This document shows positions 1-59,761 of a DNA stretch of 59,761 nucleotides, one piece after another. The notes under the pieces were generated by a model. The model worked only from the letters and a program-made list of their open reading frames with translations. It was not told the origin of the DNA and searched no databases. Position 1 is the stretch's first letter, and every line of letters starts with the position of its first letter. The stretch is from Pseudobdellovibrionaceae bacterium. Lineage in GTDB: Bacteria > Bdellovibrionota > Bdellovibrionia > Bdellovibrionales > Bdellovibrionaceae. A program made the translations under genes and the position numbers. The stretch covers positions 1 through 59,761 of the forward strand of contig JABWCN010000028.1 in assembly GCA_013359135.1 (NCBI GenBank). Reading direction: 5' to 3'.

Positions 1-26
1 AACATGCTGCTTTCCTTCCATGGCAT
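1..26 (-). CDS. IS481-family transposase, N-terminal 8 residues only
   Basis: The reading frame starts with ATG at 26 and runs off the left edge as MPWKESSM. I recognise this start from IS481-family transposases, where an HTH domain and then an rve/DDE integrase core follow. A short inverted repeat (atggcat/atgccat, about 20-26 and 38-44) lies at the start codon and may restrain translation. Nothing else of the gene is visible, so the call rests on eight residues plus the IS-end repeats. Confidence 0.5.
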
Positions 27-98
27 AAGGACCCCCTATGCCATAAAGTGTAACCCATGTCTCCGGTATATTCTGTTACCTATGTCTCAAGAAGGACA
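1..98 (-). mobile_element. Edge of an IS481-family insertion sequence (cut by the window)
   Basis: Only one end is visible. Two related motifs lie at about 47-65 and 73-91 on the plus strand (tgtaacccatgtctc and tgttacctatgtctc), the sub-terminal repeat pattern expected at such an IS end. The minus strand then opens a reading frame starting MPWKESSM, the hallmark start of IS481-type DDE transposases. The outer boundary is placed near 98 because the minus strand reads TGTCCTTCTTGAGACAT there, and IS481 ends commonly begin with TGT. The end lies inside the recombinase gene, whose last codons and stop come from IS sequence. The exact end and any target duplication cannot be seen. Confidence 0.6.
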
Positions 99-1537
99 AA
101 ACTGTTCTATTCTATCTTTTAGGCTGACGACAGATTCTTCAACATCAGAAGTGTAATCTGCTTTTGCTTTAAGTTCCATGAGACGAGTCTCTAAAGATTT
201 CTTTTTTCGTCCTAATTCTTGAAGCTCATTGGCTACTAATTTAATACCGTCCGAATCTGCATCCATTTCTGCTTGGAGCTTGAAAGTTCTTCGGATGGCA
301 AGTGTGATCTTTTTTACTTCCTCTTCGGTTCCATCAGCCTGTCTTTTAATTTCCTCAGGATTGACGGCTACATTTTTTCTGATGTTTTCAGAGACTTTTT
401 CAAAGTGACCAGCGCGAAGTAAGATTTCTGATAAGCGATCAACTAAACCTGCCTCGATTTCATCGGCAGAGTATCTTTTCTTAGTACAAGTAATGACATC
501 ACCTTTTTTACTAGCATGGACATAATAACGATGAACTTTGTTTCTGCCATGAGCAGAGGAGCCCACTAAGGGTCTTCCACAATCGCCACAAATCAAAATT
601 TGTGAGGCAAAGAAAACTCTTTTCACTGACGTTTCAAGTCTTAATCTTTCTTTGCTGCGATTTTCTTCAAGGATACTTTGAACTTCTTCAAAAAGCTCTT
701 TATCGACAATGGCCGGCCATGAAGCTTTCACAACAGAGTACTTCTGCCAAGGCTTTAAATGACTCTTATCTTTATCTTTATTGGCTTTGTTGATTTCACG
801 AAGAGCAATATAAGCCTTGTTTTGTAGAACAAAACTTAAAGAATCAATGCTCCATCTGCCTTCGGCAACAAGACGGTTGTGATCTCTTTTTCGGGCTTTT
901 GGTTTTATTCCCAAGGCTTCAATTTCTTGAATGGTGCGGCTTATGGTTCTATGAGTTTTGTAAGTATTAAAAATATCCCGAACCTGTTTGGCTTCCTCAT
1001 CATTGATAATAAAAGTAGTTTTATTGGTTTCATGTTTGTCATATCCAAGGATAGCGGGACCACCATTTAATAACCCACGCAAAGATCTTGCATGGCAATT
1101 TACTGCCACTCTTTCTGCCGTTTGCTTGCGCTCAAACTGATTAATTGATAAAGCATTAACTCACCAGCAGGAGTGGAGGTATCAAATTGCTCTTTGATAG
1201 ATAAAAAGCTCACATGATGTTCATCGAATAATTTTTTTAAGACACAAAAATCTGGAATATCTCTGGATAAACGAGAAAGCTCCGTCACCATGACCATATT
1301 TACTTTGCCAGATTTTATGTCCTTTATAAGACGCTGATATTGAGGTCTGTTGGTATCTCCTGCTGAGTACCCATCGTCCACATAAAAATCAACAACATGA
1401 CCCCAGTTTTTATCTTGCAGGTTTTTAATATCAACAAAAGATTTCATTCGGTGTCTTTGATTATCTAGTGATCCTTCAACAACACTTGCCTGCTCATCAG
1501 TGGAAACTCTGGAATATCCAGCAATACGAAATGTCAT
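87..1537 (-). pseudogene. Large serine recombinase, frameshifted and 3'-truncated
   Basis: The N-terminal piece (1100-1537, 145 codons) has the resolvase catalytic domain: YSRVSTDEQ with the nucleophile serine near residue 10, and the ELSRLSRD motif near 84-91. The C-terminal piece (87-1109) is in another frame and has the recombinase domain (NGGPAILGYD), a zinc ribbon (CGDCGRPLVG and a later Cys) and a coiled coil near the end. At about 1116-1145 the N-terminal frame leaves the family consensus and ends in nonsense, while the second frame reads QFERKQTAERVAVNCHARS, the expected continuation. A frameshift therefore splits one gene. The 3' end reads EQFCPS-stop, where the last codons lie in the adjoining IS481 end, so the C-terminus is lost too. 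The gene sits downstream of three coupled small genes and was presumably the integrase of a mobile element. Almost certainly inactive. Confidence 0.85.
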
Positions 1538-1558
1538 AGATTCACTCCCGTGAAAAAC

Positions 1559-1759
1559 TTAAGCTGCCAATTCGTACTCATCTGAATCCTTTCGAGGGCG
1601 TCCACGTTTTTGTCCCAACAAACAAATTTTTGCCACCAGTTCTTGGACATTATTATATTTAGTATCGGCATCTTTTGTTTCATCTTTACGTCCTACTAAA
1701 ATCACTTCCATGTTTTCTTCATCAAGTTTTATCGCCTTATTCAGCCTATCGGCCGTCAT
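1559..1759 (-). CDS. Small protein with AT-hook-like tail (element accessory)
   Basis: A protein of 66 residues, mostly charged, with a C-terminal KRGRPRK segment that matches the AT-hook core (GRP flanked by basic residues), suggesting minor-groove DNA binding. No enzyme domain is recognisable. It overlaps the end of the XRE gene upstream by 14 bases and ends 22 bases before the recombinase gene, so it is the third gene of a tightly packed operon with the recombinase. The role is inferred only as an element-borne DNA-binding accessory. Confidence 0.55.
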   Translation of the reverse strand: MTADRLNKAIKLDEENMEVILVGRKDETKDADTKYNNVQELVAKICLLGQKRGRPRKDSDEYELAA

Positions 1760-2009
1760 GAGCTTTTCTCTTTGATGATTTCTGCACCTTATCCATGTGG
1801 TGCTTTAACTGTTCTAAAAACTTCACAGCCTCTTTTTCAGAAAGACCACTAAGCCAGCTCATTACCGCCTGAATTAACAAACTTGGTGTCCTAAACCCTG
1901 TTTCATAATGACTGATAGGTTTATAAGTTTTGACACCTAGGTGAGTCGCAAGCTCCGTTTGAGAGAGTTTTAACTGCTCTCTGATTTCTTTAAATTTGGC
2001 AGGGGTCAT
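1746..2009 (-). CDS. XRE-type helix-turn-helix regulator
   Basis: An 87-residue protein. Residues about 5-45 form an XRE/Cro helix-turn-helix: EIREQLKLSQTELATHLGV, then a YKPISHYETG recognition helix region. The C-terminus is basic. Its start overlaps the stop of the gene upstream (ATGA-type overlap at 2006-2009) and its end overlaps the next gene, so translation is coupled through the cassette. It probably controls the recombinase operon, possibly from the inverted repeat at 2484-2583 (inference). Confidence 0.75.
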   Translation of the reverse strand: MTPAKFKEIREQLKLSQTELATHLGVKTYKPISHYETGFRTPSLLIQAVMSWLSGLSEKEAVKFLEQLKHHMDKVQKSSKRKAHDGR

Positions 2010-2425
2010 GCGGCCTCACTTTCTTTATTGGTATCAATGATACCATCTTGTTTCAAGGACTTTTTATTTTTCTTAAGGCTAGGCGTGACGCCGCCAAAGA
2101 AATGTTGTGCCAGGGCGGATCTTAGCTCTGGTGGTAAATTCCCAGAACTTTTAGCCTTTTTTAAAACATTTTCAAGCATTGTTAGTTCATCGGTGCATGA
2201 CATTCTGAGCTGATGGATCAAGTCATCGGTTATATTAGCTTTGAACCAAGTAAAAATAAAACTCACCACATCAAGTTTACTAGCCCGTCCTGCCTCAAAG
2301 CCATTATTGACCAGCTCTTGAATTTCAGAGGCAATTTTATCTGATTCTTTTAGGACGACAATTCTTGTTAAGTTATCCTCTTTAGTATTTGTATGTATGT
2401 CTTTGTTTTGTTCCCTTTCTTCCAT
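2006..2425 (-). CDS. Unrecognised first gene of the recombinase operon
   Basis: A soluble, mainly helical protein of 139 residues with a polar N-terminus, no signal peptide and no membrane segment. The segment TRIVVLKESDKIASEIQELV is followed by helices rich in charged residues, and the tail is lysine-rich. I do not recognise a family. It is the promoter-proximal member of a four-gene operon (this gene, XRE, AT-hook protein, recombinase) with overlapping start and stop codons. The ATG is preceded by a good ribosome site (ggaggtaagg). It may be a small DNA-binding or control protein of the element, but that is a guess from context. Confidence 0.6.
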   Translation of the reverse strand: MEEREQNKDIHTNTKEDNLTRIVVLKESDKIASEIQELVNNGFEAGRASKLDVVSFIFTWFKANITDDLIHQLRMSCTDELTMLENVLKKAKSSGNLPPELRSALAQHFFGGVTPSLKKNKKSLKQDGIIDTNKESEAA

Positions 2426-2483
2426 ATCCTTACCTCCTTTATGTTAATAATTTATTGTTCATATGTCTTTTGTTCTTGTATTT

Positions 2484-2583
2484 CTTCATCCCCAGACCAG
2501 CCCCCGTTTCGTGACCACTTTCCATCGTAGGTGGGGAGTGGTCACGAACAAGCTTGCTTGAGGGGGCTGGGCTGGGGATGAAG
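2484..2583. repeat. 100-bp nested inverted repeat upstream of the recombinase operon
   Basis: The outer arms read cttcatccccagaccagccc at 2484 and its near-perfect reverse complement ending at 2583, with one mismatch. An inner stem, cgtgaccact (2510-2519) with agtggtcacg (2537-2546), encloses a 17-base loop. The right arm has an extra segment containing caagcttg between the two stems. The repeat is GC-rich against very AT-rich flanks. It lies about 60 bases upstream of the operon start. It could be an operator, an element end, or an initiator or recombination site; nothing seen decides between these. Confidence 0.75.
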
Positions 2584-2854
2584 TCTTTCTATTGGAAAAT
2601 CAAAAGGTTATATTCATTTTTAGAGTTCTATGATTAATCAATTTTTATGGAACAACAGTCTCATTTTTTTCCCATATCAAATTCAATATATCCGTTTCCT
2701 TCCTTTAAGTACTTTATTTTTAGTATCAAATTTTTTCCTCCTCGTATGATTTGTTAATAAGCAGAGATTAGGCCAATGTTTGCACAAAATTAAAAAAATG
2801 CTAAGTACTTGAAATAAAGTAGGAAAATATTTTTATATATGAATAATAAATTGG

Positions 2855-2882
2855 AATCCATAGTATGAGTATACTATGGATT
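2855..2882. repeat. Hairpin, perfect 12-bp stem with 4-base loop
   Basis: Arms aatccatagtat (2855-2866) and atactatggatt (2871-2882) are perfect reverse complements around gagt. A further short pairing (atgaata near 2839 with tattcat ending at 2889) could extend it through a bulge. No T-run follows, so it is not a canonical terminator. Confidence 0.7.
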
Positions 2883-2957
2883 TATTCATACAACAGAAAT
2901 TCAACAATTTAGGACAGTATAAAGGTACTACGAGAATTTGTGTTTGTATGTTTTCTA

Positions 2958-2983
2958 CAAAGGAAATTTTAAAATTTCCTTTG
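2958..2983. repeat. Perfect 26-bp palindrome
   Basis: The sequence caaaggaaatttt is followed directly by its reverse complement aaaatttcctttg with no spacer. As DNA it is an ideal twofold-symmetric protein site. As RNA it would form a zero-loop hairpin. No gene starts beside it. Confidence 0.75.
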
Positions 2984-3134
2984 ATTCTCAATAAATAGTG
3001 ATATGAAAGGCTATGGTATAAATGTACTATTATACTACCCGCTCTGCATATAGCTGGAGTATTGGTGTAAAACAAATCCAAATTTTAAATATTAAAGTCT
3101 CTGACAATAGCATCTGAAATTAACAAAACTTGGA

Positions 3135-3464
3135 TTAAAGAACAGCTTCTGGCTTGAGTTGAGTTTTGGTCAAAGAGTTTTGATCAAAAATAAAACGCGC
3201 AATAAATTCTCTATCTTCATTTTTTAAATTCTTAAATCTGAGGATGTAATTTCTTTCGTCTGAAATGATTAGATCAAAATTACAAGAGATAACGTAGTCA
3301 CAATTTGGGAATGAAAACTCAATCTTGCCTTTATTGTTTGGTAAGGCGGATTGTGGATTAAGAATAATAGAGCTTTCAGTAATAAACTCCGCATCTAAAA
3401 AACAATTTCCATTGGGATTAAAATAAAAAACAGGCTCATTATACTTTTGTCTTGGCTCTTGCAC
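3135..3464 (-). CDS. PilZ-like small protein
   Basis: A 109-residue soluble protein. The middle shows alternating beta-type segments (KGKIEFSFPNCDYVISCNFD, then an YILRFKNL segment) ending with EDREFIARFIFDQ, the layout of PilZ-type domains that end in a strand and a helix. The N-terminal RxxxR cyclic-di-GMP signature is only suggested by PRQKY near residue 4, so ligand binding is uncertain. It is transcribed away from the restriction enzyme gene, with 133 bases between the starts. It may be a chromosomal gene rather than part of the defence block. Confidence 0.5.
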   Translation of the reverse strand: MQEPRQKYNEPVFYFNPNGNCFLDAEFITESSIILNPQSALPNNKGKIEFSFPNCDYVISCNFDLIISDERNYILRFKNLKNEDREFIARFIFDQNSLTKTQLKPEAVL

Positions 3465-3597
3465 TATCTACCTCAATGGAATGATAACAAGATTTGTTAT
3501 CTAAAAAAAGACTAGTTTGTGTCAATGTATTAAATACTTTCTACAAATAGTTGACGCTTGAAGATACCATCAAATTATATCCACGGAGGGGTTATAA

Positions 3598-6500
3598 GTG
3601 AGAAGGGTTCAGTCCAGGGAAAGGGCTTTCAAGCAGCTCGAGCTTTTAGTTAAGAGATTTAAGAACGATCTTAAAAATGGTGTAATTTGTGGAGCTCATA
3701 ACAAGTCATTAAGTTATTTGAATATGTCTGAGGAGGGGAGGAAGTATTCTGAATCTCAAGTTAGGCAAGGCTATATACTGCCTATGTTTAGAGATGTATT
3801 AGGTTGGAATATTGATGATAGTGTAAATGAGGTGATTCCTGAGCTACATAACCATGAAGGATTTGCTGATTTTACTTTTGTCCGCTCGGGAAAGAAAAAG
3901 TTTTTACTTGAAACCAAGAAGCCCTCAGTAAATGTTGACCCAAATTCTCAATCTGGCAGAGATGCATTAAGGCAGGCAATAGGTTATTCCCGCTCAATTA
4001 AGGATATTCATATTGCTATAGTTTCAAATTTTGAGGTTTTAGTTTTTGGTCATGCATTTACAATGCCCAAGAAAGGTGAAGAGCTTGAAAACTCACTTGG
4101 CTGGTTTCACTTTACGGATTTTCTTTCGGAGGAGGCTTTTGAAAAATTATGGGAGTTTCGGTATGAAAGAGCTGGTGCACTGGACTTTGGGAAAAAACTT
4201 TTTGATGAAATAGACCGGAGACTTATATCTCAATACAAGCCAATTGATGAGAACCTTCTTGATGATTTAAAAAATTTAAGAGTTCTAATAGCCAATAGCC
4301 TTAAACTAAAGACAAGTAGTCTTTCAAAAATAGAAGAATCAGTACAGCTTTTTATAAATAGGATAATTTTTATAAGGGTTTTGGAAGATAGAGGTATCAT
4401 TTCAAAATCAATTTTCGATATTATAGCAAAAAAAGATTTATGGAATGAACTGGGAAAGTTAATTGATAATGTATGTGCAAAGTTTCCAGTTGGTGTTTTA
4501 AATAGAAGCAAAGGCACCCTTCTGGACCAGCATGGTATTTCAATTGATGATGAAAATCTTAAAAGTATATTACTAATGTTTTATAATAGGGGCCCAAGAT
4601 TTTTTCATGATTGTTATGATTTTAAGTATATCCCCTCAGATATTCTTGGTTACGCATACGAACATAGCATTGCTTATGAACTTAATATAGATAAAAAAAC
4701 TAAAAAATTTAAACTCGAAAAGAAGAAGCTATATAAAAATGGCGTTCATTATACTCCTGCATATATCTGTTCAGAGCTTTCTAATACAAGCGTAGAAAGA
4801 GCCATTAAAAATTTGGGCAAGAGCGCTATTGATCTGGTTTGCTTTGATATTGCATGTGGGTCTGGATCTTTCTTAACCTCCCTTTATGATACAATATACA
4901 AAACTCAGGCAAAGAGTAGTACGAGTAGATTAGTTGAAGGAAGTGGACTTAAAGTCTTGAGCTTAAAGGATCGAAAGTTTATTCTAGAGTCTTGTATCTT
5001 TGGTATAGATATTGACTATTCTGCTGTTCAAATTACGAAGCTGTGTTTATATCTGAAATTCTTTGAGAACTTTCCAGATGCAGATTTGGATAAGAAGTGT
5101 TCATTAATTCCTAATTTAGAAGAGAATATAGTTTTTGGTGATAGTCTTCTTGATACAAGTCAAAACTATATCCATCCGAAGACTTCACTACCGATAGGTA
5201 GTGAGAACGGAAAAGTTTTTAAGTACCTTAAAACAAAATCAATTGATGTAATTGTCGGGAACCCCCCTTATATAAAGGTCCAAGACTTAAAGAAAATAGA
5301 TAATATGCAAGTCGAGCATTACAAATTGGTATACTCAAAGACGCTATCAAAAGGCTCTATAGAGTTTGCAATTGGCTTCATTGAGAGAGCAATGAGTTTG
5401 TTGAATCCAAAGGGGGTTCTAGGGTATATTATCCCTAATAAAATTTTTAGAAACAAACAAGGCGAAAACTTAAGAAATTTTATTACAGATCCTAAGAATA
5501 GTTGTAATTTGTACCAGTTTATTGATTTCAATAGCTGTCAGCTGTTTGATGCAAGCATCTATACTTGTCTTCTTTATTTAGAACGAGAAAAGCCATTGAA
5601 GAAATTTAAGTGTTGTCAAATTTATGATCTTAAAGATCCTGCAGCAACGCTAAGTGAAATCAAAAAGACAAATAAAATATATCCAAGTAAGTATTTTGAG
5701 GTTGATTATTTGAATAATTCAGAATTAAGCAATCAGCCGTGGAGTCTTTTGGTTGGGCCTAAACGTGATCTTTTCAAGAGACTTAAGGCAAATTTTAAAT
5801 CTCTTGGTGAGGTGGCGGTTGACAAAAAGATATTTCAAGGGATTCCGACAGGGTCAGATAAGATCTTTCTGCTTAAAAAAGTAAGAGAAAAAAATGATAA
5901 CATATGGCTTGTGTATTCTGAAGCTCTCGAAATTACAATAAAGTATGAGCAAAATGAATTCGGTAGGTCAAAGTTAAAAAGCTCAATTTTTGAAATCGAG
6001 AGTAAGTATTTAAAACCTGTTTATCGTGGAAGTAGTGATTTAAAACCTTTTTTTAAGAGTACTTCAAATTCATATATATTATATCCATATGATGATGAAG
6101 GAAATCTAATAACAGATAAAGAATTTCTATCTTCAAAAGCATTTGCGTATTTAAATACAATAGAGAATAAAAAAGGAATCAAAAACACAAAGAATGTAAC
6201 TCTATTGCAAGGGCTTGAAGAAAGAGAAGATGGGAAATTTAAAGGAAAAAAATTTTATCAATATTCTAGGCCACAAAATTTAGAACTTTGGAGCAAATCT
6301 AAAATTATGATTCCCTATCTTGTAGAAAGATTTAATGCCCATTTGGACGAAGATGGTCATATGTTTGTGAATGTATCTACTGGGGGATACTGTATTTTGG
6401 CTCCAGAGAATAAAATTGATAGAATACACTTATTAGGCATATTAAATTCAAAAGTTTTTGATTTTATGGTGAAATGTTTTTCTGGTGACTTTAGAGGCGG

Positions 6501-6879
6501 TTGGATAGAATGTAATAAACATTATATTGGGGAAGCTCCAGTGCCGTTGCCCAGTAAAAAAGCTATTAGCAATAAAGAAATTGATAAAATTCAAACTTGT
6601 TTAAATGAACTGTATGAATCATCTGGTGCGTATTATTCAGAAGAACAGACGTCTTCAAACTTAAAACAGTTAAACATATTTTATAGAAACTCAGAGTGGT
6701 TGGACTTATGGTCTAAAAGTATCTACGGCTTATCAGATGAGGAGTATCAATTAATAGAATTTTATACCTCAGAAGAAATTAACGAAGATGAAATTTCTGA
6801 GTTACAAGTTGAATTGGCAAAAGACAAAAATAGAAAATCAAGTAAAGAAATTTCTAAGAATGGTATAAAAGCGGTTTAA
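3598..6879 (+). CDS. Type IIG restriction-modification enzyme (nuclease-methyltransferase fusion)
   Basis: A single chain of 1093 residues, the usual size for Eco57I/MmeI-like Type IIG enzymes that cut and methylate DNA. The N-terminal nuclease is PD-(D/E)XK: D91, E105-x-K107 (LLETKKPS), then a QxxxY-like RQAIGY near 125-130. A helical linker follows. The adenine-methyltransferase core has motif I FDIACGSGSF near residue 415 and motif IV GNPPYIKV near 553. The C-terminal part (about 720-1000) is the probable target-recognition domain. The start is GTG with a GGAGG site upstream. No separate specificity or methylase gene is needed, consistent with none being nearby. It stands alone upstream of the RT-nitrilase gene, 740 bases away. 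It is not evidently damaged. The recognition sequence cannot be read from the protein. Confidence 0.88.
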   Translation: MRRVQSRERAFKQLELLVKRFKNDLKNGVICGAHNKSLSYLNMSEEGRKYSESQVRQGYILPMFRDVLGWNIDDSVNEVIPELHNHEGFADFTFVRSGKKKFLLETKKPSVNVDPNSQSGRDALRQAIGYSRSIKDIHIAIVSNFEVLVFGHAFTMPKKGEELENSLGWFHFTDFLSEEAFEKLWEFRYERAGALDFGKKLFDEIDRRLISQYKPIDENLLDDLKNLRVLIANSLKLKTSSLSKIEESVQLFINRIIFIRVLEDRGIISKSIFDIIAKKDLWNELGKLIDNVCAKFPVGVLNRSKGTLLDQHGISIDDENLKSILLMFYNRGPRFFHDCYDFKYIPSDILGYAYEHSIAYELNIDKKTKKFKLEKKKLYKNGVHYTPAYICSELSNTSVERAIKNLGKSAIDLVCFDIACGSGSFLTSLYDTIYKTQAKSSTSRLVEGSGLKVLSLKDRKFILESCIFGIDIDYSAVQITKLCLYLKFFENFPDADLDKKCSLIPNLEENIVFGDSLLDTSQNYIHPKTSLPIGSENGKVFKYLKTKSIDVIVGNPPYIKVQDLKKIDNMQVEHYKLVYSKTLSKGSIEFAIGFIERAMSLLNPKGVLGYIIPNKIFRNKQGENLRNFITDPKNSCNLYQFIDFNSCQLFDASIYTCLLYLEREKPLKKFKCCQIYDLKDPAATLSEIKKTNKIYPSKYFEVDYLNNSELSNQPWSLLVGPKRDLFKRLKANFKSLGEVAVDKKIFQGIPTGSDKIFLLKKVREKNDNIWLVYSEALEITIKYEQNEFGRSKLKSSIFEIESKYLKPVYRGSSDLKPFFKSTSNSYILYPYDDEGNLITDKEFLSSKAFAYLNTIENKKGIKNTKNVTLLQGLEEREDGKFKGKKFYQYSRPQNLELWSKSKIMIPYLVERFNAHLDEDGHMFVNVSTGGYCILAPENKIDRIHLLGILNSKVFDFMVKCFSGDFRGGWIECNKHYIGEAPVPLPSKKAISNKEIDKIQTCLNELYESSGAYYSEEQTSSNLKQLNIFYRNSEWLDLWSKSIYGLSDEEYQLIEFYTSEEINEDEISELQVELAKDKNRKSSKEISKNGIKAV

Positions 6880-7021
6880 CTTTACTTCCATACCTTTCTT
6901 TAAAGGTCTTCTTTATTAAGAAGATAGCTAACTCACGTGCTGAGCTTGAATTGCAATGAGACTCATTAGCATCTCGCAAAGTTTTTTTAATCAGAGTTAA
7001 GTGTTCTTTCTTAATTTTCAA
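6854..7021 (-). CDS. Possible small helical protein or gene remnant
   Basis: A 55-codon frame (TTG start at 7021) reads like real protein: KIKKEHLTLIKKTLRDAN near the start and SARELAIFLIKKTFKERYG near the end, with amphipathic helices and balanced charge. It overlaps the last 26 bases of the restriction enzyme gene on the other strand. There is no ATG and the ribosome site is weak, so it may be the 3' remnant of a longer gene lost when the block was assembled. I do not recognise a family. Confidence 0.35.
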   Translation of the reverse strand: MKIKKEHLTLIKKTLRDANESHCNSSSARELAIFLIKKTFKERYGSKVKPLLYHS

Positions 7022-7620
7022 GATGACGATCTTTCTTTGAGTAATAATTATTTAATTAACTTAAACTTTATTAATCTTTTAAAATTAAATCTTAATAGGA
7101 ATCAAACTATAGATTTAGGGTGATAATTTTTACAATTTGTGATGCGGCGCAAAATAAAAATCTTAAGTGTGAAATTTATCAAAAAATAGCCTTGAGTTGC
7201 AAAGCACGTAGTACTACCCAAGCAGTTTAGTTACTACACCAAGTTCTTTATAGAGCAGCTTGATAAATTATTTGAATGTGAAAGTGCTTATAAAACAATA
7301 ATATTATCTAGCAGCGTATTCAGTTAACTATTGAAAATGCGAACAGTTCACTTGCTTTAAAGTTTTGACATATTTTAACAGTATTAGATTGCATGGGGCT
7401 ATTAGTTACTGCCTTCAATGCGAAGCTTTAATTTTTTTCTTTTGAGAAAATTCATCTAATAATGAAAATTCAAGGTTGCGTGTGGTATCTTTTTGCAAAT
7501 TCTATAATCTATCCTAATTTCGACAGACCAATGTGCAGTTATCTAAAAAGTAATAGAGACTACTTTGAATATATTTTATAAAGTAACTTAATGAATTTAT
7601 AAAAAAGAAAGGTAGTTTTT
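7022..7620 (+). other. Gene-free leader region upstream of the RT-nitrilase gene
   Basis: About 600 bases lie without a convincing reading frame on either strand, directly upstream of a defence reverse transcriptase. A TTGACA hexamer sits at 7365-7370, but no good -10 box follows at normal spacing. A 10-bp inverted repeat enclosing nested pairings lies at 7173-7269. Some DRT-type RTs (DRT2, DRT9) depend on an RNA encoded next to the RT. Whether this region makes such an RNA is unproven. Confidence 0.4.
7173..7269 (+). repeat. Inverted repeat enclosing a possible structured RNA
   Basis: Arms aatttatcaa (7173-7182) and ttgataaatt (7260-7269) are perfect complements. Inside are the self-complementary gtagtactac and, about 20 bases later, gttactac, which can pair with gtagt. 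This suggests a nested fold of about 97 nt. It is the best candidate in the leader region for a non-coding RNA, on weak evidence. Confidence 0.35.
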
Positions 7621-10600
7621 GTGAATGATCAAGATTCTGCGTGGCTAATTAATAAAATACAAATCTTTTTAAAAAGAGAAATTTACTTTCAAACATTAGA
7701 CTTGGGAATTGTAACCTCAGGTCTGAAGTATTCATTCACTAGAGCTAAAAATTTTGATGAACTTAAGTTACAACTTGAAAAAATGGGGTTAGATAATACG
7801 ATTAAGTTTGTTAGAAAAGGGTCTTCTCATAAAGATTATAGATACTTCGAGTATCCTCCACTAAGCTTTCAATGTGAGTCCCTTTTTAAGTGTTGGAGTG
7901 AGATTTTAAAAATTCAAAAGGAATCAGGAGAGGATCTAACAAAGCCGATAAAATACCAAAGGGAGCTCCAGTTTTTAGACCCATATGAAGATTCAGGTGA
8001 AAATGATGAGAAATCTTTATTAGACTTCGGACGAAACTCTTATGGGAATAAACCAAATTTAAACGTTAGAATTGAGACGCCTGAAAAGATTTCACTTCAG
8101 GAAGAAGAGGAGCGAAAATCATTTCCACTAAATCTAGATTTTAAGTATGAATATAACTCATTTCGAAAGCGTATTGTAAGAACATGCGAGAAAGTTACCG
8201 CCAAAAAAAATGGGCGTGATATTATATTTATACAAACAGATCTTAGAGATTTTTTTCATAAGATAGAAATAATTCCGTTAATTCAATTTTTTAAAGAAAA
8301 CTATACTTGGGCAAAAAATATTCAAGAGTATTTAGGTAGGCTGAATAAAGAACATAGTCTTGATTCTCTACCGATTGGTTGGGTCTTGAGTCGATTTTTA
8401 TCAAATATCGTCATCCAACATTTTCACAAAAGTTTAAAAGATCATCTTGAAAGAAATCTTATAAGCTCATTAGGAAAAGAAATAGAATACGCTGCCTATC
8501 AGCCCATTTCGATCCCTCAAAAGTTGGATCTTAGACTTGAAGATATTATAAGTTATGTTGATGACTTTGTATTTCTTGTGTCGATACCAGAATTTAAAGA
8601 CATTAATGTTGATTCTGTGGCAAAAACTCTAATAAAAGAAGGGCAAAATTTAATAAACAAAGTGATCCCTGGTAATTCTTTATTCGAGTTATATCAAATC
8701 GAAGATAATAAAAACAAAGAAAGTAAAGCAAAAGTACATCGGATAGATATTGATTCAATTGCAATACTAAAATCAAATTTCGCATTTTTTAAAACTGCCG
8801 ATGAATATTTTTTAGACGATCCAGACATACGTGCTCGAATCGACGACGTTTTGCTGCCTAATGATAATGATTTAACAATGAACCACGGGCAGCAATTTAA
8901 ACGTAATCTAGCTGCTCTCCAAAAGTCGATTATAAACAAGCATAGCTTTAGTGCAAATGAAATTGACGACCTGTTGGCACATATTAAAGTGAAAATTGAG
9001 AAAACCGGAGCTAGATATATAAGAAGTGTTTTTGGATTACTTCGATTGCTTGTAATTACTTGCACAGACCAAAAAACTGTAAATAAAATTAGAGAAAAGT
9101 ATATAAAAGAAATTTTTTCAAAGTGTAAGAAAGATTTTAATTATTCAGCTGATTGGATAAAATTTTTTTCAGGGTATCTGCAATTTTTGAAATCTATTGA
9201 TTTCAAAGATAGAGATAGAGAAACCTATTTTCAACTACTTGGTGAGGCTATCAAGTTGATGAAAAAAAGAAGTATTTCTGATGAACAAATACTTCAGTTG
9301 ATCAAAAATGATTCTGTACTAAAAATAATTATAGAGAAATCGGTTGTATCTTTTAGAGCAAAAGCATTTTCACCTCTTTTAAAAGATTATAATACTCCAT
9401 TCTATAGATTTATTTATGAAAAACATGAAATGATTTTGTTTATTTGTAAAGTTATTAAACCTGATTTAAAGATAGCATTTGAGGAGAGTGATTATAGTTT
9501 TATATGGTTACATTTGGCAATTCAGAAACTGCAAAATAGCAACCAACCTTTCGATTTTACGCCTGTAATTACAAGTTTAAAAAAAATAGAAAAAGAGAAA
9601 GAGCAAGCGCAAGTATTATATTCTGCAGGAAGATTAGCAGCTAGAATTATTTTTCAAAAAACGCCAGAGCGAAAGCAATTTTTTGATTTAATGAGTAGCT
9701 TGCCCTATATAAATGATGAAATAATTGGAAAAATTGTAAGACTATATGAGCACGAAGAATCAATAACTACTTTTTTTAAAGTATCTGAACAGCAAAAAAT
9801 AATTATAGCCTATAAAACGCTAATTTTGCATGAGAATGCAGATATCATATATGAATTCTTTGGAAAACTAGAATTTCTACGAATGTTGGAAGTAATTGCG
9901 GGTTATTTTATTTCGCTAAGATTAAATGACGAGAATGATTTTTATCGATATATAATTTCACTCTTATTTAGAAAAGAATCTAATCTGATTAGTGCATGGG
10001 GTGCTTTGCCTCCTACATATAAAAAAACGGGTATTATTATAAGTGAAGTTCTCAAAGCAATTTTTATTCAGGATTCTAATTTAGATGATGCGACTGTTTT
10101 TACAAAGTTATTCCCTATGATAGAAAGCATTATCATGCCGTTTGCCGGAATGGGTGATGGTAGAAAGTCACTTAAAAGAAAAGACGGTTTTAGTTTGAGT
10201 CCGACGATTGTAGACCTAGATATTTTGTTTTCACTTTTCGACGGTGACACTGAGAAACAAAGATCTTTTAAGGTAACGGTTGCGCCACTCAGTATGAATA
10301 TAAATAAAGATTTGGATTGGAAAGATGGGTTTCAGTATAAAGATGCTGTGACACGAGTAATGGATGTAAAAATCAGGCATGCTATTGATGAAGCTATCAA
10401 GCAAAAATCAGCATTTTTAGTTCTTCCGGAATTGTGCATTCCAAGAAGATATTTACAATCGTATCTTCATCTATTAAGTGGGCACAGTATTATCCTTGTG
10501 GGGGGACTTGAGTATGCTATCGACTCGAATTCAGTAGCGTATAATTCCACTATTATATCGGTTCCGATTTCTCGTACAAATAGCCCCGGCGGCAGACAGT

Positions 10601-11142
10601 ATATGGCGTTTGAACAAATAAAGAACTTTCCCTCCGCAGAGGAATCATTTCATCTAGATCAGGCAGGTTTTAAATATCGTCATGGTGATACGATTTACGT
10701 TTTTAAATCGTCCTTCTGGGGAGACTTTGCGGTTTTAACATGTTCGGATTTTTTATCACTAGGGTTTAGATGGTTGCTTCAAGGAGAGGTTCAATCAATT
10801 TTTGTACCTGCCCAAAATGTAGATTCAGTAACCTATGATCATATATCTGAATCATGTATTCGGGATTTACACTGCATGGCTATCGTGTGTAATAATCCGA
10901 GTACGGGGAGCAGTCATTGCTACGCGCCTTATTATGACAAACGCAGGAGGGAAATTTTTAAAAGGATTGGGGATTCAGAGCCAGAATTACATACCTTTAT
11001 TGTTAACCCTTTAGTTTTTAAGAAAACTCAGGCAAATGCTCTAACTCTTCATCCATTTAGAAACCCAGATAACAAAAACGATAAAAATTGGGGCGAGTAT
11101 ACTGAATTTAAACAGTTGCCCCCTGATTGGAAGAGCTGGTAG
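7621..11142 (+). CDS. Defence reverse transcriptase-nitrilase fusion (DRT1/UG1-like)
   Basis: A protein of 1173 residues. The RT domain lies in about residues 170-400: motif A IQTDLRDFFHKIE with aspartate near 205, motif B LPIGWVLSRFLSN near 250, and motif C SYVDDFVF near 310. A long helical region (about 400-880) follows. The C-terminal domain is a carbon-nitrogen hydrolase (nitrilase fold) with the E-K-C triad visible: E in VLPELC near 936, K in QIKNFPSAEE near 1000, and C in LTCSDF near 1040. An RT fused to a nitrilase is the signature of DRT type 1 antiphage systems (UG1 class). There is no maturase, integrase or group II intron part. The start is GTG with an AAAGGTAG site. It forms a two-gene operon with the exonuclease 21 bases downstream. 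All catalytic residues look intact. The related UG5-type nitrilase fusion is the main alternative. Confidence 0.88.
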   Translation: MNDQDSAWLINKIQIFLKREIYFQTLDLGIVTSGLKYSFTRAKNFDELKLQLEKMGLDNTIKFVRKGSSHKDYRYFEYPPLSFQCESLFKCWSEILKIQKESGEDLTKPIKYQRELQFLDPYEDSGENDEKSLLDFGRNSYGNKPNLNVRIETPEKISLQEEEERKSFPLNLDFKYEYNSFRKRIVRTCEKVTAKKNGRDIIFIQTDLRDFFHKIEIIPLIQFFKENYTWAKNIQEYLGRLNKEHSLDSLPIGWVLSRFLSNIVIQHFHKSLKDHLERNLISSLGKEIEYAAYQPISIPQKLDLRLEDIISYVDDFVFLVSIPEFKDINVDSVAKTLIKEGQNLINKVIPGNSLFELYQIEDNKNKESKAKVHRIDIDSIAILKSNFAFFKTADEYFLDDPDIRARIDDVLLPNDNDLTMNHGQQFKRNLAALQKSIINKHSFSANEIDDLLAHIKVKIEKTGARYIRSVFGLLRLLVITCTDQKTVNKIREKYIKEIFSKCKKDFNYSADWIKFFSGYLQFLKSIDFKDRDRETYFQLLGEAIKLMKKRSISDEQILQLIKNDSVLKIIIEKSVVSFRAKAFSPLLKDYNTPFYRFIYEKHEMILFICKVIKPDLKIAFEESDYSFIWLHLAIQKLQNSNQPFDFTPVITSLKKIEKEKEQAQVLYSAGRLAARIIFQKTPERKQFFDLMSSLPYINDEIIGKIVRLYEHEESITTFFKVSEQQKIIIAYKTLILHENADIIYEFFGKLEFLRMLEVIAGYFISLRLNDENDFYRYIISLLFRKESNLISAWGALPPTYKKTGIIISEVLKAIFIQDSNLDDATVFTKLFPMIESIIMPFAGMGDGRKSLKRKDGFSLSPTIVDLDILFSLFDGDTEKQRSFKVTVAPLSMNINKDLDWKDGFQYKDAVTRVMDVKIRHAIDEAIKQKSAFLVLPELCIPRRYLQSYLHLLSGHSIILVGGLEYAIDSNSVAYNSTIISVPISRTNSPGGRQYMAFEQIKNFPSAEESFHLDQAGFKYRHGDTIYVFKSSFWGDFAVLTCSDFLSLGFRWLLQGEVQSIFVPAQNVDSVTYDHISESCIRDLHCMAIVCNNPSTGSSHCYAPYYDKRRREIFKRIGDSEPELHTFIVNPLVFKKTQANALTLHPFRNPDNKNDKNWGEYTEFKQLPPDWKSW

Positions 11143-11163
11143 AGTTTTGACAATGGAGATAAA

Positions 11164-11868
11164 ATGTATCTTTTAGGTATAGATCTAGAAACCACAGGAG
11201 TTGATCCTGAAAAAGATCAAATTATAGAAATAGGTGCTATTCTTTGGGATACTGATTTAAGTCAACCTATTGAAATGTTTAGTAAATTAATTCAAAACAG
11301 TGGTCTCGCGCTTCCACAGATGGTGAAAGAATTAACAGGAATCACCGATAATCAAATTGAAAAATTTGGAAGTCCTTTAAAGTCTGTTATTGATGAATTA
11401 CATGAACTTTCTAAGAAGTGTGAATTTTTGGTTGGACATAATGCGATTTTTTTTGATAGTAAATTTTTAGATCGTGCTTGTACTGAATTAGGGTTACGTT
11501 GTTTAGGTCCAAACTGGATTGACACATTAATTGATGTTAATTTTCCAACACATATGCGAACTAGAAAGTTAAGTCATTTAGCAGCTGAGCACAAAATTTC
11601 TTTGTTCAATCACCACAGAGCTGTTTTTGATGTATTGACAATGTTTCAAATTCTATCCAGGTATGACATTCAAGAGATTGCCGATCGGGCATCGAGTGAA
11701 TTAGTTCAAGTCGTAGCCAAGGTGAGTATAGAAAATAAAAATCAAGCATCCGAATTAGGATTTAGGTGGAACCCGAAAGATAAAATATGGTCAAAGCTGA
11801 TGCGGCAATTTGATATTGAAAAAGCCAAATTTCCTTTTAGTGTTCAAGTTGTCAAACATGAATTCTGA
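11164..11868 (+). CDS. DEDDh 3'-5' exonuclease paired with the DRT1-like RT
   Basis: A 234-residue protein with a DnaQ/PolC-epsilon-like exonuclease. ExoI GIDLETTG gives D and E near residues 6 and 8, ExoII is GHNAIFFD near 97-104, and ExoIII is HHRAVFD near 149-155, giving H and the last D. All DEDDh residues are present. The last 50 residues form a small module (LGFRWNPKDKIW, then FPFSVQVV) seen at the C-end of some bacterial epsilon-like exonucleases. An ATG follows a GGAG site, 21 bases after the RT stop, so the two genes are surely co-transcribed. It probably trims DNA 3' ends, perhaps acting on the RT's cDNA or phage DNA. That pairing is inference. It could also be an unrelated passenger. 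Confidence 0.85.
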   Translation: MYLLGIDLETTGVDPEKDQIIEIGAILWDTDLSQPIEMFSKLIQNSGLALPQMVKELTGITDNQIEKFGSPLKSVIDELHELSKKCEFLVGHNAIFFDSKFLDRACTELGLRCLGPNWIDTLIDVNFPTHMRTRKLSHLAAEHKISLFNHHRAVFDVLTMFQILSRYDIQEIADRASSELVQVVAKVSIENKNQASELGFRWNPKDKIWSKLMRQFDIEKAKFPFSVQVVKHEF

Positions 11869-12012
11869 TTTATAAATTGAAACTATTTTGTTTTTTTCAA
11901 TCTTTAAAAAACTAATTTACTTATGATTTCAGTATAGTCCTCTTTAATATGCAAAGGATAATCTATTTCCTTTGGATTTTATTATATTTGTATTCTAAAT
12001 AAGAACAAATTT

Positions 12013-12198
12013 TTATTTAGAATGATTTATTTCTTTAAGAATTTTTGGATTTCCCCAACTTGATGATCGGGATTCATGGAGCACTTGAGCTTGAGCTTGA
12101 GCTTTCCAGATCCACTTCTGTAAATCGTCGATTTTTCCGACAGCAGCGACGGCAACGACAACACTTAAAATAAATGGCATTAATTTGTCGAAGTTCAT
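12013..12198 (-). CDS. Small membrane-anchored hypothetical protein
   Basis: A 61-residue protein with one hydrophobic segment near the N-terminus (MPFILSVVVAVAAVG), followed by a polar, Gln/Ser-rich tail (IDDLQKWIWKAQAQAQ). It looks membrane-anchored with a short periplasmic or cytoplasmic tail. An ATG follows a good ribosome site (aaaggggggag). It lies 12 bases after the recombinase-like pseudogene on the same strand and may have been co-transcribed with it. I do not recognise a function. Confidence 0.5.
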   Translation of the reverse strand: MNFDKLMPFILSVVVAVAAVGKIDDLQKWIWKAQAQAQVLHESRSSSWGNPKILKEINHSK

Positions 12199-12210
12199 AC
12201 TCCCCCCTTT

Positions 12211-12708
12211 TTAGAGAACGATTAATTTTTTTTCAAAGCGTTCCAGAATGTTCAAGACGGTTTGCCTTTTCCATTCCTTTAGGTTTCTGGTTTTTAGTTT
12301 TTTGGAATTTAAATACTTGGTAATGGTCGAAGCTGTTTGCCCCAACTTCCACTGTTGCCATATAATTTGTAGCGTTGGAAATTCTTTTGGGTTCTTCTGA
12401 AGCCTACCTTCAAGGTACATATACCCAAAGGGGGGTGGAGTAGAACTTTTGAAGTTTTGGCGCGAAATCTGCTCAGCACTGACGGACTTGTTTGGTCGTA
12501 ACGTCATACCGCCTTTTACAAGCTGGCTGCGAATAGTAGTCCAAGGAAATCCAGTCTGAACTGAAATCTCAGTGAGAGAGTATCCTTGCTGATAAAGTGG
12601 GCTACAAATTTCAAAAATTCGAGAAATATCGTCTTGAAAAAGTTCAACGAAATCATGTATATAATAATAGTTGCAGGTTGTCGGAAGATGGCTACCATTT
12701 TCAGGCTT
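12211..12708 (-). pseudogene. Recombinase-domain protein, 5' end lost or frameshifted
   Basis: One open frame of 165 codons has no ATG, GTG or TTG until codon 69 (ATG at 12507), yet the upstream part is clearly coding: YYYIHDFVELFQDDISRIFEI, then SPLYQQGYSLTEISVQTG resembling a helix-turn-helix. The downstream part is like the Recombinase domain (PF07508-type): PPPFGYMYLEGRLQKNPKEF, later NSKKLKTRNLKEWKRQTV. There is no serine-recombinase catalytic domain. The frame is closed by TAA at 12709-12711, and a different frame (12516-12866) overlaps it, so the true start was probably lost by a frameshift near 12700. Together with the left recombinase it brackets the defence block. Confidence 0.6.
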
Positions 12709-12928
12709 TTAAGGCTTTTCTTTTTTGGTACTTTTAAAAAGTCTTTCCAGAACAAGCAGTTCTCATTTAATAAAAAAAGTGAAATTTCTTTGATGACCAT
12801 TAAGTCAAATTGATAAAAACTTGGAATATGTCTAAGTTTCAGAAAAATGTTTCTATTTATAGGCATTGGGATTATTTGTGCATGGCTTGGGCCGCGCTTT
12901 ATTTAGCTCGTAATTGTACTTAAACTGA

Positions 12929-13132
12929 ACAAACAGTCTTGATGAATACGAGTTTAGAACTGCCAGAATCTTATTTGTTCATCCAACTGTTATTGTCTCT
13001 GAAGTTTTTGAGCCCTACAAATGCCTTCAAAGTTTTGCATTCGCGAAAAATCAAATCATGCAATCTAAATATGAATTTAGGCATGAGAATGGAAACGCCG
13101 TAGGCTTGAAAAAATTATCTATGTCGATGTAA
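12929..13132 (+). pseudogene. Possible gene remnant, start missing
   Basis: A 67-codon frame without an early start codon reads like protein: SLDEYEFRTARILFVHPTV, then FEPYKCLQSFAFAKN, and ends LKKLSMSM. Composition is balanced and unlike the surrounding AT-rich noise. It begins right after a stop and has no ribosome site, so it is best read as the 3' remnant of a lost gene. The family is not recognised. It lies in the otherwise gene-free interval 12709-13229. Confidence 0.35.
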
Positions 13133-13161
13133 ATTAAAAATTGAGTGAACAGCAATCCACC

Positions 13162-13196
13162 ACCCGCGAGGAAGTAGCTCGCAGCGGGTATTATTT
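13162..13196 (+). terminator. Hairpin with T-rich tail
   Basis: acccgc...gag pairs with ctcgc...gcgggt (13162-13189) with a two-base bulge and a short loop, followed by attatttttat. It is GC-rich against an AT-rich background. It would end transcripts from the left on the plus strand, where the only upstream candidate is the remnant at 12929-13132. Confidence 0.5.
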
Positions 13197-13229
13197 TTAT
13201 AGCTACTTTAGTTTCTCTTTTTCAGTAGA

Positions 13230-13517
13230 TTATTGAGCATATTCAGCTTCTTCAATTTTAATTAATTTACAATTCTTATCTAATTTCATTTTAAAGTAAT
13301 TGTAATTAGCGTGTGCTCCAACATATACGACAATACTTTTTCCATCCATCTCGGTGGGGTTGGCAATCGCTAGTAATTCTGACGGAAGATTTCCTTTTTT
13401 CTTAGATTTAGAAATTCCAATTTCTTCTGCCTCTTTTTGACATTTGATAGATTTGGCAAAGGCTGCAGTTTGAAAAACTAAAGCGATAATAAAAAACCCT
13501 AAAGCTATTTTTTTCAT
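13230..13517 (-). CDS. Small secreted hypothetical protein
   Basis: A 95-residue protein with a clear signal peptide (KKIALGFFIIALVFQTAAFA, cleavage after about residue 21). The mature part is about 74 residues with two cysteines, one near the N-terminus and one near the C-terminal third (DKNCKLIKIEEAE), possibly disulphide-linked in the periplasm. No family is recognised. It is a single gene with an ATG start. Confidence 0.6.
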   Translation of the reverse strand: MKKIALGFFIIALVFQTAAFAKSIKCQKEAEEIGISKSKKKGNLPSELLAIANPTEMDGKSIVVYVGAHANYNYFKMKLDKNCKLIKIEEAEYAQ

Positions 13518-13695
13518 TTGTACTCCAAAAAGTTTATTAACAGTATAAGGTTTCTAAGTAAGAAGTCTAGATAGCAAATTATTATTTATGGCGGCAAAAA
13601 ATCTTTTAAACTTTAATAAGGATCCATCCCTGAATGTTTAGTTTATTCTTAATTTTGTGAGTCTAAAAAAAGTTATTGATCATTTTCCAGGTAAG

Positions 13696-14229
13696 TTAGG
13701 ACAATTCTCTATGTAATAGGCATCGCAATGCTTGGATGTCGCCCTCACTGAGTTTTGCTTTTCCAATTCTGAAAAAACTCATAATGGAAGAGTTGTCCAA
13801 TGGAGTTACCCGTCGTGCATAACTTGGAGTCCAGTTTTCATGATACAGACCAGCCGCGTGACCAAACTCGTGAAGTGCAGCATAGCGTAGTTCGTTGTGA
13901 AACTCATGATTGTTAAGTAATTCCATTTCAGTGCGGTACCCTTGAATCTTTGGATTAATAGGTAAGTCTCTAACCAAATAATAAATGGTGCTTCTGGGGT
14001 TGGATTAATGATTTTTGGGCTTTGCTACAATCTTCCTTTAGTAAAGCAGGCACCCATCCGCAATTTGAGAGGGACCTTCAAAAATCTCTCCAGAGATCAA
14101 GAGTTGAATTTCCGAGTCATCTCTTTGCTTGCAATCACTCCATCCAGTAAACTCTACACCAACAAGATCCAAAGTATATTCGGAGGTTACAATTGTCTTT
14201 ATAAGGTTGCGAATAAAAATTTGAATCAT
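13696..14229 (-). pseudogene. Metzincin-type zinc protease broken by two in-frame stops
   Basis: The C-terminal piece (13696-13977) has the zinc site HEFGHAAGLYHE and a later NSSIMSFFR Met-turn. The upstream piece (14038-14229) has GVEFTGWSDC, the region before the zinc site in these secreted metalloproteases. Both pieces and the 60 bases between are in one frame. The linking codons read KIVAKPKNH-stop-SNPRSTIYYLVRDLP, so only two TAA codons interrupt them. No signal peptide precedes the first piece, and an in-frame stop lies four codons before its ATG, so the 5' end is lost as well. The zinc ligands are intact. Likely a decayed predatory or secreted protease gene. Confidence 0.7.
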
Positions 14230-14563
14230 GTCACTTTCTCAGCTAAATATCGGCAACATATTTGACATCAACAGCAAAATTTTATCAACAGTGATATTGA
14301 AACTAGATACCTGGCGTGAGAAATTCGGTTTTTAAAACTTTTATTTTCTAGAATTAAAATATTAATATGGCCTAGACAACTGTATGGACAATTAATATTT
14401 TAATTGAAAAAAATTTTTAGCACGAGTAAACCAGATTAATGGGCACAATCAAAGCAAATTTTCTCTGCTTCTGTATACGTGAGAAAATTAAAAGTAAGGC
14501 TTAGACCAAAGTATAGTTGAAGCACTGAAAGAGAATTCAAACAAAAAACAAAAGGAAATATAT
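14230..14563. other. Gene-free interval with one inverted repeat
   Basis: I see no credible gene. An open frame crossing it on the plus strand (14008-14265) is the shadow of the metzincin remnant. The interval holds the inverted repeat at 14352-14405 and presumably the promoter of the paralogue pair that starts at 14564. Confidence 0.4.
14352..14405. repeat. Perfect 15-bp inverted repeat, 24-base spacer
   Basis: Arms aattaaaatattaat (14352-14366) and attaatattttaatt (14391-14405) are exact reverse complements. It lies 160 bases upstream of the 14564 gene. With A/T-only arms it could be a regulator site or a weak hairpin. Confidence 0.6.
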
Positions 14564-14983
14564 ATGGGTTTGGCAGAGAAAAGAGCAATTGAAAGTTTTA
14601 AGTCAGGTAAATTTAATGAATTTCAAAAACAAATAGAGGGTATTATTGGTTTTGCTGTTGAGTTTGATATTTCTTGGGACAACTTTGGGTCTCAGTTAGA
14701 AGGTAGATCAAACCCATCAGAAACAATGAATGATTATATGGAGGGTATGTTTTTTGCCCCTATGATCAATGCATTTCGATCCATTTGCTCTGATGATATG
14801 GGAAAAACAGCTCTTAAGAGTGCGCTAAAAAAAATTCAAATGATAAACACTGGCAATTATTACGGTGACTCAGGTGTTGTATTTGAAACTGGAGTTTTGA
14901 AGTTAGATTTCTATTATGCAAATGTACAAGATGTGGTTATTAGAGAGACATCAATTCGAACAAAGATCGAAGCAGCTTTGTAG
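14564..14983 (+). CDS. Unrecognised soluble protein A of a tandem paralogous pair
   Basis: A 139-residue protein with no signal peptide or membrane segment. It resembles the C-terminal half of the next gene: both have a strand with a Trp (FDISWDNF here), a helix, then GKTALKSALKKIQ (GRSSLKSISELKL in the partner) and a final strand pair ending in a helix close to the stop. The ATG follows an aaaggaaat ribosome site. It is 18 bases from the next gene, so probably co-transcribed. I do not recognise the family. A duplicated single domain whose partner gained an N-terminal half is the simplest reading. Confidence 0.6.
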   Translation: MGLAEKRAIESFKSGKFNEFQKQIEGIIGFAVEFDISWDNFGSQLEGRSNPSETMNDYMEGMFFAPMINAFRSICSDDMGKTALKSALKKIQMINTGNYYGDSGVVFETGVLKLDFYYANVQDVVIRETSIRTKIEAAL

Positions 14984-15001
14984 ATTTTTAGGAAAAAATT
15001 C

Positions 15002-15676
15002 GTGAATAAATTAAAGACCTATCAGCGGTTTCAACTAGATTCGGTAAAAATCACTTTGAAAAAAATTATCGATTTTCAAAGTGAAATAGAAGATTTGAGA
15101 TGTTTGGTAAGTCTTAGCTTAAATTGTGGAACAATTATTACTGGATATCCAGTACGGATATCAGACGATAATTTTGAAAAAGCAGATACTGTGATGATTA
15201 AAGATAAGGTAGATGAAGATCTTTTTTATGTACTTGTATCTGCTATTTCTGCAATCAGAATTTATAATGCTCCTGAATTTATTCAAGCGCTTAGTTGTGG
15301 TAATTTTTTATCCCCGATAAAAAATGAAGACCAAATCACTCGTTTTAAAGCTAAAAAACTTATTCATCAAGCTTGGGATACTTCACAAATGAATTTTTCC
15401 TTATCGATTAATTGGGATATCCTTCCAAATGATGATGGATTCAATAATTATATTAAAGACACAGTAGATGGGTTAATTAGTATAATTAAAGAAATCTCAA
15501 AAGATGAATTAGGAAGATCAAGTCTGAAGAGTATATCAGAATTAAAATTAGAGTATATAGATAGTTCTGAAATTAAATGTCTTATTGAAAAGCAATCTAT
15601 CGTTTGCAAATTTAATCTTCAATGGCATCCACTAACAAGAAAAAATTTAAAAGCTCAACTTGAAGCTTTACTTTGA
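15002..15676 (+). CDS. Unrecognised soluble protein B of a tandem paralogous pair
   Basis: A 224-residue cytoplasmic protein. The first 110 residues are helix then strands (RCLVSLSLNCGTIITGYPV), unlike anything I recognise. The last 100 residues align by eye to the upstream gene (FSLSINWDIL, then ELGRSSLKSISELKL, then CKFNLQWHPL). The GTG start at 15002 follows taggaaaaaattc, a modest ribosome site. Function unknown. Context next to decayed genes suggests an accessory or lineage-specific pair. Confidence 0.6.
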   Translation: MNKLKTYQRFQLDSVKITLKKIIDFQSEIEDLRCLVSLSLNCGTIITGYPVRISDDNFEKADTVMIKDKVDEDLFYVLVSAISAIRIYNAPEFIQALSCGNFLSPIKNEDQITRFKAKKLIHQAWDTSQMNFSLSINWDILPNDDGFNNYIKDTVDGLISIIKEISKDELGRSSLKSISELKLEYIDSSEIKCLIEKQSIVCKFNLQWHPLTRKNLKAQLEALL

Positions 15677-15967
15677 AGAACTAGTCCAAAACGGTGGAGG
15701 CGGAAGGCAAAAAAAGAGATTGAGGTTAAAGCCAAGGGTTTTTAATCACATATCACTTTTGATAGAGAGTGTAAATCTACAAGTGGCTCTCCAGCGTTCT
15801 GTAATAAAGTAAGTATCAAAAAGAAATAGTTTTCTGTTGAGTAATTCTCAAAATTGAAAAAACATGCCCAATTTTTAATAAAAAAACTTAAATCAGAGAA
15901 ACTACAACTAAAAGTTATGATCCGATTCAAGGTTTTAAAGAATAAACAACTCTTAGCAGGTTTTTTG
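15677..15967. other. Gene-free interval
   Basis: No convincing gene is seen. A 62-codon minus frame at 15742-15930 is Phe/Ser-rich with no ribosome site and I do not accept it. The paralogue pair and the LysR gene converge here. A weak hairpin-like stretch (aaagccaagggttttta, about 15729-15746) may serve as a terminator. Confidence 0.3.
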
Positions 15968-16879
15968 TCAGCGTAGATTTTCTTTAATCAGCTTTGTTAC
16001 CATTTGTAATAAAGATGACGGTACTAAATCGTCTCGTACTGAAAGATAAATTTTCTTTTCTACTGTTGGCCATTCTTCAACATTAATTTCAGTCAATAAA
16101 CCAGAATCAACAGAACGTTGAGCTAGTATTACCGGAACAAACGCCAAATGCGAAGAGCCAATTACAATCTCAAGTGCTGTTTCACCAGTCGTTGCTTCGT
16201 GACCAGAAAACCGAACACCCCATGGTATTGGACATTGATCTTCTCCGCGGACAAAGCCATGTGAGCTCCAGCTCGTAGGCATCACAAAGGGATACTTTAT
16301 TACATCGGTTGGCTCTATTTTTTTTAGTTTCGTCAAAGGATGATTTTTAGTTCCAAACAAGGCCCAACGTAAAGTTCCCATTTCGTAGGAACTCCAAACT
16401 TGTGTCCATTCCAATGCGCCAATATGAACTGCCATTTCAAAAGCTCCATTTAATCCATTTGCAACCAATGTGTTGTTTCCAAATTCTACCAAACGAAAAT
16501 GTGTTCTAGTTTTAGCTTGTGAAATTTGCTCTAGAAAACTAGGAAGTAATCTACTGCTAATAAAACTTAATGACCCAATCCCCCAAACCTTACTTGCAGA
16601 AGTTTTTTTGTTGGAGGAGGTACCTATTTGTGAAGTTAAACTAAGAACCTTCTCGGCAACCGCCATTAACTCATTTCCTTCGGCAGTTAACAGAATTCCA
16701 GAAACTGATCTACGCAAAAGACTTTTATCTAACTTTGCCTCTAAACGCTTTATCACCTTGGAAACCGCACCTGGTGTCATGTCTAGTTGACGTGCGCATT
16801 CTCTTAGAGATTTTAATTTTGCGGCTCTAAAAAACAAATCTAGGTCGGCTAAGCTGATGTTAGGCATAAGTAAGCTCAT
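15968..16879 (-). CDS. LysR-family transcriptional regulator
   Basis: A 303-residue protein of normal LysR length. The N-terminal winged helix-turn-helix is at residues about 8-65 (RAAKLKSLRECARQLDMTPG, then VSKVIKRLEAKL). The effector-binding domain spans about 95-300. It is divergent from the ribA gene, with about 100 bases between the starts, the classic LysR layout. It therefore probably controls the ribA - ribD fragment - DoxX operon. The effector is unknown. Confidence 0.85.
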   Translation of the reverse strand: MSLLMPNISLADLDLFFRAAKLKSLRECARQLDMTPGAVSKVIKRLEAKLDKSLLRRSVSGILLTAEGNELMAVAEKVLSLTSQIGTSSNKKTSASKVWGIGSLSFISSRLLPSFLEQISQAKTRTHFRLVEFGNNTLVANGLNGAFEMAVHIGALEWTQVWSSYEMGTLRWALFGTKNHPLTKLKKIEPTDVIKYPFVMPTSWSSHGFVRGEDQCPIPWGVRFSGHEATTGETALEIVIGSSHLAFVPVILAQRSVDSGLLTEINVEEWPTVEKKIYLSVRDDLVPSSLLQMVTKLIKENLR

Positions 16880-16986
16880 GTATAAAGAATATCATTGGTG
16901 ATTCCATTTTGGAAACACTAAACTACATTTTGAACGGCTTACATGGGCAAATATTCTTTACTATATATCTATAGGAAGGGGTGGTT

Positions 16987-17625
16987 GTGAAAATAATAAA
17001 ATTACTAAAAAAACTAATAATAAAAAATTTAACAGCGACAGTACGTCAAATCGTACGTGTTCCAATCGAAAATTTAGAGGCCGATTTTATTACATTTAGA
17101 GGTTTAATTGACAAGAAAGAGCACATTGCTCTTGGATTAGGTAACTGGAAGTGTAGGAAAAATCCTCTAGTTCGTATTCATTCAGAATGTCTAACAGGCG
17201 ATGTCTTTGGCTCTGGAAAATGCGATTGTGGTGAACAATTAAGAGAATCAATTCAAGAAATTCATCGGGATGGGGGGGTAATTCTTTACATGCGTCAAGA
17301 AGGTCGTGGAATTGGATTATACAACAAACTTGATGCTTATGCTTTACAAGTTAAAGGATTAGATACCTACGAAGCCAATAAAAGACTAGGTTTAAAAGAC
17401 GATCTTCGTGATTACACAGCAGCAGCTCAAATGTTAAAAGCGCTAGGAATTTTAAATGTAAAACTTTTGTCTAACAATCCAGATAAGATTAAGCAACTTC
17501 GTGACCATGGTATTAATGTTTCGGAAGAAGTTTCAACAGGTGTTTTCGTTAAACCATCTAATCGAAAATATTTAGAAACCAAAGTTTTAAAAACTCATCA
17601 TCGAATTGGGCTAGCTCATGTATAG
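16987..17625 (+). CDS. ribA: GTP cyclohydrolase II
   Basis: Converts GTP to 2,5-diamino-6-ribosylamino-pyrimidinone phosphate, the first step of riboflavin synthesis. About 212 residues, the usual size of stand-alone RibA. Zinc cysteines are in CLTGDVFGSGKCDCG (C-x10-C-x-C). The catalytic and GTP-binding block is RQEGRGIGLYNKLDAYALQ, and a C-terminal LLSNNPDKI segment matches the family. I chose the GTG at 16987 because GGAAGGGG sits at good distance; a GTG at 16981 is also open. The gene is followed by an overlapping fragment of a ribD-type reductase and lies under a divergent LysR gene, so it may be a regulated second copy rather than the main riboflavin gene. Confidence 0.88.
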   Translation: MKIIKLLKKLIIKNLTATVRQIVRVPIENLEADFITFRGLIDKKEHIALGLGNWKCRKNPLVRIHSECLTGDVFGSGKCDCGEQLRESIQEIHRDGGVILYMRQEGRGIGLYNKLDAYALQVKGLDTYEANKRLGLKDDLRDYTAAAQMLKALGILNVKLLSNNPDKIKQLRDHGINVSEEVSTGVFVKPSNRKYLETKVLKTHHRIGLAHV

Positions 17626-17749
17626 ACGTGGAGCCTTACCAGAAGTTACTCTTAAATGGGTCCAAACGATAGATGGACAACTGGCAGCTGACATTTTTTT
17701 GAGATACAAGGTAAGAAATGTTACATCACTTAAACAGGTTATGATATGA
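17618..17749 (+). pseudogene. Truncated RibD-type reductase fragment
   Basis: A 43-codon frame starts inside the ribA stop region (ATG at 17618) and stops inside the start of the next gene. It begins RRGALPEVTLKWVQTIDGQLA, which matches the first strand and loop of the RibD C-terminal pyrimidine reductase domain (pattern P-x-V-T-L-K, then S-x-D-G-x-I-A). The protein then ends about 20 residues later, where a full domain needs about 200. The fragment was probably left by an internal deletion that kept translational coupling from ribA to the DoxX gene. Confidence 0.6.
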
Positions 17750-18147
17750 AGACAGTCCCATTTTATTTACTTTTGATAATGACATTCGGCACTGCCGGTT
17801 TGGACAAAATTCTTGGTGGTGAAATTCCAAACTGGTTTTTAGAGCAATTTAGAGGAACAATTTTAGATGTATTTCCTGGAGCTCTTGAAATTTCTTTCAT
17901 ACTAATTACTATATTGGAAATCCTTACAGCATTGATTTTACTTGTTGGGCTTTTTAAAAAAGCATTTTTAAAAAAAGTAGGTAGCTACAAATGTTTTCTA
18001 AACAATGGAGTTATTTTAGCTCAAATTACGTTTATAGTTTTGGGCTTTGGACAACGCTTGACTCATAAATTTGACGTAGCAGGCAGTTTGTTCTGTTTTG
18101 CTGTGCTTACCTTTATTGCTGGTCAAACAGCTTTAAAATCTGAGTAA
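17746..18147 (+). CDS. DoxX-like membrane protein
   Basis: A 133-residue protein with four hydrophobic segments (about residues 4-20, 45-65, 84-102, 112-127), the DoxX/DoxD-like layout. The first segment carries the family-like GTAGLDKILGG. The ATG overlaps the stop of the ribD fragment, so it is in the ribA operon. DoxX proteins are linked to redox and sulphur or quinone stress. The exact job is unknown. Confidence 0.7.
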   Translation: MKTVPFYLLLIMTFGTAGLDKILGGEIPNWFLEQFRGTILDVFPGALEISFILITILEILTALILLVGLFKKAFLKKVGSYKCFLNNGVILAQITFIVLGFGQRLTHKFDVAGSLFCFAVLTFIAGQTALKSE

Positions 18148-18312
18148 ATGCCACTTATTACTTCTCTCGTTCTAACTGCCTGTAGTATTTTTGAACCGCC
18201 TAGCTTAATGTGTAATGTTTGGACTTTAATTTTTTCAAGTGTTGAATGCTCTTTCGCCCTTTTGGTTTATATCAGGTGGATTACAACAAAATCAACCTAT
18301 AGGGATAAGTAG
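18148..18312 (+). CDS. Short hydrophobic ORF, possible small membrane protein
   Basis: A 54-residue frame starting at the base after the DoxX stop. It contains two hydrophobic stretches (LITSLVLTACSIF and VWTLIFSSVECSFALLVYI) and a basic tail, like a two-helix membrane protein. No ribosome site of its own is clear, so it would rely on coupling. It ends in the hairpin that also carries the leuS stop. It may be real or a remnant of a longer membrane protein. Confidence 0.4.
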   Translation: MPLITSLVLTACSIFEPPSLMCNVWTLIFSSVECSFALLVYIRWITTKSTYRDK

Positions 18313-18334
18313 TTAAGTCTTATGACTTAACTAC
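18309..18334. terminator. Perfect 11-bp hairpin between convergent genes
   Basis: Arms gtagttaagtc (18309-18319) and gacttaactac (18324-18334) pair perfectly around ttat. It overlaps the stop codon of leuS and of the small plus-strand ORF. No strong T-run follows on either side, so a bidirectional terminator is likely but not certain. Confidence 0.5.
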
Positions 18335-20887
18335 GAAATTTACTAATTTATCTGGAACAACAACAGTTTTTATGATTTTGTCTTTGGATACAAGATCGCT
18401 CATGGCTTCAAGCGCTTTAGCTTCTAAAATAGAACTACTGCTTCCACGTTGGGTTTTTAAGCGTTTTTTTGGCTTTCCATTTAATGATATGACAAGCTCA
18501 AAAGTTGAACCCTCTGCTAGCTTTAAATCTAATTCAGGCCATTTTTCAAAATCAATACGGTTGTTATGTTGTGTTTTTTCCCAAAGTTCAGCTGCTATGT
18601 GAGGACAAAAAGGAGACAAAATTCTTAAGAAATTTTCACCTTGTGCTGTTGTCATTTGATCGACTTTTCCTGAAATATCATTTAAATATTCCATGAAGGC
18701 AGCAATCGAAGTATTAAAATTAAAATTTACAAAGGATTCATTTACACGTTTAAGACATTTGTGGAATGCTTCTTCGATTTGTTGCTGATCAGCTGTAAAA
18801 TCGCTAGTTACAGAGGCAGATCTTAATAAATTTTTTCTAATTTCACCAGAGTCATCGTGAAACAAATTCCAAGTTCGCTTCAAAAACCTTGTACATCCGG
18901 GTAGTCCATCGTCTGTCCATGGTTTTTCATCATCAAGTGGGCCCATAAACATTTCATAAGCTCTTAATATATCACAACCATGGGAAGTTATAATATCATC
19001 AGGATTAACCACATTTTTTAACGATTTAGACATTTTTGTGATAAATCGCTCAACGGTTTCACCTGTAGACTTACGTTTGTAAACACCTTCAACATTTTCA
19101 ACTTCATCGGAAACAACAAGTCTACCTGTTGAGTCTTTAAAAGCAAATGCTGTTACAAGGCCTTGGTTAAATAATTTTTTAAAAGGTTCTGGAGTAGGAA
19201 CAAGGTTACAATCAAAAAAAACTTTATGCCAAAAGCGAGCATACAATAAGTGCATTACAGCGTGAGCTGTTCCACCAACATATAAATCAACTTGCTTCCA
19301 ATAACTAATAGCATTCTTGGAAAAAGGTTCTTTTGCATTATGAGGATCCATAAAGCGAAGATAGTACCAACAAGAACCTGCCCACCCGGGCATTGTATCG
19401 GTTGATCTTTCCAAAGATTTTCCAGCTTTTGAGGTGTATTTAACCCAATCTTGTACTCTCGCTAATGGCGATGATCCATCCTCACTTGGAGTAAAATCTT
19501 TCATTTCTGGTAGTACTACAGGAAGCTCTGATTCTGGGGTGGGAATAATATTTCCAGATTCATCAAAAGACAGAGGAAATGGTTCACCCCAATATCTTTG
19601 ACGCGAGAAAACCCAGTCTTTTAGTTTATAAGTTATTTTTTTACTTCCTAATTTTTTATTTTCTAATGTAGTCGTAATTTTCGAACGCGCATCGCTTGAT
19701 TTTAATCCTGAAAATATCTCTGAATTTACTAGAACTCCATCCTCTGTGAAACATTCAATATCAGAAATAATTCCATCAGGTTTAATTACTGGAATTAGAG
19801 GTAGCTCAAGTAATTTAGCGAAGCGGTAATCTCTTTCATCATGAGCTGGTACTGACATCACAGCTCCAGTTCCATAGTCAGCTATTACATAATCAGCTAT
19901 ATAAATAGGAATTTTTTTATTTGCAATTAAAGGATGGTAGGCATAACTGCCAGTAAAAGTGCCAGAAATTTCTTTAACCTCTGCTTGGCGGTCGCGTTCG
20001 GACTTAGCTGAGGTTTGATTGAGGTAATTTTGAACATCAGTTTTCTGTGCTTCTGTTGTTAGATCTTTGACCCAAGGATGTTCAGGAGCTAATACAACTG
20101 CTGTGACTCCAAAAATAGTATCAACACGAGTAGAAAAAACACGAATTTTTTTATCTGAATTTTCTACTACGAAATCTATTTCTGCACCCTCAGAGCGTCC
20201 AATCCAGTCTGATTGCATTTTTTTTATATGGTCAGGCCAATCTAACAAATCTAAATCAGATAATAGACGATCAGCATATTCAGTTATTTTAAGTACCCAT
20301 TGTTTTAAAGGGCGCCTAACACAAGGATAATTTCCTCGTTCAGAACGGCCGTTAATAACTTCTTCATTGGCAAGTACTGTCTTAAGATCTTCACACCACC
20401 AAACAGCTACTTCTTTCTGGTAAACTAAACCTTTTTCATAGAGTTTTAAAAAAAGCCACTGCGTCCATTTGTAATATTCTGGTAAACTAGTATCTATTTC
20501 ACGATCCCAGTCATAACTAAGTCCCAGTAATTTTAACTGTTTTCTAAAATTGTTGGCATTAACTTCAGTTGTAACACGAGGATGCTGTCCCGTTTGAATC
20601 GCATATTGTTCAGCAGGCAAGCCAAAGGCATCCCATCCCATTGGATGCAAAACATTAAAGCCATCCATACGTTTTTTACGGGCAATTATGTCTGTTCCTA
20701 CATATCCGCTTGCATGTCCTACGTGCAAGCCTGATCCAGAAGGATAGGGAAACATATCTAGAACATAATAACTTGGCTTCGAAGAATCGAAGTTTTTATC
20801 TCCTGGATTATTGCATTTGTAAGTTTTTTCAGTGTCCCATTTTTCTTGCCATTTTTTTTCAATGCTTTGAGCATTATATTGACTCAT
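18320..20887 (-). CDS. leuS: Leucyl-tRNA synthetase
   Basis: Attaches leucine to tRNA-Leu in the cytoplasm. From the ATG at 20887 the protein has 855 residues. Class I signature HVGH (in SGLHVGHASGY) lies near residue 50, the CP1 editing domain follows (about 220-410), and the KMSKS loop is in ITKMSKSLKN near 620. An anticodon-binding helical domain ends the protein. The open frame extends 19 codons further upstream, but the ATG at 20887 has a GGAG site at good distance and matches the usual N-terminus (MSQYNAQSIEKKWQ). It is a single gene convergent with the DoxX operon. No defects seen. Confidence 0.96.
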   Translation of the reverse strand: MSQYNAQSIEKKWQEKWDTEKTYKCNNPGDKNFDSSKPSYYVLDMFPYPSGSGLHVGHASGYVGTDIIARKKRMDGFNVLHPMGWDAFGLPAEQYAIQTGQHPRVTTEVNANNFRKQLKLLGLSYDWDREIDTSLPEYYKWTQWLFLKLYEKGLVYQKEVAVWWCEDLKTVLANEEVINGRSERGNYPCVRRPLKQWVLKITEYADRLLSDLDLLDWPDHIKKMQSDWIGRSEGAEIDFVVENSDKKIRVFSTRVDTIFGVTAVVLAPEHPWVKDLTTEAQKTDVQNYLNQTSAKSERDRQAEVKEISGTFTGSYAYHPLIANKKIPIYIADYVIADYGTGAVMSVPAHDERDYRFAKLLELPLIPVIKPDGIISDIECFTEDGVLVNSEIFSGLKSSDARSKITTTLENKKLGSKKITYKLKDWVFSRQRYWGEPFPLSFDESGNIIPTPESELPVVLPEMKDFTPSEDGSSPLARVQDWVKYTSKAGKSLERSTDTMPGWAGSCWYYLRFMDPHNAKEPFSKNAISYWKQVDLYVGGTAHAVMHLLYARFWHKVFFDCNLVPTPEPFKKLFNQGLVTAFAFKDSTGRLVVSDEVENVEGVYKRKSTGETVERFITKMSKSLKNVVNPDDIITSHGCDILRAYEMFMGPLDDEKPWTDDGLPGCTRFLKRTWNLFHDDSGEIRKNLLRSASVTSDFTADQQQIEEAFHKCLKRVNESFVNFNFNTSIAAFMEYLNDISGKVDQMTTAQGENFLRILSPFCPHIAAELWEKTQHNNRIDFEKWPELDLKLAEGSTFELVISLNGKPKKRLKTQRGSSSSILEAKALEAMSDLVSKDKIIKTVVVPDKLVNFVVKS

Positions 20888-21229
20888 TCTATAACTCCAC
20901 AGTTGTATCAAATCTATAATATTGAAATTATAAACAATAATCAATTATGGAATTAGGACATGTAATCGCTTTTTATGAAAGAATGTCCCTATCTAAGTTA
21001 GTAATAAGCTTGGAATTTTCATAAAAAGTTTGACTTATGGCTGGCCAGATTAGGTGATACTAGCGATATTATTTAGGTCAGCTAGTAGACTAGGATATTT
21101 TACTGATCTTGTTTTATTTGGATAAAAAACTTGTATTATTAATGCATTTTGACCAAAAAAAAACCAACCTTTTACAGCTGGTTTTTGTTATTTTAACTTT
21201 GGAAACTATTTCTAAATAGTAATAGTTAA
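20888..21229. other. Gene-free interval between leuS and the RRM gene
   Basis: No reading frame of interest. It should hold the leuS promoter and the RRM gene's terminator (21159-21186). A short inverted repeat, ggacat with atgtcc about 20 bases apart, lies near 20958-20990. Confidence 0.35.
21159..21186 (-). terminator. Putative terminator of the RRM gene
   Basis: aaaaacca (21159-21166) pairs with tggttttt (21179-21186) around a 12-base loop. It lies about 45 bases beyond the RRM stop on the minus strand, where the A-run reads as a T-run after the stem. Confidence 0.5.
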
Positions 21230-21529
21230 CTAGTATGAATTGCGAGAGTTATATCCTCCGCGAGATCCATTGTTTCGTGGCGCTTGAGGTTTTGCTACAC
21301 TTACGTTCATCGCACGACCATCCCAATCAACACCGTTGAAGCGATTGATAGCACTTTCAGCTTCTGCATCAGTTGCCATTTCAACAAATGCAAAGCCTTT
21401 GCTGCGGCCAGAGTCACGATCCATGATAACTTTTGCTGTTTGAACAGAACCGCACTCAGAGAATGCATCCATCAAAGATTGGTCATTTGCAGAATAGGGT
21501 AGATTACCGACATATAATTTTTTACTCAT
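21230..21529 (-). CDS. RRM-type RNA-binding protein
   Basis: A 99-residue protein made of one RNA-recognition motif: RNP2 KLYVGNLPY near residues 4-12 and RNP1 KGFAFVEM near 44-51, with the aromatic residues that stack on RNA. A short glycine/arginine/asparagine-rich tail (NNGSRGGYNSRNSY) follows. Such single-RRM proteins bind single-stranded RNA and are often cold- or stress-induced. The ATG has a strong TAGGAGGTAAT site. It is a single gene with a likely terminator downstream. Confidence 0.92.
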   Translation of the reverse strand: MSKKLYVGNLPYSANDQSLMDAFSECGSVQTAKVIMDRDSGRSKGFAFVEMATDAEAESAINRFNGVDWDGRAMNVSVAKPQAPRNNGSRGGYNSRNSY

Positions 21530-21915
21530 ATTACCTCCTAAAGGCTAGAGCGCTACTTTGGAGGGCATGGACACTATGAACACAGACTCGAAATTAGCAA
21601 TTATTAACGAAATAAACTATACCACGAGAAACTGTAATTAGCTAATCAATAAATTTATTTATTTTGAAGTTGAGGTTTCTTTAAAAAATTAAACTCTATT
21701 CACATATAGAGAATATGAGACGTAAGAGGTTAATTTATTTGTTTTTTTAGGAGAAAAGGTCATTTAAAATGATCAATATAACCTACTAGCTCTGCTACTG
21801 ACTCAGCCTTGCTGTCGTATGAAAACAAAGCTGTTCGTTTCAGAGCTTATGTAGTCCTCACTGATTGTAATTAATAAGCTGTACTTAAAAAAACAGCTCT
21901 TAATTTGATTTATAA
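21530..21915. other. Gene-free interval
   Basis: No accepted gene. It contains the RRM gene's upstream region, a strong ribosome-like site (ttttttaggagaaaagg, about 21743) leading only to a 6-codon frame, and an agctgt/acagct inverted repeat near 21880-21898 close to the end of the lysine-rich gene, which may act in termination. Confidence 0.3.
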
Positions 21916-22149
21916 TCAGTGTTTACTCTTCTTGCTTTTCTTTTTACCTTTTTTCTTTGATTTTTTTTCGCTAGCTACCTCTCGTTTGCTTTTTTTCTCA
22001 TTGGCTACGATTTTCTTTTTTTTCTTTTTTTCTTTTTTGCTTATTTTTTTTGAGATATTGGAATTCTTACCTCCACCTTTTTTTGCTTCAGCCATTTGAC
22101 TAAAGGCAAATGTAAAAATCAGCATTGTTGCTAAGACTAAGTTCTTCAT
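21916..22149 (-). CDS. Small lysine-rich secreted protein
   Basis: About 77 residues: a signal peptide (KNLVLATMLIFTFAFSQMAEA), then a mature part that is almost half lysine with serine and glutamate, including a run of six lysines. It would be highly basic and disordered in the periplasm or outside, perhaps binding acidic polymers; no family is recognised. ATGs at 22149 and 22155 are both possible. The one at 22149 lies 10 bases from GGAGG and fits the signal peptide. The upstream site is folded in a hairpin (22155-22184). A-rich coding runs make it prone to frameshift. Confidence 0.6.
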   Translation of the reverse strand: MKNLVLATMLIFTFAFSQMAEAKKGGGKNSNISKKISKKEKKKKKKIVANEKKSKREVASEKKSKKKGKKKSKKSKH

Positions 22150-22154
22150 ATACA

Positions 22155-22184
22155 TAAGGCCTCCTTCAAGGAGTATCGGCCTTA
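22155..22184 (-). promoter_or_regulatory. Hairpin sequestering the ribosome site of the lysine-rich gene
   Basis: On the minus strand the outer stem taaggc/gcctta and inner stem ctcctt/aaggag, around a single-base loop with a 5-base bulge, enclose the AAGGAGG site and touch the upstream ATG. In the mRNA this would hide the site unless melted, like an RNA thermometer or a repressor- or ribosome-opened switch. Seen directly as complementarity; the function is inferred. Confidence 0.5.
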
Positions 22185-22251
22185 GTCTGCTGGACTTAAG
22201 AAAATTGTAAATCAAAAGTTAAAATATCAAATTAAGACAAAATCAATCTGT

Positions 22252-23295
22252 TTAGATGAGATGTAATTGAATTAAAGAGCCGAAAATTTCTTTTAGGTCA
22301 TGAAACAGAAGATTTTCTGGAGAATGACAATTTAGAGTAACAGTAATTTTATTAGCAATTAAGTTGATAGTAGTGACCTCTTTATTTATTTTTCTAGTTT
22401 CCAAAGGAGAAAAAGAAAGACCATAGAATTTAGCAGAGCTTGGAAGTTTATAGTTTGAAAAATAACAAAACTTTCCAGTCAAAGGAATTTGTTCTACAGG
22501 TAAAACTTCTCCAGCTTTTATGATTTGTTTAACTGTAGTTTTTTTATTGAAGAAAATGATTGCTTTGCTTTTAATAGCTAGTTCAAAATTCAGTTCTTTG
22601 AGTGGAATCAGCTCTTCTGGGTAGAAAAGAGAAGAGTTATATTTATTTAAAGAAATAATTCTTTCTTTAAAGAAGTCACAGGCTGGTTTTATATTAAGAT
22701 AGGTATAGATTTTAATTTTTTTTAGTGTGTCTTCTTTGGAACACTGAAGGTAGTCAAAACTGTCAAAATAAGAGGTGCATGTTCTATAATTTTTTAATGA
22801 AGTTCGAAAAATAAAATCCTTATTTTTCGAGAGTTTAATTTTTACAATATCATTTTCAAACTTTTCAGCATGAGTATCAAAAAAATTGAAATAGTCTTCA
22901 TTACACCAGTCTTTTCTTAGATTATCTCTAGTGTTTGACTTATCTGAGGCTTGGTTTTCTGAGGATAGGGGAGTAGTTTTTTTTTGGTTGTAGTTTTTAA
23001 AGTCCCCTTGGTGGCATTTTAAATCAAAATCGCTGGTGTGAACTCTAACTTCAACTGAGTCGATTTCAGTTAAACACTTGATGTTTTCATATTGTTGATA
23101 AAAAGCGCTACATTCTTGTGTTAGGGCTTTGTCCTCATCGTTTAAGTTCAATAGCTTTTCGTAAGAAATTTGATATTCCCTAGAGCAGTAACCACCAGAA
23201 TTTACTGGATTGATTTTAGTAGGGGTTGAATTGTTGCAACTATTTAAAGCAAGGAATATCAAGAATAAAAATAATAGATTAATATATTCAATCAT
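22252..23295 (-). CDS. Hypothetical lipoprotein
   Basis: About 347 residues. The N-terminus is a lipoprotein signal: hydrophobic NLLFLFLIFLALNSC with lipobox LNSC, so the protein is likely attached to a membrane facing the periplasm. The mature part has about ten cysteines, probably disulphides, in a repeated C-x(n)-C pattern. I recognise no family. I chose the ATG at 23295 with GGGAACAAGG upstream over the TTG at 23307. It may be lineage-specific. Confidence 0.65.
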   Translation of the reverse strand: MIEYINLLFLFLIFLALNSCNNSTPTKINPVNSGGYCSREYQISYEKLLNLNDEDKALTQECSAFYQQYENIKCLTEIDSVEVRVHTSDFDLKCHQGDFKNYNQKKTTPLSSENQASDKSNTRDNLRKDWCNEDYFNFFDTHAEKFENDIVKIKLSKNKDFIFRTSLKNYRTCTSYFDSFDYLQCSKEDTLKKIKIYTYLNIKPACDFFKERIISLNKYNSSLFYPEELIPLKELNFELAIKSKAIIFFNKKTTVKQIIKAGEVLPVEQIPLTGKFCYFSNYKLPSSAKFYGLSFSPLETRKINKEVTTINLIANKITVTLNCHSPENLLFHDLKEIFGSLIQLHLI

Positions 23296-23573
23296 CCTTG
23301 TTCCCAAAATTAAAAGTGCATAAGAAATTCTATCAGTAGTCGTGGAATTATGGATTAGGCGTAGTTAAAATTTTAATCAAGTCTTTAATTCATCAAGACT
23401 CTAACCAGTTGTAATTTTTCCACATTTATATTTTTACAGTTATTTTTTTCATTAGCTCGTTATTGTCTTACTAGGGCTCAATTTAGTCGCTACATGAAGG
23501 AGTTTTTAATCTAAAATATAACATATCCTTTATAACCTCTGGCACACTTATTGTTAGAGATAGAGGAGATAAT

Positions 23574-23594
23574 ATGATTAAATTATTTTTCTAG
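23574..23594 (+). promoter_or_regulatory. Six-codon ORF with a strong ribosome site, in frame with the next gene
   Basis: GAGGAGATAAT precedes ATG ATT AAA TTA TTT TTC TAG. After the amber stop the same frame continues without a break as the secreted protein gene. Either this is a leader peptide whose translation feeds the downstream GTG start, or the original start has been cut off by a nonsense codon. Confidence 0.45.
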
Positions 23595-23606
23595 GTGGAG
23601 CGTAAA

Positions 23607-24287
23607 GTGCGGTTATTGATTTTTACTTATTTTTACTTATTTCTTTTTTTATCTGCTAAGTCAGATGCATTTTCAGTAATAAAATCAGCGACTTCACCTA
23701 AGGAACAGTCCAACGTTAGTGTAAGAAAAGTCGACATTTCGGGGCCTAAATTAAGGGTAGATAGAGGAATTGCAAAAGTTAGCGTGAAGAACGAACCCAC
23801 TAAAACAGCCTTGGTCACAACATCAACATCTGCTGGAGAGATTACGCCGAGCTCATATAATCAGTTACCTCCCTTGGTATCGGTAAAGAGTTTCAAAGAG
23901 TGGAAAAATGAAAAAGTGCAAAGTGCGATCAAAAAAGTAACAATATCAAGGGCACAAATTGAGTATAAAAAATTAAATAATCAAATTTTTAAAAAAACTG
24001 AAGCCAGTGCAGGAAAAGAAGCCGATATGGAACGCCTGGAGGAACAGTTAAAAAACGATATGTTCTCTTTGCAGGTAGCTCAACAGTTAACGGTGCAAGA
24101 CTATTTTGCTATTTATTTAAACAAGTTAGAAAACCGAAATGATTCTTTTAAGGCTGCAGCTCAAAAAATGTCCAATGAAGATGTTGAGGCCCTAATGCGT
24201 GTTTTTGCCGATTCACTTCTTGAAACCCAAGGGTCTAAAGTAGTTCCTTCAGCTAATGGTGAAAATATCTACGATAAAATTAAATAA
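23607..24287 (+). CDS. Secreted hypothetical protein
   Basis: About 226 residues. The signal peptide (VRLLIFTYFYLFLFLSAKSDAF) is followed by a Ser/Thr/Lys-rich low-complexity part (to about 100) and a helical C-terminal half with heptad-like spacing (about 115-215). The best start is GTG at 23607 with GGTGGAG six bases upstream; GTG at 23595 is also open. Upstream, in the same frame, are a strong ribosome site and a 6-codon ORF ending in TAG. No family is recognised; a periplasmic or surface protein is likely. Confidence 0.6.
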   Translation: MRLLIFTYFYLFLFLSAKSDAFSVIKSATSPKEQSNVSVRKVDISGPKLRVDRGIAKVSVKNEPTKTALVTTSTSAGEITPSSYNQLPPLVSVKSFKEWKNEKVQSAIKKVTISRAQIEYKKLNNQIFKKTEASAGKEADMERLEEQLKNDMFSLQVAQQLTVQDYFAIYLNKLENRNDSFKAAAQKMSNEDVEALMRVFADSLLETQGSKVVPSANGENIYDKIK

Positions 24288-24417
24288 ATTTTAAAGTTAC
24301 TTATAACTGAACTCAACTAAGTTTATGTGGATGGGTTCATGCCCCCTCCGCCTCTCATGTCACTAAGCGGCAAAAGTTCGAAAATTCAGAATAATTCTAA
24401 TTAAAAAAGTCTTTACC

Positions 24418-24447
24418 TTGACAGTTTTACCAGGCCATTCATATTAA
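24418..24447 (+). promoter_or_regulatory. Sigma-70-like promoter of groESL
   Basis: TTGACA (24418-24423), an 18-base spacer and TATTAA (24442-24447) lie about 85 bases upstream of the groES start. No CIRCE repeat (TTAGCACTC-N9-GAGTGCTAA) is present. A ttcgaa-centred repeat, gttcgaacttaggttcg, follows near 24476-24492 in the leader. Confidence 0.5.
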
Positions 24448-24533
24448 CACTTGTAATTCAAATCTAGGCTTTAGAGTTCGAACTTAGGTTCGTTTTCTAT
24501 AAGTTTTTACGTAAAAATAATTAGGAGGCAAAA

Positions 24534-24836
24534 ATGGCAAAACAAGAAATTGGAGTTCGTCCTTTACACGATAGAATTTTAGTCCGTCGTATGGCTGAAG
24601 AAGAAAAAACAGCTGGTGGTCTATATATCCCTGATACGGCAAAAGAGAAACCTCAAAAAGGTGAAATTATCGCTACAGGAAAAGGGAGAGTGACTGAAGA
24701 TGGTAAAGTACTTCCTCTTGAAGTTAAAAGTGGCGATAAAGTATTGTTTAGCAAATATGCTGGTACTGAACTTAAACTTGAGGGTCAAGAATATTTAATG
24801 ATGAGAGAAGAAGATATTCTTGGTGTTTTCAATTAA
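24534..24836 (+). CDS. groES: Co-chaperonin GroES
   Basis: The 10-kDa lid of the GroEL chamber, 100 residues. The mobile loop ([20 protein letters not shown], about residues 18-37), which contacts GroEL, and the conserved KYAGTEL near the C-terminal third are present. An ATG follows a strong TAGGAGGCAAAA site. It is followed 81 bases later by groEL in the usual operon order. Confidence 0.97.
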
Positions 24837-24908
24837 TTAGCGAAACTGCTGATGAAGTTTAAAATTCCATAAGTAAAAATTAAATTAAAAATAAATTATT
24901 AATTCTAG

Positions 24909-26561
<1,653 letters not shown>

Positions 26562-26610
26562 TTGTCATTCCCTAGCTAGATAACTTATAAACTTTAAACT
26601 AAAGTTAAAT

Positions 26611-26643
26611 AAAGCCCACAGACAAAATCTGTGGGCTTTTTAT
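26611..26643 (+). terminator. Strong intrinsic terminator of groESL
   Basis: aaagcccacaga (26611-26622) pairs with tctgtgggcttt (26628-26639) around caaaa, followed by Ts. It is the clearest rho-independent terminator in the window. The IS200-like element begins only about 15 bases further on. Confidence 0.85.
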
Positions 26644-26707
26644 TAATTCATAAAACCACCAGCTTTGCTGGTGGTAAGAGTAATGGCTAAGCCAGAGATT
26701 AGAGGAT

Positions 26708-26750
26708 AAACCTCCCTCCACATCAACCACGATGTAACAAAGGGAGGTTT
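26708..26750 (+). promoter_or_regulatory. Leader hairpin hiding the tnpA ribosome site
   Basis: aaacctccct (26708-26717) pairs perfectly with agggaggttt (26741-26750), covering the GGGAGG site just before the ATG at 26754. An inner acatc/gatgt stem extends it. Repression of tnpA by such a leader hairpin is known for IS200. Confidence 0.7.
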
Positions 26751-26753
26751 TGA

Positions 26754-27188
26754 ATGAAAGAGTTCCAATCACTATCACATGCCACTTGGGAATGTAAATA
26801 CCATGTTGTGTGGATACCAAAATACCGTAGAAAATCAATCTATGCGTATAAGAAAAGAATCATCGTAGATTCGATAAAACGATGGGCAGCAAGTAGAGAT
26901 GTAAAGATTATAGAAGGTTACGCGATGAAAGATCACATCCACTTATGTCTTTCGATCCCACCAAAGTATGCGGTTTCAAGCATTATAGGACTATTAAAGG
27001 GAAAATCAGCATCCGAAGTGATGAGCTACGGCAAGCGAGCTGAAAAGCTAGCACGGGGTCGTCAGTTTTGGGCACGAGGTTATTGCGTTAGTACAGTCGG
27101 ATTAAATGAAGAGGTTGTAAGAAAGTACATACGTGAGCAAGAACGTGAGGATCAAAAACAAGAGCAATTGAAACTACAGTTCTTCTAG
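26754..27188 (+). CDS. tnpA: IS200-type Y1 transposase TnpA
   Basis: A 144-residue single-strand transposase of the HUH/Y1 class, normal length. It starts with HATWECKYHVVWIPKYRRK, typical of the family. The HUH metal site is HIHLCLSIP near residues 62-70, and the nucleophile tyrosine is in RKYIREQE near 125. All key residues are present, so it is possibly active. No tnpB or omega RNA partner is nearby. Confidence 0.93.
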   Translation: MKEFQSLSHATWECKYHVVWIPKYRRKSIYAYKKRIIVDSIKRWAASRDVKIIEGYAMKDHIHLCLSIPPKYAVSSIIGLLKGKSASEVMSYGKRAEKLARGRQFWARGYCVSTVGLNEEVVRKYIREQEREDQKQEQLKLQFF

Positions 27189-27337
27189 AGAACAGGCCCC
27201 TATGGGGCATCGTGAAACCTCCAGTTTACTGGAGGTATTCACTTTAGAAAGTTATCTGATACAAACATTGATGAAGGTAGACGATAGCAAAGACAGTGAT
27301 CTTAGGTTCTCAGCGAGATCACCGTCAAATAATTTAA

Positions 27338-27661
27338 TTAAGGTTGAACTTTTGAACAAAGCCCCCAAAAAACTTGTTCTGTTTCGTAGCTTTTACAGTC
27401 TTTATTTTTAGTCGTATCTACGATTTCGCGGAAAGCTTTAAAAATGTCTTGTTTAAACTGTGATGCATTCTCTAATTCTTTTTCAAGTTTGATAAAATGA
27501 CTCATCACTAACTCCCCATCACATGCGATGTACAAGTTAGGAGTTGTTTTATCCACCTTGTTATAGACAACAACACAACTGGTTTTATCATCATACCCTT
27601 CAGCTTGGGCAAAAGATGTAACAGCTATTATAGCCGCTAATGTAAGAAATATTTGTTTCAT
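27338..27661 (-). CDS. Small secreted hypothetical protein
   Basis: A 107-residue protein with a signal peptide (KQIFLTLAAIIAVTSFAQAEG). The mature part has four cysteines (SCVVVYN, YIACDGEL, KDCKSYE, GLCSKV) that could form two disulphides. The ATG has an AAGGAGAATTT site. No family is recognised. It is transcribed towards the IS200 element, which lies 100 bases past its stop. Confidence 0.6.
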   Translation of the reverse strand: MKQIFLTLAAIIAVTSFAQAEGYDDKTSCVVVYNKVDKTTPNLYIACDGELVMSHFIKLEKELENASQFKQDIFKAFREIVDTTKNKDCKSYETEQVFWGLCSKVQP

Positions 27662-28011
27662 AAATTCTCCTTAGGTTTAATGTTGGAAGGAGTCTATCTT
27701 TAAAAAAAAAAAATTGAATGGGCCAAAGAGCCTAAAATGGGAAAATAAGTGAACTCTAGGTGATATGTGCTACGATTTTAGGCTCTTTAGACAACGATTT
27801 TTATAAATTTTTACAATCTCTATACTTTTATACATCAATCTTATAGTGATTTTATTAGTCACAAACAATTTCAAACTTGCCAAAAAAAAGCCCTAGTACC
27901 AATTTTCTTATCCTTCAAGCCCCTGATCAGAGAATAAAGCAGTAGTCTTAGTATTTTTAGAGTAAACTGAAAGTCGAAATTTTAATAAACTTTTTTACCT
28001 ATTGTTTAAGC
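27662..28011. other. Gene-free interval with an inverted repeat
   Basis: No gene is seen. It contains an A-run at about 27700-27712 and a perfect 14-bp inverted repeat (27725-27788). Confidence 0.35.
27725..27788. repeat. Perfect 14-bp inverted repeat around 36 bases
   Basis: aaagagcctaaaat (27725-27738) and attttaggctcttt (27775-27788) are exact reverse complements. The enclosed 36 bases show no gene. It may be a miniature element, a hairpin transcript or a two-site operator. Confidence 0.6.
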
Positions 28012-29208
28012 TTATTTATTAGCTTTTTCTAGAGCATTTGAAAAATCTCGAACGAAAGCTTTAAGGCTTTTTAGAATACCTTCAGAATTAGTTTCGATCC
28101 ATACAGCATCTTCGGTAGATAAATTTAACCTATCAAATTTACCTTTGAGACTAAAAAGGTAAAGGTAGTACTCATTTAAGTTATCGATTTCTTTTGAGCT
28201 TATACTTTTGGAAATATCAAAGTTAATAAAAGAAGGTAACTTACTTCTAGCAATGAAGTATGTATTTGGATCAATTTTTACAAGACTGAACAATCCAAGT
28301 TGATCAGTAGTTGTTGGACGAAATTTTTTTGCAGCTTCAAATCGTTCTTCTGCACTTCCTTGCTGACTTAGAAAAATAGCTGATGAATCTTCAAATTTCT
28401 TGAATTCGATAACTTCTAACTTATTATTGGGACTCCTTACTAAGTAAAGAAATCTAGGAACACCTTTTGAACCTCCGTTTGCTTTAATTCGATAGGCAAT
28501 ATCTAAAATTTCTAAATTTGGGTTGTATTTTTGTAAAGCAGTTTCAAAATGAAATTTAGAGGTGTTATAGACTTTTTGGATACTTTCTGGGGCTTGAGAT
28601 AAAGGGAAAACATCTTTTTCAATAATCAACTTGTTGTCTTTAACATTTTTTTTGATGAATTTTTCATACAAAACTTGGAAGTCATCAGCTGTTTTTGTTA
28701 GAATTGAGTCAATAAAATCACTAGAAAAAGTTTCTCCAAGAAGACCTTTTAAATAAGCTGTAAAGGCCTTTGATGTGGTATCCACAGATGCAAAACTTTC
28801 ACTATTAACAACGACCTTTGGGAAAAATTTTTTTTGGGAAATTCCTCGAGCTAAATCCAAAGCAAAAGGAATTTGTATTCCAATATCATCAATATCCACT
28901 AAGCCTATTTCTCTTGATCCATTTTTTAATTCAATATCAGCTATATTAAGAACGTGGAAGTCACCAATGCCTATTGAAAAAAGTTTGAATAAGTCTGAAT
29001 ATTCTGGATTGGCTTCGTTTTTTTTAGAAAAATCCCAAAAGAATTTGGGATTTGATCTGAAAGCCATGAATAGATCTCCAGGATATTTATCAAAATTCAC
29101 AATAGGCTTAGGCTGATAATAGACCAGACAGCGGCCTTCAGAAAGTGACAAAAAGTGGAAAGCTACAAAAAATAGACTCAATAAGTTTGATCTAAAGGCT
29201 ATTATCAT
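28012..29208 (-). CDS. DUF2252-like exported protein
   Basis: A 398-residue protein. After a hydrophobic start (SLFFVAFHFLSLSEG, probable signal) the segments MAFRSNPKFFWD, GIGDFHVLNIADIEL and REIGLVDIDDIG match the pattern of DUF2252 proteins (F-x-R, GDxHxxN, then D-x-N/D-D-F), which look like distant kinase-fold proteins. An export signal is unusual for that family. The ATG has a GGAG site. It is a single gene. Biochemical role unknown; family call moderate. Confidence 0.55.
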   Translation of the reverse strand: MIIAFRSNLLSLFFVAFHFLSLSEGRCLVYYQPKPIVNFDKYPGDLFMAFRSNPKFFWDFSKKNEANPEYSDLFKLFSIGIGDFHVLNIADIELKNGSREIGLVDIDDIGIQIPFALDLARGISQKKFFPKVVVNSESFASVDTTSKAFTAYLKGLLGETFSSDFIDSILTKTADDFQVLYEKFIKKNVKDNKLIIEKDVFPLSQAPESIQKVYNTSKFHFETALQKYNPNLEILDIAYRIKANGGSKGVPRFLYLVRSPNNKLEVIEFKKFEDSSAIFLSQQGSAEERFEAAKKFRPTTTDQLGLFSLVKIDPNTYFIARSKLPSFINFDISKSISSKEIDNLNEYYLYLFSLKGKFDRLNLSTEDAVWIETNSEGILKSLKAFVRDFSNALEKANK

Positions 29209-29293
29209 GGGTTTCTCCAGGAGGCTGCGACTTCATTTAGAAAATGCAAACCTCTGGCCAGAAATTAAATTAAAAATGAGTTAAGGTATACCC

Positions 29294-30001
29294 CTATTCG
29301 GTTTGTTTAGTATTTAAAGGTTTTGAATCAGTATTTTTCTTTTCTTTGTCTTTTACTACATTATCAATATCTTTATCTACTTCAGATTTTAAAAGCTCTT
29401 CTGGAATGTTAGTTGGCTTCTCTTGGATAGAGCTTGGTTTTACTTTATAAATTTGACCAGCCTTTACAGCTTGAACTAGTCCTGAAGGGTTGCTATCTTT
29501 TAGTGTTTCAACATCGACGTTTCCGTGAACGACTAAAACCTCTGAAATGAAGTTAGCTCTATCATGTTTAACAATGAAATCAGTGCCACGAACTCCAGCG
29601 ATGATGACAGGAGTTTTAATTATGAATTTATTTTTTTCTCCATCATATTTTTCTTTTACATCTGTGCGAACTTTTCCTGATTCCAAAGAAAGTTCAACAT
29701 TTTTTATTAAGTTTTTATGGTCATTTTCATATTTTTTTATGATCACTTTTGAGTTCTCAGAAATATTAATGATATTTCTATCTGTCATGACTATTTTTAC
29801 AAAACCGCCAGCAGCTGTTTCAATACTGTCTCCTTGAAAAATTCTTGTTCCTACTTTTATAGTCTCTTTTTTTTCGGATGGTTCCTGAGTTGAGATTCTT
29901 TCTGCCTGACCGCGAACAATCATGGCTTTTCCATGGTAAGCCTTAGCAAAGTGTAAAAAAAATAAAGACGAGATAGCAATTATTTTTAAAGCAGGGTTCA
30001 T
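29294..30001 (-). CDS. Secreted FecR-domain protein
   Basis: A 235-residue protein with a signal peptide (ALKIIAISSLFFLHFAKAYHG). Residues about 25-175 are a FecR domain: GTRIFQGDSIETAAGG, SLESGKVRTDV, then FIIKTPVIIAGVRGTDF, the hallmark block. The charged tail (DKDIDNVVKDKEKKN) is disordered. Unlike iron-regulator FecR it has no membrane helix or sigma factor partner here, so it is more likely a periplasmic structural or envelope protein. It follows the outer-membrane protein gene by 31 bases on the same strand, so they are co-transcribed. Confidence 0.8.
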   Translation of the reverse strand: MNPALKIIAISSLFFLHFAKAYHGKAMIVRGQAERISTQEPSEKKETIKVGTRIFQGDSIETAAGGFVKIVMTDRNIINISENSKVIIKKYENDHKNLIKNVELSLESGKVRTDVKEKYDGEKNKFIIKTPVIIAGVRGTDFIVKHDRANFISEVLVVHGNVDVETLKDSNPSGLVQAVKAGQIYKVKPSSIQEKPTNIPEELLKSEVDKDIDNVVKDKEKKNTDSKPLNTKQTE

Positions 30002-30032
30002 ATAGGTCCTTTTTTAAGTGTTAAAATTTTTA

Positions 30033-31541
30033 TTAAAACGAGTATTCGATTCCAGCTAATGTGCTGGTCATTTTATGACTAGCGCTATTTATAGGGTCAC
30101 TTCTTTGACCACTTAGAGCATCGAAATCAGCTGCATAATATTCAAACCCTAATTCAAAAACGTATGAAAGGCGTTTTGATTTTAAATATTTTACTGATAA
30201 ACCAAAATCATTAATTTGAACACCTGAAGAGTTTGCTGAAGCCGAATCACTCAAACTTTTAGAAATAAAGTAATTGAAAAAAAGCCCTAAATCGACAGGA
30301 ATTTCATCAGATATTGGAAATTGACCATTAAAACCTACAAGCATTCCACCAAATGAATGAGACGAAAGTGTAACAGGAGCGCTCGTATCTACGCTTGCCT
30401 GAAATTGCCCAAGACCAAAGGCAACCTGAAAGGTAGGAGATCTGATCCCACTTTGAAGTTGATAGTTGTATTTCGCTTTTATTTGGTACTGACTGAGGCT
30501 TGAGTTAATACTTCCCGGGGTGGATCCATCGAGTGGATTTGTTAACTTAAGAGATGTTTGCCGAATAAAGAGTTCTAGGTGGAAATCTTGATTTAGCCAG
30601 AGCTCGCCTTGGGCTTTTATTGTTGGTGAAAACCACTGACCAACAGTTTTCGCTCCAGCAGAAAGAAAACTCAAATTTTGGTTATACTGAATGAGACCAC
30701 CTAAGACAGACAATCTACCGTACTGAGGATCTTCTGTTGGTACCCATTCCTGAGGTGTTTCTCCGATGACAACAGGACTGTCTGCTCTGTTTTGCAGTTC
30801 CTTAGTGTCAGTAGCAAGTTTAATATCTAGTTTTGAAAATTCAAGTTTTGTAAGTTTTTGAATTGAGTTTAATTCTCTTTCATATAGAATTTTTCCAAAA
30901 CTTAAATAATCATCAGCTTTTGTGATTAGTATTTTTCCAAGTACTTCCTTTTCTGCTGAAATATATTGAAATGTTTTTGGGTGAGATTTTATCTTAGTAA
31001 TAAGTATAGCTAAAATCTCTGACCCCTCTTTTAAACCATGGGTTTTACCTATGTTTAAAGTCAATTGCTCGTTGTTACGACTTAGAACAATACCACTGTA
31101 TGGTACTTTCTTTTTTAGATTATTAAAAAGAGCTTGATACTGTATCAGTACTTTGTGAGTTTCGAAAACATCGGGTAAATCTACAGAGTCATAAAAGTTT
31201 AAGTCAGTCTTTTTGTTTACGATAAACTGTAGTTTAATTGTCATTGATTTAGGATTCTTAGTAAGCCTTGAAGTGATAATAAGATCAGCTTTTTTTTGTT
31301 CATCCGTAAGGTCCCATTGATGTTCTTGTTGAATTTGGTTTTTAATTAATTCTTCGGCTTTGCTAGCATATATTTGATTCATGTTGTCAGTGAAGGGTTG
31401 AATATAAACGCTAGAAATATGAAGTAGATTATCGTCTTTGCTTATATAAGCCGCTTGCAAGGATTTACCACAAAGAAAAATACTGATGAGCGTAAAATTA
31501 AAATAGGGTGTAAATTTAGACCAAATAGTAGTTATAAACAT
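30033..31541 (-). CDS. Outer-membrane beta-barrel protein with periplasmic N-domain
   Basis: A 502-residue protein. The hydrophobic start (FNFTLISIFLCGKSLQA) is a signal peptide. Residues about 40-240 are a soluble alpha/beta region. From about 265 onward, alternating amphipathic strands (GRLSVLGGLIQYNQ through HKMTSTLAGIEYSF) end in phenylalanine, the usual C-terminal signature for barrel assembly. It is first in an operon with the FecR-domain gene, suggesting a joint envelope role. No known porin or transporter family is recognised. Confidence 0.65.
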   Translation of the reverse strand: MFITTIWSKFTPYFNFTLISIFLCGKSLQAAYISKDDNLLHISSVYIQPFTDNMNQIYASKAEELIKNQIQQEHQWDLTDEQKKADLIITSRLTKNPKSMTIKLQFIVNKKTDLNFYDSVDLPDVFETHKVLIQYQALFNNLKKKVPYSGIVLSRNNEQLTLNIGKTHGLKEGSEILAILITKIKSHPKTFQYISAEKEVLGKILITKADDYLSFGKILYERELNSIQKLTKLEFSKLDIKLATDTKELQNRADSPVVIGETPQEWVPTEDPQYGRLSVLGGLIQYNQNLSFLSAGAKTVGQWFSPTIKAQGELWLNQDFHLELFIRQTSLKLTNPLDGSTPGSINSSLSQYQIKAKYNYQLQSGIRSPTFQVAFGLGQFQASVDTSAPVTLSSHSFGGMLVGFNGQFPISDEIPVDLGLFFNYFISKSLSDSASANSSGVQINDFGLSVKYLKSKRLSYVFELGFEYYAADFDALSGQRSDPINSASHKMTSTLAGIEYSF

Positions 31542-31671
31542 ATAGTTATTTTCTAGTTTAATTGTTCTTAGGTCAAATTAGCAAATTTAAGTTTATGGGC
31601 TTGGGTCCAGATATTTGCTGAACATTGTTTGCTATATTTCTTTAGTTCCTGAAATAGTTCAAAATGACATC

Positions 31672-32067
31672 ATGATTAGATATGCTATTGCAGATGATGC
31701 GTTATTCGTTCACGAACTTATTAAGAATATAATTCCAGATGAAAATTTTATGTTTGTTGGTTCTGCCATTAATGGTAATGAGGCTGTTGAGTTAGTAAAA
31801 AAAAATCTTCCTGATCTTTTGTTCCTAGACTATGTAATGCCATTGAAAAATGGGATTGATGTTGCAAGAGAAGTTAAGGTTATTTGGCCGGAATTAAAAA
31901 TTATAGGTATTTCAACAATTGATGACCAGAAAATTATTTCAGAATCTTATAAGGCTGGTGTGGATGAATTTGTGGAAAAGCCTTTTACTAAAGATAGTTT
32001 ATTTGAAGCTTTAAAGAAAATTGGAATAGAGACTTTAAGAACACAAAGGGAAGTTTATGATAAGTGA
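31672..32067 (+). CDS. CheY-like single-domain response regulator
   Basis: 131 residues from the ATG at 31672. Receiver domain only: acidic pair in IADDALF near residue 7, phospho-acceptor aspartate in LFLDYVMP near 52, Thr/Ser in GISTIDD near 80, and lysine in VEKPFTK near 102. No output domain, so it acts through protein contacts. A TTG start at 31615 would add an odd 19-residue leader and is less likely. It overlaps the next gene by 11 bases. No histidine kinase is near. Confidence 0.88.
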   Translation: MIRYAIADDALFVHELIKNIIPDENFMFVGSAINGNEAVELVKKNLPDLLFLDYVMPLKNGIDVAREVKVIWPELKIIGISTIDDQKIISESYKAGVDEFVEKPFTKDSLFEALKKIGIETLRTQREVYDK

Positions 32068-32323
32068 TATTTTGTTTGTGATAAAAACTCTTGTTTTGAG
32101 TCTACTTATTGTAGCGGTGTTGCAAATAAAGGTAAAAGATGTGACCGTTGAGTCCAGGGTAACGACTTGGTTTTATAGCTCTTCGGTACCAAAGCATATT
32201 CAAGCAGCAGCCTCTGGAGGAGCTTTAGCTATTGAGAATGCTTTCAAGTACAGTAAAGAAAGTCTTCGCAATTTATTCTCTAGCTCCTCTAGGAACTCTT
32301 CAGCAGTTCTCTCTGAAAAGTAA
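32057..32323 (+). CDS. Small membrane protein coupled to the response regulator
   Basis: An 88-residue protein with one N-terminal hydrophobic helix (ILFVIKTLVLSLLIVAVLQI) followed by a Ser-rich soluble tail. It starts inside the last codons of the response regulator gene, so translation is coupled. It may tether or be controlled by that regulator (inference from overlap only). No family is recognised. Confidence 0.55.
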   Translation: MISDILFVIKTLVLSLLIVAVLQIKVKDVTVESRVTTWFYSSSVPKHIQAAASGGALAIENAFKYSKESLRNLFSSSSRNSSAVLSEK

Positions 32324-32369
32324 TTCTATAAATTACAACTTTTAGAAACTTGAAAAATGTAATTAAGAT

Positions 32370-32552
32370 TTATTTTGCCTTATCTTCAGATTTAACTTGA
32401 GAATAAGTCAAGTTAGTCGCGGACAAACCTTTTAGTGAAGAACCTCTAGTTAAAGTTCCGTTTTTATTTCCAAAAGTGTTATCAGCTAAAGGGCATGCAA
32501 AAGAGAAAGTAGCTGATAATGATAATACTAAAGCGATGATTAAGTGTTTCAT
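32370..32552 (-). CDS. Very small secreted protein
   Basis: A 60-residue protein with a clean signal peptide (KHLIIALVLSLSATFSFA) and a 41-residue mature part with one cysteine right after the predicted cut (CPLADNTFG). The ATG has a strong AAGGAGACAACC site. It resembles the many tiny secreted proteins of Bdellovibrio-type genomes. Function unknown. A lipoprotein is less likely, since the residues before Cys (FSFA) are not a standard lipobox. Confidence 0.6.
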   Translation of the reverse strand: MKHLIIALVLSLSATFSFACPLADNTFGNKNGTLTRGSSLKGLSATNLTYSQVKSEDKAK

Positions 32553-32739
32553 GGTTGTCTCCTTTTTGTATGAAACTTTATACTTTTAGATCATTGCGAG
32601 ACGCGTGCCAGAGACAATCAAATCGAGACAGAAAAATTGACTGAATTTCAACAACTTAGAAATGTTTCACTTTGAGATACCGACTAAAGTTAATACATGT
32701 GTTGATCTGAAATGGTCAAAGTGAGATATTCAAGATGAT

Positions 32740-33507
32740 ATGAAAAAAAAATACTTATTAATTATTCCTGCTATTATTGTTGTTAGTGTTGTTCTATTTA
32801 AATGGAACCAAAATAAAAAAAGCTATGAACTTGTAAAGCCTAAAATAGGCCCTATTACTGAAGTTATTTATGGCTTAGGAACTGTGGAGAGCTTTCATAA
32901 GTTCAATTTTAAACCAGGTGTTGGAAAAACTCTGAATGAAATCTATGTGCAAGAAGGGGATAAAGTTTCTAAAGGAACAAAACTATTACGTTTTGAAGAT
33001 GGTCCAACAGTTATTAGTCCATTTCCTGGTACTGTACTGAGTATTCCTTTTCATATGGGGGAGAATGTTTTTGCAGATCGAACAGTGATAACCGTTGAAG
33101 ATCTTGAAAAGCTATATATAGAGTCAAAATTGGATCAGGTTGCTAGTTTGCGTGTAAAAAAAGGCATGAAGGCAAAAATTTCTTTTGAAAATTTGCGTAA
33201 CGAAAAAATTGAAGGTGAAGTAACAACTCTTTATCCTTCAGAAGGACAATTCATTGCCAAAGTAGAAGTTAAAAAATTTCCACCAGAGATTTTACCAGGA
33301 ATGACTGCTGATGTGGCTATTGAAATTGCTACCAAGGAAAAAGCTTTAATTATTCCAGTAAAAGCAATTAGTAATAAAATGATTACTCTTGTGAGAGGTA
33401 ACGAAAAAATTAAACATGAGACTAAACTTGGAATTATGGATCAAGAATGGGTCGAAGAGATCTCTGGAGAAATTAAAGAGAGTGATCAGGTTTTAGTAAA
33501 AAAATAA
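32740..33507 (+). CDS. Periplasmic adaptor (membrane fusion protein) of an ABC exporter
   Basis: A 255-residue protein with an N-terminal membrane anchor (YLLIIPAIIVVSVVLF), then the split biotinyl-lipoyl domain (FKPGVGKTLNEIYVQEGDKV, and VISPFPGTVLSIPFHMGENV) and a beta-barrel domain (SKLDQVASLRVKKGMKAKI). It is short for MacA and lacks the long coiled-coil hairpin. First of three co-directional genes with an FtsX-type permease and a LolD/MacB-type ATPase, so it probably links the pump across the periplasm. Confidence 0.85.
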   Translation: MKKKYLLIIPAIIVVSVVLFKWNQNKKSYELVKPKIGPITEVIYGLGTVESFHKFNFKPGVGKTLNEIYVQEGDKVSKGTKLLRFEDGPTVISPFPGTVLSIPFHMGENVFADRTVITVEDLEKLYIESKLDQVASLRVKKGMKAKISFENLRNEKIEGEVTTLYPSEGQFIAKVEVKKFPPEILPGMTADVAIEIATKEKALIIPVKAISNKMITLVRGNEKIKHETKLGIMDQEWVEEISGEIKESDQVLVKK

Positions 33508-33547
33508 TTTTAGAGGCTAGATTTATTTCCAGCCAAGCGAGTAAAGC

Positions 33548-34783
33548 ATGCTTTTTTTGGCATTTAGACATATTTTTGCAAGACCAAAACAAAGTTTACT
33601 GACTTTGTTAGGTGTGGCTTTGGGAACAACGGCTTTTATTACTTTTGCGGCTATCATGACAGGTTTTCAATCTTTTATTATAGATCAGCTGGTGAATAAT
33701 GATGCTTATGTTAAAATTAGTGCCAAAGAGAAAATGGTCACAGAAAAAGATTTGAATGAAAGTTTATTCAAAGACAAAATCCATACTTTTTGGACAACGA
33801 GTCCATCTGGTAGGCAAGAGTCTGCCAAGATAAATTACCCTTTGGGCTGGTATAAGAAACTAGATAATGACTCGCGAGTGGTTGCATACACTCCATTAAT
33901 TGGAGCGATGGTCTTGTATATTAAAGGTGGGATTAGCATAAGTGGTAAGCTTCAAGGAGTAGATCCGATATCCCAAGTTAAAGTAACTAATATCATGAAT
34001 TATATTATTGCTGGTGATTATCAAAGTCTTTCTGGAGGTGGAAATAAAATCATAATTGGGCAGGGACTATTGGGAAAGATGGGAGCAAAGCTGAATGATA
34101 GTATTTTAATTTCAGTGGGAAAAGCGGACCCGATTCCTTTCAAAGTTAGTGGGGTGTTTAAAACTGGGATCATGACTTTAGATGATACCTTTGGTTATGC
34201 TTATATCAGAGACGTTCAGAGGGCATTATCTCGCCCTAGTGAAATAACCGACATAGCAATTCGTTTAACCGATGTTTCTGAGTCCTTAGGTTTTGCCGAT
34301 GAATACGGCGAGTTTACTGACGAAAAAGTACAAAGTTGGGAGCAAAGTAACGCAAATATTTTAAGTGTATTTAGTTTACAAAATTTTATTAGAACCTTTA
34401 TCACCATTGCAATAATGATTGTAGCGTCGTTTGGTATTTATAATATTTTAAATATTTTAGTGAATCAAAAAAGAAAAGACATTGGCATTCTACGAAGCTT
34501 TGGTTATGACGCCGGAGAAATTCAGAATTTATTTATGATTCAAGGACTTTTTCTTGGAATCACGGGTGGTATCATCGGTTTATTTTTTGGGTTTGTCATG
34601 AGTCTTTATTTAAGTACTTTAAGAATTGGGGGCATGACTGATAAGCTAATGATCAATTTTTCATTAGAGCTTTACTCTATGGGTATTTTGATGGCGGTGG
34701 CGGCTTCCGTAATTTCTTCGTATTTGCCAGCAAGAGCTGCAGGGAAATTAAATCCTATTGATATTGTAAGAAGTGGTGAGTAA
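33548..34783 (+). CDS. FtsX/MacB-type ABC transporter permease
   Basis: A 411-residue protein. The first helix is near residues 15-40 (LLTLLGVALGTTAFITFAAI), a large periplasmic MacB-type domain follows (about 40-275), then three helices (about 285-305, 330-360, 372-395), the type VII ABC exporter layout. Conserved NILVNQKRKDIGILRSFG and PARAAGKLNPIDIVR segments match LolC/MacB families. It ends one base before the ATPase start. Acts as a mechanotransmission pump or lipoprotein-type exporter; substrate unknown. Confidence 0.9.
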   Translation: MLFLAFRHIFARPKQSLLTLLGVALGTTAFITFAAIMTGFQSFIIDQLVNNDAYVKISAKEKMVTEKDLNESLFKDKIHTFWTTSPSGRQESAKINYPLGWYKKLDNDSRVVAYTPLIGAMVLYIKGGISISGKLQGVDPISQVKVTNIMNYIIAGDYQSLSGGGNKIIIGQGLLGKMGAKLNDSILISVGKADPIPFKVSGVFKTGIMTLDDTFGYAYIRDVQRALSRPSEITDIAIRLTDVSESLGFADEYGEFTDEKVQSWEQSNANILSVFSLQNFIRTFITIAIMIVASFGIYNILNILVNQKRKDIGILRSFGYDAGEIQNLFMIQGLFLGITGGIIGLFFGFVMSLYLSTLRIGGMTDKLMINFSLELYSMGILMAVAASVISSYLPARAAGKLNPIDIVRSGE

Positions 34784-35449
34784 ATGATTAAAGTGAATAA
34801 TATAAAAAAATCCTTTGGTGAACCACCTATTGAAGTTTTACATGGAATTAGTTTTGAAATACCTGAAAAGCAGTTTGTCTCTATTACAGGAAAATCAGGG
34901 TCAGGGAAATCAACTTTGCTTTATTCCATGAGCACCTTGGACCATCCAACGAGTGGAGAAGTTTTTTTTGATGGTGTTGAAATAGCTTCAATGTCTGATA
35001 AAGAAGTGCATGAATTTCGTAATCTTAAAATGGGTTTTATTTTTCAGTTTCACTATTTATTACCTGAACTTTCAGCCCTAGAAAATGTATTAATGCCAGC
35101 TAGGAGAACAGGGCAGCATACGGTAAGATATCAACGTGGTGTAGAACTGCTAACACAGTTTGGATTAAGTAATAAACTAGATCGTTTACCCAAACAGTTG
35201 TCTGGTGGAGAACAACAGAGAGTGGCTATTGCCAGAGCTTTAATTCAAGAACCAAAGTATGTGTTTGCTGACGAGCCAACAGGTAATTTGGATTCAACTA
35301 ATGGTGAAATTGTAATGAATCTCCTTAAGACAGCTACTAGAGATGGCAATACCACTGTCATTTATGTAACCCATGACCCTGATTTTGCTGCTCTAGCCGA
35401 CAAGAGAATTGTTTTAAAAGATGGAAACCTAAGTGCAACTGAATTTTAG
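34784..35449 (+). CDS. ABC transporter ATPase (LolD/MacB type)
   Basis: A 221-residue protein: Walker A GKSGSGKST near residue 38, Q-loop FQFHYLLPE near 88, signature LSGGEQQRV near 139, Walker B FADEPTGNLDS near 163, H-loop VTHDPDFA near 196. All intact. It starts immediately after the permease stop (adjacent TAA-ATG), so the two are coupled. Energises the exporter encoded by the two genes upstream. Confidence 0.95.
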   Translation: MIKVNNIKKSFGEPPIEVLHGISFEIPEKQFVSITGKSGSGKSTLLYSMSTLDHPTSGEVFFDGVEIASMSDKEVHEFRNLKMGFIFQFHYLLPELSALENVLMPARRTGQHTVRYQRGVELLTQFGLSNKLDRLPKQLSGGEQQRVAIARALIQEPKYVFADEPTGNLDSTNGEIVMNLLKTATRDGNTTVIYVTHDPDFAALADKRIVLKDGNLSATEF

Positions 35450-35505
35450 GTACAGTTCTTGTATTTAAAAAATAAAATAGAGAAATAGGGTAAAGTCGAT
35501 AAAGT

Positions 35506-36582
35506 CTATCGATTTAGATCACGCCAAGATTTTCCTTCACGAGCTTTACTATTAAGTTGAGTTTCTTGTACATTTTTATTGTGGTCATTCAAGCTTTCCG
35601 TAAATCTAGAGGTGCCATCATTTTGACTTACAAAATAAAGGTAGTTTGTAGTTGCAGGTTGAACTGCTGCCATCAAAGAGGCTTTTCCTGGGTTAGAAAT
35701 TGGGCCAGGAGGCAGAGCGGGAATGGTATAGGTGTTGTATGGATTGGTAGTAGAAACTAAATCTGCTTTTGTTATGTTGTTCTCTAAAGTTTTTGATTGT
35801 ATTGGTTTTCCATATAAAATGGTTGGATCTGTTTGCAAACGCATTTTTTTTGCCAACCGATTATGAAACACTGAGGAAATTAAACCCCTTTCAGATGGAT
35901 TTCCAGTTTCTTTTTCAATGATACTAGCTAAAGTAAGTATTTGTTTGGAATTTAAGTTGTTGATTTTTTTTTCTAAAAGAACAGTCTTAAAGACTTGCCT
36001 AAATTGTTTAACTTGGGCTGCTATGACTTCCTTTAAATCCATATATTTTGTAACTTGGTAGGTTTCAGGATATAAGAAACCTTCTAAACTTTCAACTTCA
36101 CTTAATTCTGGATCACCAGAAAGTACTGTTTTTATATAATTTTTATCAAACACGAGTTTCAAAAAGTCCTCTTTGCTGGCTAAGCCAAATTTAGCAATTA
36201 CCTCTGCAATTTCGAAAATATTATAACCTTCTGGAATGGTTAGAGGCTTGGCGATACTGATCCCAGAAGTTATCACCGCTAAAATTTCTTTAGGTCGCAT
36301 GTTGGCCCTTAGAGCGTATTCTCCAACTTTGATTTTAGATCTATAGCCAGTGAGCCTTGCATAAATATTAAAAAATTTAGCATTTTTTATAAGTTGGGCT
36401 TTTTCTAACTCTTGAGCGATAGCTATAAAAGACTTCTGTGGCGTCACCTCAAAAATCACTTCTTTTGCTTGGGGTGTAGAGGGTTGAAATACAAAATTCC
36501 AATACAGAAATCCTGTAAAAATTAATATAGCCATGATCAAAGAAAAAATACCTAACAAAAAGACTTTCACTGGTTTATTCAT
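35506..36582 (-). CDS. mltG: Endolytic murein transglycosylase MltG
   Basis: A 358-residue protein with an N-terminal membrane helix (LGIFSLIMAILIFTGFLYW), a LysM-like region, and the YceG catalytic domain: ASIIEKETG near 219 with the catalytic glutamate, SVFHNRLAKKMRLQTDPTI, and TIPALPPGPISNPG. It cuts nascent glycan strands in the inner membrane. It is last of a minus-strand operon after astD (37 bases), an unrelated companion by function. Confidence 0.93.
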   Translation of the reverse strand: MNKPVKVFLLGIFSLIMAILIFTGFLYWNFVFQPSTPQAKEVIFEVTPQKSFIAIAQELEKAQLIKNAKFFNIYARLTGYRSKIKVGEYALRANMRPKEILAVITSGISIAKPLTIPEGYNIFEIAEVIAKFGLASKEDFLKLVFDKNYIKTVLSGDPELSEVESLEGFLYPETYQVTKYMDLKEVIAAQVKQFRQVFKTVLLEKKINNLNSKQILTLASIIEKETGNPSERGLISSVFHNRLAKKMRLQTDPTILYGKPIQSKTLENNITKADLVSTTNPYNTYTIPALPPGPISNPGKASLMAAVQPATTNYLYFVSQNDGTSRFTESLNDHNKNVQETQLNSKAREGKSWRDLNR

Positions 36583-36619
36583 TTCCTTACTCTTTACTTC
36601 TTCATATCACCAAGGTGAT

Positions 36620-38113
36620 TTACTTAACAAGTGTCATTCCAGGAGCCATCTTAGTCTCATCAAATGGAGTGGGATCCTCTAAACTAGAGACTGGTACGGA
36701 ACAGTAATTGATAGCAAAATGTGCCGATGGTCGATCATTTCCTGACTTACCCATTCCGCCAAAAGGGAGTTTAGAACTGGCGCCATTAGTTGTTCGATTC
36801 CAATTCAGTAAACCAACTTTTGCATCTAGAAGCGCTTGTTGATATAAATTTTGATTTTTTGTGAATAATGCCATGACTAATCCATAACCAGTAGAATTGA
36901 CTTGTTGAAGAGTTTCATCAAAATCATTCACAGTGTATATGGCAACATTGGGACCGAAAATCTCACTTTTTTGATAAATAGATTTTGGATCAAATTTTTT
37001 TACTAAGTGTATTGATGGTGTTACATAATGACCCTTGTGTTTAAGATCTAAAGCTTTACCTCGCATCATTGACTCACAATTTTCACGATTCGCAATTTCC
37101 TGAAAGCGTATGTATTTTTCTACTGCAGATGCATTGATCAGAGGCCCCATAAAAGGATTTTCTGACCAGTGACCTATAGTAAGTTTTTTTGCTGATTGAT
37201 AAAATCGCTCAATAAAATTATCAGCAATTTTTTCGTGTACAAAAACCCTACTAGTACATGAGCAACGTTGTCCTGTGGACATGTAGGCACCAACAAGGGT
37301 TTCATAAAGGGCCTTATCTATATCAGCATCATCCCAAATAACTGTTGAATTTTTTCCACCCATTTCAAGAGCTAAAATTTTCCAGTAGTGAGTCATGGTT
37401 TCCTGTTTGATTTTCAAACCAACTTCATAAGATCCGGTAAATAAAATGCCATCTATGGCTTCATGGGCAACGAGTCTCCTTCCTGACTCACCATCACCTT
37501 GAACCATATTAAAAACGCCTGCTGGGAATTGTGCTTTTTCTACAAGTTCCGCGTATAGTTGTCCAACAAAAGGAGTTTGCTCTGAAGGTTTAAAAACAAC
37601 AGTATTTCCAGCATAGAGAGCTGGGATAATATGTCCATTTGGTAAGTGAGCTGGAAAGTTAAATGGGCCAATTACTGACATCACACCTCGCGGTTTATAT
37701 CTGATGACACCATCAACCTGAGGCAGAGCATTTACAATTCTTTCTTCTTGAATAAGTTTGGAAGAGAAGTTCACAGTAATATCAATTTTATTAGCTAAGT
37801 TTTTTGCTTCGGCTGTAGCATCCCATAATGGTTTTCCAGTGTCTCTAGCAATGGCTTGAGCCATATCAGCCTCATGACTTACAAAAAGTTCTTTTAGTCG
37901 AAGTAGATATTCTTTTCTTTGCTCTAAACTGAAATGAGCCCAGGAGTGAAAAGCTTTTTTTGCAGAAAGACAAGCTTCATCTATGTGATCGTGTTTAAAT
38001 CGAACTGTCATAAGCACATCAGAAAGATCAGCGGGAGAAATATCTTTAAACTCGCCATCAGCTTTATCGATTTTAATAAATCGACCATTGATAAAATCGC
38101 CTTTGAAATTCAT
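36620..38113 (-). CDS. astD: Succinylglutamate-semialdehyde dehydrogenase
   Basis: Oxidises N-succinylglutamate semialdehyde to N-succinylglutamate with NAD in arginine/ornithine catabolism. A 497-residue protein of the aldehyde dehydrogenase superfamily: cofactor block VIGPFNFPAHLPNGH, catalytic Glu in ALEMGGKN near 252, catalytic Cys in TGQRCSCTSRV near 286. The C-terminal NGASSKLPFGGMGKSGN is typical of AstD. Its gene follows astA by 35 bases, supporting the name over a general dehydrogenase. Confidence 0.88.
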   Translation of the reverse strand: MNFKGDFINGRFIKIDKADGEFKDISPADLSDVLMTVRFKHDHIDEACLSAKKAFHSWAHFSLEQRKEYLLRLKELFVSHEADMAQAIARDTGKPLWDATAEAKNLANKIDITVNFSSKLIQEERIVNALPQVDGVIRYKPRGVMSVIGPFNFPAHLPNGHIIPALYAGNTVVFKPSEQTPFVGQLYAELVEKAQFPAGVFNMVQGDGESGRRLVAHEAIDGILFTGSYEVGLKIKQETMTHYWKILALEMGGKNSTVIWDDADIDKALYETLVGAYMSTGQRCSCTSRVFVHEKIADNFIERFYQSAKKLTIGHWSENPFMGPLINASAVEKYIRFQEIANRENCESMMRGKALDLKHKGHYVTPSIHLVKKFDPKSIYQKSEIFGPNVAIYTVNDFDETLQQVNSTGYGLVMALFTKNQNLYQQALLDAKVGLLNWNRTTNGASSKLPFGGMGKSGNDRPSAHFAINYCSVPVSSLEDPTPFDETKMAPGMTLVK

Positions 38114-38148
38114 AAAGTGGTCTCCTTAGTTTAGTATATTAAAATTTT

Positions 38149-39171
38149 TTATCGCCCATACTCAAAGGGAGTAACAAAAACGTCAGTGTCCAAATCAACC
38201 TCTAAAAGATCACGAGTTTTACTGGGAATAGAAATCTCATCATGTCTAAGATCATAGGGAACTACTGCTGCTTTGAAGTTGTCTCCAGGTACGCCAACAA
38301 ACACACGACCCTGAAATTTAGGATCTTTAAACTCTGTGAGCCTCACCATTCTACCTTGCTTTACTGGTGCCAAGTTTTCAAGCTTACAACCGTAGTGAGG
38401 ACCACCATCGAAAGGATCAACCTCATCAAGATATTCAAATCCTATACTTTCTAATAAATGCTGAGCTGGTTTTGTAGCTTCGCCAACACGTCCAAGAACA
38501 AGTCTTGCCTTTGAGTCTAAAAGACATAAATAGATATCGTCCTCAGGAAAAAGACTTTGAATAAATTCTTTGTGACTTTGGCTCAAGACATCAGCTTCTT
38601 GATAGGGAAGACCAGTGAATCTTCTCCCTAGAGCTTCCCAAAACTCACTTCGCCCCTCTTCGGTAAGTGGAGGGGTCAACTCACAAAGTATGCGATCTTC
38701 AAAACGCTCAGGAAAAAGTCCCATATATACAAAACGAGCTAGACTTATTTGTTTACCTAGTTTTTCAGGACGTCGGCGGTAGGTTTTGTCAACAAGTAGG
38801 CCGCCAATTTCGGTAGGACCATCAGTGTCCAATTGAAATCGTAAAACTTGATGGATAAATCCAGTTCCAAGGTCTTCACTAAAGTGGTTTTTTTTTAATA
38901 ATTTAAAAAAATAATGGGGAATTTCATCTGTTCCATGTTTAGCTAGAATCAGAGAAGAACCAACTACTTGTTTCTCTTCTGTGTCCTCCAATATGAATAG
39001 ATATTCAGATTTATGCTTAGGTAAAATTCCTGAAAAAGATTTCTCGCTTGTCTCAATTTTATGTTGTAAAATACGCTTCTCACCTGGCAGATTCAGTAAA
39101 TTGAACTGCTTTGCGAGATCTACGAGTTGATTGATATCGTCATGTTTAGCTGGTCTAATGACAAAGCTCAT
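38149..39171 (-). CDS. astA: Arginine/ornithine N-succinyltransferase
   Basis: Transfers succinyl from succinyl-CoA to the alpha-amino group of arginine (or ornithine), the first step of the AST pathway. A 340-residue protein of normal length with a GNAT-like fold. Family blocks include IRPAKHDDINQLVDLA at the start, GLLVDKTYRRRPEKLGKQIS, ELTPPLTEEGRSEFWEALG, and FDGGPHYGC. Located 15 bases after the M20 gene. Since AstB is absent from this operon, ornithine may be the real substrate (inference). Confidence 0.92.
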   Translation of the reverse strand: MSFVIRPAKHDDINQLVDLAKQFNLLNLPGEKRILQHKIETSEKSFSGILPKHKSEYLFILEDTEEKQVVGSSLILAKHGTDEIPHYFFKLLKKNHFSEDLGTGFIHQVLRFQLDTDGPTEIGGLLVDKTYRRRPEKLGKQISLARFVYMGLFPERFEDRILCELTPPLTEEGRSEFWEALGRRFTGLPYQEADVLSQSHKEFIQSLFPEDDIYLCLLDSKARLVLGRVGEATKPAQHLLESIGFEYLDEVDPFDGGPHYGCKLENLAPVKQGRMVRLTEFKDPKFQGRVFVGVPGDNFKAAVVPYDLRHDEISIPSKTRDLLEVDLDTDVFVTPFEYGR

Positions 39172-39186
39172 ATTTACTTCCTTTTC

Positions 39187-40530
39187 CTATAAACAAAAGC
39201 GCTCAATTATCTTTCTATAAAAGAGCGATGCTTTTTCTAGATCCTCTATACTTACATGCTCGTTGGGAGTGTGAATATTATTATCCCTTAGACCTGGACC
39301 AAAGCATAGGCACTCTACTCCTGTACGACTGAACAAACTAGTTTCGTTGGTCGAGGGTAACGAAATGGGATTCGATTTCAGATTCAATTCAGCTAAAATA
39401 TCTAGGGCACCTTTTAAAAAAACAGAATTTTCCGAAGTTTGAAATGGCTTTTTATAATCAGTTAAGCGAAAAGAACAATCATTTTCTTGACATGAGGTTT
39501 TTAGAAATGCCATCCATTTTTCAAATATTTCCTGAGGTATCGTGGGCAGTATACGACAGCTTCCGCTAATTAAAATATGATCTTGAAATGTTCTAATTAA
39601 GCCTATGTTTAATGTAGGTGAAGAAGGAATAAAACTGTAGTCAGTGTATTTAATAAATTCACTTTCTAATTTCTTGATAGCATTAAAAATAGTTGTGATC
39701 TTAGCATTTACAGGATTTAACAACGGAGTCATATCAAGTTCTATAAAAGCATGGCTTGGAACAGTATTGTAATTACTGCCACCGTCAATCTCCATTATAG
39801 CCACACTGTCTGGAAGTAGTTCTATGTATTGGAGCATTTTAGTAATAGCACTTTCACCCAAATGAGGAGTCGAAGAGTGCGCAGAGACTCCTTGAAATAT
39901 TTTACTTTGGGTTGTCGTACTTTCTCTAAAGTTATGTTCATTGCGATATTCTATTTCCGCGTCAGAAAAAGGAATTTGAATTTCCACACTGGCAAAACCT
40001 TTTGCTGCATTGGCTATAGTTAGATTTGTAGGCTCACCAATTAGGGCGTATTTAGGTGAAATTTTATTTTTACGAATCAGTTTAAGTGCTCCTTGCATGC
40101 CCATTTCTTCACCAAAAGTAGCTGCTAATACTGGTGGAAGTTTGAAATCAATATGATCTTTGAATTCGGCAAGGACCCGAGCTTTAATTAAAAAGTCCAA
40201 CTTTACATCAGCTGATCCAAGACCATAGATTTTATTCTCTATGATACTAGCATCAAAGGGATTAAGGCCTGTCTTTGACCAAGCGTGAAAGGGGCCAGGG
40301 TCTACAGTATCTAGATGATTTTGTAACAAAAACTCAAATCCTGTTCTTGCTGCTGAAGTTCTGATGATTAAATTCATTTCATCACCTGACGGAGAGGCCT
40401 CAGCTTGTCTCTCTACATTCAAGCCCAGAGATTCACAATAAGTTGCAGCAAACTCAGCCGCCTTTAACGCTCCTTGTGAAGGGGTGCTATCGATGGCTAT
40501 GAATTCTCTACAGGCTTGAATGAAATCCAT
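39187..40530 (-). CDS. M20-family amidohydrolase (deacylase or desuccinylase)
   Basis: A 447-residue protein related to ArgE/DapE zinc deacylases. Metal motifs: NHLDTVDPG near 91-99 (H and D), GLGSADVKLD near 128, and TFGEEMGMQG near 164 with the catalytic/ligand glutamates. A dimerisation domain fills the middle. Placed between the aminotransferase and astA, it may remove the succinyl group in place of AstE, or act on N-acyl ornithine. This is an inference from position. Confidence 0.82.
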   Translation of the reverse strand: MDFIQACREFIAIDSTPSQGALKAAEFAATYCESLGLNVERQAEASPSGDEMNLIIRTSAARTGFEFLLQNHLDTVDPGPFHAWSKTGLNPFDASIIENKIYGLGSADVKLDFLIKARVLAEFKDHIDFKLPPVLAATFGEEMGMQGALKLIRKNKISPKYALIGEPTNLTIANAAKGFASVEIQIPFSDAEIEYRNEHNFRESTTTQSKIFQGVSAHSSTPHLGESAITKMLQYIELLPDSVAIMEIDGGSNYNTVPSHAFIELDMTPLLNPVNAKITTIFNAIKKLESEFIKYTDYSFIPSSPTLNIGLIRTFQDHILISGSCRILPTIPQEIFEKWMAFLKTSCQENDCSFRLTDYKKPFQTSENSVFLKGALDILAELNLKSNPISLPSTNETSLFSRTGVECLCFGPGLRDNNIHTPNEHVSIEDLEKASLFYRKIIERFCL

Positions 40531-40538
40531 GAAAACCT

Positions 40539-41933
40539 CTAAGTTTTATTAGTCGTTAAGTTTTGCTGCAAAATTGTTTTTTCAATTACTTTTAACGCCA
40601 GAGAAATTTCTTCATCTTTAATACAAGCAGGCACTAAGAATCTAGCTCTTACTGGATCTTTACCGCATGAAAATGCAATTACTCCATTATCAAAAAGGTT
40701 TTTCAAGAATAAATCCACTTGTTCTTTCTTACCCTCAAATGGTGTGAAGGCAATCATCAGTCCCATACCACAGGCGTCGGTTACTTTGCCTGAGCAGCTA
40801 GTAGCATTAAGCTGATTCAATCCAGAGATAAATTGATTGTGAATATCTTGAATTCTTCCTTTAGGGCCTAGATAATTTTCATTTACTAACATATCAAGCA
40901 TTTCCATGCCCGTGTGCATGGAAACCGTTGAACCAGAAAAAGTACCAGCCACAAGTCCAGGTTTTGGATTGTATTCATCAGTGTAAAGAGTTGCTCCTAG
41001 TTGAACAGTTTTAGCGATAGTGACAATGTCTACGTAGTTACCAATGTCTAAGGTTTCAAAAGCAAATAACTCTCCAGTTCTAGCAAAAGTTTGAACTTCA
41101 TCAGCCCATATAGCAATATGGTTAGCTTTGCAGAATTCTAAAATAGGAACAAAAAATTCTCTTGTTGCGGGCATATAGCCGCCTTCGCCCAACATGGGCT
41201 CAAAGGCAAAACAGCTAATGTTTTTTTCATGTTTTGCTAAGTGTTCTTTGAATGCGTTTAAAGATTTTTCCCCTGATGCCGGATCTTTGCGATCATAGAA
41301 GGGGATTCTTAATACTTCATGATACTCGGGAAGTCCTTGTTTGTATGCGGGATTGTCTGTGACTTCGGCCATCATTGTCGAACGACCAGCAAAAGCGTTC
41401 TTGAAAGACACAATCATTTTAGCAGGAGAGTTTTTTTGTCGAGCCATTTTTAAAGCATTCTCGTTGGCCATAGTTCCACAAGTGGCAAACCAGGCATGTT
41501 TAAGACGACTTTTCTTGCTGGCCAGTTCAACCAGTTTTTGACTAAATTGAGCGTACTCTCTGTTTGGTTCCAAGTTCCCTTGCATGACTACATCCATAAG
41601 AGCTCCTCTGATGCCAGCTTTAATGACACGAGGATGGCTATGGCCAAAAAGATGAATTCCGATGCCATTAATCAAATCCATTTTCACACTGCCATCTGCT
41701 AGTTCTACAAATGGACCTTTGCCAGCGCCAGAGCCAATGTAAGGGTATTGCAATGGACGTCCACGAAACTTAGCAGTATTTTCCATTAACTGCTTATAGC
41801 TTTCTTTCAAAGACGATGTGGCTTCTTTGATTCCGCTAATGCTTGCATTATTTTTTTCTGTTTCATTAGCAAGATCTTTGATGAGTTGGTTAATTTTGTC
41901 TGACTTTAAAAGTTGGTCTCCAATTAATGACAT
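40539..41933 (-). CDS. Class III PLP aminotransferase (AstC/ornithine-type)
   Basis: A 464-residue protein. PLP sites: TCGTMANENALKMARQK (phosphate loop), ADEVQTFARTG with the Asp that contacts the pyridine, and the Schiff-base lysine in IAKTVQLGA. The N-terminal 60 residues are a helical extension. It is the first gene of the operon with astA and astD, so it probably acts as succinylornithine aminotransferase, but sequence resembles general class III enzymes (lysine or acetylornithine types) too. The next gene starts 8 bases after its stop. Confidence 0.85.
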   Translation of the reverse strand: MSLIGDQLLKSDKINQLIKDLANETEKNNASISGIKEATSSLKESYKQLMENTAKFRGRPLQYPYIGSGAGKGPFVELADGSVKMDLINGIGIHLFGHSHPRVIKAGIRGALMDVVMQGNLEPNREYAQFSQKLVELASKKSRLKHAWFATCGTMANENALKMARQKNSPAKMIVSFKNAFAGRSTMMAEVTDNPAYKQGLPEYHEVLRIPFYDRKDPASGEKSLNAFKEHLAKHEKNISCFAFEPMLGEGGYMPATREFFVPILEFCKANHIAIWADEVQTFARTGELFAFETLDIGNYVDIVTIAKTVQLGATLYTDEYNPKPGLVAGTFSGSTVSMHTGMEMLDMLVNENYLGPKGRIQDIHNQFISGLNQLNATSCSGKVTDACGMGLMIAFTPFEGKKEQVDLFLKNLFDNGVIAFSCGKDPVRARFLVPACIKDEEISLALKVIEKTILQQNLTTNKT

Positions 41934-42071
41934 CTTTGCCTCCGTCGGAAAGTTAAATCATCACAATAAGTTATCATTTTCTGGTGGTCTCAGTCCAGAG
42001 CCTAATGAAAAGGACTCGACTTTGACAAGGAGTGATTTATTCTTTTAGGATAATCTAGGAGGCTTGTAAAA

Positions 42072-42851
42072 ATGAAATGTAACCACAGGCTTTATTTCGT
42101 CTGTTTTGCCGTATTGCTGTGCCTTGTTTCTATTAGAGCTCATGGGGGAGAGGGTTTTAGTAAAGGACTTTTGGCGTATAATCAAAAACAGTACGAGGAA
42201 GCAAGAAGTCAATTTTTAGAGGCATTAAAAGAAAATCCACAAAATGTAGCAGTAATGCTTAATTTAGCTTTGAGCTACTATCAACTGGGACAAAAAGGTA
42301 TGGCTCTGGGGCATCTTAGCAAAGCAGTGAAATTAGATCCAGCATTTCAGGATGTTGTTGCTGCTATTGAGTTTGTGAAAAAGGATTTAAAAACAAATGC
42401 TGTTCCTTCAAAAGAAAGTACCTATGAGTATTTTAATAAAACAATAGCGAGTCAAATTTCTTTAAACATGGTTTTATTTTTTGCAGCCATTACTTTACTT
42501 TCTTCTGGATTCTTATGGATTCGATATTTAGCCAATAGAAAAAAAGCCCATGATGAAGAGCTAGATAGTCCAGATTTTCCAGTACTCGGAGTGCTGTTCT
42601 TAGTTTTATTTCTTTTTTCGGGACTTATAGGGGTAGCTAAAATTTATGAAGCCTACACTCCTAGGGCAATTGTTTTGGTAGATAATACTTCAATTAAGAT
42701 AACGCCAGGTCAAGAGCAAGCGGATCTATTTGTTTTAAATGAGGGCTCTGAAGTTTTAGTGGGGCAAATTCAAAATGACTGGGTGCAAGTAACTTATCCG
42801 GGATCTTATACAGGATGGGTTTTAAAAGAGAAAATTTTTCTAATTAAATAG
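42072..42851 (+). CDS. TPR and SH3-type exported membrane protein (BatE-like)
   Basis: A 259-residue protein. Signal segment (YFVCFAVLLCLVSIRAHGG), TPR repeats (about 28-105: AYNQKQYEEARSQFLEALKENP, NLALSYYQLGQ), a membrane helix near 138-152, another near 170-192 (LGVLFLVLFLFSGLIGVAKI), and a C-terminal SH3b-like domain ending GWVLKEKIFLI. This order resembles BatE-type proteins. The ATG has CTAGGAGGCTTG upstream. A scaffold in the envelope is likely. Confidence 0.7.
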   Translation: MKCNHRLYFVCFAVLLCLVSIRAHGGEGFSKGLLAYNQKQYEEARSQFLEALKENPQNVAVMLNLALSYYQLGQKGMALGHLSKAVKLDPAFQDVVAAIEFVKKDLKTNAVPSKESTYEYFNKTIASQISLNMVLFFAAITLLSSGFLWIRYLANRKKAHDEELDSPDFPVLGVLFLVLFLFSGLIGVAKIYEAYTPRAIVLVDNTSIKITPGQEQADLFVLNEGSEVLVGQIQNDWVQVTYPGSYTGWVLKEKIFLIK

Positions 42852-42952
42852 TTGTTCATTTGATTTTTTGTGCGAAATCAAACCAGATAGGGGGTTAAAC
42901 TTTCAATCAATGAATTTTGTAAATATTTTGCTAATTTAGTGGCTTAAGTTTA

Positions 42953-42982
42953 TTGACATAATAGTCCAAAAACTAATAAATT
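42953..42982 (+). promoter_or_regulatory. Putative promoter placing the bamD transcript start at its ATG
   Basis: TTGACA (42953-42958), an 18-base spacer and TAAATT (42977-42982). With normal -10 to +1 distance, transcription would begin at about 42989, the A of the ATG, and no Shine-Dalgarno sequence is visible. A leaderless mRNA is suggested but unproven. Confidence 0.4.
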
Positions 42983-42988
42983 TGCTCT

Positions 42989-43756
42989 ATGTCAAAGCTT
43001 AAATTTTTCCATTTCTTGAAGTTATCGTTGTTTACAGTTTTTATGGGTCTTTATTCTTTGGGACTGGTTTCTTGTGCCTCTGACGAAAAGAAAACAGATA
43101 CTGCTGAGTCCACTTTTGCTGTAGCCCAAGAGTTTGAAAAAGATGAGCGTTTTGACGAGGCGATTAGAAAATACACTGAAGTTAAAAATAAATATCCATA
43201 TTCTCAATTTGCAACAAAGGCCGAATTAGCTATTGCAGATGTTTATTTTAAAGAAGAGTCTTTTGGTGAAGCTCAAATCAATTATCAAACCTTCAGAGAG
43301 TTACATCCTAAACATCCTCAAATTGATTATGTGGTTTTTAGAATAGGTCTTAGTTTTTATAATCAATTACCAGAAACTATCGATAGAGATTTAACCTATG
43401 CTCATGATGCTATTAGTGCTTTTGATGAGGTTTCAGAAAAATTTCCAATGTCTTCTTTTGTAAAGGAAGCCAAGGAAAAAAAGGAAGAGGCACTAAAGAA
43501 GCTGGCTGAAAAAGAAGCCTATGTAGGTGATTTTTATTTTAAACGTCAAGTTTTTGATAGTGCTTTACTTAGATATGAATTTTTAATTTCTAATTATCCT
43601 CAGTCACAGATAGAGGAAAAAGCTCTTGCCCGAGCCTACTTCTCTTCTGTGAAGGTAGGCGATAAAGAAAAGGCTAGAAAGTATTTGCAGTTATTGAAAA
43701 AGAATTTTCCGAACTCTAAGGAACTGACTTTGTTAAAAAATATCGAGGAAATTTAA
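42989..43756 (+). CDS. bamD: Outer-membrane assembly lipoprotein BamD-like
   Basis: A 255-residue lipoprotein: signal with lipobox LVSC (Cys near 29), then five TPR-like helical pairs (FDEAIRKYTEVKNKYPYSQF, SFGEAQINYQTFRELHPKHP, YAHDAISAFDEVSEKFP, and so on), the YfiO/BamD layout. It works with BamA to insert outer-membrane barrels. No ribosome site is visible upstream. It is followed directly by a TPR gene with adjoining stop and start. Confidence 0.85.
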   Translation: MSKLKFFHFLKLSLFTVFMGLYSLGLVSCASDEKKTDTAESTFAVAQEFEKDERFDEAIRKYTEVKNKYPYSQFATKAELAIADVYFKEESFGEAQINYQTFRELHPKHPQIDYVVFRIGLSFYNQLPETIDRDLTYAHDAISAFDEVSEKFPMSSFVKEAKEKKEEALKKLAEKEAYVGDFYFKRQVFDSALLRYEFLISNYPQSQIEEKALARAYFSSVKVGDKEKARKYLQLLKKNFPNSKELTLLKNIEEI

Positions 43757-44509
43757 ATGGAGTATCAATACGAAGCTCTATTTCAAGAGGCCAAAGAGCA
43801 GTTTATTGCTGGTAATTACAAAGTGGCAGAGCCATTGATTGCTCAACTTCTTCAAAAACCAAGACGCAATCCAGAAGTTTATCAAATGTTGGGAACTATC
43901 TACTATGATCAAGGAAAATTCAATAAAGCGATTAAAACTTTTCAAAGAGCTTTAGAGATTGACCCTACATACACGGATGCAAGTGTTGGTCTGTCTATTA
44001 TTCTTAATGATATTGGCCGTTATGACGAGGGTAAGAAAGTTTTTGAAGATGCAAAGAAGCTTATTGATTTGCGTGCTGGAAGAACAGATCCATATATTGA
44101 TGAAAAAATTGCTAACAAGCATGAGGAGTTGGCGGACCTTTATTTTCAATACAAGAAGTATAATGAAGCTCTTGAGCAGTTATTAAAAGCTCAGAAGTTG
44201 TCCTCTAGAAAAGCCGAAATTGTGATGCGTATATCTGAGGTCTATGTTCATCAAGGGTCTTCCGATAAAGCCATTAAGGAATTAAAAAATTTAATTATAG
44301 AGTTTCCTCAGTTCATACAAGCTAGATTAAAACTTGGTGTTATCTTGTACAACAACTCTAAAACTGTCGAAGCCATAGAGCAGTGGGAAAACGTACTTAT
44401 CAGAGATCCTCAAAATCCAGAGGCCAGAAAATATATACGTCAAGTTAAAGGAAAAGATATTAATACGACGATGAGTTCAAGAGGAATTGATCGCGATATG
44501 GAATTTTAA
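43757..44509 (+). CDS. TPR-repeat protein
   Basis: A 250-residue soluble protein made of tetratricopeptide repeats (YQMLGTIYYDQGKFNKAIKTF with RALEIDPTYTDASVGLSIIL, then ELADLYFQYKKYNEALEQL). No signal peptide. It starts right after the bamD stop and ends 14 bases before hpt. A protein-protein scaffold, perhaps related to TadD-type helpers of the pilus genes downstream, but that is only positional. Confidence 0.8.
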   Translation: MEYQYEALFQEAKEQFIAGNYKVAEPLIAQLLQKPRRNPEVYQMLGTIYYDQGKFNKAIKTFQRALEIDPTYTDASVGLSIILNDIGRYDEGKKVFEDAKKLIDLRAGRTDPYIDEKIANKHEELADLYFQYKKYNEALEQLLKAQKLSSRKAEIVMRISEVYVHQGSSDKAIKELKNLIIEFPQFIQARLKLGVILYNNSKTVEAIEQWENVLIRDPQNPEARKYIRQVKGKDINTTMSSRGIDRDMEF

Positions 44510-44523
44510 GCAGAGAGAAGAAT

Positions 44524-45042
44524 ATGAGACAAATCAAAGATGATATGGTTCCGTTTATAGATAAAAATGAAATTGAAGAGCTTGTTTCAAAGCTAGCTAA
44601 GAAAATTAATGAAGATTATCAGGACAAAGAAGTTGTAGTTATTTGTCCCTTGAAGGGAAGTATTCATTTTGCTGCTGATCTTGTTCGGAAGTTGAACTTT
44701 AATTTGCAAATTGATTTTGTATATTTAACTTCTGGAGGGAAAGGAACTCCCACTCGAATTACTAAGGATATTTCAGTAAATATTAATAATAAGCATGTAA
44801 TTATTCTTGAGGAAATTATTGATTCAGGAAGAAAGTTAAGTTTTTTAAAGAATCGCTTACAAACAGCTGGACCAGCTTCGGTTAAAACAGCTTGTCTTTT
44901 GGATAAACCAGCACGTCGTGATTTACCTGTAAAACCTGACTATGTGGGTAAAGTAATAGATGATAGATATGTTGTAGGTTATGGAATGGATCAAGAAGAA
45001 ATTGGTCGTAACTACGCACGTATTTACAATTTAAAAAATTAA
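44524..45042 (+). CDS. hpt: Hypoxanthine phosphoribosyltransferase
   Basis: A 172-residue purine salvage enzyme that makes IMP or GMP from base and PRPP. PRPP motif VIILEEIIDSGRKL (about residues 95-108), the PPi loop VICPLKGSIHFAADL near 38, and the base-binding region DRYVVGYGMD near 146. All standard. The ATG has an AGAGAAGAAT site. Last of the plus-strand run before the pilus cluster. Confidence 0.92.
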   Translation: MRQIKDDMVPFIDKNEIEELVSKLAKKINEDYQDKEVVVICPLKGSIHFAADLVRKLNFNLQIDFVYLTSGGKGTPTRITKDISVNINNKHVIILEEIIDSGRKLSFLKNRLQTAGPASVKTACLLDKPARRDLPVKPDYVGKVIDDRYVVGYGMDQEEIGRNYARIYNLKN

Positions 45043-45046
45043 CGAA

Positions 45047-45121
45047 TCAAGACACAACAACATTTACGATAAATAAAACGACAACACACAATACATACAG
45101 CATGATTAATTGCTTTTGCAT
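45047..45121 (-). CDS. 24-residue membrane microprotein
   Basis: A short frame (ATG at 45121) preceded by a very strong GGGGGAGAGTT site encodes MQKQLIMLYVLCVVVLFIV and NVVVS: a polar start and a single transmembrane helix. It stops four bases from the end of hpt on the other strand. Its size and strong ribosome site resemble known single-helix inner-membrane microproteins. No homologue is known to me. Confidence 0.45.
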   Translation of the reverse strand: MQKQLIMLYVLCVVVLFIVNVVVS

Positions 45122-45322
45122 AACTCTCCCCCAGCGCACATTATCGTAACATCACTTTGTAAAAGTATCAGGCAATTGTAAAAAAGGTCAATATTTCAGG
45201 TCTAAAGTCCTTTTTTGAAGTGTCTCAAAACTAGATTTTTATTTTTTTCTCTCATGTCTCGGCAAAAAACGGGCGATAATAAATTCAAATAATAAAAACA
45301 AATTTTATGATTTGGAGGAAAG

Positions 45323-45511
45323 ATGAAAAAGTTTTTAGGTAGATTGAAGAGAAATGTTGTAAAAAATCAAAAAGGACAAGGAATGGTAGAATACATTCTA
45401 TTACTAGTTGTTATTATTGGACTTGTAATGGCATTCAAAACTCCAATTAAAAGAATGTTTGATAGTGCTGTTGGTAAGGCAGAATCAGGCGTTAATGACG
45501 TAATTCAATAA
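45323..45511 (+). CDS. flp: Flp-type pilin
   Basis: A 62-residue prepilin with a basic leader (to about residue 20), cleavage after the Gly in QKGQG, then MVEYILLLVVIIGLV with the glutamate at mature position 3-5 and the Flp Glu-Tyr pair, and a helical tail. Flp pilins form the Tad pilus fibre after cutting by a prepilin peptidase. It is the first gene of the Tad cluster, with a TTTGGAGGAAAG site. Confidence 0.92.
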   Translation: MKKFLGRLKRNVVKNQKGQGMVEYILLLVVIIGLVMAFKTPIKRMFDSAVGKAESGVNDVIQ

Positions 45512-45529
45512 TAAAAGGGAATATAAAAA

Positions 45530-45721
45530 ATGACGGTAGAATACGTTCTACTTATAGTTTGCTTTTTTATGATCAGTCTCAAGTTTTTCTTTTCAGCACC
45601 TAGAGACGCTTTCAGAGACTACGGTCCTGTGTTAGCAGCTAGGGTCGAAAAACACTTGGTGACTGGTCATGGTTTCAAGGTTCAGGATGGCCGCTCCCAC
45701 GAATGGGAAAAGGCTAGGTAA
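45530..45721 (+). CDS. Leaderless Flp-like minor pilin
   Basis: A 63-residue protein starting directly with TVEYVLLIVCFFMISLKFFF, which is like the mature end of an Flp pilin (VEY motif) with Met where the cleavage Gly would be. In-frame stops lie immediately upstream, so no leader can be encoded. The remaining 40 residues are polar. It lies 18 bases after the pilin gene. It could be a signal-less membrane protein of the pilus or a minor subunit that skips peptidase processing. Confidence 0.65.
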   Translation: MTVEYVLLIVCFFMISLKFFFSAPRDAFRDYGPVLAARVEKHLVTGHGFKVQDGRSHEWEKAR

Positions 45722-45774
45722 TTTAGATAACAAAGAGAAAATTTTTTCTCTTAAATTACGGAAGAGTTTTTAAG

Positions 45775-46038
45775 ATGAGATCAGCAAAAAAAAAATCAAA
45801 TCAAGCCGGCCAGTTTGTGATTGAAGCTGTTTTGATTTTGTTTCTTTCAGTCATGCTATTCACGGCTCTTGTGAAGTCATTCAAAGATAAAGAAATTATA
45901 GAAAACATATTAACTAAACCTTGGAGTAAAATTGCGGGAATGCTTGAAAATGGTGCCTGGGGAGATCCTGCTGCAACGAGAGCAATTCATCCTAATAATC
46001 ATGAAAATGTGGCGACATTAAAACAAAATGGAATCTAA
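45775..46038 (+). CDS. Minor pilin-like protein (TadE/F-type)
   Basis: An 87-residue protein with a basic leader (RSAKKKSNQAG), a cleavage-like G followed by QFVIEAVLILFLSV with E at position 5, and a soluble tail of about 50 residues. This fits a prepilin-type pseudopilin. Its end overlaps an upstream ATG candidate of the next gene, so the pilin genes are coupled. Confidence 0.7.
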   Translation: MRSAKKKSNQAGQFVIEAVLILFLSVMLFTALVKSFKDKEIIENILTKPWSKIAGMLENGAWGDPAATRAIHPNNHENVATLKQNGI

Positions 46039-46060
46039 ACTTTTTAGAAAAGGTTATGTC

Positions 46061-46702
46061 ATGCCTGCGAAAAAAAATATAATAAAACTTAATCAAAATG
46101 GATTTCTTACTATTGATTTTAGTTTTGCTATTTTATTTTCAGTAGGAATTAGTGTGATTTTTTTTGTGCTAGCTTTTACACTTTCTACAGCTGAAATAGC
46201 CCAATATATTGCTTTTTCAATTGGAAGAACTTATTCCGCAGGCCATGTAAATAGAGAGTCTCAAAAAGAATTGGCAAACTTGAAATGGAATCAATTGATG
46301 AACCAATCGCGAATGGGTAAACTTTTTAAACAAGGATGGTTTGAACTTAGTAAAGATAATCCGTTTATTCGAAGCGGGCATCAAGGGGAAATTTTCACAG
46401 GATACACATCTCAACCAGAAGGATTGAGGCTAATAACAACAGGTGTGAGACTTGTTTTTAAGACTAATCTTTTTGATTTGAAACTTGGAAATTTAGGAAG
46501 TACTAACCCTACAGGTGAAACTTTCACTGCCAAGGTTACAGGATTTATGATGAGAAATCCCAATCAAGAAGAATGTCAAAACTTTATGGAAGTCCAAAAG
46601 CGTCATCGTGCAATAATTGAATTAGATAAAAGATACCAAAACTATGATCGATCTCCAGGAAGTAACGAAAAGTATGCACCAATGGAGGATAATGGATGTT
46701 AA
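46061..46702 (+). CDS. TadE/TadF-like pseudopilin
   Basis: About 213 residues. After the leader (PAKKNIIKLNQNG) comes FLTIDFSFAILFSVGISVIFF, a prepilin-like hydrophobic helix with Asp instead of Glu at position 5, then a soluble domain (FSIGRTYSAGHVNRESQKEL onward). I chose the ATG at 46061 because AAAAGG lies at good distance. The ATG at 46028 overlaps the previous gene and has no site. It overlaps the next gene by 7 bases. Confidence 0.65.
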   Translation: MPAKKNIIKLNQNGFLTIDFSFAILFSVGISVIFFVLAFTLSTAEIAQYIAFSIGRTYSAGHVNRESQKELANLKWNQLMNQSRMGKLFKQGWFELSKDNPFIRSGHQGEIFTGYTSQPEGLRLITTGVRLVFKTNLFDLKLGNLGSTNPTGETFTAKVTGFMMRNPNQEECQNFMEVQKRHRAIIELDKRYQNYDRSPGSNEKYAPMEDNGC

Positions 46703-47214
46703 AAAGTAATAAAGGCATGGCGGCCCTTGAGGTCGTTGCTATTTTTGCTGTCATTATGATTCTTTTCAATTTTAGTCTTGGATTTTTTGGTGTTGTTCAT
46801 ACTGGGATTCTAAAAAGTATTGCAGCCAGAAACTATGCTTTTGAGACATACAGATTTAGATCTAATTTAGATTTCTTTTGGCGGGAAAACACTCCCACAA
46901 TTTCTAAGTTTCGTCTTTTCGGTAATCGCTTTCACGGTGTTACTTCAGAGTATCTTGGATCAGATGATTGGGTAGCAACGGCTAGACCTATTTCCTTTGT
47001 TTCTTCATTTGGTGGGACTAATGAAGATGGAGATGATATGAGTCGAACGCCAAGCACAGATGCTAATCGACCACTTCATAATTCAAAAATTTTCTCTATT
47101 AAAGATGATGGAAAGCCTTTATTAGATGAAAAAGATCAGTATCAAGCCTTTCCTGTTTGGATTAAGCCTGTTTATGGTATCTGCATCAATGCTAAATGCG
47201 CTCCTGTACCATAG
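46696..47214 (+). CDS. TadE-like pseudopilin
   Basis: A 172-residue protein with a short basic leader (LKSNKG), then MAALEVVAIFAVIMILFNFS with E at mature position 5, and a soluble domain of about 140 residues. The ATG lies inside the end of the gene upstream, so it is translationally coupled. It probably caps or primes the Tad pilus; no catalytic feature. Confidence 0.65.
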   Translation: MLKSNKGMAALEVVAIFAVIMILFNFSLGFFGVVHTGILKSIAARNYAFETYRFRSNLDFFWRENTPTISKFRLFGNRFHGVTSEYLGSDDWVATARPISFVSSFGGTNEDGDDMSRTPSTDANRPLHNSKIFSIKDDGKPLLDEKDQYQAFPVWIKPVYGICINAKCAPVP

Positions 47215-47307
47215 TCTACATTATTACTAGAACAATTTAAATTTTTTAAAAATCACCGATAAAAATAAGAGTGAAAAGTATTTTTACTTTAATCAGGAGT
47301 TGTACAC

Positions 47308-48162
47308 ATGGGAAATGAATCCAAAAATTTATGGATATCAATATTTGCAGGAGTCTTTGCAGCCTTCATGATTTATAGTTATTCCCAAGAACAAAAAAAA
47401 GCAGTCAATCAACAGTTAGGACAAAAAAAAGTTGTTGTTGTTGCAAAAGAAGATATTGCTGAAATGACAACTGTCTACGATTCTATGTTAGAAACTAAAA
47501 CTTTTCCCAATGATTACGTGCCAGAAGGAAGCTATGTTAATGTCCAAGAAATAGTTGGTAATGTGGCAGCGATTCCAATTAAGAAGGGACAACCGATTTT
47601 AAAAAATCATTTGTATTCTCCAGGTGCCGATACGGGAATAGCCTTGCAAGTTGCACCAACGAAAAGAGCGATATCAATACCAATTGATGAGACTCGAGGT
47701 GTTTCAAAGCTGATTCGCCCTGGTGATCGAATTGATATTTTTGTAGCTCTTGATATTGGAAAAGGAGCAGCTCTTAGGAGAGAGAGTTTTCTGCTTATGC
47801 AGAATGTTGTTGTGTTAGCTACGGGTGTCTCAGTTCAGAACAATATCCCACGTCTTATTGAATATGATTCAACTGGGAAAAATGCCATACAAACCTCTCT
47901 CACAGGTGATACAAAATATAGTACTATCACTATAGAGACCGAGATAAAGGAAGCTCAGGATTTGGTATATATTTTGTCCACGTCGCCAGGAAATATATTT
48001 ATAACTTTAAGAAATCCAACGGATGGAACTGTTAAGCCAAGATTGCCGAGCTCAACCGCGGATTCAATCTTAGCAAGAGCCACTGAAGGCAACCTGTCTA
48101 ACGCTTCTGGAGGCTTGGCTCCTGTGAGTAGGCCTGAAGGATTAGGTAATAATGGAAGGTAA
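47308..48162 (+). CDS. cpaB: Tad pilus assembly protein CpaB/RcpC
   Basis: A 284-residue protein. An N-terminal membrane anchor (LWISIFAGVFAAFMIYSY) is followed by a SAF-type domain (about 45-105: VVVVAKEDIAEMTTVYDSML and GQPILKNHLYSPGAD) and the RcpC C-domain (RAISIPIDETRGVSKLIRPG, then DRIDIFVALDIG). It is periplasmic and modifies or steadies the secretin. The ATG has a CAGGAGTTGT site. It overlaps an upstream candidate start of the secretin gene. Confidence 0.9.
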   Translation: MGNESKNLWISIFAGVFAAFMIYSYSQEQKKAVNQQLGQKKVVVVAKEDIAEMTTVYDSMLETKTFPNDYVPEGSYVNVQEIVGNVAAIPIKKGQPILKNHLYSPGADTGIALQVAPTKRAISIPIDETRGVSKLIRPGDRIDIFVALDIGKGAALRRESFLLMQNVVVLATGVSVQNNIPRLIEYDSTGKNAIQTSLTGDTKYSTITIETEIKEAQDLVYILSTSPGNIFITLRNPTDGTVKPRLPSSTADSILARATEGNLSNASGGLAPVSRPEGLGNNGR

Positions 48163-48178
48163 TTTGAGGGGGAAAGAT

Positions 48179-49819
48179 ATGGCGATTAGTAGGAGAATAA
48201 GCTTCTCTTTAAAGTTTTTTCTGGTAGTGATTTTTTCACTTGTGGCAACTACAAAACAAAAACAATTTTTAATTTCTTTGTCTTTGCTGCCAAATGCTTT
48301 AGCTCAGGAAGATAGTTCACAACCAGGAGATGATGCTCCTGACTCTTCAGAAGAACATCTAGCGGCCGATACTACAGATGACTCTGTTTTTTCTACTGAA
48401 GGCACAGAACAATTCATCTCTTATAAACAGGCTGAGTATATCAATTTGACTTATGGAATTGAGGAAGACAAGAAGCTGCCACCTTTGCCAAAAAAAATTA
48501 AAATAGATGGAAGCTATAAAGGTTTTGTAAAATTAGAATACAACAAAAAAATGAATATTTTTAGATTTAAGCCATTAAGAGAAGGCTTTGGGACTTTAGT
48601 TATTTATGATGCTAAAAATAAGAAAAAGGTCGCCGAGTACCGTATTAATGTTAGAAAAAATAATCTAGACAAAGTGGTGATAGAGCTTAAGGGAATGCTT
48701 GCTGAGATAGACGGTATTAATATTAAAATTATTAACAACAAAGTAGTTATTGATGGTCAAGTTTTAACACCTAAAGATTTGATGAGAATTAAAAGTGTTT
48801 TAAGACAGTTTGGTGACAAAGTGGATAGCATTGTGACTGTAAATCCTATGGCCTATAAAAAAATATGTGAATTCATCATGAGGGATATTAACAATCCTGA
48901 AATTGAGTGTCGTGCAGCAAACGAGAAGATCATTCTACAAGGACAAGTTGGTAGTGAAGATGAGAAAGTAAAAGCAGAAATCATAGCAAAAGTCTATGTA
49001 CCCCCAGTATTTGTTGATCCATCGTGTGCTGATGGTACCATCAAATGTCCAAAGCCTGCAAATGATGGTATTATTAACATGCTAGCTATTAAAGAAGGTG
49101 CACCACCACCACCAAAAAAAATTGTTAAATTAAATATCCATTATGTAGAATTGAAAAAAGATTATTCAAAATCATTTCGTTTTGAGTGGGCTCCTAAAAT
49201 AAGTGATTCAACAAATACAAGTGTTTCTACTGGAGACTCTGGTGGAGGTATTGTCACCTCATTAACAGCAGTAATAAGTAATTTGTTACCAAAGCTTAAT
49301 TCTGCAAAAACTCATGGCCATGCTAGGGTTTTAGAAAGCACCTCATTCATGGTTAAAGATGGAGAGAAGGGGTCAATATCACAAACTATTGATGAGCCTT
49401 ACACAGTGATTGGAAAAGATAATTTACAAGGCACTGCTTTTACTCCCACAGGATTAACAGCTGTCATTACCCCTACAATTATTCAAGATAAATCAGGCAG
49501 TGTTGAGATGAAAATGGAGTTTCAAGTCAGTCAAAAAATTGGAGTGGTTGGTAATCAACCCGTTGTTTCAAAAAATGCATTGCAAACAGTTATTACTGTG
49601 AGAGATCGTCAGAGTGCTGCGGTTGGGGGACTGATTAAAAACTCAACGGACACAAACTATAACAGAGATCCGGCTTCCAATACACTTTTCAATGCATTAG
49701 CTGCTAAGGGAAACTCTAGGAATCAAAACCAATTTGTAGTGTTTGTAACTCCTGTCATCATGACCTCAACAAGCACTGACAGTGAAAAAATTAAATCTAA
49801 ATTTAAACTGCCTTACTAG
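48179..49819 (+). CDS. cpaC: Tad pilus secretin CpaC/RcpA
   Basis: A 546-residue outer-membrane pore for the Tad pilus. Signal region (SLKFFLVVIFSLVATTKQ), N-terminal pilus-type domain (about 60-150), BON-like segments (IKIINNKVVIDGQVL and KIILQGQVGSEDEK), then the secretin core (HARVLESTSFMVKDGEKG, TGLTAVITPTIIQD, and QSAAVGGLIKN). I chose the ATG at 48179 because GAGGGGGAAAG lies just upstream; an ATG at 48152 inside cpaB is also open. Confidence 0.9.
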   Translation: MAISRRISFSLKFFLVVIFSLVATTKQKQFLISLSLLPNALAQEDSSQPGDDAPDSSEEHLAADTTDDSVFSTEGTEQFISYKQAEYINLTYGIEEDKKLPPLPKKIKIDGSYKGFVKLEYNKKMNIFRFKPLREGFGTLVIYDAKNKKKVAEYRINVRKNNLDKVVIELKGMLAEIDGINIKIINNKVVIDGQVLTPKDLMRIKSVLRQFGDKVDSIVTVNPMAYKKICEFIMRDINNPEIECRAANEKIILQGQVGSEDEKVKAEIIAKVYVPPVFVDPSCADGTIKCPKPANDGIINMLAIKEGAPPPPKKIVKLNIHYVELKKDYSKSFRFEWAPKISDSTNTSVSTGDSGGGIVTSLTAVISNLLPKLNSAKTHGHARVLESTSFMVKDGEKGSISQTIDEPYTVIGKDNLQGTAFTPTGLTAVITPTIIQDKSGSVEMKMEFQVSQKIGVVGNQPVVSKNALQTVITVRDRQSAAVGGLIKNSTDTNYNRDPASNTLFNALAAKGNSRNQNQFVVFVTPVIMTSTSTDSEKIKSKFKLPY

Positions 49820-49950
49820 ACCTTTAAGTTCTAGTAGGGTAGGGCGTCTAACTGGATTAAAAACTAGTTTCTGCTCTACCTGAAAGAACTTGTCTCAAAA
49901 AAGCTCATAAATTAGCCGATAGTAAATAGTGGAATTATGAGGAGGCTCTT

Positions 49951-52161
49951 GTGGCTTTGAATCCAAATTGTGCCCTTATTGGTGTTATGGGTGGAAAAGG
50001 TGGAGTTGGTAAAAGTATTTTTGCTGCTAACTTTGCTCTAGCTTTAATGAATGAGCTAAGATCACAAGTTTTACTGGTAGATGCTGATTCAAAGACAATT
50101 GGTGACCAAAATGTTCTTTTGGGTTTAAAGCCAAATAAAACCATTAAAGAAGTTGTGGGAATGAGTACTGGTTTATCATCAACTCCGATGAATCAAATAG
50201 TAACACTTCACTCAAGTGGGTTAGCTTATCTAGGTGCAGTTAGAGGGCCAGAAGAAAAGTTAGAAGTTAATCCAGAGGCTGTCATGAGACAGATGGAGTT
50301 TTTTAGTAGACAATTTAAATTTATAGTTGTGGATCTTGGAAATGATATTGGTCCATTACAAAATGCTTTTCTATTGGAAGCCACAGCAGCTTTTGTAATC
50401 ACGACTCCTGAAATTTTAGTTGTGGCTCAGACTCAGAGGCTTATAAATGATTTGATGTCAGCAACTTTTCCAAAAGATATGTTTCAGTTAGTAATTAACA
50501 AAGTTTCAACTTCAGGGATTTCGCCTCAAGAAATAAGTAATTCTTTACGGATGCCTCCAATGGGAGTTATTCCACAAGATGATACAACGTCATCTACGTC
50601 TATTCAAAAGTTTACTCCTTTTGTTTTATCTCAACCCAAAGCTCCGATTACAGGAAGTTACTATGATATTGTTCGTAGATTGACGGGCGGAACACTGCAA
50701 CGCCTTAAAGCTTTAATTAAGCCTAAGGCAAATTCTTTAAATCCTACAGCGAGTTCAGGAGTTGAAGTTAATTCTAGCGCCAACAATAATCAAATCTCAT
50801 TAGACCCTCAAGTTCAATTACGCTTACGAGTTCATTCGGAATTACTAAGGTCACCAGAAATTAGTAAAATGATGAAAGAAACTTCGCAAGATGAAAGTCG
50901 TCAGAGTGAGATGCGTGAAAGAACTAAGAGAGAGATCACTCAAATTGTTGATAAGGAAGCTCCGGATCTTGCCCGTGATAAGCGTCAGCAACTAATTAAA
51001 GAAGTTTTAGAGGAAGCTTTGGGACTAGGTCCTTTAGAAGATTTGTTGGCAGACAAAGATGTTTCTGAAATTATGATCAATGGCTCAAAAAGAATTTTTG
51101 TAGAAAAAGGTGGAAGGCTGACACATTTAAAGGAAGTCCAGTTCACCTCTAATGATCATCTACGGAGAATAATAGAAAGAATTGTGACTCCATTAGGAAG
51201 ACAAATTAATAGTGCTTCACCTATGGTTGATGCGCGTTTACGTGATGGTTCAAGGGTAAACGCGATTATTGAGCCTTGCTCAATCGACGGTCCAGCAGTG
51301 ACCATTAGGAAATTTAAAAAAGGTGGAGTAACTCCAGAAAAATATGTTGAGTTTGGTTCGATGACTAAAAACATGATCGACTTTCTTAGAATTTGTGTCG
51401 AGAATGGTATGAATATTGTTATTTCTGGCGGTACAGGTTCAGGTAAAACGACTTTATTAAATATGATGTCTTCGTTTATCCCAACAACCGAAAGAATTGT
51501 AACTGTAGAAGATGCAGCGGAATTGCAATTGCAACAAGATCATGTTGTCAGACTAGAGACAAGACCTTCTTCAATGGAAGGAAGTCATGCCATTCATATC
51601 AGAGACCTTATAAAAAACGCCTTAAGGATGCGCCCTGATCGTATCGTGGTGGGCGAATGTCGTGACGGGGCAGCATTGGATATGCTGCAAGCCATGAATA
51701 CAGGTCATGATGGCTCGATGACCACAACGCATGCGAATAATGCCAAAGAGTGTGTTTCGCGTTTAGAGACCTTGTGTATGATGGCAGGGATGGATCTTCC
51801 AGCTAAAGCTATCAGAGAGCAAATTGCAAGTGCAGTTCATTTGATTGTTCAAGTCTCAAGACTCTCTGATGGATCACGTAAAGTTTTATCTATTACTGAG
51901 GTAGATGGAATACAAGGTGATGCTGTGACCTTAGCACCTATCTTTATATTTAAAGAAACAGGCTATGATGCTAAAAAGAAAATTTTAGGTAATTTCCAAC
52001 CCACAGGATATGTACCTAAAATTATCCAAAAATTAGCTGCGAAAAGTGTTATCGTACCTAAGGAGCTATTTATCGCAGAAGCACCTAAACCAAGTACTGT
52101 GTCAGGAGTACCTGGAAGTAATTCAGTAAACAGTACTGGGGTAGTGAAAAAAAGCAGCTAG
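49951..52161 (+). CDS. Fused Tad localisation protein and motor ATPase (TadZ/CpaE-CpaF)
   Basis: A 736-residue protein joining two normally separate Tad proteins. Residues about 1-245 are a ParA/MinD-like domain (GGKGGVGKSIFAANFALAL near 12, VLLVDADSKTIGDQ near 45), as in CpaE/TadZ, which positions the machine. A linker follows (about 245-330). Residues about 335-700 are the CpaF/TadA secretion ATPase: NMVISGG-type Walker A (GGTGSGKTTLLN near 493), VEDAAELQLQ, MRPDRIVVGECRDG, and MTTTHANN. No frame interruption occurs. The start is GTG with GAGGAGGCTCTT. It should both localise and drive the pilus. Confidence 0.92.
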   Translation: MALNPNCALIGVMGGKGGVGKSIFAANFALALMNELRSQVLLVDADSKTIGDQNVLLGLKPNKTIKEVVGMSTGLSSTPMNQIVTLHSSGLAYLGAVRGPEEKLEVNPEAVMRQMEFFSRQFKFIVVDLGNDIGPLQNAFLLEATAAFVITTPEILVVAQTQRLINDLMSATFPKDMFQLVINKVSTSGISPQEISNSLRMPPMGVIPQDDTTSSTSIQKFTPFVLSQPKAPITGSYYDIVRRLTGGTLQRLKALIKPKANSLNPTASSGVEVNSSANNNQISLDPQVQLRLRVHSELLRSPEISKMMKETSQDESRQSEMRERTKREITQIVDKEAPDLARDKRQQLIKEVLEEALGLGPLEDLLADKDVSEIMINGSKRIFVEKGGRLTHLKEVQFTSNDHLRRIIERIVTPLGRQINSASPMVDARLRDGSRVNAIIEPCSIDGPAVTIRKFKKGGVTPEKYVEFGSMTKNMIDFLRICVENGMNIVISGGTGSGKTTLLNMMSSFIPTTERIVTVEDAAELQLQQDHVVRLETRPSSMEGSHAIHIRDLIKNALRMRPDRIVVGECRDGAALDMLQAMNTGHDGSMTTTHANNAKECVSRLETLCMMAGMDLPAKAIREQIASAVHLIVQVSRLSDGSRKVLSITEVDGIQGDAVTLAPIFIFKETGYDAKKKILGNFQPTGYVPKIIQKLAAKSVIVPKELFIAEAPKPSTVSGVPGSNSVNSTGVVKKSS

Positions 52162-52207
52162 ACAAAATAAGAATATGTAGAACAAACTTTGGGAGAGATT
52201 TTTAGGC

Positions 52208-53083
52208 ATGGAATTTTTATTTAAACCATTTATTTTTATACCTCTTGTGACTATTGCCATAGCTATAGCCGTGTATAACTTTAGTGGTTTTTTTTCGAAA
52301 GTTTTTTCAAAAAAATCTGAAAACTCTAAAAATACAATTCTGGAGTATTACCGTCTTATGGGAGTTAGTGTTGATCCCAAAAAAATAACTTGGCTTCTTT
52401 ATGGTATGAGTTTTGGACTGGGGGCTGTATTCTTTTTTATTTTGTGGCCTAATATCATTCCAGGTTTGATTTTTGGAGTCAGTGTTGGTATTGCAGGATG
52501 GAACTTGCCACTATTACTTGTAAAAGCCAACTATGAAAGAAGATGTGGGAAGTTTGTAGAACAGATGGTTGATGGCCTTACTATTATGGCTAATGGTATT
52601 AAGACAGGTTCAAATCCAGTCCAGTCTATGCAGCGAGTGATTGAAATTATGGGAAATCCAATAAGTCAGGAGTTCCAAAATATAGTCAGTGAAACTCAAC
52701 TTGGGTCTAGTTTTGAAGAAGCTCTGACAAAGTTGGGTCAGAGAATTCCTCGACCTGATGTTCAAATGTTTGTTACTTCTATAAATATTCTAAAAGAAAC
52801 AGGTGGTAATTTAGCAGAAACATTTGAAACCATTGTCTATGTCATAAGAGAAAGACAAAAAATAGAGAAGAAAATTGAAGCCATCACTTCTAAAGGAGTT
52901 ATGCAAGGGATTATCGTTATGTTAGTTCCATTTATTATTTTTGTAGTATTTCTGTTTTTAGATCCAGCCTTCATTAGGCCAATGTATACTACGACTATGG
53001 GCTATATTTTGCTTTTTGTAATGCTAGTCCTGCAAGTAATTGGTGGAATTTGGATAAAAAAAATTGTTACAATTAAGGTATGA
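52208..53083 (+). CDS. tadB: Tad inner-membrane platform protein TadB
   Basis: A 291-residue protein. Helices near 8-25, 64-85 and 87-108 are followed by the T2SF domain (EQMVDGLTIMANGIKTGSNP through QMFVTSINILKETGGNLAETF) and two C-terminal helices (about 232-252 and 262-285). It binds the ATPase in the inner membrane. Tad systems normally have a second one (TadC). None follows here, since the next gene is the YD-repeat protein. Confidence 0.9.
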   Translation: MEFLFKPFIFIPLVTIAIAIAVYNFSGFFSKVFSKKSENSKNTILEYYRLMGVSVDPKKITWLLYGMSFGLGAVFFFILWPNIIPGLIFGVSVGIAGWNLPLLLVKANYERRCGKFVEQMVDGLTIMANGIKTGSNPVQSMQRVIEIMGNPISQEFQNIVSETQLGSSFEEALTKLGQRIPRPDVQMFVTSINILKETGGNLAETFETIVYVIRERQKIEKKIEAITSKGVMQGIIVMLVPFIIFVVFLFLDPAFIRPMYTTTMGYILLFVMLVLQVIGGIWIKKIVTIKV

Positions 53084-53116
53084 GATTTTTTTTGGATCTT
53101 TATTAAGGATGATAAA

Positions 53117-54805
53117 ATGAAATTTAGATTTTCAATAACTTCATGGGCTCACATCATTACATCGTCATTAGCTATAATTTTATTTTCGATCAACGCTAAA
53201 GCGATCGTAGATATGAAAAATGCGAATTACTCTAACACATGGACTGATTTCCATTTAGATGGAACAGGTTATGATTTAAAGCTTGAGCGGACTTACAACA
53301 GTAGAACTTTGTTTAACGGAATATTTGGTTTTGGTTGGTGTACTAACTTTGAGACCAAGTTAGATGTAACAAGCGAAAGTAATTTAAAGATCAAAGAGTG
53401 TGGAGCTGGTTCAGAGCTTGTGTTTTCACAACGGGAAATAAGTAAACAGGATGTGGAAAAAACTGTGGATTTTATTATTTCAAAAATGAAAGCAGAGAAA
53501 GTTGCAGGAAGAAATGATGAATTTTACAAAAAGAAGAAAGAAGAATTTTTAGAGTCTGACGATCTTAGAGCTTATGAAGCTAAGAAGTATGGAATGGCGA
53601 CAAAGTTAGTTGATGGAAGTAAGTTTTTGGCCAACGGAAAAGAAGTCGACTCAATTATCTTCAAGACAAGTTATTATGAGCGCACTTTGCCAGATGGATC
53701 AAAGCAAAGGTTTAACTCTCAAGGGCAATTGACCCATATGTATGACAAAAATGGAAATATGCTGAAACTTGAATATGATAAAGTGGGATTACTAAAAGAA
53801 GTAGCTGATACTAATGCTAGAAAACTTACGTTTAAGTATTATCCAAATAAAAAAGTTCACCAAATTCTTGGGCCAAATAGTTTAAAAGCTGAGTATCAAT
53901 ATCAAAATGTTGATGACCTTTCCTATTCAATTGATTCGAAAAAATACGCTACTAAATATAAATATGATGATTTACATAATTTAACAGATATTACCTTCAC
54001 TGATGGCTCAAAAGTAAGTATTAAGTATGATCAAAATAATGATTGGGTTATTGGTTTTGTAGATAGAGATAAATGTTCAGAGACTTACGGATATGAGGTG
54101 GATAAAAAAGATCCTAAGGGACATTTTTGGTCTACAGTTAAAAAAGTTTGTGGCAAAGAGACGGTGGCACAAAGTAAGTATGAATTTTGGCATAAACAAA
54201 AAGCCAATGGGGAGTATGTTTTATCTAGAGTTCTTTCCATAGAAAATGATAAAGAAGTAGATATTAGTTACCATGAAACTTTTGGTAGACCTATTTCTAT
54301 TCGTAAAAATGGTGAAAAAATGACCTATGAATATACACCAGATGGACTTGTAAAAAGTAAAACGACTAATAATGTGAAGTTAGCTTTTGAATATGGAGCT
54401 GCTATTAAAAAACCAACTAAAGTGTCTATTGAAAATTTCAATGAAAAAGGAAAAAAAGTAAATTCTCGCTTTACGAAGTTTCAATATGATACAAAGGGCA
54501 ATTTAAATTATGCAGAGAATTCCGATGGGCAAAAAATTGAGCTATCCTATGATAGCAAGGGAAGGATAACTCAGATTGTGGATCAGGCTAAAAAAGTAGT
54601 AAAACTTCAGTATGAAGAAAAGTATAATAAACCGGTGATAGTTGCTAGGCCGGGTTTAGGTAGCATTAAGGTCGCTTATAAGGCCAATGGAGACATTAGT
54701 AAAGTTGACAGTAAAGAAGGCCCTAGTGTGGCCATGCAAGTTGCAAGTACCTTTAATAACTTACTTGATATCATTGCCCCTGCAACTCAGGAACTTTTCT
54801 TATAG
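53117..54805 (+). CDS. YD-repeat (RHS-like) wall protein, candidate Bd0109 homologue of the hit locus
   Basis: A 562-residue protein with a signal peptide (WAHIITSSLAIILFSINAKA). The N-terminal module resembles DUF6531 (LDGTGYDLKLERTYNSRTLF, then GFGWCTNFETKLDV). YD repeats follow (YDKNGNMLKLEYDKVGLLKE, YDDLHNLTDITFTDGSK, YDSKGRITQIVDQAKK). No toxin-type C-terminal domain is present, so it is a structural shell protein in the periplasm or wall. In B. bacteriovorus the RHS-like Bd0109 sits between the Tad genes and Bd0108 and is linked to pilus state and prey-independent growth. The match here is by domain type and order only. Confidence 0.75.
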   Translation: MKFRFSITSWAHIITSSLAIILFSINAKAIVDMKNANYSNTWTDFHLDGTGYDLKLERTYNSRTLFNGIFGFGWCTNFETKLDVTSESNLKIKECGAGSELVFSQREISKQDVEKTVDFIISKMKAEKVAGRNDEFYKKKKEEFLESDDLRAYEAKKYGMATKLVDGSKFLANGKEVDSIIFKTSYYERTLPDGSKQRFNSQGQLTHMYDKNGNMLKLEYDKVGLLKEVADTNARKLTFKYYPNKKVHQILGPNSLKAEYQYQNVDDLSYSIDSKKYATKYKYDDLHNLTDITFTDGSKVSIKYDQNNDWVIGFVDRDKCSETYGYEVDKKDPKGHFWSTVKKVCGKETVAQSKYEFWHKQKANGEYVLSRVLSIENDKEVDISYHETFGRPISIRKNGEKMTYEYTPDGLVKSKTTNNVKLAFEYGAAIKKPTKVSIENFNEKGKKVNSRFTKFQYDTKGNLNYAENSDGQKIELSYDSKGRITQIVDQAKKVVKLQYEEKYNKPVIVARPGLGSIKVAYKANGDISKVDSKEGPSVAMQVASTFNNLLDIIAPATQELFL

Positions 54806-54815
54806 GAGTTAAATT

Positions 54816-55169
54816 ATGAAAAAAATAATGACAGTACTAATATTAATCAATTTTTTAAGCTTTTCTTTATTCGCAGAAGCACCTAAATCTGAATGTGCTA
54901 ATGGGGAGACGAATTGTTTGCCGACAACGACAACTCCAGTAAATCAATGCGAAGTTGGTGATCAAACCTGCGAGGGAACTTTAGCAAGTAAGCCAGTTAA
55001 TTGCGACAGTACCAATGTAAACTCTGTAGGTGGATTAAGTAAGTGTGAGTTGAACGGTGGAACTGCGACAGTTCTTCCAAAAACCACATTCAATCGCAAA
55101 TCAGTTTTCAAAACAAAATCTGATGGCACTGTAGTTCCTGCTGGTGTAACTACAGAAAAATCACAATAG
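54816..55169 (+). CDS. Small secreted Cys protein, candidate Bd0108 (hit) homologue
   Basis: A 117-residue protein with a signal peptide (KKIMTVLILINFLSFSLFAEA). The mature part has six cysteines in repeat-like units (CANGETNC, CEVGDQTC, then NCDST and KCELNGG) and a Thr/Pro stretch. No enzymatic domain. It begins 10 bases after the YD-repeat gene with GGAG in front of the ATG. Bd0108 is a small periplasmic protein of about this size in the same position, but I cannot confirm sequence homology. Two 9-bp direct repeats (tgcgacagt) lie in the gene. Confidence 0.6.
   Translation: MKKIMTVLILINFLSFSLFAEAPKSECANGETNCLPTTTTPVNQCEVGDQTCEGTLASKPVNCDSTNVNSVGGLSKCELNGGTATVLPKTTFNRKSVFKTKSDGTVVPAGVTTEKSQ
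55012..55072. repeat. 9-bp direct repeats inside the candidate hit gene
   Basis: tgcgacagt occurs at 55012-55020 and again at 55064-55072, with starts 52 bases apart. Slippage between them would remove 52 bases and shift the frame. Confidence 0.6.
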
Positions 55170-55208
55170 AATTCCTGCTCTAATAAAAGTGTTCAATTTT
55201 GATGAATT

Positions 55209-55661
55209 TTAGTTTGATATTTTATTACTAGCTATGAAATAGCCTTCATAGCTAGAGCCTAAATTAGATAAAAATTCCAGCCGTGCTTCTAACTTAACCT
55301 TTGCTCTTTGCTTACGAGTTAGAGTTTTAAAAAATAAATCTTGTGATTCTAAGCTCCAATGTGAGGCAACTATAAAATCAGAAGAAATAGGTTTTTTGTA
55401 TTTCATAGCTCCTTCAGCAATAACTAAATCTTGAGTTTTTTCACCATTTAATTGTAAGACATGCAAAAATAAACCATAGCAAGCCGCTGTGGCTATCGCG
55501 TACTGGCTACCTCCGAAAGCAGTTCCCTTATGATTCAAGTTAGGTTCTAAAGTAACTTGAATTAAAATATCAGTCATTGTTACTGATTTGATTTCAATTC
55601 CTAGTTTAGAGCAGATAGGAATATTCTTGAAGAGGAGCTCTTGAAGTTGAGCTGGAGTCAT
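55209..55661 (-). CDS. Hotdog-fold thioesterase (YiiD C-terminal-like)
   Basis: A 150-residue protein, hotdog fold: TDILIQVTLEPNLNHKGTAFGGSQYAIA, with NHKGTAFGGS on the central helix as in YiiD-type putative thioesterases, and IAEGAMKYKKPISSDFIVAS later. It would hydrolyse acyl-CoA or acyl-ACP. The substrate is unknown. Its start overlaps the end of the gene before it by 4 bases, so they form an operon. It converges with the hit-like gene. Confidence 0.75.
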   Translation of the reverse strand: MTPAQLQELLFKNIPICSKLGIEIKSVTMTDILIQVTLEPNLNHKGTAFGGSQYAIATAACYGLFLHVLQLNGEKTQDLVIAEGAMKYKKPISSDFIVASHWSLESQDLFFKTLTRKQRAKVKLEARLEFLSNLGSSYEGYFIASNKISN

Positions 55662-55927
55662 AACTGCGTTCTAACTTCAAGCTTGCCAGAAACTAAGTCA
55701 TCAATGGTGTCCGCATGTTGTTTACGAAGAGCTGTTTTGATCGCTAACTCTGTTTTAATTGAAAATTGATTTAAGACTTCTGTATAGGATTTTTTTATGG
55801 TTCGAATAACAGCTCCACCATTAAAAACTCTTGTAACTATGTAGGGATTTTGAAGTCCCCAGTCTTCGGTTTGAACATGATAGCTTTTACCTTTAACTGT
55901 GATATCTGAATTAAATCCTTTTTGCAT
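55658..55927 (-). CDS. Conserved small protein of delta-type proteobacteria
   Basis: An 89-residue protein: KGFNSDITVKGKSYHVQTEDW, then NPYIVTRVFNGGAVIRTIKK and a helical C-terminus. I recall this pattern (H-I-Q-T-E-D-W, then N-x-x-I-V-T) as a family of small hypothetical proteins widespread in Deltaproteobacteria and Bdellovibrio. The function is not known. Start and stop overlap the thioesterase gene. Confidence 0.65.
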   Translation of the reverse strand: MQKGFNSDITVKGKSYHVQTEDWGLQNPYIVTRVFNGGAVIRTIKKSYTEVLNQFSIKTELAIKTALRKQHADTIDDLVSGKLEVRTQL

Positions 55928-56251
55928 CTTAAGATAACTCCTGCGGAAAATTTTAATATACTTAGAAAGTCTAGTCTATTAAAAATCAGATAAAATTTTT
56001 TAAAAATGTTCTAAATTGAGATTTTATAGAGTTAAAGAAATAGACAGCAGTCTACTTTAAAAAATGTAACTAGACTTTATTCTATGTTGTCAAAAAGAGG
56101 ACTCTTTAATTAAGGGCCTAATTAATTTCTCAAAATGAGTGACTAGAAACTAGACTAAAAAAAAATTGAAATACAATATAGACTACATCCATAGGTTCCA
56201 AAATTGCTTATTTATAATGTATATATTTTTGTTAGAATAAAAGGATGAAGA
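55928..56251. other. Gene-free interval
   Basis: No gene is seen. It holds the divergent upstream regions of the 89-residue protein and the coiled-coil protein. No clear promoter or repeat is recognised. Confidence 0.35.
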
Positions 56252-58060
56252 ATGAAAAATAATAAACGTCGTCAGCTTGCAATATCTGGTTTTTTTTTAG
56301 TTCTATCGTTTAATTTTAGTTTTATTCAATTTGCAAATGCTGCTGATGATGGAATAGATTCTATGTTGAAAGCTAAGTCATTAGCTGAGTTCAAAAAAGA
56401 AGAGAAAAAGCAAGAGTTAACTCAGAAAATTCTTGACGCGCGAAAAGCGTTAGAAAAATGTAAGGCACAAAAATCTGAAGCAGCATGCGCTGAAGAGAAA
56501 GCTAGTCTTAAAGATCTAAATGATGCGTTTAATGCAATTGTTAATAATAGCTTAGATAAAACCCCTGGTAGTTATTCACAAGATTATCAAGATCTATCAG
56601 AGGATCTTGAAGGCAAACAACAACAGTGGCAGTCAGATTGTCAGTGGAAGACAAAATATTCTTCAACAGCTGAGGAAAAAAAATGTAAAGGATTACTTAA
56701 AGATATCGTTGCATTAGAAAAAAAAGTAAATCGTATAGCTAAAAAAGCAGGTGAAGATAGTCCGTCAGATCTTAAAAAAGAAAACTGTGATGATCTTAGC
56801 AAAGAGTATGCAGATGAAATGAAAGAGTGTAATGCAAAATGTATCGAAAAAATGCAGCACTGTAATGAGACAGATGATGATTGGATGAATCAGGATTTGC
56901 AACAAACTTTTCAAATGGTAGGCGCTTTTAATGAATACGCAGGCATGGCCGCAACTCTGACTAGTAAGCCAGACTGCACTTTATCTAAAGAAGACTTTAA
57001 GGAAGAAAAGACGAACATGAAAGAGGATCTGAGTAAGGCTCAGGAAGAGTTGAACAAATTGAAAAGTGATGAGTTAGAGGCTCAAAAAAATTATGCTGAA
57101 AAGATAAATACTTTGAATGAAAAAGAGGCAGGAATCAGAGAGGAAATTGATGGTATGCCTTCAAAATTAGAGAAAAGTAAAAGAGACTTATTGAAAGCTA
57201 AAGAAGATGCATTGGCTAAACTACAATCAGCAGTGACTTCACTAGATGCTCAGATTAGAAAGGCAAAAACTGATTATAATGGCATGGTTAGTTCAAAAAA
57301 TCTTGGTTTAAGAAAATATTCTATGATTAAAATTCAAGAAGAGTGTTTGAAACTTATCGATGGGAGACTAACTTCTGGTGGTGCTAAAGATGTTGGAAGA
57401 GATCAAAAAAATCAGCAAATCATAAATCAGTACAATAATAGCCTTAGTGGAGCTTTTAAAAATGGAAAAGCTATTTCTTTAAAGAACGATGCTATCTATA
57501 AGGAGTGTGTTAGTGATAAGCAGGCAGAGGGTATTGAGGTAGCTAAACAGACAGTAGATCAAATTAAATCTCAGGGTGAATCTATTAAGGAAATGGAAAA
57601 GCAATATGCAACGATATCAAGTGAGCAACAAAAAGCTCAGGATGATTACTCGTTTGAGCTAAAGAGTTTATTGGTATCTGATGCGGCTACATATAGTAAA
57701 TTAATCCAACAGTACCAAAATGTACAAAATGAAAAAGCACAGGCAAAAACGTTACTAGATCAAGAAATTGCAAATAATCAAAAGCAGCAAAAAGAGTTAT
57801 CTACTAAAATCCAGATGCTTAATATGAAGCAAATGATGTTTACAATGAGAACTGCACCAACAACCTCAGGGAAAAATTATTATCAAAATTATAATTCATA
57901 TCAATCTTTAAAAGGTAGGGCCGAGTCCATAAAAACTATGTGTTGTACAGCGACTTATAGTTCTTCATTTTGTGATGCTTTTAAAGGAGATAAAGTTAAG
58001 AAGCTCAAAACAACAAAAGCGTCTGATAAGGGCTCTGCTGAAAGTGATTCTGGTAAATAA
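56252..58060 (+). CDS. Large secreted coiled-coil protein
   Basis: A 602-residue protein with a signal peptide (LAISGFFLVLSFNFSFIQFANA). It is mostly long coiled coil with heptads (for example residues about 245-345 and 425-525) and about 15 cysteines in the first third and the last 60 residues. There is no enzyme motif. Low-complexity Lys/Glu/Gln composition is similar across its length. A periplasmic spacer or surface fibre is plausible. The ATG has AAGGATGAAGA in front. No family is recognised. Confidence 0.65.
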   Translation: MKNNKRRQLAISGFFLVLSFNFSFIQFANAADDGIDSMLKAKSLAEFKKEEKKQELTQKILDARKALEKCKAQKSEAACAEEKASLKDLNDAFNAIVNNSLDKTPGSYSQDYQDLSEDLEGKQQQWQSDCQWKTKYSSTAEEKKCKGLLKDIVALEKKVNRIAKKAGEDSPSDLKKENCDDLSKEYADEMKECNAKCIEKMQHCNETDDDWMNQDLQQTFQMVGAFNEYAGMAATLTSKPDCTLSKEDFKEEKTNMKEDLSKAQEELNKLKSDELEAQKNYAEKINTLNEKEAGIREEIDGMPSKLEKSKRDLLKAKEDALAKLQSAVTSLDAQIRKAKTDYNGMVSSKNLGLRKYSMIKIQEECLKLIDGRLTSGGAKDVGRDQKNQQIINQYNNSLSGAFKNGKAISLKNDAIYKECVSDKQAEGIEVAKQTVDQIKSQGESIKEMEKQYATISSEQQKAQDDYSFELKSLLVSDAATYSKLIQQYQNVQNEKAQAKTLLDQEIANNQKQQKELSTKIQMLNMKQMMFTMRTAPTTSGKNYYQNYNSYQSLKGRAESIKTMCCTATYSSSFCDAFKGDKVKKLKTTKASDKGSAESDSGK

Positions 58061-58102
58061 TTGCTTATCATAATATCTACTCACTAAGACTTAGGTGCCA
58101 AT

Positions 58103-58127
58103 ATGGTTTATGCTTAGCATGAGCCAT
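58103..58127 (+). terminator. Hairpin after the coiled-coil gene
   Basis: tggtttatgc (58104-58113) pairs with gcatgagcca (58117-58126) through two G-U pairs around tta, with one further outer A-T pair. It is followed by ataatttta rather than a long T-run, so termination is only probable. Confidence 0.4.
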
Positions 58128-58231
58128 AATTTTAAAGAGTAAAAATTAGCCCTGATAGTTGATTAATGAGAGACAATTTCATTTACATTTGGTATTTTTT
58201 AATACAAGTCATCTATGATTAGGGAGTTATT

Positions 58232-59761
58232 GTGTTAAAAAAAATAGTGCTGGGCCTTATCGCTTTGATAGTTATTGGTGTGGCTTCAGTGGTTATCTGG
58301 CTTGGATCTATTAAATCTGGTTTACCAAAAATTCTTGAAATTAAGGACTATCAACCGTTATTGGTCAGCCCAGTATTCGATAGAAACAATAAAAAAATTG
58401 GTGAGTTTTTTAATGAACGAAGAACTGTTGTTCCATATAAGTTAATTCCCGAAAAAGTAGTACAGGCATTTTTAGCTGCTGAAGACGATCAGTTTTTTAA
58501 GCACTCAGGTATAAACTATCTTGCAATTATGCGTGCTACACTGGCTAATATGAGAGCTGGTAAAAATGTCCAAGGGGCTTCCACAATAACTCAGCAGGTG
58601 GCTAAAACTTTTTTTCTTTCTCCTGAAAAAACATTCTCTCGTAAAATTAAAGAAGTTTTGCTTGCATGGCAGCTAGAAGAAAATCTTCCAAAGGAAGACA
58701 TTTTATTTTTGTATTTGAATCAAATTTATTTTGGTCATGGCGCTTATGGAATTGAAAATGCTAGCCAGACTTATTTTAAAAAGTCAGTTTCTCAGCTGAC
58801 TATTCCTGAAGCAGCAATGTTAGCAGGTCTTCCTCAGGCCCCAAGCCGATACTCTCCTGTAACTAATCCAGCAAAGGCAAAAGATAGACAAAAATATGTG
58901 ATTAATAGGATGGAGAGTGTTGGTTTTATAAGCAAAGAAGAGGCTCAAACTGCCTTGAATCAAAATGTTAAAGTATATATTAGAGAAGATTTTGAAGATA
59001 ATGCGCCTTATTTCATGGAAACTATTCGTCAAGTTTTATTTCAGCAATTAGGTGAAGAGACAGTACTAGATAAGGGAATAAAAATTTATACGTCCTTAGA
59101 TATTGATTTACAAAAAGCAGCTCAAGAGTCAGTTCAGCAAGGATTGAAAGCTTTGGATAAGAGGCAAGGTTATCGAGGTGCAGTTAAAACCCTTGCTACT
59201 AAGGAAGATGTAGATAAGTTTCTTCAAGCGCGAATGAAATCTTTGATATTGGAAACTTCACCAGAGAGGACTATTCTTACTGATGGCACTTTTGCAGAGA
59301 TTCAAGCTAAAAAACAAAACAATCCAAATACAAAAATTCCTAGTTATATGAGTTTGAATAAGTCATATGAGGGGGTTGTTAGTCTTGTGGATGATCAGAA
59401 TGGTTTAACTTATGTAGATCTTCCAGGAACTAGAGGCGTGATTGATTTTGAAACTATGAGATGGGCCAGAAAACCAGATGGCAATAAAAAAGCAGATCTT
59501 GATTTGATAAAAAAGCCTTCAGATGCTCTTAAAATAGGTGATGTTATTCTAGTCAAACTACAGCAAGAAAATGTAAGCATATCACGCTTAAAAAATCCTT
59601 CAGAATTAAGAGGATTTGTTGCTGTTGAGTTAGATCAAATTCCAGAAGTTGAGGGTGCTTTGATTTCTTTTGATCAAAATACAGAAGATGTTTTGGCAAT
59701 GGTTGGTGGTTATAATTTTGTTCGTAATAAAAATGAGTTTAACCGTACTATTCAAGCCGTT
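58232..59761 (+). CDS. mrcA: Class A penicillin-binding protein (PBP1A-like), 3' end beyond the window
   Basis: A bifunctional peptidoglycan glycosyltransferase/transpeptidase. The frame is open from a GTG at 58232 (AGGGAG site) for 510 codons to the window edge. A membrane helix (IVLGLIALIVIGVASVVIWL) is followed by the glycosyltransferase: FLAAEDDQFFKHSG near 87 with the catalytic glutamate, QGASTITQQVAKTFF near 116, and QIYFGHGAYGIENAS near 168. An OB-like region follows after about 350, to the edge. The transpeptidase SxxK lies beyond the window. No defects in the visible part. Confidence 0.9.
   Translation, partial: MLKKIVLGLIALIVIGVASVVIWLGSIKSGLPKILEIKDYQPLLVSPVFDRNNKKIGEFFNERRTVVPYKLIPEKVVQAFLAAEDDQFFKHSGINYLAIMRATLANMRAGKNVQGASTITQQVAKTFFLSPEKTFSRKIKEVLLAWQLEENLPKEDILFLYLNQIYFGHGAYGIENASQTYFKKSVSQLTIPEAAMLAGLPQAPSRYSPVTNPAKAKDRQKYVINRMESVGFISKEEAQTALNQNVKVYIREDFEDNAPYFMETIRQVLFQQLGEETVLDKGIKIYTSLDIDLQKAAQESVQQGLKALDKRQGYRGAVKTLATKEDVDKFLQARMKSLILETSPERTILTDGTFAEIQAKKQNNPNTKIPSYMSLNKSYEGVVSLVDDQNGLTYVDLPGTRGVIDFETMRWARKPDGNKKADLDLIKKPSDALKIGDVILVKLQQENVSISRLKNPSELRGFVAVELDQIPEVEGALISFDQNTEDVLAMVGGYNFVRNKNEFNRTIQAV

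Follow-up and report, generated by a model that had tools for sequence, protein, structure and literature searches.

The window analysed here, a 59,761-nt stretch of DNA from a Pseudobdellovibrionaceae bacterium, is the entire contig C59 of a 3.84-Mb genome. Positions 7621-11868 contain a gene for a reverse transcriptase (RT) fused to a nitrilase, followed on the same strand by a gene for a 3′-5′ exonuclease. The features of this locus are:

7621-11142, plus strand: RT-helical-nitrilase fusion, 1173 aa; GTG start, preceded by an SD sequence, GAAAGG, at 7607-7612
8152-8643, plus strand: RT domain match, residues 178-341 (Pfam RVT_1, E=7.5e-8)
8554-8565, plus strand: YVDD codons of the RT active site, residues 312-315; D314/D315 align with the YVDD of DRT1
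10255-11133, plus strand: C-terminal nitrilase domain, residues 879-1171 (PADLOC UG5-nitrilase, E=5.6e-46; RTasNitrilase, E=2.3e-36)
10741-10743, plus strand: codon for the catalytic cysteine C1041, which aligns with C1116 of DRT1
11143-11163, no strand: 21-base intergenic stretch, with an SD sequence, GGAG, at 11155-11158
11164-11868, plus strand: DEDDh (DnaQ-like) 3′-5′ exonuclease, 234 aa; ATG start, intact ORF
11176-11655, plus strand: exonuclease domain, residues 5-164 (Pfam RNase_T, E=4e-23), with D7, E9, D98, H151 and D156 intact
11701-11805, plus strand: C-terminal beta-alpha-beta-beta module, residues 180-214, with the motif GFRWNPKDKIW (AlphaFold model and alignment)

Both ORFs were intact, and the distance between them was exactly the 21 bases of the original prediction. 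The GGAG lies 5 nt ahead of the exonuclease ATG, and no plus-strand terminator-like site was predicted between the two genes. From this arrangement we infer their co-transcription. A gene coding for a type IIG restriction-methyltransferase (3598-6879; E=3.5e-128) was found immediately upstream of the RT-nitrilase, while recombinase genes were found at 87-1537 and, on the other side of the locus, a recombinase fragment at 12211-12507. Given the type IIG enzyme and the flanking recombinase genes, the region looks like a mobile defence island.

The RT-nitrilase consists of the RT domain, a long helical middle part and the nitrilase domain. In an alignment of seven homologues the RT aspartates D314/D315 were invariant, as were E937, K1001, E1008 and C1041 of the nitrilase; the YVDD motif and the intact E-K-C triad originally read in this protein are thus present and conserved. 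An AlphaFold model of the RT, built from five sequences, was poor (pLDDT 50) and was set aside. Class 3 UG/Abi RTs are multidomain proteins that join an RT domain to a nitrilase or phosphohydrolase domain (PMC13275509), and the RVT_1 and nitrilase domains found in a single ORF, with intact residues, place the protein in this class. DRT1 (UG1; PDB 9YFD; PMC13275509) is likewise an RT-alpha-helical-nitrilase fusion, of 1229 rather than 1173 residues, and its chain was the sole significant PDB match of the RT-nitrilase family profile (E=1.2e-7). Only this alignment profile reached DRT1; the window RT used as a lone query against the PDB and viral contigs gave no match. HMMER aligned YVDD to YVDD (the equivalents of D324/D325) and C1041 to C1116 of the solved structure (9yfd), in an alignment that stops short of the region holding the DRT1 priming serine, S402, a residue not conserved among other class 3 DRTs (PMC13275509). 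A further likeness to DRT1 is that no known RNA family was found near the locus, the Rfam search of 6700-12700 returning nothing beyond one chance match.

The protein had been predicted to be a DRT1 variant. The active-site alignments agree with this, but membership of DRT1 fails: the best of the PADLOC Drt1a profiles, PDLC03745, gave only a partial match of 66.8 bits, and PDLC02171 had no match in the window genome (G000). The nearest nitrilase domain is that of UG5 (DRT5-type class 3), although the 155 bits scored by the window protein against the UG5 profile, derived mostly from the nitrilase, compare with 700-1017 for true UG5 members; the RT region gave no member match. In the RT tree, which has long branches, the window-clade RT-nitrilases formed one clade apart from UG5 (support 100/100). 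Since by profile the protein is neither DRT1 (UG1) nor UG5, 'DRT1 variant' is a loose label. Judging from sequence comparison, the RT-nitrilase probably works like DRT1 but represents a separate class 3 lineage. It also differs in its neighbours: DRT1 is described as a single gene or with the membrane partner drt1b, and the UG5 comparators had no exonuclease neighbour, whereas an exonuclease accompanies the window RT.

This exonuclease is a DEDDh protein, with a DnaQ fold and all three Exo motifs, I (D-E), II (D) and III (H-D). Its D7, E9, D98, H151 and D156 were invariant across 23 homologues, and its AlphaFold model reached a pLDDT of 93.6; the top solved-structure matches (Foldseek) were DinG, DnaQ, PolC, Pol III epsilon, 3'hExo and ExoI. 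The extra C-terminal module originally noticed is real, forming in the model a beta-alpha-beta-beta element at about residues 180-214; it contains an invariant tryptophan pair and shows a weak, below cut-off likeness to DUF5710. PADLOC profiles were matched for PDC-S48 (E=7e-14) and for RTasSbcB (E=3e-7, 27.6 bits, residues 6-106), the latter through the general DEDDh fold only. As PADLOC catalogues both RTasSbcB and RTasPolA, RT-associated exonuclease and polymerase genes respectively, the idea of an exonuclease beside a DRT has some precedent. In a full-text search limited to a collection lacking much of the subscription literature, the main survey of UG/Abi RTs among it, no paper was found to describe a DnaQ-type partner for an RT-nitrilase.

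The presence of related nuclease profiles (PDC-S48 and the ExoI-like RT partner RTasSbcB) among defence candidates would fit an exonuclease that, once activated, acts as effector or sensor on phage or cell nucleic acid. We consider this improbable, as a nitrilase with intact catalytic residues is already an effector, and the close relatives of the exonuclease are ordinary chromosomal genes or accompany polA.

A search of 369 genomes of the phylum, a set that includes Bdellovibrionales and Bacteriovoracia records, identified five RT-nitrilases of the window clade. Three of them (window, G058 and G139) were directly adjoined by an exonuclease of the family, placed downstream on the same strand in the window and upstream, head-to-head, in the other two. 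No adjacent exonuclease was detected in the neighbourhoods of the remaining two, G102 and G120, and the partner is therefore frequent but not universal. G102 carries a family exonuclease on a contig other than that of its RT-nitrilase (C3, 6879-7652; L142), which could serve in trans, while none was found anywhere in the G120 genome. Among Leptospira-type records, the exonuclease lay next to the RT-nitrilase in all seven (five from plasmids and two contigs from a viral collection), with a 12-bp gap in the plasmid pair; the window and Leptospira pairs share ~29% identity in the RT and ~37% in the exonuclease. Broad sampling covered one phylum only, and a search of genome contigs with the RT-alignment profile returned just two loci, both among those from the phylum; the survey is thus thin beyond Bdellovibrionota and Leptospira.

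The exonuclease family itself is common, with about 118 copies in the 369 genomes. Of these, 75 were inspected for context: three lay by an RT-nitrilase, one by an AbiP2 RT, three behind polA, and 68 in unrelated surroundings. Rough arithmetic assuming ~3200 genes per genome puts the chance of three adjacencies in five at ~1e-10; adjacency to the rare RT-nitrilases is far above chance. At E<=1e-25 no family member was found in five same-genus genomes, and in G058 the RT-linked exonuclease is additional to the family's ordinary chromosomal copy, which rules out a housekeeping gene present here by accident.

These results bear on what the original prediction had set out beforehand. Recurrence of the pair in unrelated genomes, named as the test of a dedicated two-gene unit, was observed in Bdellovibrionota and Leptospira, and together with the same-genus result it upholds the unit. 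In the five same-genus genomes, searched at E<=1e-25, the exonuclease did not turn out to be a common chromosomal gene of sister strains. The other counter-indication named, related RT-nitrilases lacking the neighbour, applies to G102 and G120, but not to the window, G058, G139 or Leptospira.

The origin of the partner was examined in an exonuclease tree of 59 sequences, which has long branches. The closest relative found of the window exonuclease was a copy in G263 (50% identity, support 100/96), located 72 bp downstream of an AbiP2 RT (PADLOC E=4e-198). AbiP2 belongs to another RT class (class 1 UG/Abi) and has no nitrilase; class 1 RTs too make protein-primed untemplated DNA (PMC13275509). 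Since no exonuclease was present at the other AbiP2 loci inspected, this pairing, found on a 4.8-kb contig, is a single case. The AbiP2 RT, the exonuclease and an AAA ATPase are consecutive and on the same strand there (C17, 736-4714; L187), an array that is possibly an AbiP2 variant with a nuclease partner.

AU tests rejected the grouping of all RT-nitrilase-linked exonucleases in one clade (p=1e-53), ruling out a single ancestral RT-exonuclease pair. A grouping of the G058 and G139 exonucleases was also rejected (p=8e-5), despite their RTs being sisters (100/100), and that of the window and Leptospira exonucleases weakly so (p=0.02). These rejections indicate repeated recruitment, with the exonuclease beside the RT newly acquired or replaced on some three occasions or more. 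When G263 was added to the window and Leptospira, the grouping was not rejected (p=0.34), and these three exonucleases could be of single origin.

The type IIG gene upstream, the flanking recombinase genes and the two clade members lacking the exonuclease would suit plain neighbours in a defence island, devoid of joint function. That account is very improbable, already disfavoured by recurrence in distant genomes, repeated recruitment, the two orientations and the involvement of a second RT class. A functional link of some kind between RT-nitrilase and exonuclease is, in our assessment, highly likely, and the homologues and neighbourhood point to the pair being a probable anti-phage system.

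Relatives of the exonuclease were also found directly behind polA, at 20-39 bp, in three genomes (G097, G082 and G095; L182, L183 and L184). The PolA from the one such locus scanned contained the Pfam 5′-3′ exonuclease and polymerase domains and no 3′-5′ exonuclease domain, so the adjacent exonuclease may be a separate proofreading subunit. The family further includes phrog_192, annotated 'DNA polymerase exonuclease subunit'. Together with the Foldseek matches to DinG, DnaQ, PolC and Pol III epsilon, these phage and polA-linked members would be expected if the window exonuclease were a polymerase accessory, an RT-bound proofreading or processivity subunit that shapes the DNA product during synthesis and plays no antitoxin role. 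Template-free synthesis, though, leaves nothing to proofread, and the swaps between exonuclease lineages speak against a tight co-evolved complex; we regard such a role as distinctly unlikely.

Other DRTs depend on nucleases of their host. E. coli needs ExoI to tolerate DRT9 (PMC12483538) and RecBCD to tolerate DRT3 (PMC13174585), the nuclease in both cases limiting, as proposed here, the accumulation of RT-made DNA; in those systems it is a host gene, whereas in the window it is encoded next to the RT. With DRT1 adducts, ExoI leaves 17-30 nt in vitro, the same length as seen on natively purified protein (PMC13275509). A scan for ExoI (Pfam PF08411; E. coli positive as a control) gave no match above cut-off in 12 genomes, including those of all five clade RT-nitrilase carriers.

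Our preferred explanation, to which we assign a probability of about 0.45, is that the locus encodes a class 3 DRT carrying its own 3′-5′ exonuclease, which shortens or removes the protein-primed DNA and thereby holds the nitrilase silent until infection. By analogy with DRT1 and DRT5, the RT domain would prime DNA on its own protein and extend it in the absence of a template, and the resulting ssDNA adducts would govern assembly and, through it, the nitrilase effector fused to the RT. The DEDDh exonuclease would stand in for the host nucleases that restrain other DRTs; with the adduct as its putative substrate, it would continually trim or erase the 3′ ends, which would keep the adducts short and the effector silent. 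Phage infection could overcome the exonuclease by blocking it, titrating it or outrunning it, or could shield the 3′ ends; either way the adducts would change, and the nitrilase would then be released, leading to abortive infection; the sign of this control and the defence phenotype are likewise presumed.

Consistent with this explanation are the single strand, 21-base gap and own SD of the exonuclease, the Leptospira and head-to-head G058/G139 pairs, the AbiP2-linked nearest relative, the polymerase partnerships of the family elsewhere (polA, phrog_192), the lack of ExoI in the 12 genomes, and the DRT9/ExoI, DRT3/RecBCD and DRT1/ExoI precedents. Similar exonucleases have been repeatedly acquired by related RTs; trimming is therefore probably part of the defence. 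Against it, G102 and G120 lack both an adjacent exonuclease and ExoI, 68 of the 75 exonuclease copies inspected in the phylum occupy ordinary contexts, and DRT1 is non-toxic in E. coli, where a single gene suffices, although ExoI is supplied there (PMC13275509).

The linkage evidence fits equally well an exonuclease acting as trigger, with adducts keeping the RT-nitrilase dormant until infection, when the exonuclease strips them and frees the nitrilase. DRT1 adducts do impose a dormant filament (PMC13275509). Nevertheless, the RT-dead DRT1 monomer is inactive, so full adduct removal should inactivate rather than release; moreover, ExoI leaves 17-30 nt of the DRT1 adduct protected, and constitutive co-expression would require an extra signal. 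A trigger thus appears unlikely.

For cells to survive RTs that constantly write DNA, DRT9 and DRT3 rely on host ExoI and RecBCD. If the trimming explanation is true, a dedicated 3′-5′ exonuclease makes this control genetically separable and directly testable, effector and restraint share one measurable substrate (the adduct), and the spread of such RTs into ExoI-less hosts is explained. More tentatively still, polymerase-partner DEDDh exonucleases might be a modular 'leash' captured independently by class 3 RT-nitrilases and AbiP2 in ExoI-less hosts; this would free DNA-writing immunity from host nucleases and make the exonuclease the point at which phage interference is sensed.

Some further loci were noted during the survey. 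A UG5-like RT-nitrilase, annotated as a hypothetical protein, adjoins an AbiE toxin-antitoxin pair on an E. coli plasmid (NZ_CP146678.1, 2960-8174; L179). The Leptospira plasmid RT-exonuclease pair lies shortly downstream of Rpn-family nuclease genes (L012, 3894-10199; L013, 4034-9986). Truncated Leptospira-type exonuclease remnants with no RT were found at two loci (L107, 6049-6324; L180, 5085-5552), one adjoining transposases; they are probably decayed copies of the RT-exonuclease pair.
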